Of a DNA stretch of 64,000 nt, positions 1 through 64,000 are shown piece after piece (position 1 is the stretch's first letter; every line of letters starts with the position of its first letter). The DNA comes from an uncultured Desulfobulbus sp. (GTDB lineage Bacteria > Desulfobacterota > Desulfobulbia > Desulfobulbales > Desulfobulbaceae). A program made the position numbers and the translations under genes. Location: assembly GCF_963664075.1 (NCBI RefSeq), contig NZ_OY760916.1, positions 4,711,110-4,775,109 on the forward strand, read 5' to 3'. The notes under the pieces are model-generated. The model made no database searches and was not told the origin of the DNA. It was given only the letters and a program-made list of their open reading frames with translations.

Positions 1-166
1 TTTTGTAACGGCCAGTATAGAAGTGGAAGTAGAGATGAAAGCCCCTATGGATTGAACTGCACTGTTCGTCCCAGGGAACCCAGCTGGTGTGTTGTTTGTC
101 TGTCGGATGGTCCGGGTTTGCCGGTCCCCTCATAGTCGTCGTTTCATTCAAACAAGGAGCAACATT

Positions 167-1786
167 ATGGCAGGTTTTGTGTATCAGGATCCCTTCCCCC
201 TCGGTAAAGATGAGACCCAGTTTCGTTTGTTGGAAGGTTCCGACAAGTATGTTTCCACAGAGAGTGTCAACGGTCTGGAATTTTTGAAAGTTGACCCTGA
301 AGGTCTGAAGGTGCTCTCTAATCAGGCTATGCGGGAGGTTTCCTTCCGTCTGCGTCCGGCTCATAATGAGCAGGTTGCCAAGATTTTTGCTGACCCTGAG
401 TCGTCGCGGAACGACAAAGAAGTGGCCTTTGCTATGCTGCGTAACGCCGAAGTTGCTGCAAGCTATGTGCTGCCGGTCTGTCAGGATACCGGAACCGCCT
501 GCGTTGTTGCCAAAAAGGGTGAGAATGTCTTTACCGGTTGCAATGACGCCGAGATGATTTCTGCGGGTGTCTATACCACCTATACCGAAGAAAATCTGCG
601 CTACTCCCAGAATGCGCCGGTGAGCATGTACGAAGAGGTTAATACCAAGACCAACCTGCCGGCTCAGATCGATATCTACGCCACCCAGGGTGCGGAATAT
701 AAGTTCCTCTTCCTGGCGAAAGGCGGTGGCTCTGCCAACAAAACCTATCTTTACCAGGAAACCAAGGCCCTGCTGAATCCCGGCACCCTGAAAAAATTCC
801 TGGTGGAAAAAATGAAAACCCTGGGTACCGCAGCCTGTCCTCCTTACCATATTGCTTTCTGTATTGGTGGTACCTCGGCTGAGACCTGCCTCAAGACCGT
901 GAAGCTGGCTTCTGCTAAATACCTGGACAACCTGCCCACCACCGGTAATGAGCTGGGCCAATCCTTCCGCGATCTGGAACTGGAGAAGGAGCTGTTGGAA
1001 GAGGCGCAGAAACTGGGCCTGGGCGCTCAGTTTGGTGGCAAATACTTTGCCCACGATATTCGTGTGATCCGTATGTCCCGCCACGGCGCCTCCTGTCCGG
1101 TGGGCATGGGCGTTTCCTGTTCTGCGGACCGCAATATCAAAGCGAAGATTAACAAAGATGGTTTGTGGATTGAGCAGATGGATGCAGATCCTGGCCGTCT
1201 GATTCCTGCGGAGTACCGTGATCGTAAGGGTGGGCACCAGGTCACCATCGATCTCAATCAGCCGATTAAAAATGTGTTGGCCGAGCTGACCAAACACCCG
1301 GTTTCAACGGTGCTCTCGCTCACTGGTACCATTATCGTTGGTCGTGATATTGCCCACGCCAAATGGAAAGAGCTGCTTGATGCCGGTAAACCCTTGCCCG
1401 AGTATCTCAAAAACCATCCGGTTTACTACGCTGGTCCTGCCAAAACGCCTGAAGGGAAGCCCTCTGGTTCTTTTGGTCCGACAACCGCTGGACGTATGGA
1501 TAGCTATGTTGGCCTGTTCCAGAAAAACGGTGGCTCCATGGTCATGATTGCCAAGGGGAACCGTTCTCAGCAGGTCACCGATGCCTGTCAGGAATTCGGC
1601 GGTTTCTATCTGGGCTCCATCGGTGGACCGGCTGCCCTGCTGGCCGAGGAGAATATCAAGAAAGTCGAGTGTATCGATTATCCTGAGTTGGGTATGGAAG
1701 CTGTCTGGAAAATCGAAGTGGTCAACTTCCCCGCCTTTATTCTGGTGGATGACAAAGGGAACGACTTCTTCGACGGTTTGCTGTAA
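167..1786 (+). CDS. fum: Class I fumarate hydratase (one-piece, Fe-S dependent)
   Basis: This gene encodes a 539-aa oxygen-sensitive fumarase that interconverts fumarate and malate in the cytoplasm. The alpha and beta domains of the two-subunit enzymes are fused, giving the usual length for class I fumarases. Visible motifs include CQDTGTACV near residue 135, [34 protein letters not shown] and, in the C-terminal beta domain, [13 protein letters not shown]. The conserved cysteines in the first three motifs fit the single [4Fe-4S] cluster of the family. The ATG at 167 was chosen because AAGGAGC lies about 8 nt upstream. The longer frame beginning at 89 adds 26 residues that do not look like fumarase. 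A strong terminator follows, so the gene is probably monocistronic. It may serve an oxidative or reductive citric acid branch or a methylmalonyl-CoA route; the sequence does not say which. Confidence 0.95.
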
Positions 1787-1842
1787 GCAGCCAACGACAG
1801 TGAACGCCTCGTAAGAGGCTTATCGCAAGCATGTTGAATAGA

Positions 1843-1877
1843 CCGGCAGCGGGAGTGAACCCCGTTGCCGGTTTTTT
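1843..1877 (+). terminator. Rho-independent terminator after fumarase
   Basis: An 11-bp GC-rich stem (CCGGCAGCGGG paired with CCCGTTGCCGG, one G-U pair) with a 7-nt loop is followed by a run of six T. It lies 57 nt past the fumarase stop codon. Confidence 0.9.
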
Positions 1878-1880
1878 ATC

Positions 1881-2028
1881 TAGTGTCCGTTCAGAAACGG
1901 TCTTTTTGTTCAATTTCGGCGTTATGCTTAAAATTTTATCCTCGGAATATTCGTCATATGCCTGTGGTAAAATTTTGCGCACGCCTTGAACTTGAACAAA
2001 AATCCTCATTTCTGAGCAGACCCTACTA
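1881..2028. repeat. Palindromic MITE-like element
   Basis: The left end TAGTGTCCGTTCAGAAA is matched, with gaps, by the reverse complement of the right end (TTTCTGAGCAGACCCTACTA). Internal arms also pair imperfectly: a TTGTTCAA...CGGCGT...AAAATTTTATC arm faces GGTAAAATTTTGCGCACGCC...TTGAACAA. The centre contains ATCCTCGG and ATATGCC. The element has no coding capacity. It lies directly between the fumarase terminator and the LOG gene, so it forms most of that gene's leader. A diverged relative sits at about 13096-13223. It could be a small non-autonomous transposon relic or a structured intergenic repeat. Confidence 0.6.
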
Positions 2029-2040
2029 CAAGGGTGGAGC

Positions 2041-2712
2041 ATGGACGATCTAAAAACCTCGGAAGCCTGGCGTATCTTTCGAATTCAGGCGGAACTCATC
2101 GATGGCATTGAAACCTTGAATGATCTCGGTCCGGCCGTTTCCATCTTTGGTGGGGCTCGTTTTGCCGGGGATTCGGAGTATTGTGTTGCGGCCCAAGAAA
2201 CAGCTACCCTGCTCACCAAGATGGAGCTTGCGGTCATAACGGGTGGGGGGCCAGGGATTATGGAGGCGGCCTCACGCGGTTGTTACGAGGCTGGGGGGAC
2301 TTCGGTGGGGCTCAATATTATTCTGCCTCGTGAGCAACACCCCAACCATTTTCAAAATCGCAGTCTGACCTTTCGTTATTTTTTCATTCGAAAACTGATG
2401 TTTGTTCGCTATGCCATGGGCTATGTAATTTTTCCCGGTGGTTTCGGAACGATGGACGAATTTTTTGAATCACTCACTCTGATGCAGACCAAAAAAATTC
2501 GCCGCTTTCCCATCATCCTTTATGGAACTGACTACTGGAGGGGGCTGGTTGAATGGATTCGCGCCCAACTGTTACCCCATAAATCCATCGCTGAGGAAGA
2601 CATGGAGCTGTTTCATCTGGTCGATTCGCCCAAAGAAGTGGCAGATATTATGCGAGAATACATCGACCAGTGCCAGCAGTATGAGGGAGAGCAACGGCGA
2701 AGCAGCTTTTAA
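2041..2712 (+). CDS. LOG family (TIGR00730-type) Rossmann-fold nucleotide hydrolase
   Basis: This 223-aa cytoplasmic protein carries the two signatures of the LOG family (cytokinin-activating phosphoribohydrolase-like, often misannotated as lysine decarboxylase): GGGPGIMEAASRG near residues 64-76 and PGGFGTMDEFFE near residues 130-141. Members with both motifs hydrolyse nucleoside 5'-monophosphates to base and ribose 5-phosphate; the bacterial substrate is often unknown. The ATG at 2041 has AAGGGTGGAGC immediately upstream, and no earlier in-frame start looks plausible. It follows the palindromic repeat and precedes the disrupted nitroreductase gene on the same strand with about 120 nt between, so the two could once have been co-transcribed. 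The exact substrate cannot be read from the sequence. Confidence 0.85.
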   Translation: MDDLKTSEAWRIFRIQAELIDGIETLNDLGPAVSIFGGARFAGDSEYCVAAQETATLLTKMELAVITGGGPGIMEAASRGCYEAGGTSVGLNIILPREQHPNHFQNRSLTFRYFFIRKLMFVRYAMGYVIFPGGFGTMDEFFESLTLMQTKKIRRFPIILYGTDYWRGLVEWIRAQLLPHKSIAEEDMELFHLVDSPKEVADIMREYIDQCQQYEGEQRRSSF

Positions 2713-2857
2713 GGGCTGTAGAGTTTCCAATGTCTTGAGACCAGGATACGGAAAATTAAGCTTTTTTTATCGAAATAATACATGTTTGCCATGCAAAGGT
2801 GAGTGTCTTTTAAAGCGAGAAAGAATAGATTATGAATCCAGATTTATTGAACATTTT

Positions 2858-4220
2858 CTGATTATTTCGGATTTAGGGGAGCCCCTCGAAATCCTCCAAG
2901 AGAGGAGGAAATCAAAAGGTTCTGTAGCCAGCAATCGTGATATCGACGGCCATTCAACTGTTCGGATGGACTTTTCAATCCAGCATGTTGTTTCACCGTT
3001 TTCGGGTTTTGCGGAGCAAAATTTTTGATGTGCGCCCAGCCCCGAATATTTTGCTCTGCTGCTTCCAGGGAACCGTGGAAATATCTCGTATTGTACATGT
3101 GGCGGTCCATTCCCTGCATTAACCGGTCAAGCATGTTGCTTGTTCTGTGACTTCCCTTGTGCTTGTATGTCATTGAATAATCAACGATATTGCTCTTGAT
3201 CTTTTTCAAAGGGGCTAGAATCACATCAGGATACGATTCGTATTGTGCTGCTTCCACAAGTCTTCTGATTTTTTGGGAAAATGAACGCCTTGTGGGGGCT
3301 TGAAAACATTCCCAAAGCGCTGTTGCCACCTCGATGAATAGCTCCCTGTGTTTTTTCTTGGATCTGTCGCGTATCTTAATGTAAATATGCAGAAAACAGG
3401 ACAAGATGCATATCGATGGAAAAAGGTTGCCAAATGCATTTTTGGTTGCTGCCCAGCCGTCTGTATTCACAGTCTTTGGGGAGTACTTCGGTTTTAGATC
3501 CAGAGCCTCTTGCTTGAAGGTGCTGTAGCCTCGCTCAAGGTCGGCATTGTCTGCCTTTTCGGTAACGGCGACACCGAGTATACAGCCTTCAGCCACAGTT
3601 GTTGGGATATAGCACTTTTTGCCCCGTATTTTCGTGTGCTTTTCGTCGGCAACGAGATGCGCCGGCAGTTTGGCCGGTTCCTTAATGGTAGTCCCGACGA
3701 TACTGAATCGTCCCAAGTGGCTTTCAAGCCGATACCAAAACGATGCATTTCTGCCGAAAACATGTGCAAGTGCCCAAAACGGTATATCAAATTTTCGTAG
3801 AAACAGGGCGTTGTCAATATCTTTGGTGAATGCTGTTTGATAGGGCATCACAAATGATGGACGTATGGTAAAATTCGTATTTTCCACTTCTATCCGTCGT
3901 ATCCGGATGTTGAGCCTTATTGAGACGTAACTGTCTTTCATCCGATAGCCATGCTGGATCTCAAGCGGAAAAATTTCCGGACATCTGGCTATCATATCAT
4001 CTAATTGAGCACGAAATTTCTGAGGGCACTCTACAGTATCGACATAGGTTTTATTGCAAAAGGGTGTACATATTGTACGGTTGTTTCTTGGGGATGTTTT
4101 GGCCATCTATACGTACCATAGGTTATCAGGGTGGTTTTGACGTGGAAATCAAATTTTCCCATAATAATCAAATGGTTGTTTATGTCAAAGCATCCCCTCC
4201 CCTAAATTCGAAATAATCAG
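2858..4220 (-). mobile_element. Complete 1363-bp IS with 8-bp target duplication
   Basis: The terminal inverted repeats are CTGATTATTTCGGATTTAGG (then GGAG) at 2858-2881 and its near-perfect inverse at 4197-4220: 24 bp, one mismatch. Both ends are bordered by AACATTTT (2850-2857 and 4221-4228). One transposase gene on the minus strand fills almost the whole element, and its stop codon lies inside the left repeat. An 8-bp duplication fits several DDE families (for example ISL3, IS66, IS256). I could not assign the family by eye. Confidence 0.93.
2862..4106 (-). CDS. DDE-type IS transposase (family unassigned)
   Basis: This 414-aa protein is the only gene of the IS at 2858-4220 and is taken to catalyse its cut-and-paste or copy transposition in the cytoplasm. 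Candidate catalytic acidic residues lie in LVADEKHTKIRGKK (about residues 150-163), VNTDGWAATKNAF (about 213-225) and a later acidic helix before HRTSNMLDRLMQGMDR (about 324-339); the order and spacing resemble the DDE fold. A basic segment, KIRDRSKKKHRE, lies in the insertion region. The reading frame is intact from the ATG at 4106, though no strong ribosome site precedes it. Because the target duplication is perfect and the frame is open, the element may still be active. The family name would need a profile search. Confidence 0.8.
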   Translation of the reverse strand: MAKTSPRNNRTICTPFCNKTYVDTVECPQKFRAQLDDMIARCPEIFPLEIQHGYRMKDSYVSIRLNIRIRRIEVENTNFTIRPSFVMPYQTAFTKDIDNALFLRKFDIPFWALAHVFGRNASFWYRLESHLGRFSIVGTTIKEPAKLPAHLVADEKHTKIRGKKCYIPTTVAEGCILGVAVTEKADNADLERGYSTFKQEALDLKPKYSPKTVNTDGWAATKNAFGNLFPSICILSCFLHIYIKIRDRSKKKHRELFIEVATALWECFQAPTRRSFSQKIRRLVEAAQYESYPDVILAPLKKIKSNIVDYSMTYKHKGSHRTSNMLDRLMQGMDRHMYNTRYFHGSLEAAEQNIRGWAHIKNFAPQNPKTVKQHAGLKSPSEQLNGRRYHDCWLQNLLISSSLGGFRGAPLNPK

Positions 4221-4721
4221 AACATTTTTACCCGTCGCAGTATCCGCCAATACACACAAGAGCCTATTGGCATGTCTCTGATTGACGATCTTTTAGAGGC
4301 AGCTATGGCTGCCCCTTCTGCCATGGGAAAAAATCCTTGGCATTTTATCGTGCTGCAATCTCGTTCGGGTATCGATAGGCTCGCTGCCTGTTTACCCAAT
4401 GGCAAGATGCTGGGCCAAGCCACGGCAGCACTGTTGGTTTGTGGCGACATTCATCAGGCCCACGACAAGGAACTCTCGTTTCTGCTTCAAGATGTCAGTG
4501 CAGCCATAGAAAATATTTTGCTGGCCGCAAGTATGTTAGGGCTTGGTGCATGCTGGTTGGGAATCCATCCCCGCGAGGAGCGAATCCGTGCTGTGACTGA
4601 AGCCTTTGCACTCCCTCAAGGCATCCTGCCAGTAGCCGGTATTTCTCTGGGCTGGCCCAATGAAGTGAAAGAACCTCGAACTCGCATGAGCCGGGAGCAG
4701 ATTCATATCGAACAGTGGTAA

Positions 4722-5173
4722 CCCCTCTGCTTAACGCTCGTTTCAGTGTTTATTCATCTTGGTGGGATAGATTAATTTCTACCCCGTGCTGTCCCCTTTG
4801 GTCATGGCATGGATTATGCTTATGTGAGGGGGATTTTTGTGAACCTGTTGTGCAATCTCTTGAAAGGGAAGGAGGACGTCAAAAACGTGCTTTTTCCCAT
4901 TTTTTCTAATCGTTTTCTTGTTCTTCCCCGTCAAAAAAACTTCCGGTGACATCTTTGTTCCCCGGGAGGTCTGCATCCGTAACAGCCGGTTAAGAAGGAA
5001 AATCTTAGAGTGTTAGTTGTGTTAAAGTCTGCTTGCTTGTGATCAGCAATGCATCGCAGAAGAAAGCATCAGCTAAAACTGTGGGAAAACTGTGTGTTCT
5101 CGCTGGCAGCTGGGGGCGTTACTGATTCTAAAAATGAAAATTGCGCATTGAGCCTGTAAATAACTAACGGTGA
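4722..5173. other. Non-coding stretch upstream of the PKD protein
   Basis: This is about 450 nt with no convincing gene. A 65-codon minus-strand frame exists but has no ribosome site and no recognisable protein features. I saw no tRNA, no riboswitch core and no strong terminator after the nitroreductase remnant. The last 150 nt are presumably the promoter and leader of the gene at 5174. Confidence 0.4.
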
Positions 5174-6904
5174 ATGATGTTTTGGTTAAAAGTGAGAACC
5201 GTCCTTATTTTGGTTGTCTTTCTTCCGCTGAGTGGTTTGGCAGAGACTACCCGACCTGTCCATGTTGAATGGGGCTATACCCCACCGAGTGAACCAGCTG
5301 TTACCGGTTTTCAGCTCTATCAGGAAGGTGTTTCTGTCTGCCAGGTACAAGATGGGGATGCAACCTCCATGGATTGCAGTGTGAGTTTAACAACTAATCC
5401 AACGCAATTTACCCTTACAGCCCTTTTCTCGGATGGAACTGAGAGTCCTCACTCGTCTCCTTTCACCTTCTATCAGGAGTCAGGGGCGGAAGATGAGAAT
5501 AGTCCGGGGGGAAGTGTTCCAGCGAGCGAACCTGTAGCCAGTGTCAGTACAAGTGTTGCCTTAGGCATCTGCCCCTTGGAGGTTGAGTTTGATGGGAGTG
5601 GATCCTCTGACCCTTCTGGAGAGGAATTGTCGGAATATCTCTGGGATTTTGGCAATCAACATTCTGCAACCGGGGAGGGCGTCACCTATGTGTTTGAGGA
5701 ACCAGGAACCTATACGGTTACGTTGACTGTGACTAACCTTACAGGGGAGACCGCATCTGTAACAACACCAATTGTCGTTGTAGAAGCTCAGCAGGCGGAC
5801 CCAACAACAGTGAGCTCTCCATCCACACCAGCCGATTTACCGCAAAGCAATGAGCTAAGCTTCGTTAGTCCTATTGTCCCTGCAGATGAGGTGCATCTAG
5901 AAGCAGGAAGCCTTAGAGTAACTGATGCCTGGGCAAGGGTGAGCTTCGATGAACCGTACACCACTCCTGTAGTCATTGCCGGGGCGCCCAGTTTTGAAGA
6001 AAGCGATCCCTGTACAGTGCAACTGCGCAATATTACCACTGAAGGTTTTGATATTCGACTTGCCGAGTGGGAATACCTTGACGGGGAGCACACCGCAGAA
6101 ACGGTTAATTACCTCGTTTTAGAGCAAGGAATCAATATCTTGGAAGACGGTTCAGTGATTAATGCGGGAGTGTTTCAAGGGAGTTCAGACTGGCAGGAGA
6201 TCTCTTTTTTCTCTTCTTTTGAACAGCCTCCGCTGCTTCTAACCAGCATTGCCTCAATGCACGGAGGGCAACCGCTCATTGGCCGCAGTATTCCAGGGAA
6301 AACAAGCTTCGGTTATTTACTTCAAGCAGCTGAAAATAAACAAGGATCAAGCGAACTTGCGGAAACTGTGCACTATATTGCCTGGGAAGCTGGTGTAGGC
6401 GGCCAGGAAGCGATGCTCTATGAAGCTGTTCCAGATGCTCTGTTTGTAAATAACGACTGGCGGAGCGTTGACATGCAGAGGTTGTATATGCAGGTGCCCT
6501 ATGTTTGGGCGGCAATGCAAAGTAAGGAAAATTTTGCCCCTGCAACAGTGAGAATTGGGGCAACTTCATGTTTCTCTTTCAAGGCTAAGATAGAGGAAGA
6601 GCAGTCTGCCGATAGTGAAATTAAGCATCCATACGAGCAGGTTGGATATTTGGCTATTGTGCCCAATGGACCTAAACAATTAGCGACATTTACCTGGGAA
6701 TTTGATGCATCTGAAGAAGCTCTTATTACGGGGTTCCGTGTTCTTGCAGATGGAGAGGAAATTTGTGTCACGGCAGATACAAGTGCGCGGGCTATGAGTT
6801 GTACCATACTTAAGCCAACCCAGCAGACCGTGTTCACGATTGTTGCCGCGGGCAACGAGAATGAGGAGAGCAAAGAGTCAAATAGTTTAACCTATATCCC
6901 CTGA
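5174..6904 (+). CDS. Secreted PKD-domain protein with repeated FN3-like ends
   Basis: This 576-aa protein starts with a signal peptide (hydrophobic stretch VLILVVFLPLSGLA, cleavage near residue 23) and is probably exported to the periplasm or cell surface. Residues about 28-98 form a beta-sandwich-like module with a Cys pair (VSVCQVQ...MDCSVSL). Residues about 120-205 are a PKD domain (VEFDGSGSSDPSGEE, YLWDFGN, YVFEEPGTYTVTLTVTN). The middle (about 225-480) has two long beta-rich segments with FDEPYTTPVVIAGAPSFE and SSFEQPPLLLTSIASM that resemble lectin-like jelly-roll domains. The last 80 residues repeat the N-terminal module (FTWEFDASEEALITGFRVL, with ICVTAD...MSCTIL). Such architectures often bind polysaccharide or mediate adhesion, but no catalytic motif is visible. 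The ATG at 5174 has only a weak ribosome site (GGTGA). A terminator follows, so it is likely a single-gene unit. Confidence 0.75.
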   Translation: MMFWLKVRTVLILVVFLPLSGLAETTRPVHVEWGYTPPSEPAVTGFQLYQEGVSVCQVQDGDATSMDCSVSLTTNPTQFTLTALFSDGTESPHSSPFTFYQESGAEDENSPGGSVPASEPVASVSTSVALGICPLEVEFDGSGSSDPSGEELSEYLWDFGNQHSATGEGVTYVFEEPGTYTVTLTVTNLTGETASVTTPIVVVEAQQADPTTVSSPSTPADLPQSNELSFVSPIVPADEVHLEAGSLRVTDAWARVSFDEPYTTPVVIAGAPSFEESDPCTVQLRNITTEGFDIRLAEWEYLDGEHTAETVNYLVLEQGINILEDGSVINAGVFQGSSDWQEISFFSSFEQPPLLLTSIASMHGGQPLIGRSIPGKTSFGYLLQAAENKQGSSELAETVHYIAWEAGVGGQEAMLYEAVPDALFVNNDWRSVDMQRLYMQVPYVWAAMQSKENFAPATVRIGATSCFSFKAKIEEEQSADSEIKHPYEQVGYLAIVPNGPKQLATFTWEFDASEEALITGFRVLADGEEICVTADTSARAMSCTILKPTQQTVFTIVAAGNENEESKESNSLTYIP

Positions 6905-6974
6905 ACACCTCCCAGGCCCTCTGGTGAGTGAGCTCTTTGGCGGGAACCGCTGCCGTACTCGGGAGCAAAACAAG

Positions 6975-7010
6975 AAAGGCCCAAGGAATCAACTTCCTTG
7001 GGCCTTTATA
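6975..7010. terminator. Bidirectional terminator between convergent genes
   Basis: A near-perfect 12-bp stem (AAGGCCCAAGGA paired with TCCTTGGGCCTT) is flanked by A-rich and T-rich tracts. It lies between the convergent ends of the PKD gene (6904) and the glcF-like gene (7032), so it can stop both transcripts. Confidence 0.85.
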
Positions 7011-7031
7011 TGTAATAGAGACAGGGTCTTG

Positions 7032-8354
7032 TTAGGACTGACTGTACTCTTTGCGGTACGATTCCGCTAACAGAGAGATGTAGTGCACGACATCCTGTTC
7101 ACCGCCGCAGCGGTTTACATTGTCCAGAAGCTGCATCATGCAGGCAGGACAGCCGGTGGAAACGGTATCAGCTTCCGTTGATTTGATGTCCTCAGCCTTT
7201 TTCTGACCGATGATGGATGCAGTCTCGTAATGGGAGACAACATAGGAACCACCGCTACCACAGCAGGCATCCGGTGCCTTCATCTCTTTGAAGGTGAGGC
7301 CGGGAATAGACTTAATAATTTCCCGCGGCTCAACAAATACCTTCATGGACTTCTTGAGATGACAGGAGTCGTGGTAGGTCACGGTTTTCTCAATCCGGCC
7401 TTTGGGCTGACGCAGTTTGATAATCTTAGTCAGGAAGGTGGAGATATCACAGGTCTTGGCGGCCCATTCTTTTGCCTTGGGTCCGTAAACCGGATCAGCT
7501 GCCAGCAGCTCGACGTAGTCATGCTGCCAGGCTCCACCGCAGGAACCACAACCGGTGATCAGGTAATCACAGCCGGTGGCTTCCATGGTATCGATATTCT
7601 TCCGGGCCAGTTTGCGTACGGTGTCGGTATCACCATGGACCAGAACCGGTACACCACAGCAGTTCTGCTCTTTAGGGATATGAACCTCGACATTGTTGGC
7701 GGTCAAGACGTCAATCAAGTCTTTTCCCGCATCCGGGTAAAAGTAATTGAGTGAGTCACCGGTGAAAAAAGCAACCTTGATGGTCGATCCCGGTGCACGC
7801 ACAACTTCGGGCACCTTGTCGCGCAGCGGGGTGATATTCAGCGCGGGCATCTGGCGGCCATCGTCAAAACCAAACTGTGAGCCTACCTTCGCAAAAGGAG
7901 AACGGGGGGCAATCGCTTTACCACCTTTCTCTGAACGAAATGCTAAACCCTGCATTGCTGCTCCGACACGAAGTCCGGCATCAAAAAGTTTGGGGTGCTT
8001 GAGGGTTGAGAAAATAGCCTTTTTGAGCCAGGGGAGACCATTTTTCCGTACCAATGCAGCACGCAGGGCTAGCATAATGCGATCAAAGTTTACCTTGGTC
8101 GGACAGTTGGTCATGCAAGACTTGCAGACCAGACAGTTGAAGAGCATCTCATAGACCTGGGGATCGTCGAGTTCGAGTTCACCAGCCAGAACCGCCTCGG
8201 CCACTGCAATTTTCGAGCGGGTGACTGCAGACTCAACCTTGTCTGCTCCGTACACCGGGCAAACGGCCATGCAGTTGCCGCACTTCATGCATTTGTCCAG
8301 TTCCTCCTGAACAATGGCAAGTTCGTCGTGATAGGTTTTATCAGTTACAGCCAT
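7032..8354 (-). CDS. glcF: Iron-sulfur subunit of (D-)lactate/glycolate dehydrogenase, GlcF-like
   Basis: This 440-aa protein has two ferredoxin-type [4Fe-4S] motifs near the N-terminus (CMKCGNCMAVCPVYG from residue 22 and CLVCKSCMTNCPTKV about 50 residues later). Two CCG domains follow (CCGVPVLVHGDTD and CCGSGGSYVVSH) and close with STGCPACMMQLLD. It should pass electrons from the FAD subunit encoded immediately upstream to the membrane pool or a redox partner at the inner face of the membrane. The ATG at 8354 was chosen because it lies 2 nt past the stop codon of glcD, with GGGGGA inside the glcD end as ribosome site; a TTG 6 nt earlier is less likely. The tight spacing implies translational coupling. 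In sulfate reducers such as Desulfovibrio vulgaris this pair belongs to the lactate-utilisation region, so lactate is the favoured substrate, though glycolate cannot be excluded. Confidence 0.88.
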   Translation of the reverse strand: MAVTDKTYHDELAIVQEELDKCMKCGNCMAVCPVYGADKVESAVTRSKIAVAEAVLAGELELDDPQVYEMLFNCLVCKSCMTNCPTKVNFDRIMLALRAALVRKNGLPWLKKAIFSTLKHPKLFDAGLRVGAAMQGLAFRSEKGGKAIAPRSPFAKVGSQFGFDDGRQMPALNITPLRDKVPEVVRAPGSTIKVAFFTGDSLNYFYPDAGKDLIDVLTANNVEVHIPKEQNCCGVPVLVHGDTDTVRKLARKNIDTMEATGCDYLITGCGSCGGAWQHDYVELLAADPVYGPKAKEWAAKTCDISTFLTKIIKLRQPKGRIEKTVTYHDSCHLKKSMKVFVEPREIIKSIPGLTFKEMKAPDACCGSGGSYVVSHYETASIIGQKKAEDIKSTEADTVSTGCPACMMQLLDNVNRCGGEQDVVHYISLLAESYRKEYSQS

Positions 8355-8356
8355 GA

Positions 8357-9751
8357 TCAATTCCCCCGTACAGGAACCATTTTTCCAGGGTTGAGCAGAA
8401 AATCCGGATCAAGAGATTCTTTGAGGACAGCCATCAGATCTACACCGCTCTGTCCCAGCTCATCACCGAGGTATTTCATTTTGGCTACGCCAATACCGTG
8501 CTCGCCGGAAAGAGTGCCGCCAAAATCAAGTGCAGCTTTAAAGATCTCGTCGACGGCCTTGTGCATCCGGCTCATCTCATCGTCATTGTTTTTATCACAG
8601 AGAATGGTCGGGTGCAGGTTGCCATCACCTGCATGGCCAAAGGTACCCAGGGTCAGGTCGTACTTCTTACCGATCTCCTGGCAGGTAATCAGCATGTCGG
8701 TGATACGGGAGCGGGGAACGGTGGCATCCTCAAGGATAACAGTGTTGTTGAGAGAGGCCAGCGCGGGCAGGGCATTACGGCGTGCGGTCCAGAGAGAGTC
8801 GCGCTCCTGATCGGATTCAGCTGCTTTGAGATCACCGTTGTTCTCGGTAACAACGCGCATGACTGAATCAGCCTCGCTGGTGACCACATCCTCAGACATG
8901 CCGTCTACCTCGATCAGGAGCAGTGCTTCTGCATCGGTGGGCAGACCGATATTGGCAAAGTCTTCAACGGTCTGGATGGTCATGCGATCCATGATTTCCA
9001 GGGTTGCGGGAATAACCTGGGCCGCAATGATACCGGCAACCGCGTTCCCTGCATCGGCTAGGGTTTTGAATACGCCCATCATAGTGCGACGGTATTTGGG
9101 GGCGGGGATCAGCTTGGCGGTCAGCTCGGTGATGATACCCAGGGTACCCTCAGAGCCGACGAAGAGGTTGGAAAAGTCATAGGCGGTAACGTTTTTCACG
9201 GTTTTGCCGCCAAAACGAACTTTCTCTCCGTTGGCGAGGACGACTTCCATGCCCATAATGTAGTTTTTGGTTACACCGTATTTGAGACCGCGCAGTCCAC
9301 CAGAGTTCTCTGCTGCAGAACCACCCATGGTGGCGGTGGCAACGGTACCTGGATCCGGCGGATAGATGAGACCATGCTCGGCGACTGCAGAGTTAAGCGC
9401 ATTGATAACCACACCGGGCTGCACAACTGCGGTGAGGTTTGCTGCATCGACATCAAGAATCTGGTTCATCTTCTGGAAGGAGAGCACGATCCCTTTTTTC
9501 AGCGGTACAGTTCCACCACTGAGGTTAGTGCCTGCGCCACGCGGGTAGATGGCAATGTTGTTACGGCGTGCAAGACGAACAATTTCTTGGACCTTTTCGG
9601 TGCTGGTGGGCAGAACCACGACATCCGGGGTCTGTCGGGGCAGGTCGGCGGTTGCATCGTAACTGTAGGCGACCAGGTCTACCTTTCCGGTCAGTACATT
9701 CTCTTTTCCTACCAGGGCTTCAAGCTGCTCAATGATCGATTGGTCAAGCAT
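8357..9751 (-). CDS. glcD: FAD-linked (D-)lactate/glycolate dehydrogenase, GlcD-like
   Basis: This 464-aa flavoprotein belongs to the VAO/PCMH oxidase family and most likely oxidises D-lactate to pyruvate, passing electrons to the adjacent Fe-S protein. The FAD-binding domain shows PDVVVLPTSTEKVQEIVRLA, PRGAGTNLSGGTVP (pyrophosphate loop, about residues 70-83), TMGGSAAENSGGLRGLKYG and VGSEGTLGIITELTAKL. The C-terminal cap carries GTFGHAGDGNLHPTIL and SGEHGIGVAKMKYL. The ATG at 9751 is preceded by GAGGAGA 9-10 nt upstream. The same frame extends 37 codons further, but that extension overlaps the promoter region and looks non-coding. It is the first gene of the glcD-glcF pair; a FadR-type operator-like site lies about 100 nt upstream. 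Substrate choice (lactate rather than glycolate) is inferred from the neighbouring lactate permease and regulator. Confidence 0.9.
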   Translation of the reverse strand: MLDQSIIEQLEALVGKENVLTGKVDLVAYSYDATADLPRQTPDVVVLPTSTEKVQEIVRLARRNNIAIYPRGAGTNLSGGTVPLKKGIVLSFQKMNQILDVDAANLTAVVQPGVVINALNSAVAEHGLIYPPDPGTVATATMGGSAAENSGGLRGLKYGVTKNYIMGMEVVLANGEKVRFGGKTVKNVTAYDFSNLFVGSEGTLGIITELTAKLIPAPKYRRTMMGVFKTLADAGNAVAGIIAAQVIPATLEIMDRMTIQTVEDFANIGLPTDAEALLLIEVDGMSEDVVTSEADSVMRVVTENNGDLKAAESDQERDSLWTARRNALPALASLNNTVILEDATVPRSRITDMLITCQEIGKKYDLTLGTFGHAGDGNLHPTILCDKNNDDEMSRMHKAVDEIFKAALDFGGTLSGEHGIGVAKMKYLGDELGQSGVDLMAVLKESLDPDFLLNPGKMVPVRGN

Positions 9752-9842
9752 TGCGACGGTTCTCCTCTGCTGCGGACACATTTGCAATTCGTATTCTCCG
9801 CCGCAATCACCAGAAATAAACAAGTTAGCCAGCGGAGGTTTA

Positions 9843-9881
9843 TTTGTCTTACCAATTATCATTTGAAAAATGATCTGTCAA
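9843..9881 (-). promoter_or_regulatory. Probable glcD promoter with FadR/LldR-like operator
   Basis: Read on the minus strand, TTGACA (9876-9881) is followed after 15 nt by GATAAT, then directly by AATTGGTAAGACAA (9844-9857). This is one mismatch from the TGGTnnnACCA pattern bound by FadR-type GntR regulators. A repressor there would block promoter clearance. The rest of the 400-nt gap between glcD and the regulator gene (9882-10115) shows no convincing gene. Confidence 0.55.
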
Positions 9882-10114
9882 ATAAATTATGGCTTGCAAA
9901 GAGCTAAATCCGCTGAGCTGCATCACTGTGGAGCCCTGCCGTTGTGTCGTTTGGGAGGAGAGTAAGCGATGGAAATACTCGAAAATGAGACAAATTCTCA
10001 GCAATGAGTTGGGCTGTTTGGTGATGAAAGTGAAAAAGTCAGAGGAGGAAATGAAACCAGAGGAGGGGATGAGTAGGGATGTGCTGTGATGATGAATTGC
10101 TGAGTGGGAGAGAG

Positions 10115-10155
10115 GAAAATTCCATCGGTGGAGCGAGTGTCCACCGATGGGAATT
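10115..10155 (-). terminator. Terminator of the GntR regulator gene
   Basis: A 14-15 bp stem (TTCCATCGGTGGA opposite TCCACCGATGGGAA, one bulge) has a 7-nt loop. Read on the minus strand it ends in TTTTCC, and it overlaps the regulator's stop codon. Confidence 0.85.
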
Positions 10156-10903
10156 ATTTATTCACTCGATGCGAAAGATAGGCGATGGAACGCTTTTCAG
10201 CAAAATCAAGATGATGCACCATGGCTTCTCGAGCGGCTTCGGGATTTTTATCCTTAATGGCCTCAACAATGGCTGCATGGTGATTGAAGAGGAGTTGATG
10301 GTCATCCTGTGTGAGATAGACCGCGCGCCAGACGCCCTGTTGAAACTCTTTCATGGCATCAAACAGGCTTTGCATCAGGTGGAGCCATACGATGTTGTGC
10401 GTTGAGCGGGCAATAACAATGTGCAGATTGGCGTCAAGGTCTTCGGAGGGCAGGTGGCCGGAAAGATTTTTTTCCATTCCTTTTATGATTTCATCCATGC
10501 GCCGCTGGTCTTCCGGCAGGGCGCGCTCGGCAGCATAAAAGGCGGTCCAGGACTCCATGCATTTGCGAACTTCGATGACTTCCAAAGCGCGATCCTGCTG
10601 GCTTCGAATGAGATCACTGAGTGCATTGCCCTGGCTGGGATCCACCAGGCTCAAGACGACAGTGCCGCCCCCCTGGTAAGACATAACCAGACCGGCAGTG
10701 GCAAGAATGTTGAGTGCTTCACGCACGGATGGGCGAGAGACGCCAAACATTTCTGCGAGCTCTCGTTCCGGAGGCAGTTTGTCTCCAGGAGCAAAATCAC
10801 CGGCAAGAATAGATTCTCGAATCTGGTCGGCGATCTGACTGGAAACTTTCTTAGGCTTGATCGGTTTAAATCGCATGGTCATCCAATAAGGCGTAGAAAA
10901 CAT
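10154..10903 (-). CDS. FadR-subfamily GntR transcription regulator (LldR-like)
   Basis: This 249-aa DNA-binding protein has an N-terminal winged helix (VSSQIADQIRESILAGDFAPGDKLP, ERELAEMFGVSRPSVREALNIL, about residues 20-75) and an all-helical FCD ligand domain (about 95-235). The FCD domain includes EVRKCMESWTAFYAAER and HIVIARSTHNIVWLHLMQS, with the Asp/His positions that bind a metal and a carboxylate ligand in this subfamily. The ATG at 10903 has AAAGGAG 8 nt upstream. It sits between glcDF and lldP, all on the minus strand, and FadR-like operators occur upstream of glcD and in the lldP-lutC divergent region. It is therefore probably the lactate-responsive regulator of the whole block. 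Known D. vulgaris lactate genes use a different regulator class, so this arrangement is worth noting. Confidence 0.88.
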   Translation of the reverse strand: MFSTPYWMTMRFKPIKPKKVSSQIADQIRESILAGDFAPGDKLPPERELAEMFGVSRPSVREALNILATAGLVMSYQGGGTVVLSLVDPSQGNALSDLIRSQQDRALEVIEVRKCMESWTAFYAAERALPEDQRRMDEIIKGMEKNLSGHLPSEDLDANLHIVIARSTHNIVWLHLMQSLFDAMKEFQQGVWRAVYLTQDDHQLLFNHHAAIVEAIKDKNPEAAREAMVHHLDFAEKRSIAYLSHRVNK

Positions 10904-11044
10904 TGAAGAGACTCCTTTCTACTCCATAACTTAGGGGATTGCAAGTCAGTGTGCTTGCGATGGAGCAGGGATGTTGAGGTAAAACACAATGTTGGGAAAA
11001 GGGGTTCATGATCAGGACGCAAGCCGCTTGCAGGCGTTGAGGGG

Positions 11045-11086
11045 AGAAAAAGTACTCCGGACGGCATGACCACTGCCGTCCGGAGT
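11045..11086 (-). terminator. Terminator of lldP
   Basis: A perfect 13-bp stem (ACTCCGGACGGCA paired with TGCCGTCCGGAGT) has a 7-nt loop. On the minus strand it is followed by ACTTTTTC. It lies about 160 nt past the lldP stop, and a weaker GGGCGCAT/ATGCGCCC hairpin sits between them (about 11192-11231). It separates lldP from the regulator gene. Confidence 0.85.
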
Positions 11087-11244
11087 TGCGCGCGTCCTTT
11101 TCTTCAGGGGGCGTATCAGCCAACCAGGGGGAATTGGTGACTGATCTCAGAAGAAAAGAGACAGGAGGTTAGAAAAAAGGTGGGGATAAAGGGGGCGCAT
11201 TCGAGAGCGGAACTGCCTCGGAAATGCGCCCGAAAATCGATTTT

Positions 11245-12939
11245 TTAGAACAGGCCCGGGTAGATGACGAATACAAACAGCGAGCCGAGTCCACCAGCGA
11301 CCAGGCCGTAGACCAGCAACGGCAGGGCGTTTCTGCGGATGAGCATACCTTCCATACCTACAAGACCAACGGTTGCGGAAGCGGCAACGATATTGTGGAT
11401 ACAAACCATGTTACCCATGGCGCCACCAACGGCCTGCAGGGCAACCACGATCTGATGGGAGATACCCAGCTGAGATGCAGTTGCGTACTGGAACTCGGCA
11501 AACAGCAAGTCAGATACGGTGTTAGAGCCGGTTATGAAGGAACCGAGGGCACCAACGAAGGAGGCAAACATCGGCCAGGTGGAACCAGTGAAACCAGCTG
11601 CGGTCTGGGCCATGGACAGCGGCATAGACGGAATGCCGATGGTGTTTTTTGCAGACTGTTTGAAGATCTCAACCAGAGCAACAGCGAAGAAGAGCGCAAT
11701 GGCCGGATTCTTCATCTGCTTGATGGAATCGCCCCAGGCTGCGGCAACCTTTTTAGCAGGCATCTTGTGGATGAAGATGGTCAGAATCGCTACCAGCATG
11801 AAAGGAATGGTTCCCGGCAGGTAGAGCGGTTGCATGGAGTATTTGACTGACTCGAATCCCATGATATGGGGGATGGAAAAGCTGATGGATTTCAACCAGG
11901 CGTTCAACGGCAGATCTTTAACGCGGGTCAGAACCAGGATAGCGCCGATGAGAACGTAGGGCAGCCAAGCTCTGAACTGGCTCATGTGCGCTTTGAACTC
12001 ACAGTTCTCAGCAGTGGCAATCTGACCGGTCCATTCTTTTTCCCAGGTGGATTGCGGGCCAAAATCCCAAACGGTTTTGGGGAGAAGGAAACCTTTCTTC
12101 GCAGCGGTGACGACCAGCGCGGTACCAATCAGGCCGCCGATGAGGCTGGGGAATTCTACACCGAAGAAGAAGGCGGTTGCTGCATAGGGAATGGCGAAGC
12201 AGGCGGAAGCGAACAGGGAGAACTTCCAAGCGCCCAGGCCTTCGGTCCAGGATCTGTTCTGGCCAAAGAAACGGGTGAGCATCATGTTGACGAACAGGGG
12301 AAGGATGAAGATCATTGGCAGGTGCAGCAAAGCAGACCACTGACCAATAACCTTGAGGAAGGCGTCAAAGGAGGTGATGTCACCAGCCTGGCCGGCGGCG
12401 ATAGCTGCATCGATGGTGGGCTTGAGGTTTTTCAGGCCAAACCATACCGGGGTGCCGACAGCACCAAAGGTAACCGGAAAGGAGTTGAGAATAAGGCAGA
12501 CCATGGCAGCTGCCAGTGCCGGGAAACCGAGGCTCAAGAGCAGCGGAGCGGCAATGGCTGCGGGAGTACCGAAACCAGCAGCACCCTCGAGGAAGGCGGC
12601 GAACACGGTACCGATGATGATGACCTGGACACGACGGTCGCGGCTGATGCCGTGAAAACCGTGGTTGATGGTCTCCATGCCGCCGCTGTCGCGCAGGGTG
12701 TAGAGAATGAGAATTGCACCAAAGACAATGATGAGCACGTTCACCGCACCGCCAAAGCCCGCAAGGGTGGAGGCGATGACGAAGCCAACGTCCATTTTCC
12801 AGACGTAGACACCCGCCAGGGCGGTGGCCAGCCAGGCAAGAGGCATGGCTTTGGTGGCAGGCCAACGAAGGCCGACCATGAGTACGAGCGCCAGTGCAAT
12901 GGGCAACAGGGCGACAAGGGCTAGCAGTTGAAGCGACAT
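11245..12939 (-). CDS. lldP: L-lactate permease
   Basis: This 564-aa, highly hydrophobic inner-membrane transporter of the LctP family imports lactate, probably by proton symport. It has at least 12 predicted membrane segments, starting with LLALVALLPIALALVLMVGL. Family landmarks include GFGGAVNVLIIVFGAILILYTL, FLEGAAGFGTPAAIAAPLLL (about residues 115-135), GAVGTPVWFGL, FVGALGSFITGSNTVSDLLF and GAMGNMVCIHNIVAA. The ATG at 12939 is preceded by TAAGGAG 7 nt upstream. The gene is transcribed away from lutC-like and lutAB-like genes, sharing a 600-nt divergent control region with an LldR-type operator. It is the uptake step for the dehydrogenases on both sides. Confidence 0.95.
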   Translation of the reverse strand: MSLQLLALVALLPIALALVLMVGLRWPATKAMPLAWLATALAGVYVWKMDVGFVIASTLAGFGGAVNVLIIVFGAILILYTLRDSGGMETINHGFHGISRDRRVQVIIIGTVFAAFLEGAAGFGTPAAIAAPLLLSLGFPALAAAMVCLILNSFPVTFGAVGTPVWFGLKNLKPTIDAAIAAGQAGDITSFDAFLKVIGQWSALLHLPMIFILPLFVNMMLTRFFGQNRSWTEGLGAWKFSLFASACFAIPYAATAFFFGVEFPSLIGGLIGTALVVTAAKKGFLLPKTVWDFGPQSTWEKEWTGQIATAENCEFKAHMSQFRAWLPYVLIGAILVLTRVKDLPLNAWLKSISFSIPHIMGFESVKYSMQPLYLPGTIPFMLVAILTIFIHKMPAKKVAAAWGDSIKQMKNPAIALFFAVALVEIFKQSAKNTIGIPSMPLSMAQTAAGFTGSTWPMFASFVGALGSFITGSNTVSDLLFAEFQYATASQLGISHQIVVALQAVGGAMGNMVCIHNIVAASATVGLVGMEGMLIRRNALPLLVYGLVAGGLGSLFVFVIYPGLF

Positions 12940-13095
12940 GTTAGAACTCCTTAAAAACTTTTACGCCTTTCAGCGCGTCCATGTTGGCAGGGCGAGAGGC
13001 CACCGCCGACGAGTCATCTCTTTGCCTTTCCCAAGCGGCAAAGAAAAAGACCAGGGTCCAAAGTACTACCGGGTACTTCCTTCTATAGAGAAGCC

Positions 13096-13223
13096 TTGAA
13101 TCAGTGCTTTTCTAGCCAATCTTGACGTCATGCTCTAAATCTTATCCTCGGCGTACATGGTGATATGCCGCAAGTAAAATTTCTCTCATGCCGTAATCTT
13201 GATTGAAAAATACCAGCATTCAA
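13096..13223. repeat. Diverged second copy of the palindromic element
   Basis: Its core aligns with 1911-2005: both contain CAAT.T.G.CGT.ATGCT, then TTATCCTCGG, then ATATGCC and GTAAAATTT, ending in CTTGA..AAAAAT. Its own ends pair imperfectly (TTGAATCAGTGCT against the complement of CAGCATTCAA). The terminal TAGTGTCC motif is not conserved here, so it is an eroded copy or a different subtype. Confidence 0.45.
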
Positions 13224-13311
13224 AGCAGTCCATATGTGGACGTGTACACAGATCCCTCTTGAAGAGGAATGAACGGTTCGCCAGGAAAGTCAGACTCTAC
13301 TGGTGTTCGTT

Positions 13312-13328
13312 AATTGGTAATACCAGTT
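13312..13328. promoter_or_regulatory. FadR/LldR-type operator
   Basis: AATTGGTAATACCAGTT is a near-perfect palindrome around TGGTAATACCA, the TGGTnnnACCA pattern recognised by FadR-subfamily GntR proteins; the E. coli LldR site is AATTGGCCCTACCAATT. It lies 210 nt before lutC and 373 nt before lldP. It is the likely target of the regulator at 10154-10903. Confidence 0.7.
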
Positions 13329-13537
13329 ATCTCACCAGGGAAAACTTGTCAACTTTTTTTTAGGATGAAATTCAAAAAACCATGTTGACAAAGGGCGATA
13401 GTTTGAAATATGGTGCTTTAAAATTTGGTTTTACAATTTGAGAAAAAATGACCAATGCTGTGTGCAGGGCTCTGGATGACTGCGGTAGAGTTGGTCGAGA
13501 CTTCACCGAATATGATTCGGATTGAAGGAGGGTGCCG

Positions 13538-14086
13538 ATGTTTGAGGAGTTCAAAACCAAGGCCGAAGGGGTGAGTGCCGAGGTTCATCGTTTCGGGAGT
13601 ACGAAAGAGGCCTTAACCTTTTTGGTCGATTTCATGGCCCAGGAAGGAGTGGCCGAGCAGGAAGGGAAGTATGGTGTCATGGCGGATTGTCCCTTTCTGG
13701 CCAGTGTTGACCGCACTGTACTGGAAGGTGTCAATGGCTTGAGCTTTGAAGTAAACCGCGAACGCGCCGCCAAAGCGCTGGTTGGTATATCTCAGGTTGA
13801 CTGGGCTATGGCCGATACCGGGACTTTGGTACAGGATGCAACCGCTATTGATAAGCGACTTGTTTCAACCCTGCCGACCATCCATGTGGCACTGATTGCC
13901 ACTGCAGGCCTGCGAGCCGATATGCCTAGCGTATTAGCTGAAGCTGACCCGCAAACCGCCAATTATATCGCTATGATCACCGGACCGAGCCGGACTGCGG
14001 ATATTGAGCGGGTTCTGACCATTGGAGTCCATGGTCCAGAACGTCTTGTAATTGTGTTTATCGATGAGCTGGGAGGGATCAACTAA
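13538..14086 (+). CDS. lutC: LUD-domain protein, LutC-like subunit of lactate oxidation
   Basis: This 182-aa cytoplasmic protein consists of one LUD domain. It has family features such as the glycine-rich MADTGTLVQDA segment (about residues 88-98) and LPTIHVALI, and ends in GPSRTADIERVLTIGVHGPERLVIVFID, the typical LutC C-terminus. In LutABC-type systems this subunit works with LutA and LutB in L-lactate oxidation. The ATG at 13538 was preferred over a GTG two codons earlier because GAAGGAGG lies 6 nt upstream. Its stop overlaps the start of the next gene by one base (TAATG), which signals translational coupling with the lutAB-like fusion. It contains no cysteine cluster, so it is not itself an Fe-S protein. 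Confidence 0.88.
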   Translation: MFEEFKTKAEGVSAEVHRFGSTKEALTFLVDFMAQEGVAEQEGKYGVMADCPFLASVDRTVLEGVNGLSFEVNRERAAKALVGISQVDWAMADTGTLVQDATAIDKRLVSTLPTIHVALIATAGLRADMPSVLAEADPQTANYIAMITGPSRTADIERVLTIGVHGPERLVIVFIDELGGIN

Positions 14087-16227
14087 TGCAGAAGGAATTT
14101 AAACAATCCATTGATCGCGCCCTGCACAACGCCAACCTCACTGGGGCGCTCGGCAAATTTTCCGAGGCCTACAAGGTCAACCGTGCAAAAGCCTATGAAG
14201 GTATTGACTTCGAGGCCCTGCGGACCACCATCGCCGACCTGAAAGGCAACGCCGCCTCCCACATCGATGAACTCTGTGATCTTTTTCAGAAAAATGCCGA
14301 GGCTAAGGGGACCAAAGTCTTTCGCACAACTGATCCGGAAAAGGTACGTGAATATATATTAAAAGTGGCCCAGGAAAATGGGGTAAAATCCATTGTTAAA
14401 TCCAAGTCCATGGCCACCGAAGAAATCCATCTCAATCCTTACCTGGAAAAAGCAGGAATCGAGGTCAATGAGACAGACCTGGGAGAGTGGATTATCCAGC
14501 TTGCCGGTCAGACTCCCTCGCACATGGTTATGCCCGCCATCCACATGACCAAGGAAGAGGTCAGTGATATCTTTTCCAAGGAAGTGGATGAGCGCCTCAG
14601 TTCAGATATTCCCCGCCTGGTGAAGGTCGCCCGTAATGAAATGCGACCCAAGTTCCTCCGGGCTGATATGGGTATCTCCGGTGGTAACATCGCTGTAGCC
14701 GAGACCGGTTCGGTTGCCCTGGTTACCAACGAGGGGAACGCCCGTATGGTCACCACCCTGCCTAAAATTCACATTGCTGTTGTGGGTGTGGAAAAACTGG
14801 TAGAAAAATTTAGTGCAATTGCACCGATTCTTAAAGCGCTGCCTCGTTCTGCAACCGCACAGCTCTTGACTTCGTACGTTACTATCATCTCCGGGCCTAC
14901 CCCCACCGATGATGGCGGCATGAAAGAGCTCCATGTTATTCTCATGGATAACCACCGCTCAGATATGGCGGCTGATCCGCTTTTTAAGGAAGCGCTCCAG
15001 TGTATTCGCTGTGCCTCCTGTCTGAACGTCTGCCCTATTTTCCGTCTGGTTGGTGGTCATGTTTTTGGTAAGGTCTACACCGGTGGTATCGGAACTATTC
15101 TTACCGCCTGGCATGATAAGCTGCAAAGTTCCGAAGATATTCAGGGCCTCTGTATTCAGTGTGGTGCCTGTAAGGATGTCTGCCCGGGTAAGATCGATAT
15201 CCCCGGCCTGATCATGGAGATTCGTCGTCGCTTGGTCAAGGACAAAGGCATGTCCACGATGCAGAAGTCCATCTTTGCCGTGGTTAACAACCGTCGTGTG
15301 TTCCACGGCATGCTGCGCGCTGCTTCCGTGGCTGCTAAACCCTTTACCAAGGGCACCAAATTCATTCGCCATTTGCCGATGTTCCTCTCGGACCTGACCG
15401 ACGGACGGAGCCTGCCAGCGATTGCACCCAAGCCGTTTCGGGATATCTTTCCCACCATTGAGCAGCCCAAAGGGCTCCAGGAGAAGGCGGTCTTTTACGG
15501 TGGCTGTCTCATGGACTTTGTCTATCCCGAGATGGGGGAGGCCCTGGTGAAGATCCTTAATAAGGCTGGTATCGAGGTCCTCTTCCCCGAAGGTCAGACC
15601 TGTTGCGGAGCTCCGGCACGCTACAACGGTGCCTATGAAACCGCAGCGGGCAATGCCGCAGACAATATCGATGCACTCCTTGCTGAAGAGGCTCAGTACG
15701 TGGTTTCGGCCTGTCCGACCTGTACCGTGGCTCTTGATCACGAGTTCATCCAGACCTTTCAATCCCTTGGACGCAAAAAATATTTGCCCAAGGCCCGGGA
15801 GCTGGCAGCCAAAACCATCGATTTCTCCACCCTGGTGAAGAAACTTGTGGATGAAGGTCGTCTGACTCTGAAAGAAGGGGAGACTTTGGGTAAGATCACC
15901 TACCATGACTCCTGTCATCTCAAACGGACCCTCAAGGCGGATCAACCGCCGCGCGAGCTGCTCACCAAGGCTGGCTACGAGGTGACCGAAATGTTTGAGT
16001 GTGACATCTGTTGCGGTATGGGTGGTTCCTACTCTGTGAAACTGCCGGAGATTTCGGCGCCTATCTTGCAAAGAAAGCTGCAAAACATCAAGGATACCGA
16101 GGCGCCGGTTGTGGCCATGGATTGTCCTGGATGTGTTATGCAGATCCGTGGTGGCATGGATCAGGATGGGGCTGGCGTGCAGGTGCGCCATACCGTTGAA
16201 CTGATTGCTCAGCAACTCGAAGATTGA
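14086..16227 (+). CDS. LutB-LutA fusion: LUD / ferredoxin / CCG lactate dehydrogenase subunit
   Basis: This 713-aa protein joins a LutB/LldF-like half to a LutA-like half. Residues about 60-300 are the LUD domain (KSMATEEIHLNPYLEKAGIE, ADMGISGGNIAVAETGSVAL, LPKIHIAVVGVEKLVEKF). Two [4Fe-4S] motifs follow (CIRCASCLNVCPIF from residue 306, CIQCGACKDVCPGK from residue 356). Two CCG domains come next (CCGAPARYNG from residue 506, CCGMGGSYSVKL from residue 642), with a final DCPGCVMQIRGG. The composition fits an L-lactate dehydrogenase that feeds electrons through Fe-S clusters. The ATG overlaps the lutC stop; GGGAGGG lies about 9 nt upstream. Fused LutAB genes beside a lutC-like gene are known from Desulfovibrio lactate regions. 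A 418-codon frame on the opposite strand is a coding shadow. Confidence 0.9.
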   Translation: MQKEFKQSIDRALHNANLTGALGKFSEAYKVNRAKAYEGIDFEALRTTIADLKGNAASHIDELCDLFQKNAEAKGTKVFRTTDPEKVREYILKVAQENGVKSIVKSKSMATEEIHLNPYLEKAGIEVNETDLGEWIIQLAGQTPSHMVMPAIHMTKEEVSDIFSKEVDERLSSDIPRLVKVARNEMRPKFLRADMGISGGNIAVAETGSVALVTNEGNARMVTTLPKIHIAVVGVEKLVEKFSAIAPILKALPRSATAQLLTSYVTIISGPTPTDDGGMKELHVILMDNHRSDMAADPLFKEALQCIRCASCLNVCPIFRLVGGHVFGKVYTGGIGTILTAWHDKLQSSEDIQGLCIQCGACKDVCPGKIDIPGLIMEIRRRLVKDKGMSTMQKSIFAVVNNRRVFHGMLRAASVAAKPFTKGTKFIRHLPMFLSDLTDGRSLPAIAPKPFRDIFPTIEQPKGLQEKAVFYGGCLMDFVYPEMGEALVKILNKAGIEVLFPEGQTCCGAPARYNGAYETAAGNAADNIDALLAEEAQYVVSACPTCTVALDHEFIQTFQSLGRKKYLPKARELAAKTIDFSTLVKKLVDEGRLTLKEGETLGKITYHDSCHLKRTLKADQPPRELLTKAGYEVTEMFECDICCGMGGSYSVKLPEISAPILQRKLQNIKDTEAPVVAMDCPGCVMQIRGGMDQDGAGVQVRHTVELIAQQLED

Positions 16228-16706
16228 TAACTAATGTCTCCGGTCCTGGCTTGTCGCGGGCTGGGGCCGGGGGCTGCAGTTTGAAATCGTCACTTTCAGG
16301 GTACTTTGGCTTTTTTTGATACTCTCAGGATTGTCGGAAAAACAATTGTTCAAGTCACCCTTGAATGAACTACGTTGGAATTATAGACTAAGACTAAACC
16401 GAACCCCTGCTCAAAGACATTTCCTTCTTTGATCGGGCTTTCCGAATTTCTCCTGCGTTAAGGTGGTCGTACATTGGAGTTTGCGGTGAACAACACCTGC
16501 TTCCTGCCCCAAGCATGCGATGTTTTGCTAACCTTAGTCAAACGCAGCTGAACTGTGTGTTGAAATTGAACAGTACAACACTTCAATCCAGCGTTCTGTT
16601 TTTGAACATTTCCCTGCAATGTGTAGAGATGTTCATGAGAAAATCGGGCTAACCCGTTTTACCCTCATTACCCTGCCCATTTTCTCGGGTCAGGAGGTCC
16701 CATTTC
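16228..16706. other. Leader region of pta
   Basis: This is about 480 nt without a gene. An imperfect GC-rich hairpin near 16238-16268 lacks a T tract, so it is at best a weak terminator for lutAB. A TGAACAT...ATGTTCA inverted pair (7-nt arms, about 16604-16636) lies near the pta start and might be an operator. No FadR-type TGGTnnnACCA site was seen here. Confidence 0.4.
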
Positions 16707-18818
16707 ATGGCAAATAACTTGTATGTAACCGCAGCGGAAGAGCGAAGCGGTAAATCGGCCATCATTCTTGGTGTCATGCAGATGATCATCAAGGAGATCA
16801 GCCGGATTGCCTTTTTTCGCCCTATTATTAATGATCATGTTTTTGGTCGTGTCGATCACGATCTCAACCTGGTTCTGAAGTACTTCAAGCTTGATATTCC
16901 CTATGAGGATACCCACGCTTACACCCTGAGCCAGGCACGTCAGCTTATTACCTCCGGACAGGAGGAAATCCTTTACGAAAACATCCTTAAAAAATACAAA
17001 CAGCTCGAAGCAAAATACGACTTTGTGCTCTGTGAAGGAACTGATTTTCGGGGTAAGGATCCGGGCTTTGAGTTTGATCTCAACGCCAACATCGCCGCCA
17101 ACCTTGGCGCGCCGGTCCTGATTATTGCTTCAGGTCGGGATAAAACCACCGAGGAGATCTGCTCGCACACCGCGATCACCATTGACACCCTGGAAGAGCA
17201 GGGGCTTGATCTTGCCGGCTGTATCATCAACCGCGCGCCGGAGACCTTTCTCCGAGATACCGCCTCCAATGCCAAGTGCCGCGAACAGTTCGGGCGGAAC
17301 TTTCCGCTCTATGTCATTCCAGAGAACAAGGCTCTGGGCAACCCCACCATCGATGATGTTAAGCGCTGGCTGGGGGCCGAGGTCCTCTACGGAAAACCGA
17401 GCATGCTCAACCTGGTCAACAACTACCTGGTTGCCGCCATGCAGATCAGTAACTTCCTCGAGTACATCAAAGAAGGCAGTCTGATCATTACCCCCGGTGA
17501 TCGTTCCGATATTATTATCTCCAGTCTTGCCAGCCGTATTTCTTCAGCCTACCCCAATATTTCCGGTATTTTGGTGACCGGTGGTATCGAGGTGAGCTCC
17601 AGTGTCCAACGCCTGATCCAGGGCTGGACCGGTATTCCTGTTCCCGTGCTTTTTGTCGAATCACACACCTATGATACGGTACAGAGTGTGAACGAGCTCT
17701 ATGGGCGCATCGAGCCCACCGATACCAAACGGATTGCCACTGCCCTTGGCTGGTTTGCCAAGTATGTCAATACAGGTGATCTCTCCAAACGAGTTGTTTC
17801 CCAGCGTTCCACCAAGATTACTCCTCGTATGTTTGAGTACTCTTTAGTGGAGACAGCTGCTGCCAACCGTCAGCGTATCGTCCTGCCTGAGGGTACTGGT
17901 GAGCGCATTTTGAGTGCCACGGATATTGTCCTCCGCCGCGGCATTGCCGATATTACCCTCTTGGGTAAAGAAGAGGAGATTCGCTCCAAGGCCAACGCCC
18001 TCAATCTGAATATTGAAGGCGCCCAGATCCTTGATCCTTGCTCGGCAGAATGCTACGACGATTTCGTTCAGACCTACTTTGATCTGCGTAAGCACAAGGG
18101 GATCGTCATGGATGTGGCCCGCGATCGCATGTGTGATCCGACCTACTTCGGCACCATGATGGTCCACAAGGGATTGGCTGGTGGTATGGTCTCCGGCTCG
18201 ATCACCACCACTGCCCAGACCATTCGCCCGTCCTTTGAGTTTATTAAAACCAAACCCGGTGTATCGGTTGTCTCTTCGATCTTTATCATGTGTCTTCAGT
18301 CGAAGATTCTTGCCTTTGGTGACTGCGCCGTTGTCCCGAATCCGACCGCTCGCCAGCTGGCCGAGATTGCCTTGAGTTCAGCGGAAACCGCGCAGATCTT
18401 TGGCATTGATCCTAAGGTAGCCCTGCTCAGTTACTCCACCGGTGGTTCCGGTTCCGGACAGGATGTGGATAAGGTTATCGAAGCCACTGCCATAGCCAAA
18501 GAGCTGATGGTAGAGCGCGGCCTCAACTACCCGCTGGAAGGACCGCTGCAATACGACGCTGCCTTTGATCCCTCCGTGGCCAAGCTGAAAATGCCCAACT
18601 CCGATGTGGCAGGTCAGGCGACCGTTTTTGTCTTCCCGGATCTCAATACAGGAAATAACACCTATAAGGCTGTGCAGCGTGCAGCCAATGCCGTGGCAAT
18701 GGGCCCCGTACTCCAGGGCCTGAACAAACCGGTCAATGATCTTTCTCGCGGTTGCACCGTGGCAGATATTGTTGATACGGTGGCGTTGACGGCGATACAG
18801 GCCCAAACCATTAAGTAA
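16707..18818 (+). CDS. pta: Phosphate acetyltransferase, long form
   Basis: This 703-aa enzyme interconverts acetyl-CoA and acetyl phosphate. Residues about 1-220 form the BioD/P-loop-like regulatory domain of long Pta proteins (YVTAAEERSGKSAIILGVMQ), residues about 220-340 the DRTGG domain, and residues about 370-700 the catalytic PTA_PTB domain (RIVLPEGTGERILSATDIVLRRG, DPTYFGTMMVHKGLAGGMVSG, STGGSGSGQDVDKVIEA, FPDLNTGNNTYKAVQR). Length and domain order match E. coli Pta. The start has CAGGAGG 9 nt upstream. ackA follows 34 nt downstream on the same strand, so the two form the acetate branch that recovers ATP by substrate-level phosphorylation after lactate oxidation and pyruvate conversion to acetyl-CoA. 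Confidence 0.96.
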   Translation: MANNLYVTAAEERSGKSAIILGVMQMIIKEISRIAFFRPIINDHVFGRVDHDLNLVLKYFKLDIPYEDTHAYTLSQARQLITSGQEEILYENILKKYKQLEAKYDFVLCEGTDFRGKDPGFEFDLNANIAANLGAPVLIIASGRDKTTEEICSHTAITIDTLEEQGLDLAGCIINRAPETFLRDTASNAKCREQFGRNFPLYVIPENKALGNPTIDDVKRWLGAEVLYGKPSMLNLVNNYLVAAMQISNFLEYIKEGSLIITPGDRSDIIISSLASRISSAYPNISGILVTGGIEVSSSVQRLIQGWTGIPVPVLFVESHTYDTVQSVNELYGRIEPTDTKRIATALGWFAKYVNTGDLSKRVVSQRSTKITPRMFEYSLVETAAANRQRIVLPEGTGERILSATDIVLRRGIADITLLGKEEEIRSKANALNLNIEGAQILDPCSAECYDDFVQTYFDLRKHKGIVMDVARDRMCDPTYFGTMMVHKGLAGGMVSGSITTTAQTIRPSFEFIKTKPGVSVVSSIFIMCLQSKILAFGDCAVVPNPTARQLAEIALSSAETAQIFGIDPKVALLSYSTGGSGSGQDVDKVIEATAIAKELMVERGLNYPLEGPLQYDAAFDPSVAKLKMPNSDVAGQATVFVFPDLNTGNNTYKAVQRAANAVAMGPVLQGLNKPVNDLSRGCTVADIVDTVALTAIQAQTIK

Positions 18819-18852
18819 GTGATTGCTCTTGTTCAACAGGAGAAGGTAAGAA

Positions 18853-20061
18853 ATGAAATTTTTTGTCATCAACTCTGGAAGTTCCTCGATTAAGTTTCAG
18901 GTAATCGAGATGAAAACCGAAACCGTTCTCGCCACTGGTCTGGTCGAGCGTATCGGTGAAGATACCGGCCGTCTCAAAAATACCTTTCTGCCGGGTAGTG
19001 CCACCGCGCGTGAGGTGGTTATTGAGCAGCCTATTCCCGATCATTACACCGGGATGATGCTGGTGGTGAACCTGCTCACCGACAAGGAGCAGGGCGTTAT
19101 CAAGGATGCCTCCGAGATTGCGGCCATTGGCCACCGGGTAGTGCATGGTGGTGAGGACTTCCATGAGTCCACCCGTCTGACCCCGAAAGTGATCGAGGCG
19201 ATCCAGCGCAACGTGCCTCTGGCACCGCTGCATAACCCGGCCAATCTGGATGGCATCAAGGTGGCCATGGAGTTGTTCCCCACCGTCTTCCAGGTAGCCG
19301 TGTTTGATACAGCCTTCCATCAGACCATGCCTGCCCATGCCTACATGTACGCGCTGCCCTACGAGCTCTACGAGCAGGATCGGGTACGCCGCTACGGTTT
19401 CCACGGCACCTCCCACCGCTTTGTTGCCGGTGAGTGTGCACGTATTCTGGGCAAGGCTCTGAACGAGACCAACCTTATCACCGTGCATCTGGGGAACGGC
19501 TGCTCCGTCACTGCGGTTGAAAAAGGAGAGAGTATCGATACCTCTCTAGGGATGACCCCCCTGGAAGGTCTGGTCATGGGAACCCGTTGCGGTGATCTTG
19601 ACCCGGCGATTCACCTCTTTTTGAAACAGAATAAGGGGATGGAGCTGGAAGCCATCGATTCCATGCTCAATAAAGAGTCCGGTCTCAAAGGTCTCTGCGG
19701 CATGAACGATATGCGCGATATTCACCAGGCCATCGAGGATGGTGATGCCAAGGCCAAAATGGCCCTGGATGTTGCCACCTACCGTAACCGTAAGTACATC
19801 GGATCCTACATGGCTGTTCTTGGCCAGGTTGATGCCATTGTCTTCACTGCCGGTATCGGCGAGAATGACGACATCGTCCGCGCCGAGTCCCTCAAAGGAC
19901 TGGAAGCCTTTGGTGTGCGCCTCGACCTTGAGGAGAACCGCAAACGCTCCAAAGAACCGCGCTGTATCTCAGCCCCGGATAGCGCCATCAAGGTCTTTGT
20001 TATCCCCACCAACGAAGAGCTGGCCATTGCCCGCGAGGTTGCCAACGTCCTGCGCGGATAA
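18853..20061 (+). CDS. ackA: Acetate kinase
   Basis: This 402-aa cytoplasmic enzyme makes ATP and acetate from acetyl phosphate. Signature elements are the N-terminal NSGSSSIKFQVIEM (residues 7-20), VVHGGE, FDTAFHQTMP, YGFHGTSHRFV, HLGNGCSVTAV, GTRCGDLDP and FTAGIGEND. Its length is standard. AGGAGAAGG lies 6-7 nt before the ATG. The gene ends at an excellent terminator. A decayed copy of its last 45 codons occurs at about 24575-24709. It is co-transcribed with pta. Confidence 0.97.
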   Translation: MKFFVINSGSSSIKFQVIEMKTETVLATGLVERIGEDTGRLKNTFLPGSATAREVVIEQPIPDHYTGMMLVVNLLTDKEQGVIKDASEIAAIGHRVVHGGEDFHESTRLTPKVIEAIQRNVPLAPLHNPANLDGIKVAMELFPTVFQVAVFDTAFHQTMPAHAYMYALPYELYEQDRVRRYGFHGTSHRFVAGECARILGKALNETNLITVHLGNGCSVTAVEKGESIDTSLGMTPLEGLVMGTRCGDLDPAIHLFLKQNKGMELEAIDSMLNKESGLKGLCGMNDMRDIHQAIEDGDAKAKMALDVATYRNRKYIGSYMAVLGQVDAIVFTAGIGENDDIVRAESLKGLEAFGVRLDLEENRKRSKEPRCISAPDSAIKVFVIPTNEELAIAREVANVLRG

Positions 20062-20082
20062 GCTGGTTCTCGTCGTACAATC

Positions 20083-20127
20083 AAAAAGCCCTCTCTTTGG
20101 CCATGGCCGAATGGAGGGCTTTTTTAT
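20083..20127 (+). terminator. Terminator after ackA
   Basis: AAAAGCCCTC and GAGGGCTTTT form a 10-bp stem around a smaller TGGCCATGGCCGA hairpin, ending in TTTTTTATTT. It lies 20 nt after the ackA stop. Confidence 0.9.
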
Positions 20128-20190
20128 TTGGGATTTTTGTTTTTTGGGGGTTGTTTTGACAATCAGCTTACTATGGTCTCCTCGCCGGAG

Positions 20191-20320
20191 GGGCACCCGC
20201 GCCGCTGAGACACCCCCGATCAGTGGGGTTTGAACCCGGCGAGGCAAAAACTCGCTGCGCTCAAACAGTTTGCCTCTTGTTCCGGCTTCAAACCCCACTG
20301 CCCGGCTCAGCGCCGATGGC
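20191..20320 (-). repeat. GC-rich intergenic repeat, inverted copy A
   Basis: The reverse complement of this stretch resembles 20524-20640. Both share CTGAGCCG-like starts, the 16-nt block GTTTGAGCGCAGCGAG (here inverted at 20251-20266), a CCCC(T)-rich segment and a GTCTCA(A/G)C(A/G)GCGCGG end. Within the copy, GGGGTTTGAA and TTCAAACCCC arms form a hairpin. No protein is encoded. Confidence 0.6.
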
Positions 20321-20523
20321 CCTCTCGTCCCCGAATCAATATTTGCAATTATTTCTACTGAGGCGGGATGTTTTTCGAATGATTGGGCAATTTTTTGGGA
20401 GTGAAAAGGTTAAGGTGGTTGGCTGGAATGTCCTAAGAATATTTTATTGTGGGGAGAAATTTACCCGCAAAGGAGATTTGATAAGGGGATATGCTTATTC
20501 GGGCATAAGAAAAGCTATCGACG

Positions 20524-20640
20524 TTGAGCCGAGGGGGGGCAGAGTCGGAACGAGGTCCGAATTGTTTGAGCGCAGCGAGTTTTCGGGCCTCCGATTCTGA
20601 ACCACACCCCTCGGGGTTGTCTCAACAGCGCGGCTGCCCT
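20524..20640 (+). repeat. GC-rich intergenic repeat, copy B
   Basis: This is the partner of 20191-20320, in the opposite orientation, with the block GTTTGAGCGCAGCGAG at 20564-20579. It continues into GTCATTTCTTTGGGCAAGCAAAGAAA (about 20674-20699), a short hairpin resembling one near 13018-13050. The two copies could form a long cruciform about 330 nt apart. Confidence 0.6.
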
Positions 20641-21467
20641 TTCTTTTAGCGGTGTGGCGCAGACCGCACGGCGTCATTTCTTTGGGCAAGCAAAGAAAAA
20701 ATGCCCCTCCGGCCAGGAGACGGAAAGGATGATTATTAAAAAAGCTCAGCCCCAGAAATAATATGTTTTATTGCATTATTAGCTGTTCACTTATTTGAAA
20801 TTTCATGAATTTTGAATTCAGGGAAACAGTCCAAGAATGCGTATTGAATCTCAGGGATTCTTCCAGATAACAATGTATTTCCTGAAAGTATGACTAGGAG
20901 CATACCTACATTTAGGGATAAACCGTTTGATGTTTTAAGTACTTGAATAATCAAGGGGATAGGGTCAGGGCAAGCGCACCAAAATGTCCTAACAAAGCCT
21001 GTTTAGCGACTGGGTTCGGCTAACTTGGCGTTAAAAATTGAATGAAATCGAATTATTATTCAATCTTGTTCGCATATCCTATATAAACTACCCTTCAAAA
21101 ATCACCAATTGGAGAAGGGGTATGAAATCAACAAAACCAGACATAGCTTCCCATTTCGAAAACTTGAAAGATCCGAGAGTCGAAGGGAAAAACCGACACC
21201 TGCTCATCGATATTATTACCATTGCCATCTGCGGGGTGGCATCTGGTGCATCTGGCTGGGAACAAATAGAAATTTTCGGACAAGCCAAACAAGAATGGCT
21301 CGCAACGTTTCTTGAACTCCCTAATGGTATCCCTGGACACGATACATTTCGACGAGTCATATCTTGTCTTAATACCAAAATTTTTCAAGAATGCTTTTTG
21401 AGTTGGGTGCACTCCGTGGTCGAGGTTACTGATGGCGAAATTATCCCTCTCGACGGTAAGACCTTAA

Positions 21468-23002
21468 CCCTACAACGCAATTTACCAAAACACCGCTTGA
21501 TTTAACCCATGCCTACCTGCTATCCTGTTCGAAACTCAAACAGGAGGTAAGCTATGTTGCCAGATATTCGTCAAAACGACTACTTGTATGCTATTCCGAA
21601 ATTCGAGTTGGACAGAAGTGACGTAACTGGATTGCTCACTGAACTTAAAGGATTTCATGAACATTTTTCCGATTGTTTCCTTCGGAGTGAACTGCGAGAT
21701 AACTTTTTTCGATACATGGCCGGACAATTCAGCCAACTTGAGCGTAAATCCATCGAACTCATTGCATTCGCGGTTGAAGGGGGCAAGGTCAGGGCAATGC
21801 AACGCTTCATATCCGATGCTCGCTGGGATGACGAGCGAATATTGGACAAATATCGTAGTCTAATTAATGAAGATATGGGGCACCCTGACGGCGCAATCGT
21901 TTTTGACGAAAGTGGTTTTGTGAAAAAAGGCAACGACTCTATTGGTGTTGCTCGGCAATACTGCGGCACCATCGGTAAGGTCGATAATTGTCAAGTCGGT
22001 GTTTTTGCCGCTTACACATCCCCCTATGGCTACGCTCTTGTTGATAAACGTCTTTATATACCTGAGCACTGGTTCGCGGACGAGCATTCCTTAAAACGAA
22101 AAAAATGTGATCTTCCCGATGAAATAACGTTTAAAACCAAACCACAATTGGCGGTTGAGATGCTTGGTGAGATTACCTCCAATCAGCAACTTCCATTTCG
22201 TTACATTCTTGCTGATTCTGTCTACGCAACCAATCCGGAGTTTATTGAGGCGGCAGAAGCCATTACAGGCGTGACTTACCTGGGGCAAGCACCAGAAAAC
22301 ACGCTCTGCTGGCCGAAGAAGCCGTCGGTCATCAAAAAAGAATACAAATATAAGGGCAAGCACCAGAGCAAAAAGGTCCTGGTAGACAGCACAAAAGAGC
22401 CGATCTCTTTCAAAACGCTCGCCTGCAGCATCAACGACTATTTTTGGTACCGAAGAAAGGTCTCTGAAGGGACCAAGGGCCCCATTGAGTATGAATTCAC
22501 AAAACGACGGATCGTCCTTGCTCGCCAGGGGCTTCCCGTTAAGACCATCTGGCTGCTTGTGCGAAGAACTTTGGAAAAAGATCCTCAATATTCGTATTTT
22601 ATTTCAAATGCGCCGGTCAGTACCAAGCTGGAAAAATTTGTTTGGTTAAGCGGCCTGCGGTGGTCCATAGAGCAATGCTTTGAAGAAACCAAGACGGAAC
22701 TGGGAATGGATCAATATGAGGTGAGAAAATTTCCAGGGTGGCACCACCATATTTTGACTTGCATGCTTGCTCATTATTTTCTCTGGCACCTCAAAATCAG
22801 ATTGGGAAAAAAAAGCTCCAGCTATTACGCCATCGCAGCTTAGATTGCTACTTCGAGCAATCTTGCCGATGAGAACAATGAATATTGAAACAGCAATTTG
22901 GCTTATCCAATGGATTCAGCTTCGAAATCATCGGTCCTACCTTGCTCATAGGAGGAAGAGGATAAACGAACCTGATTCTAGGCGTTAAATTGCGTTGTAG
23001 GG
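21468..23002 (+). mobile_element. IS701-like IS nested in the ISAs1 transposase gene
   Basis: The 17-bp perfect terminal repeats CCCTACAACGCAATTTA (21468-21484) and their inverse (22986-23002) are flanked by TTAA on each side (21464-21467, 23003-23006). The 1535-bp element holds one intact transposase gene. A 4-bp TTAA-like target fits the IS701 family. Confidence 0.93.
21554..22843 (+). CDS. IS701-family transposase
   Basis: This 429-aa protein is the intact transposase of the inner IS. The N-terminal third is helical (ELKGFHEHFSDCFLRSELRDNF). The DDE core begins with GAIVFDESGFVKKGNDSIGVARQYCGTIGKVDNCQVGVFA (about residues 112-151), a hallmark of IS701/IS1151-type DDE_5 enzymes. RYILADSVYATNPEFIEA follows with the second Asp (about residue 221), and LRWSIEQCFEETKTELGMDQYE with the Glu (about 375-385). 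The ATG at 21554 has CAGGAGG 6 nt upstream. The intact frame, perfect end repeats and clean target duplication all indicate a recent, possibly still mobile copy. It must have arrived after the ISAs1 element it interrupts. Confidence 0.9.
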   Translation: MLPDIRQNDYLYAIPKFELDRSDVTGLLTELKGFHEHFSDCFLRSELRDNFFRYMAGQFSQLERKSIELIAFAVEGGKVRAMQRFISDARWDDERILDKYRSLINEDMGHPDGAIVFDESGFVKKGNDSIGVARQYCGTIGKVDNCQVGVFAAYTSPYGYALVDKRLYIPEHWFADEHSLKRKKCDLPDEITFKTKPQLAVEMLGEITSNQQLPFRYILADSVYATNPEFIEAAEAITGVTYLGQAPENTLCWPKKPSVIKKEYKYKGKHQSKKVLVDSTKEPISFKTLACSINDYFWYRRKVSEGTKGPIEYEFTKRRIVLARQGLPVKTIWLLVRRTLEKDPQYSYFISNAPVSTKLEKFVWLSGLRWSIEQCFEETKTELGMDQYEVRKFPGWHHHILTCMLAHYFLWHLKIRLGKKSSSYYAIAA

Positions 23003-24334
23003 TTAAGGCGGTCGCACGACTCCAGGTCGGGAAAATCAGCCATTCATATGGTCAGTGCTTGGGCTGCGAACAATCGACTTGTCTTAGGGCAAGTCAAAAC
23101 CGAAGAAAAATCAAACGAAATCACCGCAATTCCCGAACTTTTAAAACTGCTGGAAGTCAAAGGCTGCATCGTGACTATTGACGCCATGGGGTGTCAAAAG
23201 AAGATAGCCGAACAGATCGTCCAACAAGGTGGTGATTACGTATTAGGCTTAAAAGGCAATCAGGGCTCATTACTTCAAGCCGTTGAAACGATTTTCAGTC
23301 AAGCAGACGCAGAGACCTTTAACAGCGATAAATTTGATTTCTACCAAAGCGAGAGCAAGGGCCACGGTCGCCACGAAATCCGCTCACATTACACAACCGA
23401 TGCCGCCGAGTTGCCAATGGCTGCACAGTGGAAGGGGCTCCGGACAATTGGTGTTGTCGTTTCAGAGCGGCAAGTAAAGAACAAAAAAACGACAGAATGC
23501 CGCTATTATATATCAAGCCAAGACAACAACGCCGAACTTTTTGCCAAGGCAGTTCGGGCCCATTGGGGGATAGAAAATTCTCTCCACTATGTACTTGATG
23601 TCACATTTCGAGAAGATGAATGCCGAATCCGGAAAGACGATGCTCCCGAAAATTTTGCCGTACTGCGACATATTGCACGCAATCTTCTACAGCGCGAGCA
23701 AACCAAAATGAGTATCAAGCAAAAACAGTTTCGATGTGCCTGCGACAATAACTTCCTCGCCAAGGTACTTGCTGGCTAGCTTTTTCGTGCGCTTGCCCTG
23801 GGGATAGGGTATCCCGTACTGTGACGGTTTATGGCATGTATTCCTCCATGTACAAACGAGCTTAACGGTTTCCATTGATATTCTTTAAATTCAATTAGTT
23901 GCTCGAACGCAATCTTGGGCGCCTTACCTTCAAGTTGCCGAAGCATTTCGCTTAAAAGCGGAATTTTTTGAGCTCTTTTAGCGTTTTCATGCGTAAGTTC
24001 GACTGTTAATTTCGTTACGAGAGTATCCTTCGCAGCATAATAAAGCCATAACGCACGCACAAATGCCTCAAATTGCAGTCTTAAGAGCCCCACAGCAGAA
24101 GTGAAATTATGAGTAGCTAGCAACATTTTTACGCTTTGTGCATGTTCGAAAGCCACACTGCACATTATCTTGCTGGCCGTACATCGCTCGGATGGCTTGA
24201 AAAAATCAATGTGTATAAATTCTGCTAGGACATTCTCGAGTTCTGCTGAACGTTTTAAAATTTCGTTTAAATTCGATTCACTAGACATAAATATGCATTG
24301 TTATCTTAGATGGGAAGATGTCATTTATACCACC

Positions 24335-24565
24335 CTCAAATACCCCCAAAATCCCCTTAGCCGCTTCCCGGCCCTGCCAGATTGCTGTCACCACCAAATT
24401 GGCCCCCGGCACCATATCCCCCCGCAAACACCTTCGGATGACTGGGCTGCAGACAAAACTGACTCTCTTCCTTGGCCATAACTCGAGATCGGTGGTCACT
24501 GTTATCTGGGATCCATTCACCACCATAGGACGTCTGCGTCCACTAGCATCGGGTTCTCCTAACGG
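24335..24565 (-). pseudogene. Decayed 3' fragment of a gltD gene
   Basis: On the minus strand this segment matches the end of the intact gltD at 26142-27557: [19 protein letters not shown], then after a roughly 30-codon internal deletion KEES.F(C)LQ-like sequence, then [26 protein letters not shown]. The match stops before the native stop codon, and a frameshift lies in the GGDMV region. DNA identity to the intact gene is high but not complete, so it is an old copy. At its 5' edge it abuts an ackA fragment of opposite orientation. Confidence 0.85.
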
Positions 24566-24574
24566 TTTTAAATA

Positions 24575-24709
24575 TCTTGTTGAGGTTCGTTTCGACGGGC
24601 GAAACGCCGCCCTGCATATCCAGCCGGACAGCGAATCAAGCTCTTCGTTATTCCCACCAAAGAAGAGCTGACCATTGCCCGCGAGGTTGCCGACGTCCTG
24701 CGCGGATGA
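24575..24709 (+). pseudogene. Decayed 3' fragment of an ackA gene
   Basis: This segment resembles the last 45 codons of the intact ackA (20061 end). The final 23 codons read IKLFVIPTKEELTIAREV then ADVLRG and stop, against IKVFVIPTNEELAIAREV then ANVLRG in the intact gene. A one-base deletion just before IKLF shifts the frame relative to the upstream part. It has no start, and its 5' edge is fused to the gltD remnant. Confidence 0.85.
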
Positions 24710-24748
24710 TCGTTTGTAGCAACTCACAATAAAATGTGATGACCATCA

Positions 24749-24785
24749 ATGCTCAGCCAGAAAAGACGAGATCTGTCCCTTTGGT
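24749..24785 (+). repeat. 37-nt interspersed repeat, copy 1
   Basis: The stretch starts ATGCTCAGCC and contains AAAAGACGAGATCT and TCCC.TTGGT. It matches 49296-49332 at 31 of 37 positions in the same orientation. Both copies are intergenic. Confidence 0.5.
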
Positions 24786-24796
24786 AATCACAAAAT

Positions 24797-24833
24797 CAAA
24801 AAAAACCTCGCAGATTAATAAATCTGCGAGGGG
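24797..24833 (-). terminator. Terminator of the PEP-CTERM gene
   Basis: CCTCGCAGAT and ATCTGCGAGG form a 10-bp stem around TAATAA. On the minus strand it is followed by eight T. It lies about 40 nt past the stop at 24875. Confidence 0.9.
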
Positions 24834-24874
24834 TGTTTTGGTGCTACGGTAGAGCTGCTTGCTGCAATAAACGT

Positions 24875-25627
24875 CTACAGAGTTTTTTTCGCCTTGCGTG
24901 CTATTCCTGCAAGGCCGATTAGACCGGTACCAAACAATAAAAGTGTTGTTGGTTCGGGGACTGGATTGTTATTTTGGAGAACGATCGACGTCTCTATTTT
25001 AAAATTCGATGCACTCGTATGTCGCTCCGCGAAGAAGAGATCTAGGCTATAGGTGTCCCCCTCTGTGAGGCTCAAAGTGTCCAAATTGACTGAGGAAGAC
25101 ATGGCACCATGTACACCACCAAGATCAATCACGAGTTCATTATTAATAAAGACCCAGAGATCGTCATCGCCTGTGAAGGAGAATGTTTGTCCCTGTTGAT
25201 AGCTGAAGTCTGTATGGAGCTCATAGGTGAAGTGATAGTTATGGCTATTGCCTTCGTTGTCAAAAAGCTGTCCGTCGATGGGGAAAAAATTTGAGTTCGC
25301 GTAGGTGTAAATTCCTGAATTTGTGGCATCATCCAGAGTGATTGTGTGGTAGGCGCTTTGGTTAACTCCTGCAACATCATTGTACCATTGATTAAAACTA
25401 TCGGCGTTTGTCACCTTTGAGGGGGGAGAGTTGTCATTGTATACAGGCTTACCATCAGCACCAAGGGTGGTTTTTACGATGCCTGTTTCCGCCCCTGAAT
25501 ACGCTTCAAAATCTACATGACTTTGTCGGAAATCCCGGATGGTGCCGGTTAAGGAGATGGTATCGGCGCTTGCGACGCCGCTTGCGAAAAGAACAAATAC
25601 AAAACCTATTGCGAGTGCTTTTTTCAT
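24875..25627 (-). CDS. PEP-CTERM surface protein with fibro-slime/PA14-like domain
   Basis: This 250-aa exported protein has a signal peptide (MKKALAIGFVFVLFASGVASA). A fibro-slime-type beta domain (about residues 70-215) shows FSFTGDDDLWVFINNELVIDLGG, then TEGDTYSLDLFFAERHTSASNFKIETS, with several Asp residues that could bind calcium. The C-terminus is PVPEPTTLLLFGTGLIGLAG followed by IARKAKK, the PEP-CTERM sorting signal: motif, membrane helix and basic tail recognised by exosortase. It is therefore predicted to be processed and released into the envelope or extracellular matrix. The start has GGAGGG 4-5 nt upstream of the ATG. No exosortase or polysaccharide gene is in the window. Function beyond a structural or adhesive role cannot be stated. 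Confidence 0.85.
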   Translation of the reverse strand: MKKALAIGFVFVLFASGVASADTISLTGTIRDFRQSHVDFEAYSGAETGIVKTTLGADGKPVYNDNSPPSKVTNADSFNQWYNDVAGVNQSAYHTITLDDATNSGIYTYANSNFFPIDGQLFDNEGNSHNYHFTYELHTDFSYQQGQTFSFTGDDDLWVFINNELVIDLGGVHGAMSSSVNLDTLSLTEGDTYSLDLFFAERHTSASNFKIETSIVLQNNNPVPEPTTLLLFGTGLIGLAGIARKAKKTL

Positions 25628-26141
25628 TTTTCCCTCCGAGGTAAGTAAAAATCATCACAAAAGATGTATGTATTGCCTAGCAATAATTGATCCTTCGTTA
25701 ACAAAAATTTACAAAAAAGAGAGGTGACTCTGAAATTTCCTAGATACGGGGACTATCTGCTGAGAAATTGGCTGATATTTGTTGAAAATGGGTCATTTCT
25801 TTCCTCTTTGGGGAAAATTCTCGCTAACCGAACAGTCCTGCCCATGCATCTTGACCAGCTTGTGATGTGGAAAAGTCCGAAAAACTGAATGTTATGGCTG
25901 CTAAGAGATGATTGTTTTAGTCGAGAAGAGTGAAGTTGCGATTATTTATTTTATCAAATCATGTGGATAGCTTTTCTGACTATCGCATCGCTGTAAGGAT
26001 TCGATTTTCCGAAAACAAGTAATTTTGAGAATCGTGTACGGGCACAGGATCCTGAAAGCAAAACTTATCGCGAGCATAGCCCGCGATAATGAGGAGGATT
26101 TACCGTGATTTTGCATTGTGCTCCGAAGCAAAGCACGCTTT
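25628..26141. other. Gap between gltD and the PEP-CTERM gene
   Basis: This is about 510 nt, AT-rich, with no convincing gene. On the minus strand a hairpin TTATCGCG/CGCGATAA (26065-26089) followed by GTTTTGCTTT is a plausible gltD terminator. The part next to 25628 should hold the PEP-CTERM gene promoter. Confidence 0.5.
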
Positions 26142-32023
<5,882 letters not shown>

Positions 32024-32264
32024 GGTCCTCAGTACGGTTGATATCCTGATTTCACCTTTTGAATGCACTGTCCAGCTCTCTAGAAAACAGGTGATATTCT
32101 CCCACTAAAGCACTGGATTCGTCCCGCTGCAACAGGAATTATTCCTGAATACTCCAAGTTCTCTGGCTGTTTACGTTTGTTTTGGGGTATGAAGGAGACA
32201 GGCAGCGTGCTGTGCTCAGCGTATCACAGCCTCTTACCATTCATCTTTATCCAAAGTATTTGTT

Positions 32265-33563
32265 ATGCATATTGCCACAACCCATCGGAACACGGATTTT
32301 GACGGTCTGGCCTCGATTATAGCAGCGACGCTGCTCTATCCCGGTACGATTGCCGTCTGCCCTAAAAGTGTGAACCCCAATGTGCGTCGTTTTCTTTCCC
32401 TGCACAAAACGTCTATTGACATCATTCTTGCCAAAGAGGTCGACCTTGAAAAGGTACAACGGCTGATTGTGGTGGATACCAACCAGTGGCGCCGTCTTGA
32501 ACGATTGGACAAACTTCGGGAACGTGAGGGCCTGGAGGTCATCCTCTGGGATCATCATATGGGCATTGGCGATATCAACCCTGATATGCAGTGTGTTGAG
32601 AAGATCGGTGCCACCATAACTCTCCTGGTGCGGGAGATGCGTGCCCAGCAGACCACGTTGACCCCCTTGCATGCCACCCTCTTTCTCATTGGTCTCTATG
32701 AAGACACCGGCCAACTGACCTTCAGCTCCACCACACCTGAGGATGCCCGAGCGGCTGCCTTTCTGCTGGAGCAGGGGGCTGATCTCACCATTGTCGCCGA
32801 TTTTCTCAACATGGCCTACGGTGAGGTTCAGAAAAAGGTGCTTTTCCGGTTAATGCGCGATGCGGAGCAGCACGAGATCAAGGGCAAGGTCGTGGGGCTG
32901 GGTGTGGTGCAGATGCATACCCATGCAGAGCTGGCCATGGTGGTGCAGCTGTATGCAAAGATCATCAACGCGGACGCGGTCTTTGTTATCTTTATCAACG
33001 AGGGCGGCGATTATTTCATCATCGGCCGCAGCGCGACCACAGAGATTAATGTCAATTCGATTTTACAGCGTTTTGGTGGGGGCGGTCATCCCGGTGCAGG
33101 TTCGGCCACCATTCGTGACGATGGTGTCTCGCCGGGAGAGTTACGCCAGCAGATCCTGACTGCCCTCAATGAGGAACAGCGTGGCGCGGCCCTGGTTGGC
33201 GATATGATGTCCTTTCCGGTGACCACGGTCGATCCAGCAACCCCGATGCACGAGATCCAACGGATCATGGAAGAAGAAAAAATTCGTGGCATCGTGGTCG
33301 AAGAAAACGGACAGATTCAGGGCATTATTGTCCTCTGGGATATGAAAAAACTCCGCCAGCAAAAACAGTGGAACAGCCCGGTCAAGGCCTTTATGAGCCG
33401 AACCGTCACCACCATTGGCCCGGAGTCGCTTGCCAGCGAGGCTGCCGAGTTGATGGTCCAGAAAAATATCGGCCATCTACCCGTGGTCCAGGGCGAAAAG
33501 GTGATCGGAATCGTCACCCGCACCGACATCATCAACTACCTCTATGGCATGCTCCCTGCCTGA
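32265..33563 (+). CDS. DHH-family phosphoesterase with tandem CBS domains
   Basis: This 432-aa cytoplasmic protein has a DHH domain (THRNTDFDGLASIIAATLLYPG at residues 6-27, VVDTN, WDHHMGI about 94-100), a DHHA1 domain ending in RFGGGGHPGAGSATIRD (about 265-280) and a pair of CBS domains (about 305-430: DMMSFPVTTVDPATPMHEI, FMSRTVTTIGPESLASEAAE). DHH/DHHA1 proteins hydrolyse small phosphodiesters or nanoRNA; CBS pairs usually sense adenine nucleotides. It has the same layout as the N-terminal two thirds of the protein at 58913-61600 but lacks the nucleotidyltransferase part. The ATG at 32265 has no strong ribosome site. It is divergent from gltB and apparently monocistronic. The true substrate is unknown. 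Confidence 0.85.
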   Translation: MHIATTHRNTDFDGLASIIAATLLYPGTIAVCPKSVNPNVRRFLSLHKTSIDIILAKEVDLEKVQRLIVVDTNQWRRLERLDKLREREGLEVILWDHHMGIGDINPDMQCVEKIGATITLLVREMRAQQTTLTPLHATLFLIGLYEDTGQLTFSSTTPEDARAAAFLLEQGADLTIVADFLNMAYGEVQKKVLFRLMRDAEQHEIKGKVVGLGVVQMHTHAELAMVVQLYAKIINADAVFVIFINEGGDYFIIGRSATTEINVNSILQRFGGGGHPGAGSATIRDDGVSPGELRQQILTALNEEQRGAALVGDMMSFPVTTVDPATPMHEIQRIMEEEKIRGIVVEENGQIQGIIVLWDMKKLRQQKQWNSPVKAFMSRTVTTIGPESLASEAAELMVQKNIGHLPVVQGEKVIGIVTRTDIINYLYGMLPA

Positions 33564-33782
33564 GAGTGCAAAAAAATGGCTGAGATAATTTATTATTTCT
33601 ATTCAAAAAAGTCTGTGATAGGATTTTTGTACACGCCTATGAACAAAAATTAACCCTTGCGAGTACTGTGCTTGTGAGAGACCTTTTTTGTTGTAGACAT
33701 GTTGGCCGGAGATACCTGGAATGCAGGCGGTTTCCCTCTCCTTGCACGATCCTGGAAAAACAAGGTTGTCTGTTCTCAGCGG

Positions 33783-35017
33783 ATGAAATCACAAAGAGCA
33801 ATTTCTCTATGGCAAATACTCTGGTGTTTGACTGTAGCTGCTGTCCCCTCATTGGGGGCAGCGGGCGAGGCTGCGTTCAACGAGTATTTTGATATGGATA
33901 TTGCCTAGCTGATGAACATCACTGTGACCTCAGCCATCTTTGTCATCACCCAGGAGGATATTCGCCGTTCCGGTGTCACCTCCATTCCTGAAGCCCTGGC
34001 CATGGCACCGGGGATTCAGGTGTTCCAAATCAACAGTTATCGTTGGTCAGTCTCTTCCCGTGGATTTCCCGGGTATAACTCTACCAATTTGCTGCTCCTC
34101 ATTGATGGCCGCTCCCTCTATTCACCGGGGTATAGCGGCACTTACTGGGATTCCCAGAGTACTCTGCTCGAGGATGTGGACCGTATCGAGGTGATTCGTG
34201 GACCTGGAGCGACGGTCTGGGGGGCCAACGCTGTCAATGGGATTATCAACATCATCACCAAAAAGAGTGAGGAAACGCAAGGGGGGGATGGTTCGCCTGG
34301 GGATGGGCAACGAAGGCCGCTTTTCCAGTGCTGCCCGTTATGGGGCCAAGCTTGGAGAGGAGACCTATGGTCGTTTCTCCCAGGAATTTGGTGCTGGGCG
34401 TGTTTTGAGTTTTCAAAGCTATGTGGATGCCAGCAGCTATGAGATGGATCAAAGCACCTTTGAACAGCATTTTGACACATTGGATCTTGACCTGCAGTAC
34501 CAAACCCCCGTGGGGATCGGTATAACCTGATGATGGAGCTCGGGTTCAGGCAAACTGAAATCGATTTTACCTCCGATACTATTCTTCTCTTTCCTGATCG
34601 CAGTGATCAACTATACAGCGCCTTTGTTCAGGATGAGATCAATCTCATTCCAAATAAGCTGTGGCTGACTCTAGGCAGCAAATACGAACACAACGATTAT
34701 ACTGGCAGTGAATGGCAACCCAGTGCCAAGCTGTTATGGAAGCTGCAGCCCAAACATTCGCTTTGGGTCTCAGTGGCTCGGGCCGTACGTACACCAACGA
34801 TCCTTGAACAACAGGGCGAGACAGTGGTCAGCAATATGCCATCTCCTTTTGGTGTGGGCAAGGTGGCCTTTGTTGGGCAAAGGGGATTTGATTCCGAGAC
34901 TCTGCTTGCCTATGAGGCTGGCTACAGATGGCAGGCAAGTCCAATTTTCTCCATGGATCTTGCTCTCTTTCTCAATGGGTATGATAAACTGTTTACATTT
35001 GTGACCACGCCCGTGGC
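33783..35017 (+). pseudogene. TonB-dependent receptor relic 1
   Basis: This is a degraded relative of the intact receptor at 35821. From ATG 33783 it encodes a signal-peptide-like start and NEYFDMDIA, then an in-frame TAG where the intact gene has SQLMNI. About 13 codons are missing before IFVITQEDIRRSGVTSIPE. The plug domain follows (SSRGFPGYNSTNLLLLIDGR, RIEVIRGPGATVWGANAVNG). A frameshift after EETQGG, a roughly 100-codon deletion around GRVLSFQSYVDAS and another frameshift near 34530 precede barrel sequence (PDRSDQLYSAFVQDEINLIP). The end of the barrel is lost at the join with relic 2. With several independent lesions it cannot be functional. Confidence 0.9.
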
Positions 35018-35770
35018 ATCACTGTGACCTCGGTGGCAAAGCGTGAACAGCAGCTCTCCGATGCGGCTGCGGCCATCTTTGTTATCACCCAGGAAGATCT
35101 CCGGCGCTCCGGCGTGACGACCATCCCCGCTGCTCTGGCCATGGCACCGGGAATTCAGGTCGCCAAAATATCTGCTTCCAAGTGGTCGGTGTCCTCCCGT
35201 GGTTTTCCCGGGCTCATGTCCAATAAACTTTTGATACTTATTGATGGGCGCTCGGTGTATTCTCCTCTCTATAGCGGCGTATTTTGGGATCAAAATATCG
35301 TCATGCTTGAAGATGTCGATCGCATTGAAATTATCCGTGGGCCTGGCGGGGCACTTTGGGGAGCGAACGCAGTCAACGGAGTAATTAACATCATCACAAA
35401 AAATGCGGAAGAGACTCAAGGAGGACTTGCTCGGGTAAGTGTTGGCGATGATGAACCGTTCAGCACGGCCCTGCGGTACGGCGGTAAAATCGGCGAAACT
35501 ACCTATGCGCGTCTTTATGCCCTTTATGAAGATCATGGCAGCAATACCTTGCGGACAGGAGGCGCGGATGCCGACGACGACTGGCAGCCGCTGCAGGCAG
35601 GGTTTCGCATGGATGGGAGCCCTGGTGCTGTTAGAGAATGGACCCTGCAGGGGGATGCCTACAAAAACACAGGCGATTGCTCTAGAGATTTTGAGCACAC
35701 GCTATAACGACGGCAGCCCGCAACTGAGATTGATGAAAGGATTTATGGCAAGCTGACATGGCGCTTTTAG
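35018..35770 (+). pseudogene. TonB-dependent receptor relic 2
   Basis: This second degraded copy starts abruptly inside the plug (ITVTSVAKREQQLSDAAAA) with no signal peptide, fused to the barrel of relic 1. The plug and first barrel strands are intact (RGFPGLMSNKLLILIDGR, RIEIIRGPGGALWGANAVNG, TALRYGGKIGETTYARL) until about 35690. Then roughly 400 codons are deleted, and only the C-terminal strand remains in another frame: IYGKLTWRF and stop at 35768-35770, matching VYGKITWRF of the intact gene. It keeps the terminal aromatic residue used for outer-membrane assembly but cannot form a barrel. Confidence 0.9.
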
Positions 35771-35820
35771 GCTGAGAGAGGTTTTAACATGATAAAACAG
35801 AGAGAACGGGCTGACTTCTT

Positions 35821-37833
35821 ATGATACAAGCAAAATCATATTCGCACGGAATCGTCGCCACAGTGCTTCTAGCCTTGGGCGAAGCTCTTCCCATAGCTCA
35901 GGCTGCCACAGCCAACGAGTATCTCGACCTTGATATCAGCCAGTTGATGAATATCACCATTACCTCGGTGGCCAAACGGGATCAACGGCTTGCTGATGCT
36001 CCGGCGGCGGTGTTTGTCATCACCCAGGAAGATATTCGTCGCTCCGGCGTGACCAATATCCCTGAAGCCCTGGCCATGGCACCGGGAATCCATGTTGCCC
36101 AGATTTCCGCCTCTAAATGGTCGATTTCCTCCCGGGGCTTTGCCGGGTTCACCTCCAATAAACTCCTCGTACTTATCGATGGACGTTCGGTTTATTCTCC
36201 GGCCTACAGCGGTGTCTTCTGGGATGCGCAGAATACACTGTTGGAAGATATTGATCGTATTGAGGTTATTCGCGGGCCAGGTGGTACCCTCTGGGGCGCC
36301 AATGCGGTCAACGGTGTGATCAATATTATCACTAAAAGTGCAGAACAGACCCAGGGGGGACTGGCACGTGCCAGCTTTGGGGGGGAAGGAGCCCTCTCCA
36401 TGACGGGGCGCTATGGGGGTAAGCTCTCAGAGTCCACCTCTGCCCGGTTTTATCTCACGTATGATGTCTTTGCAGGGAATCGCTTGGCCTCCACAGGCGC
36501 AGATGGCAATGATTCCTGGCATCCAGGCCAGGTCGGTTTTCGCTTTGATGGTCGCCCCAATGGAGCAAACGAATGGACACTTCAGGGGGATGTTTATGAA
36601 AATGAAGGGGATCAGTGGGTCATTCCCTACTGGACGGCTGCATCGACCAATTATGATACACTTGATGATAATTTCGATGCCAAAGGGGGAAATCTTCTCG
36701 GACGGTGGCGGCGGGAGCTTGGGACTGATCAGGCCCTGACCCTGAAAGCCTATTACGATTATAACAAGCGAAACGATGCGGTCTTTAATCTTGAATTCAC
36801 CACCTTTGATCTCGACCTGCAGTATGAGACCAAGATCGGTCAGCGACAGAAATTAACCATGGGAGCGGGGTATCGCTCGATTCAGGGAGAGTTTGATCCC
36901 TCCTATCAGGTCGTCTTGCCAGATCGTGATGATACCCTTTACAGCACTTTTGTGCAGGATGAGATCAATCTGGTCAGCGACCGACTCTGGTTGACCCTGG
37001 GCACAAAGTTCGAACACAACGACTACACTGGCAACGAATGGCAGCCCAGTGCGAAAGTATTGTGGAAGCCAGCGGAGAACCATTCCGTTTGGGCCTCAGC
37101 AGCAAGAGCCGTGCGCACCCCCTCCATCGTTGAACAGTATGGTCAAGTGCTCATGCAGCGTCTTCCTTCTATTGGGACGAACATCTATTTTACTGGGAAC
37201 GAGGACTTTGATTCAGAGCGTGTGACCGCCTATGAGCTGGGCTACCGTTGGCAAGCAAAGAGGACGCTCTCCTTTGATCTGGCACTGTTTTACAATGAGT
37301 ATGATGATATTTATTCGGTGAGTCCGGATCTTTCAAATCTTCCAGTTGAAGTGAACAACTATTTTGTCAATGCGCAGGCGGGGCAAGGGAAGGGGCTGGA
37401 GCTGACGGTGGACTGGCAGCCTCAGACCTGGCTTTCCTTTGCTCTGGCCTATTCGTATCTTGACATGGAGATAGCAGGAGACGGGATTCAGGCAGGAAGC
37501 TCTTGGGTGTCCCGGTCGGCCCCGAAAAAACAGCTTTCCTTACGCTCTTCCATCGCTCTTGCAGATGACTGGCGCCTGAATCTCTGGTGGCGTTATGTGG
37601 ATACCGTCGAATGTCGTGATAATACAAATATTACAGGGAACATCCCCATTGAAATTGATGACTACTACGTCTTCAACGCCAACCTGATCTGGACTCCAAA
37701 CGAACATCTAGAATTGATGCTTGCAGGGCAAAATCTTCTGGATAGTGAGCAGTTACGCTATATTTCCGAATACCAGACTCCTGCCACAGAGGTGGAGCGT
37801 TTAGTTTACGGAAAGATTACCTGGCGGTTTTAA
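35821..37833 (+). CDS. TonB-dependent outer-membrane receptor
   Basis: This 670-aa outer-membrane protein has a signal peptide (cleavage after about AQA, residue 29). The plug domain (about 45-165) shows FVITQEDIRRSGVTNIPEAL, SSRGFAGFTSNKLLVLIDGR and RIEVIRGPGGTLWGANAVNG. The beta-barrel ends in YGKITWRF with the terminal Phe needed for insertion. Such receptors import siderophores, cobalamin, metals or glycans using the Ton system; the ligand is not evident. The ATG at 35821 has only a weak ribosome site. It is followed 20 nt later by a YfiR-family gene and a hybrid histidine kinase, all on the same strand. This suggests that the receptor feeds a signalling pathway rather than only uptake. 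Two decayed paralogues lie directly upstream. Confidence 0.9.
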   Translation: MIQAKSYSHGIVATVLLALGEALPIAQAATANEYLDLDISQLMNITITSVAKRDQRLADAPAAVFVITQEDIRRSGVTNIPEALAMAPGIHVAQISASKWSISSRGFAGFTSNKLLVLIDGRSVYSPAYSGVFWDAQNTLLEDIDRIEVIRGPGGTLWGANAVNGVINIITKSAEQTQGGLARASFGGEGALSMTGRYGGKLSESTSARFYLTYDVFAGNRLASTGADGNDSWHPGQVGFRFDGRPNGANEWTLQGDVYENEGDQWVIPYWTAASTNYDTLDDNFDAKGGNLLGRWRRELGTDQALTLKAYYDYNKRNDAVFNLEFTTFDLDLQYETKIGQRQKLTMGAGYRSIQGEFDPSYQVVLPDRDDTLYSTFVQDEINLVSDRLWLTLGTKFEHNDYTGNEWQPSAKVLWKPAENHSVWASAARAVRTPSIVEQYGQVLMQRLPSIGTNIYFTGNEDFDSERVTAYELGYRWQAKRTLSFDLALFYNEYDDIYSVSPDLSNLPVEVNNYFVNAQAGQGKGLELTVDWQPQTWLSFALAYSYLDMEIAGDGIQAGSSWVSRSAPKKQLSLRSSIALADDWRLNLWWRYVDTVECRDNTNITGNIPIEIDDYYVFNANLIWTPNEHLELMLAGQNLLDSEQLRYISEYQTPATEVERLVYGKITWRF

Positions 37834-37853
37834 CCTTTGCCGCTGCATTGCTG

Positions 37854-38390
37854 ATGCGAACACGTATACTCCATATTTTTGTTTTGCTTGTTCTCCTGTT
37901 GGGGGGGAGTGCGCCTTGGGTGCGAGCTGAGCAGGGAGGTGTTGAATATAAGGTTAAGGCCGCTTTCCTTCTCAATTTTGCCCGCTTTATTACCTGGCCA
38001 TCTCAGAATACCTCTGCTGAGGGCTTTCCCCTTTGTGTCGTGGGGGAGGATCCCTTTGGTGAAGCGCTGGCAGGCATTGAAACCAAAATGGTCGGAGGAA
38101 AACAAGTCTCCCTGCAGTACCTTCAGTCCTCCACCATGGAACTGGGGCAGTGCCGTATGGTGTTTGTCAGCCGCTCGGAAAAGAACAACCTCAGCCGTAT
38201 TCTGAAGCGGATCGCAGGGCTTCCGGTGGTGAGCGTCAGTGATATTGACGGATTTTCCGATGCGGGCGGGCTTTTTGAGTTCAAGGATCAGCGCGGCCGT
38301 CTTTCTTTTATTATCAACAACTCCAAGGCCAAAAGTATGGGGCTTAGTATCAGTTCTTCCTTGCTCAATTTGGCAGTTGACGTACTCTAA
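37854..38390 (+). CDS. YfiR-family (DUF4154) periplasmic protein
   Basis: This 178-aa protein has a signal peptide ([21 protein letters not shown]) and then the YfiR-type domain: [18 protein letters not shown] (about residues 26-43), [46 protein letters not shown] and [22 protein letters not shown]. In Pseudomonas, YfiR represses a membrane diguanylate cyclase from the periplasm. Here the neighbouring membrane protein is a histidine kinase, so the protein probably modulates the kinase's periplasmic sensor. The ATG at 37854 was chosen over a TTG 6 nt earlier. It sits between the receptor and the kinase with gaps of 20 and 4 nt, a clear operon. Confidence 0.88.
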
Positions 38391-38394
38391 ACCT

Positions 38395-41208
38395 ATGAAA
38401 ACCTGGTTTGCACACCTTCCCATACGCTTCAAACTGCACCTGGTTGTGCTTCTGGCCTGTACCCTGGCACTTTTTCTGGTCATGGTGGCCTCCTTTGTCG
38501 GTCAGTGGACCATGGTCCGCAAACAGACAGCTAACGAGGTGCAGACCCTGGGGCGGGTCATAGCAGGCAACTGCAGTGCCGGTGTCGCCTTTGATGATCG
38601 AGTGACCCTGCGCGGTCTTGTCGGGACGCTTTCCGCCAAACCCAATGTGATGCTTGCTCGTATTTACTCTGCGGGCGGCGAGTTGCTGGCAAAATATACT
38701 AATGCAGCGTTTCCCGAAAGCCAGAAGAACAATGACAACCTGGAAGCGATTTCCGGTGATGGCTTGCGCTATGACCGCCAGGGGTGCGAGCTTCTTGAGC
38801 CCATCGTGCTGGAAAAGGAGACCATTGGCTACCTGTATCTGCAGGTAAGTCTGCAGGAGGTGAACCGCAGCCTGCTTTGGCTTGGCCTGATGATGATCGG
38901 CATGCTTTTTTTCGGGTTGCTTTTTGCCGGTCTGTTGTCTCGCCGCCTGTTGCGGGTGATCATCGGACCGATCACGCAGCTCTCTGAGATCATGCAGCGC
39001 ATCTCTGAGGAACGGGATTATACCGTCCGCTCCCCCTTGACCAGTAAAGACGAGCTCGGGTTGTTGTCCAGCGGCTTTAACGGCATGATCGCCCAGATTC
39101 AACAGCGTGACCTCTATCTTGAAGAGCAGGTAGAGGCCCGAACCCACGATTTGCTCGAGGCCAAAGAGGCTGCCGAAGCAGCTAACCAGGCAAAGAGTTT
39201 ATTCCTGGCAAACATGAGTCACGAGATTCGTACGCCGATGAATGCCATCATCGGCATGACTCGGTTAGTCCTGGAGCAGATTTCAGATGGTGCTCAGCGT
39301 AAGCTTTTGAAAACGGTGAGGAACTCTGCTGACAGCCTCTTAGGTATTTTGAATGATATCCTTGATTTCTCTAAGATCGAGGCCGGGCAGTTTCTGCTGA
39401 GTAAAAAACCTTTTGTCCTTCGGCAGATGATAGAAAATGTCATCTCTACCATGTACGTCCCGGCAGTGGAAAAGGGATTGCAACTTGAGTTTATTGAAAA
39501 TGATACCCTGCCTAAGGTGCTCATTGGTGATGATCTGCGCTTGCGCCAGATCTTTTTTAACCTGGTGGGTAATGCGATAAAATTTACCGAAAAAGGATCC
39601 GTGGTCATCTCGCTTGTCGAGCTTGAGGAGGCCTCACAGCCGGGTTGGTGTATGCTGCATGCCAGCGTTCGGGATACAGGCATCGGCATTGATGCGGAAA
39701 AACAAGAAAAGATCTTTAATACCTTTGAACAGGCCGATGGCTCTTATGTTCGCAAGTATGGAGGGACTGGATTGGGCCTGGCCATCAGTCGGCAGCTCGC
39801 GGAGATGATGGGTGGACGCATGTGGGTGGAAAGTGTTCCTGGTGAGGGCTCTACATTTCATTTTACTCTAAATATGGAGCTGGGTGAGGAGCAGCAGGTC
39901 CAAGACGAGGCTGACTCCGTGCCTACGCAGCGTATTGTCGGTCTGGATATATTGGTGGTGGACGATAATGAGGTGAACCGCGATCTGGCTCGTATGGTCC
40001 TGGAACAGGATCACAGCGTCAAGGTCGCGGGGAACGGCATTGCCGCCTTGGAAATGCTGGCACAGGGCGTCAAGGTAGATGTGGTCCTTATGGATGTGCA
40101 GATGCCGGTTATGGATGGTCTCACTACCACTCGAATAATTCGTGCTGTTGAACAGGGTGGAAAGGTCACTCCAGCCATCGAGATCGAGTTGGAGCAGCGA
40201 CTCAGCCAAAGACTTGGTGGGAAATCACTTCCAATCATTGCCATGACCGCCCATGCCATGGGGGGGGATCAGGATATGTGCTTGCAGGCAGGTATGGACG
40301 CCTATGTCACCAAACCCTTTCATCCTGAACAATTACTTGCCGCGTTACTGTCCTTGGACAATCTTCATGCGGGGACCCTTTGCACCTGGGATGAAAAAAC
40401 AGTGAGTAAAAAAGCAGAGGAAACAGAGCTCCTCAGTGAAGAACCGGTCAGTGTCGGTCAAGTGCGCTCACATCTGCACGCCTCGGCCAACTTTACCCTG
40501 GAGCAGGTAGAGCGGCTGCTGACCACTTCCCGTAAAAGTGTGGGTAAGCTCCTGATTCAGAGTCATGGTGCCTTGAAAAAACGCGATTTCCAGGAGCTGG
40601 GGCTGGTTGCGCATACCCTCAAAGGCACGTTGCTTCAATGTGGAGTGAAAGGCTGGGCTGCACGGGCACAGCATCTGTTTGAATTAGCCAAACAAGAAGA
40701 CTATCAGGCTGCAATCGCTGAACTCGACTCTATCCAACAAGGCATTGTCAACCTTGTTCCTGAGCAGGAGCGGGCGGATGAGACCGGTGCTGGCAATACC
40801 CAGGCGACCGAGCATGCCCAAGAGAGCCGTGCCCGTATTTTGGTGATGGAAGATGAAGAGGTCATTCGCGAGGTGGTCTGCGGAATGTTGCAGTACCTGG
40901 GGTATAGCTGCGACCTGGCCAGCAATGGGGAAGAAGGCATTGCACTCTACAGCAAAGCGTTGGAAAAAGGGCAGGCCTATGGGCTGGTTATGACTGATCT
41001 CCAGGTTGCCGATGGCATGGGGGGGCAGAAGATGGCCCAACATATCCTCGAGCTGGATGCGCAGGCTCGAATTTTTGTCTCCAGTGGTGATGCCCAGGAT
41101 CCGGTCATGCAGGACTATCGCGAGTACGGTTTTTCAGGCAAGGTGAAAAAACCGTACTCGGTCCAAAATTTGGCAGCGATGCTGGAGGATCTGTTTGGAC
41201 AATCCTAA
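38395..41208 (+). CDS. Hybrid sensor histidine kinase (HK-REC-Hpt-REC)
   Basis: This 937-aa inner-membrane protein has TM1 (about residues 15-37), a periplasmic sensor region of about 120 residues (CHASE8-like), TM2 ([22 protein letters not shown]), HAMP, HisKA with phospho-accepting His276 ([16 protein letters not shown]) and HATPase ([26 protein letters not shown]). A first receiver follows ([16 protein letters not shown], Asp567 in [11 protein letters not shown]), then an Hpt domain (His740 in [13 protein letters not shown]) and a second receiver ([13 protein letters not shown], Asp868 in MTDLQVADG). All phosphorelay residues are present. The ATG at 38395 lies 4 nt after the yfiR-like stop; the same frame is open upstream but overlaps that gene. 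No output regulator is adjacent. It probably integrates the state of the receptor and the YfiR-like protein. Confidence 0.92.
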
Positions 41209-41254
41209 GTGAGCAATTGTAGTCAATACTCACCCGTCGTCACGGGAGGAGGTC

Positions 41255-41596
41255 TTAGCCTGGAGGCCAGTTGAGTGACCGCCCGCCCAGAATGTGCATG
41301 TGCAGGTGAAAAACAGTTTGCCCGGCCTCTGCGCCATTATTGAAGACCACCCGAAAATGTGGAATGCCTTCTTTCTGGGCAATCTCGTTTCCTACTCGCA
41401 TCATTTTTCCAACGATCTGTTCGTCTTCAGGCTGTACTGCTTCTGGCCCCTTGATATGCTTTTTGGGGATAACCAGAAAATGGGTCGGTGCTTGGGGGGC
41501 AATGTCCCGAAAGGCAAGGACGTCGTCGTCTTCATAAAGTTTTTCCGCAGGAATTTCTCCGCGAATTATTTTGCAGAACAAACAGGTATCTGGCAT
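41255..41596 (-). CDS. HIT-family nucleotide hydrolase (HinT-like)
   Basis: This 113-aa cytoplasmic protein of the histidine triad family has an N-terminal CLFCKIIRGEIPAEKLYED zinc/fold region, the APTHFLVIPKKHI segment and the active-site triad HLHMHILGG (residues about 97-105). HinT-type enzymes hydrolyse adenosine phosphoramidates and aminoacyl-adenylates. The length is normal. GGAGG lies 6 nt upstream of the ATG; this ribosome site is formed by the last codons of the upstream gene, whose TGA lies 4 nt before the start. The two genes are therefore translationally coupled. Confidence 0.93.
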   Translation of the reverse strand: MPDTCLFCKIIRGEIPAEKLYEDDDVLAFRDIAPQAPTHFLVIPKKHIKGPEAVQPEDEQIVGKMMRVGNEIAQKEGIPHFRVVFNNGAEAGQTVFHLHMHILGGRSLNWPPG

Positions 41597-41599
41597 GTG

Positions 41600-42235
41600 T
41601 CACCTCCGTTTTTGTGATGCGTATTTGCTGCCGACTTGCGGCTGCAGATACAAGGTAAGCTTGTTGTCCGAAGCATCTATTCGGATTGGATCCAATCCGA
41701 CCGGTACAGTCTTGGAGCCGATATCAATATTGAGCACTTTAAGCTTGTCAAGATTCAGCTCAAATTCTCGATTAGTCAGAGAGCCAAGCATGGACGTGAG
41801 GTCGTCTCCTCCATTTGCCGAATCAGGAAAACTTGGGGTTACATATAATTTGCGGTGTTTGGAGTCAAAGCGAGTTTTCAAGTTGCATTGCAGAGGCAAG
41901 CGTACCTCGCCCACCTGGACCTGAAAATCCTGGCCTGCCAGACGTGTGGTCAAAAGCAGATTTCGACCGGAGAGGGTACCGGATAGCGTAAGAGTGTTTT
42001 TGTGAATAGAGAGCCGGTCAAGTGATTCCAGGACAATATCTCCCTGAAGACGATGGCTTTGTGCAGGCAGGGAGAGGGGGAGCATTTGCTGGACTGTGCT
42101 CAATAACGTTTCTGCAGGCAAGGTGAGGACCATGCTTTGTGGCTGCCCGCAGAAAGCTGGCTGAACAGAAATACAACTAGCCGCAAGAATAACGAGCAGC
42201 ATCATGAAAAAAGAGAAAGTTTTTTGCTTGACCAT
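41600..42235 (-). CDS. Exported protein of unknown function
   Basis: This 211-aa protein has a clear signal peptide (FSFFMMLLVILAASCISVQPAFC, cleavage near residue 29). The following 180 residues alternate hydrophobic and polar positions as in a lipid-binding or beta-rich fold: MVLTLPAETLLSTVQQMLPLSL, VLESLDRLSIHKNTLTLSGTL, VGEVRLPLQCNLKTRFDSK, LDPIRIDASDNKLTLYLQP. The layout (amphipathic strands, LmeA/DUF2993-like feel) suggests a periplasmic lipid- or polymer-binding role, but I do not recognise a defined family. A Cys in the hydrophobic region is not placed as a lipobox. No good ribosome site precedes the ATG at 42235. Its end overlaps the HIT ribosome site. Confidence 0.65.
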   Translation of the reverse strand: MVKQKTFSFFMMLLVILAASCISVQPAFCGQPQSMVLTLPAETLLSTVQQMLPLSLPAQSHRLQGDIVLESLDRLSIHKNTLTLSGTLSGRNLLLTTRLAGQDFQVQVGEVRLPLQCNLKTRFDSKHRKLYVTPSFPDSANGGDDLTSMLGSLTNREFELNLDKLKVLNIDIGSKTVPVGLDPIRIDASDNKLTLYLQPQVGSKYASQKRR

Positions 42236-42537
42236 GAACTGAAAACAGGAAAAGGTGGAGGCCTGTCATAAGCCAGGAAGTATTCGAGGGTGTGGGGTGG
42301 CAATAGGAGGCTTTGCTCTTACCTGAATCTATGAGTATTCGCCTGGAAGACACTGTTCAGTGAGCCCCCATCACCCCTGTTTGGTCCATAATACTGCAAC
42401 GAGCAGGGATACATAGTCCTTTATACACTGCAAACAGCCCAACAAAAAACATATTAAAATGCTCTATTTTCGCTCCTCTGTCAAGTTACCCCAGGTCTCG
42501 GCCCTGAAAAACAATCCCCTCACCCCTTGCGGTACCT
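42236..42537. other. Divergent intergenic region
   Basis: This stretch of about 300 nt separates the exported-protein gene from the helicase gene, transcribed in opposite directions. It presumably holds both promoters. I saw no RNA gene, repeat or strong hairpin. Confidence 0.4.
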
Positions 42538-43917
42538 ATGAATGAGCAGCTCCCCGTACCCGCAGCCCCACCGGTTATGGAAGTCGGCAGCTCTTGCCGG
42601 CTGAAAGGGGGCGATCCTCGGCTGCTTGCCGCCGTGCGAGCGGAGCTGACCATTGATAACCCTAAATATCAGGCCGCCAAGCAATTTGGCCGCTGGATCG
42701 GGAAGAAGCTCAAACCCCAGTTGTTTTTTTATCAGGAAGAGCAGGGGGAACTTGTTTTTCCCCGTGGCTTTGCCAACCAGGCCGTGCTGCTCTGTCGCAA
42801 GATCCTTGGCCAGAATCCAACCTTGCTCGATACTCGAAGCGAGAAGGCAGAGATTGATTGTTCTTTTCAGGGGAGTCTACGACCGTATCAAGAACAGGCC
42901 GTCGAAGCGGTGTTGCGTCATAGCTTCGGCGTGCTTGAGGCGGGTACAGGTTCTGGAAAGACTATCATGGCGCTGGCTATTATTGCCCGTCGCAGGCAAC
43001 CAACGCTCATCCTGGTGCACTCGAAGGAACTGATGTATCAATGGCGCCAGCGTATTGCCGAATTTTTGGGTATTGAAGCCGGGATTGCTGGTGATGGCAA
43101 GTTGCAACTCGATTCTATCACGGTTGCCATTGTCAATACGGCAAAAAAGCACCTGCAGACCCTGCCAGCACAGTTTGGCCAGATTGTGGTTGATGAGTGT
43201 CATCGGGTTCCCGCCAGTCTGTTTACCGATGTGGTGGCGGCCTTTGATTGTCGGTATATGTTGGGGCTCTCGGCAACCGCCTTCCGTCGGGAAGACGGCA
43301 TGACGAAACTCATCTATATCACCATGGGGGATCGGATTCACCAGGTGGACAGCAGGGTGCTCGCGGCCAGTGGGGCCGTGGTGCGGCCAGAGCTCAAACA
43401 GCGCCCAACCAAATTTATCTACAGCTATCAGGGCGAATATGCGAAACTGATCAAGGCCTTGACGCAAAATCAAGAGCGCAACAAACAAATCGTTGAGGAG
43501 TTACAAGCACTGCTGGCTGGCGGGCACGATGGAACGGTGCTGCTCGTCTCGGATCGGGTCGGGCATTGCCAAGTGCTTGCTGAGCTGTTGTTGTCCGATG
43601 CGGTCCCCGTGGCGGTTCTCACCGGGCGAACTCCTCCTGATGAGCGCACGCGGATCGTTGCAGATGTCCGTGAAAACAAGGTGCAGGTGCTCGTCTCCAC
43701 GCTGCAACTCATTGGCGAGGGATTTGATTGTCCAGGACTGTCCACTTTAGTCCTGGCAACGCCCATCAAATTTGAAGGTCGCCTGCTTCAGGTTGTCGGC
43801 CGTATCATGCGTCCGGCGGAAGGGAAACGGGCCCTGGTTATCGATTACGTGGATGAGCATATTGGAGTCCTGCGGCGTTCGGCCGAGAGTCGTAAAGCCG
43901 TCTTTCTTGCCTGGTGA
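42538..43917 (+). CDS. XPB/SSL2-like superfamily 2 helicase
   Basis: This 459-aa DNA or RNA helicase-like ATPase has the Q-like LRPYQEQAVEAVL, Walker A GTGSGKT (about residues 138-144), ILVHSKELMYQW (motif Ia), Walker B DECH (motif II, about 222-225), LGLSATAFR (motif III) and a helicase C domain with VLVSTLQLIGEGFDCPGLSTLVLATP and QVVGRIMRP (motif VI). The N-terminal 90 residues resemble the short substrate-recognition domain of small XPB-like proteins. Such enzymes are common in bacteria with poorly defined roles in repair or phage defence. The ATG at 42538 lacks a strong ribosome site. It appears monocistronic, and no nuclease partner is adjacent. Confidence 0.85.
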   Translation: MNEQLPVPAAPPVMEVGSSCRLKGGDPRLLAAVRAELTIDNPKYQAAKQFGRWIGKKLKPQLFFYQEEQGELVFPRGFANQAVLLCRKILGQNPTLLDTRSEKAEIDCSFQGSLRPYQEQAVEAVLRHSFGVLEAGTGSGKTIMALAIIARRRQPTLILVHSKELMYQWRQRIAEFLGIEAGIAGDGKLQLDSITVAIVNTAKKHLQTLPAQFGQIVVDECHRVPASLFTDVVAAFDCRYMLGLSATAFRREDGMTKLIYITMGDRIHQVDSRVLAASGAVVRPELKQRPTKFIYSYQGEYAKLIKALTQNQERNKQIVEELQALLAGGHDGTVLLVSDRVGHCQVLAELLLSDAVPVAVLTGRTPPDERTRIVADVRENKVQVLVSTLQLIGEGFDCPGLSTLVLATPIKFEGRLLQVVGRIMRPAEGKRALVIDYVDEHIGVLRRSAESRKAVFLAW

Positions 43918-44132
43918 CCGGCACAGTGATCAATCTCCTTGTCTTTTTGTTCTTCTTGAGGTAACTTTACTTCTTTTTTTTACCCGCCGTCTGGAAAAGC
44001 TGAGCGAATCAGCCGCATTTGCCTTTCACTCGGTAGACACACTCCAACGAGTTCATTCTCCCGTCAATTCCGGGATTCCTCGAAATATCAACTTTATATA
44101 CATGTAACCCCCAAGTGTGGGGGAGGAGCAGT

Positions 44133-45932
44133 ATGGATCAGCAGTTTATTCGTAATGTCGCTATTATTGCCCATGTTGACCATGGCAAGACCACCCTGGT
44201 TGATCAATTATTCCGTCACAGTGGAATGTTCCGCGAAAATCAGCAGGTGGAAGAGCGGCTCATGGACTCCATGGACCTGGAGCGTGAGCGTGGTATCACT
44301 ATTGCCTCCAAAAACGGCTCCTACATGTATGGAGAGTATCAGGTTAATATTATCGATACGCCGGGCCATGCCGATTTCGGTGGGCAGGTGGAACGCGTTC
44401 TGCGCATGGCCGATGGGGCAGTATTGCTGGTTGATGCCCAGGAAGGCCCCATGCCCCAGACCTTTTTTGTGGTCAAAAAGGCCTTGGCTGCCAACCTGCC
44501 CATCCTGGTGGTCATTAATAAGATCGATAAGCCCGCTGCCCGTTGTGATTGGGTTGTCGATCAGGTCTTTGATTTGCTCGATCGGTTGGATGCTCCGGAC
44601 CACATTCTTGATTTTCCTGTGGTCTATGCTTCGGCCAAGGCTGGCTACGCAGTTCTTGAGCCTGAAGATGAGGTGACACCCGAGACCGGCATGCACGCCG
44701 TCTCCGATATGATTATCAAGCATGTGCCGCCGCCAGCTGGTAATGCCAGCGAGCCCCTGCAGCTGCAGGTTAATACCATCGACTATTCTCCTTATTTGGG
44801 GCGGCTTGGTATCGGGAAAATTGTTAATGGTAGCCTTGATTTGCGCACCCCTTTGGCGGTTGCCCGTCGTGACGGTTCTATCTCCCCGGTACGGATCAAT
44901 AAAATCTTTGGCTTCAATGGGTCCACCAAGGTGCCCTTGGAGAAGGCCTCTGTGGGGGATATCGTTGCCGTTGCCGGTATGGAGGATGTGACCGTTGGTG
45001 TCACCTTCACCGACCCCGCCAATCCCAAGCCGTTACCCCTGATTGAGATTGATCCCCCGACCATCTCCATGAACTTCATCCCCAACGACTCACCCTTTGC
45101 GGGTCAGGATGGAAAATTTGTCACTTCGCGTCATCTTGAGGAGCGTCTTACCCGAGAGACCCTTTCCGATGTGGCACTGATGGTAGAGCCCTTGACTGAT
45201 GGTGTCGGGTATCGGGTCTCCGGTCGTGGAGAGCTCCATCTCTCGATCCTTATCGAGAAAATGCGACGCGAAGAGTATGAGTTTCAGGTCACACGTCCCC
45301 AGGTTATCATGCGTGAGATTGATGGCCAGTTGATGGAGCCCTATGAAGAGCTTTCCGTGGATGTTGATGAGCAATACCAGGGGGTGGTGATTGAGAAACT
45401 GGGTAAGCTCAAAGGCGTTATGACCGAGATGGTGGTGGAAAAAGAGATGGCCAAGATGAAGTTCAAGGTCCCCACGCGTGGGCTGCTTGGTTATCGTTCG
45501 GTCTTTATGACCGATACCCGTGGCATGGGCGTCATGAACTATATCTTTGCCGAATGGGGACCCCATGCCGGTGAGATCCAGAATCGAATCAACGGGGTGA
45601 TGATTGTAAAAGAGCCCTGTACCACCGTTGCCTATGCCCTGTTCAATCTTCAAGATCGGGGAAAACTGTTTCTGCCACCAGGTATCCCGGTCTATCCGGG
45701 CATGATCATCGGTGAGCACTGTCGTCCCGCCGATTTGATCGTTAACCCCGCAAAAGGGAAAAAATTAACCAATATGCGCGCCTCGGGCTCGGATGAGGCG
45801 GTTATCCTTACCCCTCCGGTTGACATGAGTCTGGAGGACTGCATATCCTATATCAATGATGATGAACTGGTAGAGGTTACCCCAAAAGCCATTCGCCTGC
45901 GCAAACGCAAGGATGCAAAGATCCGGGGCTAA
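44133..45932 (+). CDS. typA: Ribosome-associated GTPase TypA/BipA
   Basis: This 599-aa translational GTPase starts RNVAIIAHVDHGKTTLVDQL (G1), followed by RERGITIASKNG (G2), DTPGHADFGGQVERV (G3), NKIDKPAAR (G4) and the ASAKAGYA region (G5). It then has domain II, EF-G-like domains III and V, and the BipA-specific C-terminal domain (VNPAKGKKLTNMRASGSDEAV). BipA assists 50S assembly and translation under stress. The length matches the family. The ATG at 44133 has GGAGG 6 nt upstream. It is transcribed toward the candidate selenoprotein gene, 166 nt downstream. Confidence 0.96.
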   Translation: MDQQFIRNVAIIAHVDHGKTTLVDQLFRHSGMFRENQQVEERLMDSMDLERERGITIASKNGSYMYGEYQVNIIDTPGHADFGGQVERVLRMADGAVLLVDAQEGPMPQTFFVVKKALAANLPILVVINKIDKPAARCDWVVDQVFDLLDRLDAPDHILDFPVVYASAKAGYAVLEPEDEVTPETGMHAVSDMIIKHVPPPAGNASEPLQLQVNTIDYSPYLGRLGIGKIVNGSLDLRTPLAVARRDGSISPVRINKIFGFNGSTKVPLEKASVGDIVAVAGMEDVTVGVTFTDPANPKPLPLIEIDPPTISMNFIPNDSPFAGQDGKFVTSRHLEERLTRETLSDVALMVEPLTDGVGYRVSGRGELHLSILIEKMRREEYEFQVTRPQVIMREIDGQLMEPYEELSVDVDEQYQGVVIEKLGKLKGVMTEMVVEKEMAKMKFKVPTRGLLGYRSVFMTDTRGMGVMNYIFAEWGPHAGEIQNRINGVMIVKEPCTTVAYALFNLQDRGKLFLPPGIPVYPGMIIGEHCRPADLIVNPAKGKKLTNMRASGSDEAVILTPPVDMSLEDCISYINDDELVEVTPKAIRLRKRKDAKIRG

Positions 45933-46098
45933 GCCCTGAATCCATGGCAGCGGGTGTTGTAGAGCATGCCCTCTTAAGCGGTGAAGATATGTCGAGCCCC
46001 CATACCACGGGGATGAGGGCTTGATTCAAGTTGGGCCTGCTGTCTTTTTTCAGCTAGGGCTCACGGGTTTGCTTCAAACTCTCTCTTTGGGAGGGGAT

Positions 46099-46263
46099 AT
46101 GAACGAGTTGTTGATGATTGGCATTGCCATCGTAGCGGCTATCATGACCTTTGCGATCATCATTCGCCGCACCGGTGGCGAATGTATGCCCTGACTGCTG
46201 ATGTATGGTTCCGCAGGTGCGGGACTTGTCGCCTATCTGCTCTTGAAATCGATGTTTGAGTAA
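46099..46263 (+). CDS. Candidate small membrane selenoprotein (UGA as Sec)
   Basis: The frame from ATG 46099 (GGGAGGGG just upstream) encodes a hydrophobic segment (LLMIGIAIVAAIMTFAIII), then RRTGGECMP, and meets TGA at 46192-46194. Without a break in frame it continues as LLMYGSAGAGLVAYLLLKSM and ends at TAA 46261-46263. Read through, it is a 54-residue protein with two membrane helices and a C-M-P-U motif (Cys29, Sec32), the C-x-x-U arrangement typical of redox selenoproteins. The hairpin at 46207-46226 has the position and loop of a bacterial SECIS. It lies between typA and another membrane-protein gene. I do not recognise the family. Alternatives are a 31-residue peptide that truly stops at UGA, or a nonsense-mutated CxxC protein; neither explains the well-placed hairpin. 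Confidence 0.7.
46207..46226 (+). promoter_or_regulatory. Bacterial SECIS-like hairpin
   Basis: GGTTCCGC (46207-46214) pairs with GCGGGACT (46219-46226) over 8 bp, including two G-U pairs, around an AGGT loop. The stem starts 12 nt after the UGA and the loop G is 21-22 nt after it. E. coli fdhF SECIS has a similar GGUUGC stem and an AGGUCU loop about 11 nt plus stem after its UGA. The loop G and U are those contacted by SelB. Confidence 0.65.
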
Positions 46264-46281
46264 AGATTTTTGTGAGGGGTC

Positions 46282-47121
46282 ATGAGTGCCGGTCATTCAT
46301 CCCAGCCACTGCTTTCTCCCCGGGAGACAGTGGCTGTTATAACAGCACGTATCAAGGAGCGGCGGCTCTATGAGGCTCGGTTCCTTTGTCGTAAGCTGGG
46401 GCAGGGGTTAACAGCAGAGCAGCGAGCCGCTTTGGAAGATCAGCTCAGCCAAAGCCTCTCTCGGGTCGAACAGGTGCACGTGAAGGCAAAGGATGCGTTG
46501 AGTTCAGGCAACTATGAACAGGCCCGTATCTTGTACAGCCAGATCGAAGCTGTCGCCATTGATGTGCCAGGCGTGCAAGAAGAGCTGCAAAATTTACGGG
46601 GTGCCATTGCCCTGGCAGAGCGTTTTGCACCGGCCAGCAAGCTGGAGAGTAAGGCTGAGCAGCCTATAGTTGTCGAGGGGGGAGCACCTGATCCTGCTCA
46701 AATAAGACCGGCCACAGGTTTAGCTCAAAACCTGCGGTCTCCTGTGGGACACAGAAACCATCGGTTTCTTGCACGCAAATGGCTCCTTGGCGGAGTTGGC
46801 CTGCTGTTTCTGAGTGGTGCGGTGGGACTTTTTCTTTTTTTTCAACGGGGAGAAGCACCACCGGTTTCGGTGTCTTCCGCTAGCCAAGCGCAATCCTCCA
46901 AGGCTGTTGAGCTCATTGAGTCACTCAATCATCCAGAAGAAAACCCAGAAGCTGTCATTGAAGAGCAAACCGTGCCCACAAAGCCAGCTCTGCCTGTGGA
47001 GAAGGCTGCCTCTGCAGCTCCTCAGCTGAGTAATTCCCAGGCCGAGCCCACAAAGACAGCTGAACATTCCGACACCCCAAGTGGTCCTGCGCTCAATCTT
47101 GGCGGATTACAGATAGAGTAG
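46282..47121 (+). CDS. Membrane-anchored helical protein, unknown function
   Basis: This 279-aa protein has an N-terminal helical repeat region (about residues 15-115: ITARIKERRLYEARFLCRKLGQ, HVKAKDALSSGNYEQARILYSQIEA) that resembles TPR-type hairpins. A single membrane helix follows (WLLGGVGLLFLSGAVGLFLFF, about 172-193), then a low-complexity Pro/Ala/Glu-rich tail of about 85 residues ending NLGGLQIE. With the positive-inside rule (HRNHRFLARK before the helix) the helical part should face the cytoplasm and the tail the periplasm. I do not recognise a family. GAGGGG lies 5 nt before the ATG. It starts 18 nt after the candidate selenoprotein, so the two are probably co-transcribed, which makes it the first partner to consider. 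Confidence 0.7.
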   Translation: MSAGHSSQPLLSPRETVAVITARIKERRLYEARFLCRKLGQGLTAEQRAALEDQLSQSLSRVEQVHVKAKDALSSGNYEQARILYSQIEAVAIDVPGVQEELQNLRGAIALAERFAPASKLESKAEQPIVVEGGAPDPAQIRPATGLAQNLRSPVGHRNHRFLARKWLLGGVGLLFLSGAVGLFLFFQRGEAPPVSVSSASQAQSSKAVELIESLNHPEENPEAVIEEQTVPTKPALPVEKAASAAPQLSNSQAEPTKTAEHSDTPSGPALNLGGLQIE

Positions 47122-47178
47122 CAAAAAAGTTATCTACCGCCTCAGCTCACCGTGCGACGTCTAGGTTGCGTCTGCTTG

Positions 47179-47619
47179 TCACTTGGGGAGCTCCCCTGTT
47201 GCTTTATAGTTGAAATAATCCTTCAAAATCTGGGCGTGATCAAAGACCAATGCTGGCAGGGTATCGGCAAAGAAAATTCCTGCTTTCTGGGCATCGTCCG
47301 CAGCTTCAGGTTGGCCACTTGCTGTGGCGATAAAGACTGTTGATGCAGTATGCTGGCGGGCATCCCTGTTCGGGGCAGAGTAGGTATGCAGCTGGCGAAT
47401 CAGTTCGACCGTTAGTCCCGTCTCTTCTTTAGCCTCGCGTTTGGCCGCATTTTCATAGGATTCTCCATAATCGACGAAACCACCAGGAAGGGCCCAGCCA
47501 TAGGGTGGGTTTTTGCGCTCGATCAGCACAACGCCGCCTTCGGTCTCAATGATAATATCAACAGTGGGCGTGGGGTTACGGTAGACAGTGATTGAGTTGC
47601 CACAGCTGGGGCATTGCAT
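47179..47619 (-). CDS. Nudix hydrolase with N-terminal zinc-ribbon-like motif
   Basis: This 146-aa protein has a short [19 protein letters not shown] start, half of a zinc ribbon. The Nudix box follows as [24 protein letters not shown] (GX5EX7REUXEEXGU pattern, about residues 47-69, all catalytic Glu present), after YGWALPG. Nudix enzymes hydrolyse nucleoside diphosphate derivatives; this short subtype is often ADP-ribose pyrophosphatase- or MutT-like, but the substrate is not readable. It converges with the upstream membrane-protein gene and is followed upstream by the HAD gene on the same strand with a gap of about 140 nt. Confidence 0.9.
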
Positions 47620-47762
47620 GATGAAACTCCGGATGACGGTTTGAGGTGTGGGCTATCTAATCTTGTATGAATCGACGACGGCGGGTGGAAGCTGATGAAT
47701 GCTCACGGATTTAGGTCTAAAAAAGGATGCCTCGGCGTGAGCTTGCGTGCTGCCCGTAAAAA

Positions 47763-48341
47763 TTACGAGCAAAGCGTACGGATTTCCTCCCAGCTTTCCA
47801 CCGAAGGAAGTTCATGTCTGTTCTTGTTCCAGGGCTGGCTGAACACGATGGCCTGTATCCCTGCTTGGTGCATCTGGAGGCAGGTTTCGGCACGGTCATC
47901 AACAAAGGCTCGCAGCCCGAGTTGCTGAATGTGGCGGACCTTGTCGTCATGATCGCCCATGGCCACCACATGCATTCGCTGATAAATTTCTGGGGCAAAA
48001 AGTTGCTGCAACCAATCGTGTACGGGCTCTGCCAGCGGCCGGGCGGTGACGATGGTGACTTTGGCCTGGGAGCTGAGTTCACTGAGTACTTCCACCGAGC
48101 CAGGCATGGGGAGCAGCCCTGTGCCCACCGAGTCTTTCAGGATTTGATAAAAGATTGCCTCGGCAATGTCGGTGCGCATGTCCAGGCAGTGTTCCACCGT
48201 AAAGTCGGTGATATTTTCAGGGAGGATACCGCAGAGATCGTATTGCTCACAGGCCAGACGGATAAAAGCCTCAACAGTATCTGCGATAACCCCGTCGAAA
48301 TCAAAGCCGATTTCGGCAGGTAGAATTTTTTCGGCAACCAT
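47763..48341 (-). CDS. HAD-superfamily hydrolase (nucleotidase-like)
   Basis: This 192-aa protein has HAD motif I as FDFDGVIADT (nucleophile Asp near residue 14), motif II as TIVTARP (about 95-101), a Lys in DDKVRHIQQLG and motif III as AFVDDRAE (about 144-151). The all-helical cap between motifs I and II (LACEQYDLCGILPENITDFTVEHCLDM) resembles 5'-nucleotidase C-type caps. It is likely a small-molecule phosphatase in the cytoplasm. The ATG at 48341 lacks a strong ribosome site. It is the middle of three minus-strand genes with moderate gaps, so operon membership is uncertain. Confidence 0.85.
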   Translation of the reverse strand: MVAEKILPAEIGFDFDGVIADTVEAFIRLACEQYDLCGILPENITDFTVEHCLDMRTDIAEAIFYQILKDSVGTGLLPMPGSVEVLSELSSQAKVTIVTARPLAEPVHDWLQQLFAPEIYQRMHVVAMGDHDDKVRHIQQLGLRAFVDDRAETCLQMHQAGIQAIVFSQPWNKNRHELPSVESWEEIRTLCS

Positions 48342-48407
48342 TTTCTTTCCTAAGACAGCAGGCCCAAGCGATGAGCGCAGGGCCTGCTCCTGTAAATGTG
48401 CAAGCCA

Positions 48408-49229
48408 TCATTTTTCGATGGTGGCATCCTCAACAATAACATCGTACTTGTAACCAGCACCAAAATCACGCTCAAAGCTCAGCGTGCCCGCGATGGTGAT
48501 GATCTCACCTTCGCTGGGATCATCCATGGTCGTGACGACCAGATCATGGTGATTTTTGAGCGGGTTACCGGTCCCGTCCTGCAGATGTACCCAATTTTTT
48601 CCCATGATCATGCGTGAAACTTTCATCACCTTGCCGCGAACCCGGACGGATTTGCCCTGCAGCTCTTTGCCCTTATCAAAGCATTCGCCAACCGTGTAGC
48701 TGTTCTCGCCAGTTGCCTTGATCACGCTGACATCTGCAGACGGGACAATAGCACCTGCACTGCCGGTAGACGCTCCCGAGGCCATGACGTTGCTCCCCCC
48801 CTGGGGTTGCTTTTGTTCCGCTGCCAGGGCTGCTGCAAAACCATCCTGCGAGCCACTTTCGGCTTTATCTCCCTCCTGCTCAATTCCAGGTGAGAATATG
48901 ATTGTTTTAAAGGTCCGATTCAGCGTTTTGGAGGTGAAGTTTGGCATGGTCATCCCCGGACCGCAGGTGACCTTTTGGCCAACCTTGACCGAGGTTTGTG
49001 GAATTGCCACCCAGACCTTACCCTGGGTGGAGTCAATAAGCAGGTAGGTGTAGCCGCCACTGTCCATGGTTTCTACAATTTTTCCCTGAAGGGCAACTCC
49101 ATCCAAGGGGGCCTGTGCCACTGCTTGTTCAGATCCAGGTGCAGGGGGCGTTGTGGCCGTGGCCAAAGAGGGGACAACAAGGCTGAGTGTGAGCGCGCTA
49201 TGAACCAGTACTTTTTGTAGAGAAAACAT
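48408..49229 (-). CDS. Exported OB-fold protein, NrfJ-like
   Basis: This 273-aa protein starts with a signal peptide (VLVHSALTLSLVVPSLATA). It carries two short beta-barrel modules: the first (about residues 40-110) has ALQGKIVETMDSGGYTYLLID and VWVAIPQTSVKVGQKV; the second (about 185-273) has GKSVRVRGKVMKVSRMIMGKNWVHLQDGTG and ITIAGTLSFERDFGAGYKYDVIVEDA. The linker is low complexity (Gly, Ser, Ala, Gln). The GKV.KV....G.NW.HL.DGTG pattern resembles NrfJ and similar periplasmic OB-fold proteins linked to metal or redox biology. The ATG at 49229 has GGAG 6 nt upstream; a TTG 12 nt earlier would include that site. Function is not established. Confidence 0.75.
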   Translation of the reverse strand: MFSLQKVLVHSALTLSLVVPSLATATTPPAPGSEQAVAQAPLDGVALQGKIVETMDSGGYTYLLIDSTQGKVWVAIPQTSVKVGQKVTCGPGMTMPNFTSKTLNRTFKTIIFSPGIEQEGDKAESGSQDGFAAALAAEQKQPQGGSNVMASGASTGSAGAIVPSADVSVIKATGENSYTVGECFDKGKELQGKSVRVRGKVMKVSRMIMGKNWVHLQDGTGNPLKNHHDLVVTTMDDPSEGEIITIAGTLSFERDFGAGYKYDVIVEDATIEK

Positions 49230-49295
49230 GAAGCTCTCCAATTGAAATAACGTGGGAAATTCTGCCTAGGTCAAAAGAAAATGTGATTACCCCTG

Positions 49296-49332
49296 ATGCT
49301 CCGCGTAAAAAGACGAGATCTCTCCCGTTGGT
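49296..49332 (+). repeat. 37-nt interspersed repeat, copy 2
   Basis: It matches 24749-24785 at 31 of 37 positions, with AAAAGACGAGATCT shared exactly. It lies in the 290-nt gap (49230-49522), which also has an A11 run near 49450. A 79-codon minus-strand frame across this gap looks like translated repeat and was not accepted as a gene. Confidence 0.5.
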
Positions 49333-49522
49333 CGAGACGACACCCGGGTGGTGCGATACGCCCTCGTTGTGGCCGCAACATCAATGTTACCCCGAACGCA
49401 CGTGAGGGATCTTGCTGTTGTAACCAACTGCTGAGGATAAGTGGTACTCAAAAAAAAAAATGCACCTAGGTAGAGTTTGTTGTTCTTCAAAGTATTGTTA
49501 GTAAGAAGGCCCATGCAGGCTG

Positions 49523-50062
49523 TCAACCCGGGAGTGTGCCAGGAAAGAGTTCATCGAGTTTGGCTTTGATCGCTCTACCCCAGACCTGATAGCCGCGGGT
49601 GGAGAGATGAACCTGGTCATTTAAAAAGCCAGGGTGGGTGATGGGGAGACAGTGCTCGTTAAAGGGGGCGACCGCATCCAGGAAATGGCAATTTTCAACC
49701 CTGGCAGCAGCCTCTTCCAACTCCTGGTTCACTTCTTCCAGGTCGTGCGTTGCAACAATGGGCATGGGCATGAGCGAATTGACGATAATGGGGCTATCTG
49801 GATAACAGATACGCAGCCGCTGGAGCATGGTGGTGAGGATGGTGGGGAAGAGCCGGTAGCCAAAGAGCAGGTTGTTTGTCCCCGACTGCACCAGGACTAC
49901 ATTTGGGTCAGGGTAGGCTTCTATCTCATCCATCAGACGGGCGGACAGCTCCTCGGTCATCTCTCCGGCAATCCCACGGTTGATAACCGCAATTTCCGGA
50001 AGATGGCTAGGCCAATCCCCCCATTCCACCAGTGAATCTCCCAGCATGAGTAACGTAATCAT
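49523..50062 (-). CDS. SGNH/GDSL-type hydrolase
   Basis: This 179-aa enzyme has block I as LMLGDSLVEWG (nucleophile Ser10 in GDS), the block II Gly in RGIAGEM, block III as QSGTNNL (Asn, about residues 59-65) and block V as DQVHLS (catalytic Asp-x-x-His, about 151-154). All residues of the SGNH set are present. It is likely a cytoplasmic esterase or lysophospholipase-like hydrolase, since no signal peptide is seen; the substrate is unknown. The ATG at 50062 is preceded by GAGGG, and the glgX gene ends upstream after about 45 nt on the same strand. Confidence 0.88.
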   Translation of the reverse strand: MITLLMLGDSLVEWGDWPSHLPEIAVINRGIAGEMTEELSARLMDEIEAYPDPNVVLVQSGTNNLLFGYRLFPTILTTMLQRLRICYPDSPIIVNSLMPMPIVATHDLEEVNQELEEAAARVENCHFLDAVAPFNEHCLPITHPGFLNDQVHLSTRGYQVWGRAIKAKLDELFPGTLPG

Positions 50063-50105
50063 AGGACCCTCTTGTAGGTATCTTGATTGAAGAAACTAAT
50101 TATTC

Positions 50106-52199
50106 TCAACGCCCACTTGGTTGTGACTGCAGAACAACACAGCCCATATTGGCAACAGTAACTGTTTGGCCGCACTGTACTGTATTCGCCCGGTTCGGGT
50201 CAACGAAGTCTCGAGGTCCGCTTTTGCCAGTATCGATAAGACAAGCCCAGTGACGGTTTCGTGTTGCCTGGGGCAGGGTGAAATGGGCCGGATCAGAGGG
50301 ATGCATATTGAGCATGATAAAAAAATCATCATCTGTGGGCGTGAGAGACTCCCCGTTTAAAAAAAATGCCAGGGTACGGCATTCTGAAGACCAGTCCTGG
50401 CTTCCGGGAGTGAGCCCCTGCCAGGTGATCTGGAGCCCAATATCATCAGCCGGGTTTTGGGTGGAGTGCGGGAAAAAATCTTCACGGCGAAAAATAGGGT
50501 GATTTTTGCGCAGTGCGATGAGTTTTTGAAAAAATCGTCGCAGGGAGCGATTTGTTTGGGCGAGGCTCCAGTCGATCCAGCTGATAGGGTTATCCTGGCA
50601 CCAGGCGTTGTTGTTACCGAGCTGGCTTCGGCCAAATTCATCTCCCGCAACCAGCATGGGGACCCCTTGAGAAAGCAGCAGGATCGTGGCCATGGTTCGT
50701 TGGCGGCGAGAGCGCAGGCGGAGTATCGCCTTGTTGGTTGTTGGCCCCTCGATGCCGCTGTTCCAGCTGTTGTTGTTATTGTCCCCATCCCGGTTGTTCT
50801 CGCCGTTGTCCAGGTTGTGTTTTTCGTTGAAACTGACCAGATCTGCCAGGGTAAAACCGTCATGACTGGTAATGAAGTTAATAGAGTTGGCAGGACTACG
50901 GCCGTTTGCCTGGTAAAGATCCGAGCTTCCAGCAATGCGTGTGGCGACTGCTGGGACCAGTCCTTCTCGGCCGCAGCAGAAACCGCGAATATCATCACGA
51001 AAGCGTCCGTTCCACTCGGCCCATCTGGGATGCGGAGAAAAACTTCCCACCTGATAGAGACCTGCGGCATCCCAGGCTTCAGCAATAATTTTGGTGTCTG
51101 AGAGAATGGGGTCCTCGGCTATCATCTCCACCACGGGGGGATTGGCCAGCACCTGCCCCTGGGCATCGCGGCCAAGAATAGAAGCCAGATCAAAGCGAAA
51201 GCCATCTACATGCATCTCCATAACCCACCAGTGAAGTGCATCGAGAATGAGGTTGCGGACGATGGGCTGGTTACAGTTACAGGTGTTGCCGCAGCCGGAA
51301 TAGTTCAGATAATCCCTGGTCCAGGGATCAAGCAGATAATAGATCGTATTGTCGATGCCACGAAAACTGGTGGTGGGGCCATCTGGCCCACCTTCAGCGG
51401 TGTGGTTGTAAACAATATCTAAAATGACCTCAATGCCAGCCCTGTGCAGTGCTTTTACCATATCGCGAAACTCATTGAGAGGGGCGCTCAACTCACTGCT
51501 ATAGCTGGATTTGGGTGCAAAGAAGGACAGGGGGCTGTACCCCCAGAAATTTTTCAATTGCTCACCGGTGAACGGGTTTGTGAAAATTGACTCATTTTCA
51601 TTGAATTCGGTTACCGGCATGAGTTCCACGGCAGTTATTCCCAGCTGTTTGAGATAGCCTATTTTTTCGCTGAGCCCTTTAAAGGTGCCAGGCGCACTGA
51701 CTCGGGAAGAGGGGTGCTGGGTAAAACCACGGATATGGAGTTCGTAAATGATGGTGTCTTTGAGTGGAATGTTAAGCGGCCGATCGCCCTCCCAATCATA
51801 GGGGAGAGGGCCGGGCAGGCAACAGGGGGTATGACCCAGGCAGGTCCTTTTCTCGCCCCATCCCGGTGAGATAATCTGCTTAGCATAAGGATCAAGCAAC
51901 ACTCGCTCGGGCTCATAGGCGTCACCGGATCCTTGGGGGGCGTAGGCGCCGTCTATACGGAAGCCATAGCGGAGACCGGCTGGTGGAGTGAGAAGTAAAA
52001 TGTGCCAGATATCACCGGTTTTATTGTATTTAGGATCAAGGCATATTTCCATGACGTCCATGGACTCTTCCCCCTGTGCCAGGACCAGGCTGACCGAGGT
52101 CGCGTGGCGGGAAAAGAGCGCAAAGTTGATTCCTTGTGGAGTGATGGTGTTGCCCAGGGGCAGGGGACTGCCTGCTTCGGTATGAAAAGTCATTTTCAT
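50106..52199 (-). CDS. glgX: Glycogen debranching enzyme GlgX
   Basis: This enzyme of about 697 aa, in GH13, hydrolyses alpha-1,6 branches of limit dextrins. An N-terminal CBM48-like domain (PLGNTITPQGINFALFSRHATSV) precedes the (beta/alpha)8 barrel with VILDIVYNHTAEGG (region I), GFRFDLASILG (region II, nucleophile Asp), IIAEAWDA (region III, Glu) and FITSHDGFTLADLV (region IV). The Asn/Gly-rich NGENNRDGDNNNNSWN loop is typical of GlgX. Start assignment is uncertain: ATG 52199 or ATG 52193; further upstream codons are an AT-rich promoter-like stretch. That stretch (AATAATAATGATTATTATT) vaguely resembles a Fur box but could be chance. No other glycogen gene is in the window. Confidence 0.93.
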   Translation of the reverse strand: MKMTFHTEAGSPLPLGNTITPQGINFALFSRHATSVSLVLAQGEESMDVMEICLDPKYNKTGDIWHILLLTPPAGLRYGFRIDGAYAPQGSGDAYEPERVLLDPYAKQIISPGWGEKRTCLGHTPCCLPGPLPYDWEGDRPLNIPLKDTIIYELHIRGFTQHPSSRVSAPGTFKGLSEKIGYLKQLGITAVELMPVTEFNENESIFTNPFTGEQLKNFWGYSPLSFFAPKSSYSSELSAPLNEFRDMVKALHRAGIEVILDIVYNHTAEGGPDGPTTSFRGIDNTIYYLLDPWTRDYLNYSGCGNTCNCNQPIVRNLILDALHWWVMEMHVDGFRFDLASILGRDAQGQVLANPPVVEMIAEDPILSDTKIIAEAWDAAGLYQVGSFSPHPRWAEWNGRFRDDIRGFCCGREGLVPAVATRIAGSSDLYQANGRSPANSINFITSHDGFTLADLVSFNEKHNLDNGENNRDGDNNNNSWNSGIEGPTTNKAILRLRSRRQRTMATILLLSQGVPMLVAGDEFGRSQLGNNNAWCQDNPISWIDWSLAQTNRSLRRFFQKLIALRKNHPIFRREDFFPHSTQNPADDIGLQITWQGLTPGSQDWSSECRTLAFFLNGESLTPTDDDFFIMLNMHPSDPAHFTLPQATRNRHWACLIDTGKSGPRDFVDPNRANTVQCGQTVTVANMGCVVLQSQPSGR

Positions 52200-52295
52200 C
52201 TTGAAATAATAATCATTATTATTATAGTAAGGGTGCATTCACATAATGCATGATACTTGTTTGTTCGTCATTTTCAAACCGTCACGGAGGTTGGT

Positions 52296-53231
52296 ATGGG
52301 TTTATTCAATAAATTAGTCATTTCAGGTATTCCGGCAATCGATTGGGATATGACCCCTGATTACACCTTCGGAACCTTTGAAAGTTGGGGCGGGGTTGAA
52401 CGGATTCGCAATAACAGTGAGCGAATTTACTATTTTTTTATCGATGCCTGGGACGAAGTGCCTAGACTCTGTCTCATGGAGCGCGGAGTCAAGCACGCGC
52501 AAGTGGTTGCAGAGATTCTAGCTCCTGCGGAGATGGTACAAAAATGTGTCCGGGAGCAGGGGAAAGCAGCTTTATTTGAGCGCACACATGCCATCAACGA
52601 TGAGCTGAAGCAGTGGTTGCGTGAAAACGTGGTGAACACCGATGATGATTCCAAGGTAATCATGCTGGAACAGCATGAGCCCTCAGGTCCTGAGGAAACC
52701 GGTCTGCCGTTGCGCAGTTCTAGCGCCCCTCTCCAGGCACGAATTATTCTTCCAGATCAGCCGGAGGAGTTAAGTGAAGAAGATGTCGGTCGTATGGTTG
52801 CCTCTTACAATTTTTGTGATAGTGAGAGAAACCCAGAAGGGCGCTTTGTCAGTGAGCTGGTTGACAACAATGATGGGTTGACAGTTAGTGATAAGGTGAC
52901 AGGATTGATGTGGCAGCGCGAAGGCCTTGATATCATGAGCAACAGATCCATGCGTAGGGAGGTCGCTCGCGTGAACGATGAACTTTTTGCAGGCTATTCG
53001 GATTGGCGTCTTCCCTCCATGGCCGAGGCACTTTCCTTACTTGAGCCAGAAAAGTTAGCCCATGATCAGTATTTGCCCCGTTGTTTTTCAGGTGAGCAGC
53101 CTTTTATCTTCGTCGATGCGGTGCGAAGGCCCGGAGGACAGTGGTTTGTCGATTTCAAACAGGGACGAGCCTTCTGGTCATCTGGAACTATTCCAGGAGG
53201 TTTTGGTCGTCTTTGCCGCAGGGAAGTCTGA
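52296..53231 (+). CDS. DUF1566-domain protein
   Basis: This 311-aa protein has no signal peptide or membrane helix. The first 170 residues have no family I recognise (GLFNKLVISGIPAIDWDMTP, acidic middle region). Residues about 195-311 form a DUF1566/Lcl-like domain: LTVSDKVTGLMWQREG, YSDWRLPSMAEALSLLEPE, then FWSSGTIPGG and FGRLCR at the C-terminus. This domain is a C-type-lectin-like fold often found in surface or regulatory proteins. The ATG at 52296 has GGAGG 5 nt upstream; the frame is open 13 codons earlier without a ribosome site. It is divergent from glgX and followed by a receiver-protein gene 218 nt away. Confidence 0.75.
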   Translation: MGLFNKLVISGIPAIDWDMTPDYTFGTFESWGGVERIRNNSERIYYFFIDAWDEVPRLCLMERGVKHAQVVAEILAPAEMVQKCVREQGKAALFERTHAINDELKQWLRENVVNTDDDSKVIMLEQHEPSGPEETGLPLRSSSAPLQARIILPDQPEELSEEDVGRMVASYNFCDSERNPEGRFVSELVDNNDGLTVSDKVTGLMWQREGLDIMSNRSMRREVARVNDELFAGYSDWRLPSMAEALSLLEPEKLAHDQYLPRCFSGEQPFIFVDAVRRPGGQWFVDFKQGRAFWSSGTIPGGFGRLCRREV

Positions 53232-53449
53232 ACCATTGGTTGAGGGAATGACTGAACAGCGTCCCCTCAAGAGGAAAGGGGCGTTTGTATGCAAAGTAGT
53301 TATGCGTTGTTCAGTTTTTCCCACCGTTCTTGGGCGTATTGAGGAAAAATAGGTGTCAAGCGAAAAAAGCAGTTGAAGGTAGGAGTGCTCCTTAGTAGGA
53401 TATCATGTAATTCCAAACTGTTTTTGACTACAAGGGGAGAGGATAATCC

Positions 53450-53821
53450 TTGAAACGGATATTGGTGGTCGACGACGAGGCTCAGATTCGTACCATGCTA
53501 ACCCAGATGTTAGAGCTTGAGGGGTTTGAGGTCCACACCGCAGAAAATGGTGAAGAGGGACTGGCCCTGGTAGGGAAATATGCCTTCGACTTGGTAATTA
53601 CAGATATGATTATGCCGGTGAAAGACGGACTCAAGTTCATTATGGAGCTGGTTCGTGATTATCCGGATTTGCGCATACTTGCCATTTCCGGTGGCGGCGC
53701 TATCAAGGCGGAACGCTATTTGACCATGGCCGGATATCTTGGCGATATAGCCACGCTGGAGAAGCCCTTTAAACGGGAGATCCTACTTGATCTTGTGCAG
53801 AAACAAATCGGAGGTGATTGA
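53450..53821 (+). CDS. Single-domain response regulator (CheY-like)
   Basis: This 123-aa protein is one receiver domain without output. It shows ILVVDDEAQ (acidic pocket, Asp8-Asp9), the phospho-acceptor in LVITDMIMPVKDG (about Asp53), the switch Ser/Thr in LAISGGGAIKAE and the conserved Lys in TLEKPFKRE. The start is TTG at 53450: AAGGGGAGAGGA lies 6 nt upstream and there is no ATG in frame nearby. Such receivers relay phosphate to an Hpt or bind a motor or enzyme; its partner is not adjacent. The hybrid kinase with Hpt at 38395 is one possible partner, but this is only a guess. A strong terminator follows. Confidence 0.9.
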   Translation: MKRILVVDDEAQIRTMLTQMLELEGFEVHTAENGEEGLALVGKYAFDLVITDMIMPVKDGLKFIMELVRDYPDLRILAISGGGAIKAERYLTMAGYLGDIATLEKPFKREILLDLVQKQIGGD

Positions 53822-53870
53822 TCCTGCCAAGGGTGCTTCACCTCTGTTCGTTATTTCTTTGTTTCAACAA

Positions 53871-53906
53871 AGCCTGCAGAGCTCCTATGCTCTGCGGGCT
53901 TTTTTG
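53871..53906 (+). terminator. Terminator after the receiver gene
   Basis: AGCCTGCAGAGC and GCTCTGCGGGCT form a 12-bp stem with a single mismatch or wobble and a 6-nt loop, followed by six T. It separates the receiver gene from the convergent carboxypeptidase gene. Confidence 0.88.
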
Positions 53907-53922
53907 TTGAGGGGGCCTGCGG

Positions 53923-54864
53923 TTATGTATCGGTAAAACCATAGCTGACCAGCTTTGTCAGGTCTGCCCACATGGTTTCACTGCCCATGATGGCGACGAT
54001 GATTGATCGTCCCTCCCGACTGAACTGTCCCACATAGGTCTGGCGGGCAGCAACTGTGTATCCGGTTTTTCCACCATCAGCCCCTTTGATTCGCCAGAGT
54101 GCGCGATTGTGGTTCCGTAACCTTTGTCCAAAGCCAGCCTGCACATATTTCTGATGCATTCGGGTGGCAAAGCTTTTTTGCTGCATGGCATAACGCATCA
54201 GGGTGGCCAGGTCGCGAGCAGTCGTATGTTGGCCCACCGCTGTGAGACCGGAGGCGGTTTTGCACAGCGTGTTTTTAGCACCCCACATTTTAGCAGTCAG
54301 GTTCATGAGATGCGCAAATTTTTCTTCCGTTCCCCCTATTTTTTCAGCAAGGGCAACGGCTGCATCGTTGGCAGAACTGAGGAGAACCGCGTTGATCAGG
54401 TCGTCGGTGCTATAGTGGGCACCCGGTTTGAGATAGACTTTTGATCCATCTTTGATAACAGCGTTCCAACTGACACTAACCTGCTCATCAAGGGGGAGTG
54501 CCTCCAGGGCGATCATGGCCGTGACAATTTTAATCGTCGAGGCTGGTTGCCGCAGGTTATCCGCCATTTTGGTGAACAGCGGGCGACCATCTTTGGCATC
54601 AATCACAATGGCACTGCGAGCACTGATCTGTTGGGAAAGCACTGCGGCGTTTTTTTGTATGGAAGGTATGTGCTTCTGCGGATTATGGGAGGGCGTGGGG
54701 CTGAGAGCTATGGCGGCTTGAGCTCCTTGTTTCCAGGAGAGCTGCTGACGGTGAGCATGTCCCGTGGCAATTGCTGCAGTATTGGTCTGTGCTGAAATTG
54801 AGGGGACGAGTGCCAAGCCTGCTACGCTTATAAGCAGGAACACAGGAGAAAGAAGTCGTAACAT
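53923..54864 (-). CDS. D-alanyl-D-alanine carboxypeptidase (S11 family)
   Basis: This 313-aa periplasmic enzyme of the PBP5/DacA type trims D-Ala from peptidoglycan pentapeptides. A signal peptide (LLSPVFLLISVAGLALVPSISA) precedes the SXXK motif (ASTIK, near residue 108), the SXN motif (SSAND, near 165) and KTG (GGKTGYTVAA, near 266). The C-terminal membrane-anchoring extension of PBP5 is absent, so the protein resembles the shorter PBP7-like forms. The ATG at 54864 was chosen because it begins the signal peptide; the open frame upstream is not protein-like, and no clear ribosome site precedes it. Convergent with the receiver gene. Confidence 0.9.
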   Translation of the reverse strand: MLRLLSPVFLLISVAGLALVPSISAQTNTAAIATGHAHRQQLSWKQGAQAAIALSPTPSHNPQKHIPSIQKNAAVLSQQISARSAIVIDAKDGRPLFTKMADNLRQPASTIKIVTAMIALEALPLDEQVSVSWNAVIKDGSKVYLKPGAHYSTDDLINAVLLSSANDAAVALAEKIGGTEEKFAHLMNLTAKMWGAKNTLCKTASGLTAVGQHTTARDLATLMRYAMQQKSFATRMHQKYVQAGFGQRLRNHNRALWRIKGADGGKTGYTVAARQTYVGQFSREGRSIIVAIMGSETMWADLTKLVSYGFTDT

Positions 54865-55024
54865 GCAGGGGAAGTTGTGTGAAAGTAATATGATAAAATA
54901 TAAAATTCTAAATGCTATCCCTACCCCTGTCAAGGTGAGTCCCCGTTTTCTTTGAAAACGGGGCATTCTTGTGGTAAAGAGCCCTGCGGTATGCAACTGT
55001 CAGGTATGATGATTGGGAGGACCT

Positions 55025-56809
55025 ATGCAAATACAACCAGAAGTAGTTGAGCAAGCGCAGGAGCGAGTACAAGCTTCCGCACCTGGCCAGCCTGGAAAGA
55101 ATCAGCTGCCAGCGATCCAGGAGAACCCGATAACGCTGAATGATCTGGTTGATATCAGTTGTCGAAAATATCGTTCCTATTCGGCAATAGGCATGGCCCT
55201 TGAGGAACCCTTGAGCTACAAAAAATTTCATGAACGAATTCTTGCCTTGGCTGCGTATCTACGGGAGCAAGGGGTCAAATTGGGGGATCGAGTAGCCCTC
55301 TTGGGGGAAAATTCACATAACTGGGGCACTGTTTATCTGGCCGTGGTTCGCCTTGGTGCGGCAACAGTCCCCATATTTCCCGATCTGCCTGATGCGGATG
55401 TCCATCATATTTTGGGGGAGATGAAATGTGATTTTATTTTTATTACCCAGCGGCAGATGGAAAAAATCTATGACTGCAAAAAAGAGGTTAATCGTGTTGT
55501 AACCTTAGATGATTACCGCGATGATACCGGCCTCTTGGAGGTCGAACCCTTTTCTGATTTTCTCGCCGCCGCCTTGGCCAAATATGGAGAGCAGGCTCGT
55601 GAAGAACTCCTGGAATTTGAGCCGGTGTCTACTGATGAGCTTGCCTCTATTCTTTACACCAGCGGAACTTCAGGGTTTTCCAAGGCAGTCATGCTTTCGC
55701 ATGGCAACCTCTGCGCCAATGCCAACTCCGCCAGTGGCATTATACGCAGCGTTCCTCCTGGATGGGTCTTTTTATCTGTCTTGCCGATCTCGCATACCTA
55801 TGAATTTACCGTCGGTTTTCTTCTGCCCTTACTCAAAGGTTGCCGTGTTGTCTATGCTGGCAAAACGCCAACTCCCGCTGTGTTGCAACGTATTTGTTCC
55901 AAGGAAAAACCGCAGGTGATGTTGGTCGTCCCCTTGATCATTGAAAAGATATTTAAAAAACGGATTGCCCCAGCTGTGGAAAAGAGCCGAATGCTCAGCT
56001 TTTTCTGCCGCTTCAGCCTCAGTCGCAAGGTTATTTATCGTAAAATAGGTGCTCAACTCAGCGGCTTTTTCGGTAATCGACTGGAAGTCATGGGGATTGG
56101 CGGGGCTGCACTAAACCCCGAGGTGGAGCGGTTTCTCCGTGAAGCGGCTTTTCCTTTTATCGTCGGCTATGGGTTAACCGAAGCCGCCCCCCTGCTCGCC
56201 GGTGGCCCCTATGGTGATCGTACCGTACGCCTGGGATCCACCGGTAAACCAGTACCCAATGTGAAAATTCGTATCGATGATCCTCACCCAGAGACAGGGG
56301 TAGGAGAGGTGTTGGCGCAGGGGAAAAATGTGATGCAGGGATACCTCAATGATCCCGAGGCAACCAAAGAGACCCTGACCGAGGATGGCTGGCTGCGGAC
56401 AGGAGATATCGGTCTCATCGATCGTGAAGGTAATCTCCATATCAAGGGCCGTTCCAAATCGGTCATCGTGCTGTCAAACGGGGAGAATGTTTTTCCTGAG
56501 GCTATAGAACATAAGATCAATGCCTATCCCTTTGTCGTTGAGTCGCTGGTGGTTGAAAATAGAGGCATGCTCGAGGCCTGGGTCTATCCGGATTATGAAT
56601 TCATCGATTCAAAAACCGAGGGGCAAAGCCGTGCTCAGCGTCATCAATATATCAGCGGACTTATGGAGGAGATGCGCTCCACGGTGAATGACCAGGTTTC
56701 TGCATCGTCTCGACTCTCCCGTATTCTAGAGCGGCGTGAGCCTTTTGTGAAAACCGCAACCCACAAGATTAAACGTTATTTGTACTCTGCTGACAACATG
56801 CATGTCTAG
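55025..56809 (+). CDS. Long-chain acyl-CoA synthetase-like AMP-binding enzyme
   Basis: This 594-aa ANL-superfamily enzyme activates a carboxylic acid, probably a fatty acid, as acyl-AMP and acyl-CoA. Signature motifs are ILYTSGTSGFSKAVMLSHGN (P-loop, about residues 205-224), LPISHTYEF, VGYGLTEAAPLLAGG (A5, about 383-397), RTGDIGLIDREGNLHIKGRSKSVIVLSNGENVFPEAIE (A7-A8) and a C-terminal catalytic Lys region (TATHKIKRYLY). The ATG at 55025 has GGGAGG 4 nt upstream. It is followed 64 nt later on the same strand by a FadL-type outer-membrane transporter, which suggests coupled uptake and activation of fatty acids or hydrophobic aromatics. Confidence 0.9.
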   Translation: MQIQPEVVEQAQERVQASAPGQPGKNQLPAIQENPITLNDLVDISCRKYRSYSAIGMALEEPLSYKKFHERILALAAYLREQGVKLGDRVALLGENSHNWGTVYLAVVRLGAATVPIFPDLPDADVHHILGEMKCDFIFITQRQMEKIYDCKKEVNRVVTLDDYRDDTGLLEVEPFSDFLAAALAKYGEQAREELLEFEPVSTDELASILYTSGTSGFSKAVMLSHGNLCANANSASGIIRSVPPGWVFLSVLPISHTYEFTVGFLLPLLKGCRVVYAGKTPTPAVLQRICSKEKPQVMLVVPLIIEKIFKKRIAPAVEKSRMLSFFCRFSLSRKVIYRKIGAQLSGFFGNRLEVMGIGGAALNPEVERFLREAAFPFIVGYGLTEAAPLLAGGPYGDRTVRLGSTGKPVPNVKIRIDDPHPETGVGEVLAQGKNVMQGYLNDPEATKETLTEDGWLRTGDIGLIDREGNLHIKGRSKSVIVLSNGENVFPEAIEHKINAYPFVVESLVVENRGMLEAWVYPDYEFIDSKTEGQSRAQRHQYISGLMEEMRSTVNDQVSASSRLSRILERREPFVKTATHKIKRYLYSADNMHV

Positions 56810-56873
56810 GCGGCACCTGGATAGTTATCAGCAGTTTTTTTAAAGCAATACCTTTGAGAAAAAAGGGGGGGGA

Positions 56874-58124
56874 ATGAAAAAGTTTTTTCTGGCAGGCGTC
56901 GTCCTGCTCGCAGCGGCCAGTCAGGCCATGGCTTCGGGGTACCGTATACCGGAGCAGTCAGTCAACTCAACAGCTCGGGCCGGAAGTTATGTGGCCTACA
57001 CGCCAAGTGCTGATGCATCCTATTATAACCCGGCTAATATGGCCTGGCTGGAAGATCGCTGGCAGTTTGAAGTGGATGCGACCTGGATTCATCTCAGTTC
57101 GATTGATTATACCGATACAGATATTGCCGCGTTTAATGGAAGCTCGGAGGCGGAGGATTTTTTTCTGCCGACATTTTTTTTGGTCTCACCAGACTACAAT
57201 AATTTCCGTTTTGGCTTTTCTGTAACCGCTCCGGGCGGACTTTCAAAGCGTTGGAAAGACGTGTACCCCAGGACATCCGCAGAAGAGTTCAGCCTTAAAA
57301 TCTTTGATTTTAACCCGACGGTTTCTTACAAAATCAATGATTCCTTTTCGGTCGCGGCAGGAGTGCGCGGAGTGTATGTAGATGGCAAGGTACGGAGTAA
57401 TGGTGTGGTCAGTACCCCATACACTGCTTCTCGTGATATGGAGGGGGACAGTCTGGAATTCGGGTGGAACCTTGCTGCAACCCTGCGTCCGATGGATAAC
57501 ATGAACCTCAGCGTCACCTACCGCTCAAATGTAGATTTGGATATAGAAGGGGATGCAAATTTAGCAACCAGCCTGCCAGTCCCGCTTGATACCTATTCCG
57601 GAAGTACCGGGGTTTCCATTCCCCTTCCCGCCGTTTTGGCGGTTGCAGTTTCCTATACCTTTTGGGATCAACTCACAGTTGAACTCGAATATGATCGGAC
57701 CTACTGGTCGGAATATGATCAGCTTGATTTTACTTATCCAACAATATTGACCAACCCTATTCTTTCCGCTGCATTTGACGACGTCAAACCTAAAAATTGG
57801 AAGGATACCGACGCCTGGCGCCTGAGTTTTACCTATGACATGCAGAATAATTTCATTCTCATGGCTGGTATTGCTTATGACGAAAATCCTGCACCCTCTG
57901 GAACCTTGGGATTCGAGTTGCCCGACTCTGACGCTATGCTCTATTCGCTTGGTCTTCGTTATAAGATCAACGAGGATATGGAGATCGGTATTGCGTACTT
58001 GTATGATGATAAGGAATCTCGCACGGTATTGAATCGGACTGTGGCGGAGCCTGGGAATATTAATGGCACCTTTGATGACGCCTCAGCTCATCTAATAACG
58101 GTTGGATTTAGCTATAAGCTTTAG
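56874..58124 (+). CDS. FadL/OmpP1/TodX-family outer-membrane transporter
   Basis: This 416-aa protein has a signal peptide (FFLAGVVLLAAASQAMA), then the family's N-terminal hatch sequence SGYRIPEQSVNSTARAGSYVA. A 14-strand barrel region follows with DASYYNPANMAWLEDRW, the characteristic PGGLSKRWKD segment and a C-terminal strand HLITVGFSYKL. FadL-type proteins let long-chain fatty acids or other hydrophobic compounds cross the outer membrane by lateral diffusion. Its position after the acyl-CoA ligase supports a fatty-acid substrate. A GGGGGG-rich stretch precedes the ATG at 56874. A bidirectional terminator follows 26 nt later. Confidence 0.92.
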   Translation: MKKFFLAGVVLLAAASQAMASGYRIPEQSVNSTARAGSYVAYTPSADASYYNPANMAWLEDRWQFEVDATWIHLSSIDYTDTDIAAFNGSSEAEDFFLPTFFLVSPDYNNFRFGFSVTAPGGLSKRWKDVYPRTSAEEFSLKIFDFNPTVSYKINDSFSVAAGVRGVYVDGKVRSNGVVSTPYTASRDMEGDSLEFGWNLAATLRPMDNMNLSVTYRSNVDLDIEGDANLATSLPVPLDTYSGSTGVSIPLPAVLAVAVSYTFWDQLTVELEYDRTYWSEYDQLDFTYPTILTNPILSAAFDDVKPKNWKDTDAWRLSFTYDMQNNFILMAGIAYDENPAPSGTLGFELPDSDAMLYSLGLRYKINEDMEIGIAYLYDDKESRTVLNRTVAEPGNINGTFDDASAHLITVGFSYKL

Positions 58125-58149
58125 GCGTTAAAGACGATATAACTTTGTA

Positions 58150-58181
58150 AAAAAAGCCCGGCAAATGCCGGGCTTTTTTTA
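58150..58181. terminator. Bidirectional terminator fadL / M50 protease
   Basis: AGCCCGGC and GCCGGGCT form a stem around a 4-nt loop, with A7 on the left and T7 on the right, so it works for both convergent genes (ends at 58124 and 58184). Confidence 0.92.
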
Positions 58182-58183
58182 TT

Positions 58184-58813
58184 TCATCCCAGAAGCAGGG
58201 AATTGCTGAAACGAATGATCGGCATGATCACAGAGCTGATGACGCCGGTGTAGAAGAGGGCCAGGAGAATAAAAAATCCGTAGGGTTCCAATTTTGCAAA
58301 GCTGCGGGCACTCTCAGGAGGTAAGAGGCCCATGAGGACTTTGGATCCATCCAGTGGCGGAATGGGAATGCAGTTAAAGACCGCGAGCATGATGTTAATC
58401 CAAACACTAGCAATGAGCATGCCGGCCAGCGGTTGGAGAAAGGCCAGAGGAAGAAAAGTAAAAAAGTTGACCACTGTGTGAGCAATGGCCGCGCTGGCCA
58501 GGGCGAGGCCCACGTTAGCCCCGGGTCCTGCCAGGGCGACTTTCAGCATATCCTGGCGTGGGTTACGGAAGTAGCGTGGATCTACCGGTACTGGCTTGGC
58601 CCAGCCGATTTTCATGATAATAAAGGCAATGACGCCCAGAGGATCAAGGTGCTTTAAGGGGTTCAAGGTCAGCCGTCCCGACATCTTGGCTGTTGGGTCC
58701 CCCAGTCGCCAGGCCACGTAGCCGTGGGCCAGCTCATGAACAGTCAGGGCAAAGAGCAGAGGCGGTAGCTGAATAATCAGTTGCCGCATGAGGGCGTTAA
58801 AATCAAAGTCCAT
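58184..58813 (-). CDS. Site-2 protease-family (M50) membrane metalloprotease
   Basis: This 209-aa membrane protein has the zinc motif HELAH in ALTVHELAHGYVAWRLGD (about residues 26-43), a GRLTLNPLKHLDPLG segment and the second metal-ligand region FNCIPIPPLDGSKVLMGLLP (about 153-172), as in short M50B proteins. Four or more hydrophobic helices are visible. Short bacterial members of this type are often annotated as peptidases of unknown substrate. The ATG at 58813 has a distant AGGA; the frame is open 18 codons upstream. It lies downstream of the DHH-CBS-nucleotidyltransferase gene on the same strand with a gap of about 100 nt. Confidence 0.9.
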   Translation of the reverse strand: MDFDFNALMRQLIIQLPPLLFALTVHELAHGYVAWRLGDPTAKMSGRLTLNPLKHLDPLGVIAFIIMKIGWAKPVPVDPRYFRNPRQDMLKVALAGPGANVGLALASAAIAHTVVNFFTFLPLAFLQPLAGMLIASVWINIMLAVFNCIPIPPLDGSKVLMGLLPPESARSFAKLEPYGFFILLALFYTGVISSVIMPIIRFSNSLLLG

Positions 58814-58912
58814 CACGTCAAATAATCCTGAAAAAGTGGTAGTTGTGTGCTGTGGAAGTACGAACAACCATAAGCTCGAATGGGGGAAAAGCGAGAAAAA
58901 TCGGGGTGATTT

Positions 58913-61600
58913 TCAATGGAGCTTGGTTTGATCCGTGGGGTATGCCTTTTGGAGAAAATTCAGCGCTTCCTGGTGGGTGTTGAGCTCGCCGTCGAGTTGC
59001 TGCTCGATCAGGTGGTTGAGTATGGTGCGAAACAGCGGTCCCGGTTTATACCCCAATGTTTTGAGTTCCTCGCCGCTGAGCAGTGGTTTAACCTGGCGCA
59101 GCTGGGTGACAAATAAAGAGACGGAACGTTGCATGTAGCGTTTGCGGGCAATGGTCATCAGGTAGAGCCAGCCCTCAGGTTCCAGATCGATCAGGAGCCA
59201 GTAGATTTCACTGTTTTTTCGATACGGTCGTTTGATCATCTCCTGGGCAATTTTTTCGACATCCATCTTCTGTTGCAGTAGTTTTTTGCGTTGCTTGGGC
59301 GGTAGGTCAAAACGCTGGCAAAAGGTAAGCAGATCTTTGGAGCGAGAGCGGCTGAAGATCGCCAGCAGATAAACCATCCAGGTCTCCACCGTATCGTCCA
59401 GGTAAAGCAGGTGAAACCAGGATATGGTTCGGTTTGCCTGGGTCAGGTAGTGGAGAAAGCGGCGATCAATTTTTAAATTGGGACGCAGCTCAGGCCAGAG
59501 AAAAGGAAAGAGTTTGAGGTCGGCCATGCGCTTGAGTGCTGGCAGGGGGTCATTTTCAGAGAGGATCAATTTGAGTTCATGAAAAAAACGGGGTTCCTGA
59601 GCCTGTTCAAAAAGGTTCATCTGCACCGTATTTTTGATCAGTTTTTCAGCATGGCGGGTGATAGTGAAACCGAGTCTGCCCTCAAAGCGGATGGCGCGAA
59701 AGATTCGAGTGGGATCCTCGACAAAACTCAGGTTATGAAGAACTTGAATGCGGCGTTCCTTCAGATCGTTCTGGCAGTTGAAATAGTCGACCAAAAGGCC
59801 AAAACGGCCAGGGTTTAAGTGGATGGCCATGGCGTTGATGGTAAAGTCACGGCGGTAGAGATCAAGTTTGATTGAACTGTGTTCAATCGTGGGCTTGGCC
59901 GCTGGTCGTTCGTAGTATTCCAGACGAGCTGTGGCCACGTCAATTTTGGTTTGATCCGGAAAGACCACGGTGGCGGTGCCAAATTTTTCATGGGGGTGGA
60001 CGATGCCCCGGTGTTTGTCCGCTAGGTGTTTGGCAAAAAGAATACCATCGCCTTCAATGACGATATCAATATCCATGTTCGTCACATGGAGCAGCAGATC
60101 CCGAACAAAGCCACCGGCAACAAAGGCATTGCAACCAAGTTTGGCAGCAGATTCCCCGATTTCACGTAAGAGAACTATGACCTCTTTGGGCAGCATCTGG
60201 GTCATGACACCGCCCAGGTTGCGAGTACGTTCAACCGAGGGGCGTTCGTCGCTTTGCAAGAGTTCACCCGGAAGGTGGCCGGGATCATTTACCAGAAGGG
60301 CAATGAGATCGGTGCGGGTAATAACACCGATAATTGCCTCCCCCCGTAAAACAGGGATGAGCCGCTGGCGGTTTTCCACAATGAGCCGCTGGACATCCAC
60401 CAGGGTGCCACTTTCCGGAAGCGAGGCGATATCCGTTGTCATGTACTCGCCCACAGGGAGAGAGCCCAGCTGATGAAAAATGGCCTTCTCAGCCACCATG
60501 CGGGAGATCATGCCCAGTAATCCCATGGGGGTGGGGCCATTCTCCCGGCCACCGTTTTCACGCACCACGGGTAAAACGGTGACGTTGTAACGGGTCATCA
60601 GTCGATTGGCCTGGTCGATGTTGACCTCAGGGGTAACGGTGATGGCCGGAGAGCTCATCATCTCTTCTGCAACCGCTTTGGGACGGGTATGATCATGCAG
60701 CTGGTTCACCAGCTGTCCTTCCGCCTCGGCAATGGTATACTCTCGGATGGTAGCGGAAGCTGCAGATGCATGGCCGCCACCGCCGAATTCGCGGGCGATT
60801 GTGCCCACGTTGACCTCCGGGATGCGGCTGCGACCTATGAGATACGTCCGTTCTCCCATGCTGATGAGGGCAAAAAGAACATCGATATTTTCCATCACCA
60901 TGAGTCGCTGGACAACGACGGCGAAATCGTCAATATACTCCTCTTCGGTGAGAATGGAGATGACGACATTGACTCCTCGAATGCTGTAGGCCTTGGCATG
61001 TTCCTGCAGGCGGCTGATCAGGTTGACCTGTTCAACCGAGAGTTCTCGAGAGACAAATTGGGTGACAATGTCCAGATTGGCTCCGTGGCCCAGAAGCCAG
61101 GCAGCAGCGCTGAGATCCTCGGGGCAGGTAGAGGAGTGGAGAAAGCTGCCAGTGTCTTCGTAGATGCCCAGAGCCATGAGGGTTGCTTCATCTGGGCTGG
61201 GGGAGATATTTTTTTGCTGAAAGAGTTCAACAAAAAGGGTGGTGGTGGAACCAAAATTCCGAATAACTTCCAATTCACCTTGAAGATCCCCCGCGCCTAA
61301 AGGGTGGTGATCGTAGAGGTGGAGTTTGACTTTGGGATTGTTCAGGCAACGGGCCAATTCGCCGATACGTTCGCTTTGGCGGGTATCGACCACGATGAGC
61401 CGTTGAACTAGGCTGAGGTTAATATGTTTAATTTTTTTGAAGGCGTAGATGTTAGGGAACTCCTGAGCCAGGTACTTGCGCACGGATTTTTCCTGGGAGC
61501 CTGGAAAAACCAGCTCTGCCTCGGGGTAAAGACGCTTTGCAGCAATCATGGCTGCTAAGCTGTCGAAATCTGCACCAATGTGAGTAGTAATGACGTCCAT
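58913..61600 (-). CDS. DHH-CBS-tRNA nucleotidyltransferase/poly(A) polymerase fusion
   Basis: This 895-aa protein combines a DHH/DHHA1 phosphoesterase (THIGADFDSLAAMIAAKRLYP, YDHHPLG, REFGGGGHASAASATIR, residues about 5-300), a CBS pair (about 315-435: EMMSSPAITVTPEVNIDQA, YMTTDIASLPESGTLVDV) and a class II CCA/poly(A) polymerase. The polymerase head is AFVAGGFVRDLLL and DIDIVIEGDG (catalytic DxD), followed by the DFTINAMAI, RIQVLHNLSFVEDPTRIFRAIRFEGRL and ERxR-like segments. Fusions of this layout occur in deltaproteobacteria. It may link RNA end addition with nanoRNA or nucleotide turnover, but its activity is not evident. The ATG at 61600 has only AAAGAG upstream. A shorter paralogue without the polymerase part is at 32265-33563. 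Confidence 0.9.
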   Translation of the reverse strand: MDVITTHIGADFDSLAAMIAAKRLYPEAELVFPGSQEKSVRKYLAQEFPNIYAFKKIKHINLSLVQRLIVVDTRQSERIGELARCLNNPKVKLHLYDHHPLGAGDLQGELEVIRNFGSTTTLFVELFQQKNISPSPDEATLMALGIYEDTGSFLHSSTCPEDLSAAAWLLGHGANLDIVTQFVSRELSVEQVNLISRLQEHAKAYSIRGVNVVISILTEEEYIDDFAVVVQRLMVMENIDVLFALISMGERTYLIGRSRIPEVNVGTIAREFGGGGHASAASATIREYTIAEAEGQLVNQLHDHTRPKAVAEEMMSSPAITVTPEVNIDQANRLMTRYNVTVLPVVRENGGRENGPTPMGLLGMISRMVAEKAIFHQLGSLPVGEYMTTDIASLPESGTLVDVQRLIVENRQRLIPVLRGEAIIGVITRTDLIALLVNDPGHLPGELLQSDERPSVERTRNLGGVMTQMLPKEVIVLLREIGESAAKLGCNAFVAGGFVRDLLLHVTNMDIDIVIEGDGILFAKHLADKHRGIVHPHEKFGTATVVFPDQTKIDVATARLEYYERPAAKPTIEHSSIKLDLYRRDFTINAMAIHLNPGRFGLLVDYFNCQNDLKERRIQVLHNLSFVEDPTRIFRAIRFEGRLGFTITRHAEKLIKNTVQMNLFEQAQEPRFFHELKLILSENDPLPALKRMADLKLFPFLWPELRPNLKIDRRFLHYLTQANRTISWFHLLYLDDTVETWMVYLLAIFSRSRSKDLLTFCQRFDLPPKQRKKLLQQKMDVEKIAQEMIKRPYRKNSEIYWLLIDLEPEGWLYLMTIARKRYMQRSVSLFVTQLRQVKPLLSGEELKTLGYKPGPLFRTILNHLIEQQLDGELNTHQEALNFLQKAYPTDQTKLH

Positions 61601-61731
61601 GCTCTTTAGTATACACACAAGCAGCATGCAGCGAAACCGCCAAGATCAGTGTTGGTCATGCAGCATGCGTCATTAATTTATTGCCAACTCTTGATGAAGC
61701 GGGAAATTGTAGAGCATCATTTTGTTGTTGC

Positions 61732-61760
61732 TTGACAATTGTTCGTTGATGCTCTATCTT
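61732..61760 (+). promoter_or_regulatory. Sigma-70-type promoter of tRNA-Gly
   Basis: TTGACA (61732-61737), a 17-nt spacer and TATCTT (61755-61760) precede the tRNA by 25 nt. The -35 is a perfect consensus match. Confidence 0.8.
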
Positions 61761-61785
61761 AACTAACTTCCTAGGGATCATTCGA

Positions 61786-61861
61786 GCGGGTGTAGCTCAG
61801 TTGGCAGAGCACAAGCTTCCCAAGCTTGGGGTCGCGGGTTCGAACCCCGTTGCCCGCTCCA
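61786..61861 (+). tRNA. tRNA-Gly (anticodon CCC)
   Basis: This 76-nt cloverleaf has acceptor GCGGGTG paired with TGCCCGC (two wobble pairs), a D arm GCTC/GAGC, an anticodon stem CAAGC/GCTTG with loop TTCCCAA (anticodon CCC, reading GGG), a T arm GCGGG/CCCGT with TTCGAAC and an encoded CCA end. It precedes rimP on the same strand. Confidence 0.96.
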
Positions 61862-61941
61862 TGGCAGTTTCAGCCGTTGTAGAGGCTGACGGCCCCTTCG
61901 GTTCCAGCGGGATCGACCACCGGATGTACCGGTAACGTGAA

Positions 61942-61964
61942 AGTGGGCTCTGCCCGCTTTTTTT
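61942..61964 (+). terminator. Terminator between tRNA-Gly and rimP
   Basis: AGTGGGC and GCCCGCT form a 7-bp stem followed by seven T after the tRNA. Transcription of rimP must partly depend on readthrough or on a promoter between 61965 and 62015. Confidence 0.75.
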
Positions 61965-62015
61965 ATTGCCTAATCAAGGGGATTTGCTCTTTTATGGAGC
62001 ATAAGGCCCCACAGT

Positions 62016-62501
62016 TTGAACAGGAACGGAATAAGAGCATTGGAAGAAACCACTGATCGATTGCTAGCGACCATCCAGGGGTTTGCCGACCCCCTACTGC
62101 GTGATATGGGGATGGAACTGGTTGAAGTGCAATTCCGGCGAGAGGGGCATGGTTGGGTGCTCCGTTTTTTTATCGACAAGGAAGGCGGGGTAGGTATTGA
62201 CGACTGTGCAGAGGCCAGTCGCGAGATCAGCGCCTATCTGGAAGTAGAAGACCTTATCTCTCATGCCTACCACCTTGAAGTCTCTTCCCCCGGCCTTGAA
62301 CGGCCGCTGAAAAAAAAGAGCGATTTCATTCGATTTGCCGATCGGCTGGTGCGGATCAAATTGCGGCAACCTCTCGGCGAGCAGAAGGTGCTCATCGGCA
62401 CGCTGCTGGGCCTGGATGAGGATGCCATAGTATTAGAATTGGACAAGGAAACCGTCCGCATCGATTTGGAAAATATATCAAGGGCAAGGTTGACGCTGTA
62501 G
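62016..62501 (+). CDS. rimP: Ribosome maturation factor RimP
   Basis: This 161-aa cytoplasmic 30S assembly factor has the N-terminal alpha/beta domain MGMELVEVQFRREGHGWVLRFFIDKEGGVGIDDCAEASREIS and the LEVSSPGLERPL motif that ends it. The C-terminal SH3-like domain follows (VRIKLRQPLGEQKVLIGTLLG, ISRARLTL). No ATG start exists in this frame. TTG 62016 (AAGG about 8 nt upstream) is given here; TTG 62040 would give a protein with the more usual RimP N-terminus, so the start is open to question. It heads the conserved rimP-nusA-ylxR order with 77 nt before nusA. Confidence 0.92.
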   Translation: MNRNGIRALEETTDRLLATIQGFADPLLRDMGMELVEVQFRREGHGWVLRFFIDKEGGVGIDDCAEASREISAYLEVEDLISHAYHLEVSSPGLERPLKKKSDFIRFADRLVRIKLRQPLGEQKVLIGTLLGLDEDAIVLELDKETVRIDLENISRARLTL

Positions 62502-62578
62502 TCCCGGATCGGCCGATGTCGAGCAGCCTTTAACGGCTGTGGCAACAACGGAAACGAGAGCCTGAGTTGGAGTAGACA

Positions 62579-63934
62579 ATGGTTGGAACAGATAGTTTAA
62601 AACGGATCGTAGATCAGATCTGCCGAGATAAAGGGATCGATCGCGGCTTATTGATCGACGCTATAGAAGAGGCGGTTCGTTCTGCAGTTCGCAAAAAATA
62701 CGGGAGTCGTCGTGAGATCGAGGTGCAGTTTAGCGAGGATCTGGGCGAAATCGAGGTGTTTCAGTACCGAACCGTCGTTGATGAAGTCTATGACGAGGAA
62801 ACCGAAATCGCCTTGGAAGATGCCCGCTTGCTTGATCCAGAGGCTGAGCTTGATGATGATCTGGGTGAAAAGATGGATAACATCGCCGATTTGGGGCGTA
62901 TAGCCGCTCAGTCAGCGAAACAAGTAATTATTCATCGGATGCGTGACGCTGAACGTGATGTCATCTTTGAGATGTATCGTGACCGTGAAGGTTCCATCGT
63001 CAACGGAATCGTTCAGCGTTTTGAACGCGGGGATATGGTCATTAACCTCGGACGAACCGACGCCTTGTTGCCCCGTGACGGTCAGATTCCCAAACGCTCT
63101 TTTAAGCAGGGCGACCGGATTCGCGCATTTCTCCAGGAAGTGCGTCGTGATACCCGTGAGGGCAGATATCGTGATTCCCAGCTCATTCTCAGCCGGACTT
63201 GCAATGAGTTTCTGGTTAAACTGTTTGAAATGGAAGTCCCGGAGATCGCCGAAGGAATTGTCAAGATTATGGGAGCCAGTCGCGAGCCTGGTTTTCGGGC
63301 AAAAATTGCGGTTTCTTCCATTGAGTCCGATGTCGATCCTGTAGGCGCTTGCGTTGGTCTGAAGGGCTCCCGCGTACAAAATGTCGTCCAGGAGCTGCAG
63401 GGAGAGCGAATTGATATCGTGCCCTGGAGCCCGGATCCGGCCAAGTATGTCTACAATGCCCTGGCGCCAGCCGAGGTGTCCATGGTTATTGTTGACGATG
63501 ATCGCAAGGCCCTGACCGTCGTTGTTCCCGATGATCAGTTGTCACTGGCCATCGGCCGTCAGGGGCAGAATGTTCGTTTGGCTTCGCGTTTGTTGGGATG
63601 GAAAATTGATGTGAAGAGCGAGCAGCGCTATGCCAATTTGGAAAATCCAGAATATCGGTCTCTTGTGCAGGTCGAGGGCGTGGATGAGAGTATGGCTGAT
63701 CGGCTGTATGGCGCAGGGATCACCACCAGCGCTCTCTTGGCTGCCGCTGATTTTGAACAACTGATGAGCCTGGCCCGCATCGATGAAGAAAAGGCACGGT
63801 TTATTCAGCAGGCTGCCGGAAATGTCGCTTCTCCGGATCCTGACTCTGCGGTTGCATTCGAAGAGGGCGTGGAAGCGGCTGAGCAGGAGCCATCTATAGA
63901 ATCCGAAGATAACCAATCTACCGATCAGGAGTGA
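62579..63934 (+). CDS. nusA: Transcription termination/antitermination factor NusA
   Basis: This 451-aa RNA-polymerase-associated factor has an N-terminal domain (ICRDKGIDRGLLIDAIEEAVRSA), an S1 domain (about residues 135-200: GSIVNGIVQRFERGDMVINLGRTDALLP), KH1 (FRAKIAVSSIESDVDPVGACVGLKG), KH2 (LAIGRQGQNVRLASRLLGWKIDV) and one HhH-like region (VEGVDESMADRLYGAGITTSALLA). An acidic tail ends in EDNQSTDQE. The second acidic repeat of E. coli NusA is absent, so the protein is of the shorter type. GGAG lies about 8 nt before the ATG. Its stop overlaps the start of the ylxR gene (TGATG). Confidence 0.95.
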   Translation: MVGTDSLKRIVDQICRDKGIDRGLLIDAIEEAVRSAVRKKYGSRREIEVQFSEDLGEIEVFQYRTVVDEVYDEETEIALEDARLLDPEAELDDDLGEKMDNIADLGRIAAQSAKQVIIHRMRDAERDVIFEMYRDREGSIVNGIVQRFERGDMVINLGRTDALLPRDGQIPKRSFKQGDRIRAFLQEVRRDTREGRYRDSQLILSRTCNEFLVKLFEMEVPEIAEGIVKIMGASREPGFRAKIAVSSIESDVDPVGACVGLKGSRVQNVVQELQGERIDIVPWSPDPAKYVYNALAPAEVSMVIVDDDRKALTVVVPDDQLSLAIGRQGQNVRLASRLLGWKIDVKSEQRYANLENPEYRSLVQVEGVDESMADRLYGAGITTSALLAAADFEQLMSLARIDEEKARFIQQAAGNVASPDPDSAVAFEEGVEAAEQEPSIESEDNQSTDQE

Positions 63935-64000
63935 TGCACAGAGGGCATGTCCCAAAGCGGACCTGTCGCGGCTGCGGGCAGAAAAAACCGCAGACGGAGT
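63934..64000 (+). CDS. ylxR: YlxR/RnpM-family RNA-binding protein, 5' end only
   Basis: From ATG 63934, overlapping the nusA stop, 22 codons are visible: HVPKRTCRGCGQKKPQTE is the N-terminal YlxR (DUF448) signature (RTC.GC...K). The window ends here, so the protein is partial. Its place after nusA matches the conserved nusA-ylxR-infB order. Confidence 0.85.
   Translation, partial: MHRGHVPKRTCRGCGQKKPQTE

Follow-up and report, generated by a model that had tools for sequence, protein, structure and literature searches.

In the membrane proteins DsbB and VKOR, a CxxC motif lies at the start of a membrane helix, near the quinone. Among bacterial selenoproteins, a CxxU motif is listed for GrdA, for SelW-like and AhpD-like proteins and for the CC/Se motif family NF041239, and C/SxxU is given for a putative mercuric transport selenoprotein, PF02411 (PMC13188914, Table 1). 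That table, part of a 2026 review, comprises 119 selenoprotein families and subfamilies. The legend to Figure 2 of the review gives a consensus for the bacterial SECIS element (bSECIS): a loop of 3-9 nt with G in its first two positions, an upper stem of 4-16 bp, a UGA-to-loop distance of 16-37 nt and an MFE of -7.5 or lower. Selenoproteins have also been sought with deep-Sep, described as a deep-learning scan that retains a candidate if a selenocysteine (Sec) homologue is known or if a reduced database contains two or more homologues with Cys (PMC12013277).

We analyzed a window of 64,000 nucleotides (the whole stretch of DNA considered here) from an uncultured Desulfobulbus sp., in which a first-pass annotation had proposed a small membrane selenoprotein. 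We consider it highly probable that the locus encodes a selenoprotein in which the UGA at 46192-46194 specifies Sec. The best reading of the sequence data is that this protein belongs to a family, as yet undescribed, of membrane selenoproteins that have two helices and a C-x-P-U motif where helix 2 begins. The conserved in-frame UGA, covariation in a downstream hairpin and coding constraint after the UGA set the ORF above chance, and the same evidence, together with Cys orthologues and the Sec machinery of the genome, supports the selenoprotein identity that the annotation had claimed.

The ORF (46099-46263, plus strand) runs from ATG to TAA (46261-46263) and encodes a protein of 54 amino acids with Sec at residue 32, as read from the window sequence and its homologues: MNELLMIGIAIVAAIMTFAIIIRRTGGECMPULLMYGSAGAGLVAYLLLKSMFE. 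A ribosome-binding site, GGAGGGG (46090-46096, plus strand), ends 2 nt 5' of the ATG, and GGAGG-like sites are apparent by eye 5' of many homologues. The single in-frame TGA lies in the context GECMP-U-LLMYG. It closes the C-x-P-U codons TGT ATG CCC TGA (residues 29-32; 46183-46194, plus strand), whose Cys at -3 recurs across loci. Thus far, the window sequence bears out what the annotation had described: a ribosome site, one in-frame UGA and an end at TAA. Hydrophobicity and a low-confidence AlphaFold2 model (mean pLDDT 66.9, pTM 0.33) predict two membrane helices on the plus strand, at residues 3-24 (46105-46170) and at residues 30-53 (46186-46257); the second begins inside C-x-P-U.

Homologues were found in two orders, which we infer to be Desulfobulbales (hereafter the first order) and Desulfovibrionales (the second). 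In the first order, mean net charges are +1.4 for the loop between the helices, -0.2 for the N-terminus and +0.8 for the C-terminus; the second order has +3.1, -0.4 and +0.9, respectively. By the positive-inside rule, C-x-P-U is predicted to lie on the cytoplasmic side, more clearly in the second order. Because the C-terminus is mildly positive as well, the topology is not clear-cut.

A first search found a homologue in 41 of 55 related genomes, with exactly one TGA in all 41 matches. With a 29-row profile, 211 of 257 first-order genomes were positive, including 134 of the 148 good ones. Among the matches listed (E values to about 3e-14), one TGA was present in 150 of 150 rows, from 148 genomes; two further matches in G161 fall outside this list. 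A repeat of the search for the positive genomes that remained (63) gave 64 matches, of which 63 contained one TGA; the other, in genome G047, contained none and has Cys. Counted by best match, 210 of the 211 positive first-order genomes therefore carry a single in-frame UGA, and Cys occupies the site in the remaining one. In the second order, entered via genome G295, 60 of 297 genomes were positive, with one TGA in 64 of 64 matches. The annotation had raised the question of whether homologues end at the UGA. They do not: the listed matches continue past this position, with one internal TGA in each except the Cys versions in G047 and in genome G034. Evenly drawn samples of phyla placed the family in the two orders only, apart from a match in G323. 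The latter (15 residues with Cys at the site, ARCSPCLMMYSSVAT; E 5e-4 in a 395-genome sample) is antisense to a 573-aa frame and was dismissed as chance. Two or three matches each in G174, G161, G253, G664, G668 and G684 could be gene copies or reflect split contigs.

The TGA follows three codons after a Cys in all 115 loci that were read, some of which share a genome (100 distinct proteins among 112). The selecting pattern C-x-[PA]-U fits 112 of these loci, which makes the conservation of Cys -3 and of position -1 partly a matter of construction; the three loci outside the pattern read CPSU, CPQU and CPSU, and all three retain the Cys at -3 and have Tyr at +4. Loci for the analyses of hairpin register, covariation, conservation and pN/pS were likewise chosen by a pattern, C-x-[PA]-U-[LMIVA]-x-x-[YF], and their Cys, Pro/Ala and aromatic positions are also partly by construction. 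In the 29-row alignment, which was built without the pattern, the Cys, the UGA site, Tyr +4, Gly +8 and Gly +10 are invariant. Among 101 distinct Sec sequences, position -1 is Pro in 94 and Ala in 7, Tyr +4 occurs in all 101, Gly +8 in 96, Gly +10 in 100 and Leu +17 in 88. A Y-x3-G-x-G arrangement after the Sec is conserved. One fragmentary locus, L035, was left out of A1 and A2.

The annotation had pointed to an 8-bp hairpin with an AGGU loop beginning 12 nt after the UGA, and this hairpin is present both in the sequence and in the predicted fold. The putative bacterial SECIS, GGUUCCGC-AGGU-GCGGGACU (46207-46226, plus strand), is proposed on the basis of covariation, fold and two invariant loop G nucleotides. 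It pairs 46207-46214 with 46219-46226 around a loop at 46215-46218, which starts 20 nt after the UGA. All eight pairs occur in the predicted fold of 48 nt (MFE -14.3 kcal/mol), and loop, stem length, G at loop position 2, spacing and MFE agree with the bSECIS consensus as stated in the figure legend cited above. The hairpin does not stand out by its stability (z -1.14), which 24 of 200 shuffled sequences matched. A search of the region against Rfam returned no SECIS family. Its one match, to an lncRNA on the opposite strand (E 2.6), was rejected as chance.

Covariation was assessed in 70 distinct first-order sequences (set A3, from which 28 second-group sequences were left out) on a structure of nine pairs, namely the 8-bp stem plus the loop-closing pair, in comparison with 500 shuffles. 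Paired cells made up 91.3%, versus 83.4 +/- 0.7 in shuffled alignments, and cells changed on both sides numbered 50, versus 13.8 +/- 2.9; for both measures, 0 of 500 shuffles were as high. Slid versions of the structure reached at most 52.2% paired cells and 16 double-changed cells. Pairs with at least one double-sided change were not in excess (4 versus 3.3 shuffled; 157/500). This gap-free alignment has loop nucleotides G25 and G26 in every one of its 70 sequences. Because RNAalifold recovered only a 4-bp consensus core from the 70 sequences, the case for the hairpin rests on the count for the named structure.

All eight pairs form in 46 of the 70 first-order sequences and seven in a further 11, with one or more pairs missing in 24. 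In the second group, seven or eight pairs form in only 4 of 28 sequences, other folds appear, and the register of the window (59.8% paired, versus 64.7% at a shift of -3) is no better than others. In several other families (loci L063, L067 and L069), a hairpin with a GGUCU loop is predicted further 3'. On these predicted folds, the SECIS register seems to have shifted within one gene family.

The family also includes versions with Cys at the Sec site. Genome G047 encodes a UGA-free protein of 53 amino acids that reads CPAC at this position, and hhalign matched the family to it with an E value of 4.4e-11 over 53 columns. When this protein was used as a query, 36 of 175 genomes were positive at E <= 0.01, with one TGA in 34 members. 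The same query also recovered, at 61% identity over 45 residues, a protein reading CPMC in a second genome of that genus, G034. Cys orthologues are known from these two genomes of one genus. An mtnA-like gene (PF01008, E 3.4e-61) lies downstream in G047, after a 228-aa reading frame that overlaps it, and in G034 the adjoining downstream gene appears by eye to be mtnA-like. This neighbor family, F9, also lies 3' of the Sec version in L138 and L144-L147. To judge from these alignments, the Cys versions and the Sec family are a classical Sec/Cys exchange at one site.

Both Cys versions (L096:1588-1749 and L177) have Ala in place of Gly at +8 and +10, the codons of which form the hairpin loop and 3' arm. 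This substitution suggests that the RNA hairpin keeps the two Gly residues, which would be released to Ala once Sec is replaced by Cys. Alternatively, the loss of Gly may reflect a general drift of the genus with Cys versions, because Tyr +4, just 5' of the stem, is also lost, being Asn in both.

The annotation had singled out Sec machinery in the genome as a check, and tRNA-Sec, selA, selB and selD are all present. The source genome encodes SelB (E 1.2e-115), SelA (E 4.4e-183) and SelD (E 6.0e-110), the last with its own in-frame TGA. Its two tRNA-Sec genes (L001 and L002; G000:C1:4455489-4455582, plus strand, and 1233089-1233183, minus strand) both score above the Rfam cut-off and are both assigned anticodon tca by ARAGORN. 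Within the window, the sole Rfam match at the gathering threshold is a tRNA gene at 61786-61858. Seven gene-positive genomes had no selB match above the cut-off (G005, G017, G033 and G052; G675, G871 and G902), and these, except G052, are less than 90% complete or in at least 430 contigs. In the second order, selB was detected at E <= 1e-70 in 57 of 60 gene-positive versus 194 of 237 gene-negative genomes (counted by eye, assuming the same 297 genomes). This amounts to a weak link between the presence of the gene and selB (Fisher p 0.009, uncorrected for relatedness). A suggestive link comes from genus g9, which has five members among the negatives listed and none among the positives; G030, the only one tested for selB, had no match above the cut-off.

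Gene neighborhoods were compared in 42 regions, of which 41 could be anchored (L143 was dropped). Open reading frames were called by a crude longest-first procedure in which antisense frames hide typA in some regions (for example, L130), and the counts that follow are lower bounds. No neighbor is constant across the 41 regions. The typA/bipA gene upstream of the ORF (44115-45932, plus strand), which we regard as context rather than as part of the system, has the same position in at least 14 of them. The typA context that the annotation expected of homologues therefore holds for part of the family, which reaches far beyond that neighborhood. The mtnA-like family F9 occurs in at least 7 of 41 regions.

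The annotation had also linked the ORF to the membrane protein gene at 46282, which starts after a gap of 18 nt in the window. Its family, F18, was present in at least 4 of 41 neighborhoods, all four of the window's genus. Co-transcription is possible within that genus, and this gene was dropped as a family-wide partner because F18 is seen only there. One representative from each of 28 recurrent neighbor families was scanned against Pfam; 17 had matches and 11 had none, and no respiratory or metal-resistance family was among the 17. In genus g108, a rubredoxin ORF (PF00301, E 2.3e-17 for the single ORF scanned) ends 0-3 nt 5' of the start codon in 5 of 5 gene-positive genomes (L093, L112, L114, L125 and L127). 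The two ORFs could be a translationally coupled pair, a linkage seen in this one genus.

These observations can be combined into a model. SelB carrying Sec-tRNA-Sec, guided by the hairpin just 3' of the UGA, would decode the UGA as Sec, and translation would continue to the TAA to yield a 54-residue protein with two membrane helices and a short positive loop. C-x-P-U would then lie where the loop enters helix 2, on the cytoplasmic side if the positive-inside rule applies. Cys29 and Sec32 could alternate between a selenenylsulfide and a reduced pair, and electrons would pass between a carrier in the cytoplasm and either a partner in the membrane or a quinone. Rubredoxin, encoded by the adjoining gene in one genus, is a plausible carrier. 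We tentatively propose, at somewhat less than an even chance, that the protein serves as a small membrane-bound thiol/selenol redox relay. A more ambitious version of this proposal strikes us as improbable: that the protein is a near-universal Sec-dependent redox hub of Desulfobulbales between a rubredoxin-type carrier and the membrane, that it is among the smallest integral-membrane selenoproteins and that its Gly +8 and +10 are kept by the hairpin and not by the fold, changing to Ala with Cys.

Other accounts of the UGA itself were considered. UGA is an ordinary stop elsewhere, and many homologues themselves end in TGA, so the product might be a single-helix peptide of 31 residues, with the downstream conservation due to something else. 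The codons after the UGA speak against this. Across 92 sequence pairs that are 72-97% identical in nucleotides, the codons preceding the UGA have a pN/pS of 0.34, and codons +12 to +20, which lie past the hairpin, have 0.35; by this measure, the latter are under purifying selection. Synonymous divergence (pS) is 0.43 before the UGA, 0.47 beyond the hairpin and 0.17 within the hairpin codons, and the low last value is a sign of what would be a second constraint on the same bases. The annotation had asked whether the 22 downstream codons are conserved, and they are, including those past the hairpin. A stop at the UGA does not account for this constraint. The prevalence of Leu +17 noted above and the Cys orthologues, which read straight through the site, also count against a stop, and we regard this account as very unlikely. 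That the UGA encodes a different amino acid, or that the frame is a sequencing artefact, is more remote still: the same UGA occurs in hundreds of genomes, Cys is the residue in the sole substituted orthologues found, and selA, selB, selD and tRNA-Sec are present. Our analysis found no evidence in favor of either possibility.

Given a selenoprotein, its role could differ from a redox relay in two ways. Cys29 and Sec32 might form a binding site for Hg, Cu, Ag or As on the face of the membrane, in the manner of small mercury transporters, which would make the protein a handler of soft metals or metalloids. P-type ATPases have a CPx metal site, which C-x-P-U resembles. The review inventory includes a Sec-containing mercuric transport family (PMC13188914, Table 1). 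We nevertheless judge a role in metal handling unlikely: no member matches a Mer family, the neighbors with Pfam matches include no metal-resistance family (with 11 of 28 lacking a match), no plasmid copy was found in a search with P0001, and presence in 134 of 148 good first-order genomes looks like housekeeping, not resistance. The protein might instead be one of the small subunits of a larger respiratory complex in the membrane, with a role in structure or assembly, and its Sec might tune the redox or metal site of a partner. Its size and two-helix shape are like those of small accessory subunits, and 1 of 83 members has a weak match to CydS (E 0.002), yet a lone weak match among 83 is at chance level. 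Accessory subunits are usually encoded beside their complex, whereas none of the 17 neighbor families matched by Pfam is a respiratory enzyme, which leaves this role doubtful. The redox relay is the role that we carry forward.

Neither the 83 members nor the window protein have a credible profile match in NCBIfam 20.0 or Pfam-A; among the 83, single members matched two NCBIfam and five Pfam models, all weakly and all unrelated. A profile search of PDB sequences gave no match. By the names listed, Table 1 of the review (PMC13188914) contains no family that is a two-helix membrane protein with C-x-P-U. The family is also absent from the deep-Sep table of new selenoproteins (PMC12013277); the scan appears to have covered three genomes that carry the gene (G027, G140 and G816). 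The family would probably fail the filter of that scan as described there, and filters of this type may miss Sec genes that are very small and have few homologues with Cys. No description of the family was found in the titles and abstracts searched or in the portions of PMC5322559 consulted. Within NCBIfam, Pfam, the review table, the deep-Sep table and this literature, it is supported that the family is undescribed, and the annotation's claim to this effect stands for the first two databases and the review table. The family would add a widespread member to the inventory of 119, in bacteria already rich in selenoproteins. It may also be an instance of protein residues, here Gly +8 and +10, being set by an RNA element within the coding sequence.

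Comparison with described systems shows where the family stands apart. GrdA, the SelW-like and AhpD-like proteins and NF041239 share with it a Sec that is the last residue of a CxxU pair. They differ in that the 83 members match none of their profiles and in that C-x-P-U here starts a predicted helix of a 54-aa, two-helix protein. The PF02411 selenoprotein likewise has a CxxU-type motif and is, by name, a membrane transport protein. However, none of the 83 members matches PF02411 at E <= 0.01, Y-x3-G-x-G follows the Sec in the present family, and the Pfam-named neighbors here lack any metal-resistance family. The SECIS of E. coli fdhF resembles the window hairpin in its short stem just 3' of the UGA and its AGGU-type loop, whereas the window stem lacks a bulged U and, in some families, the hairpin is predicted further 3', with a GGUCU loop. 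DsbB and VKOR offer an analogy only, in that C-x-P-U also lies at a helix start. No member matches the Pfam model of DsbB or VKOR at E <= 0.01, and in contrast to those proteins, the members of the family described here are much smaller and have a positive loop that is predicted to be cytoplasmic.
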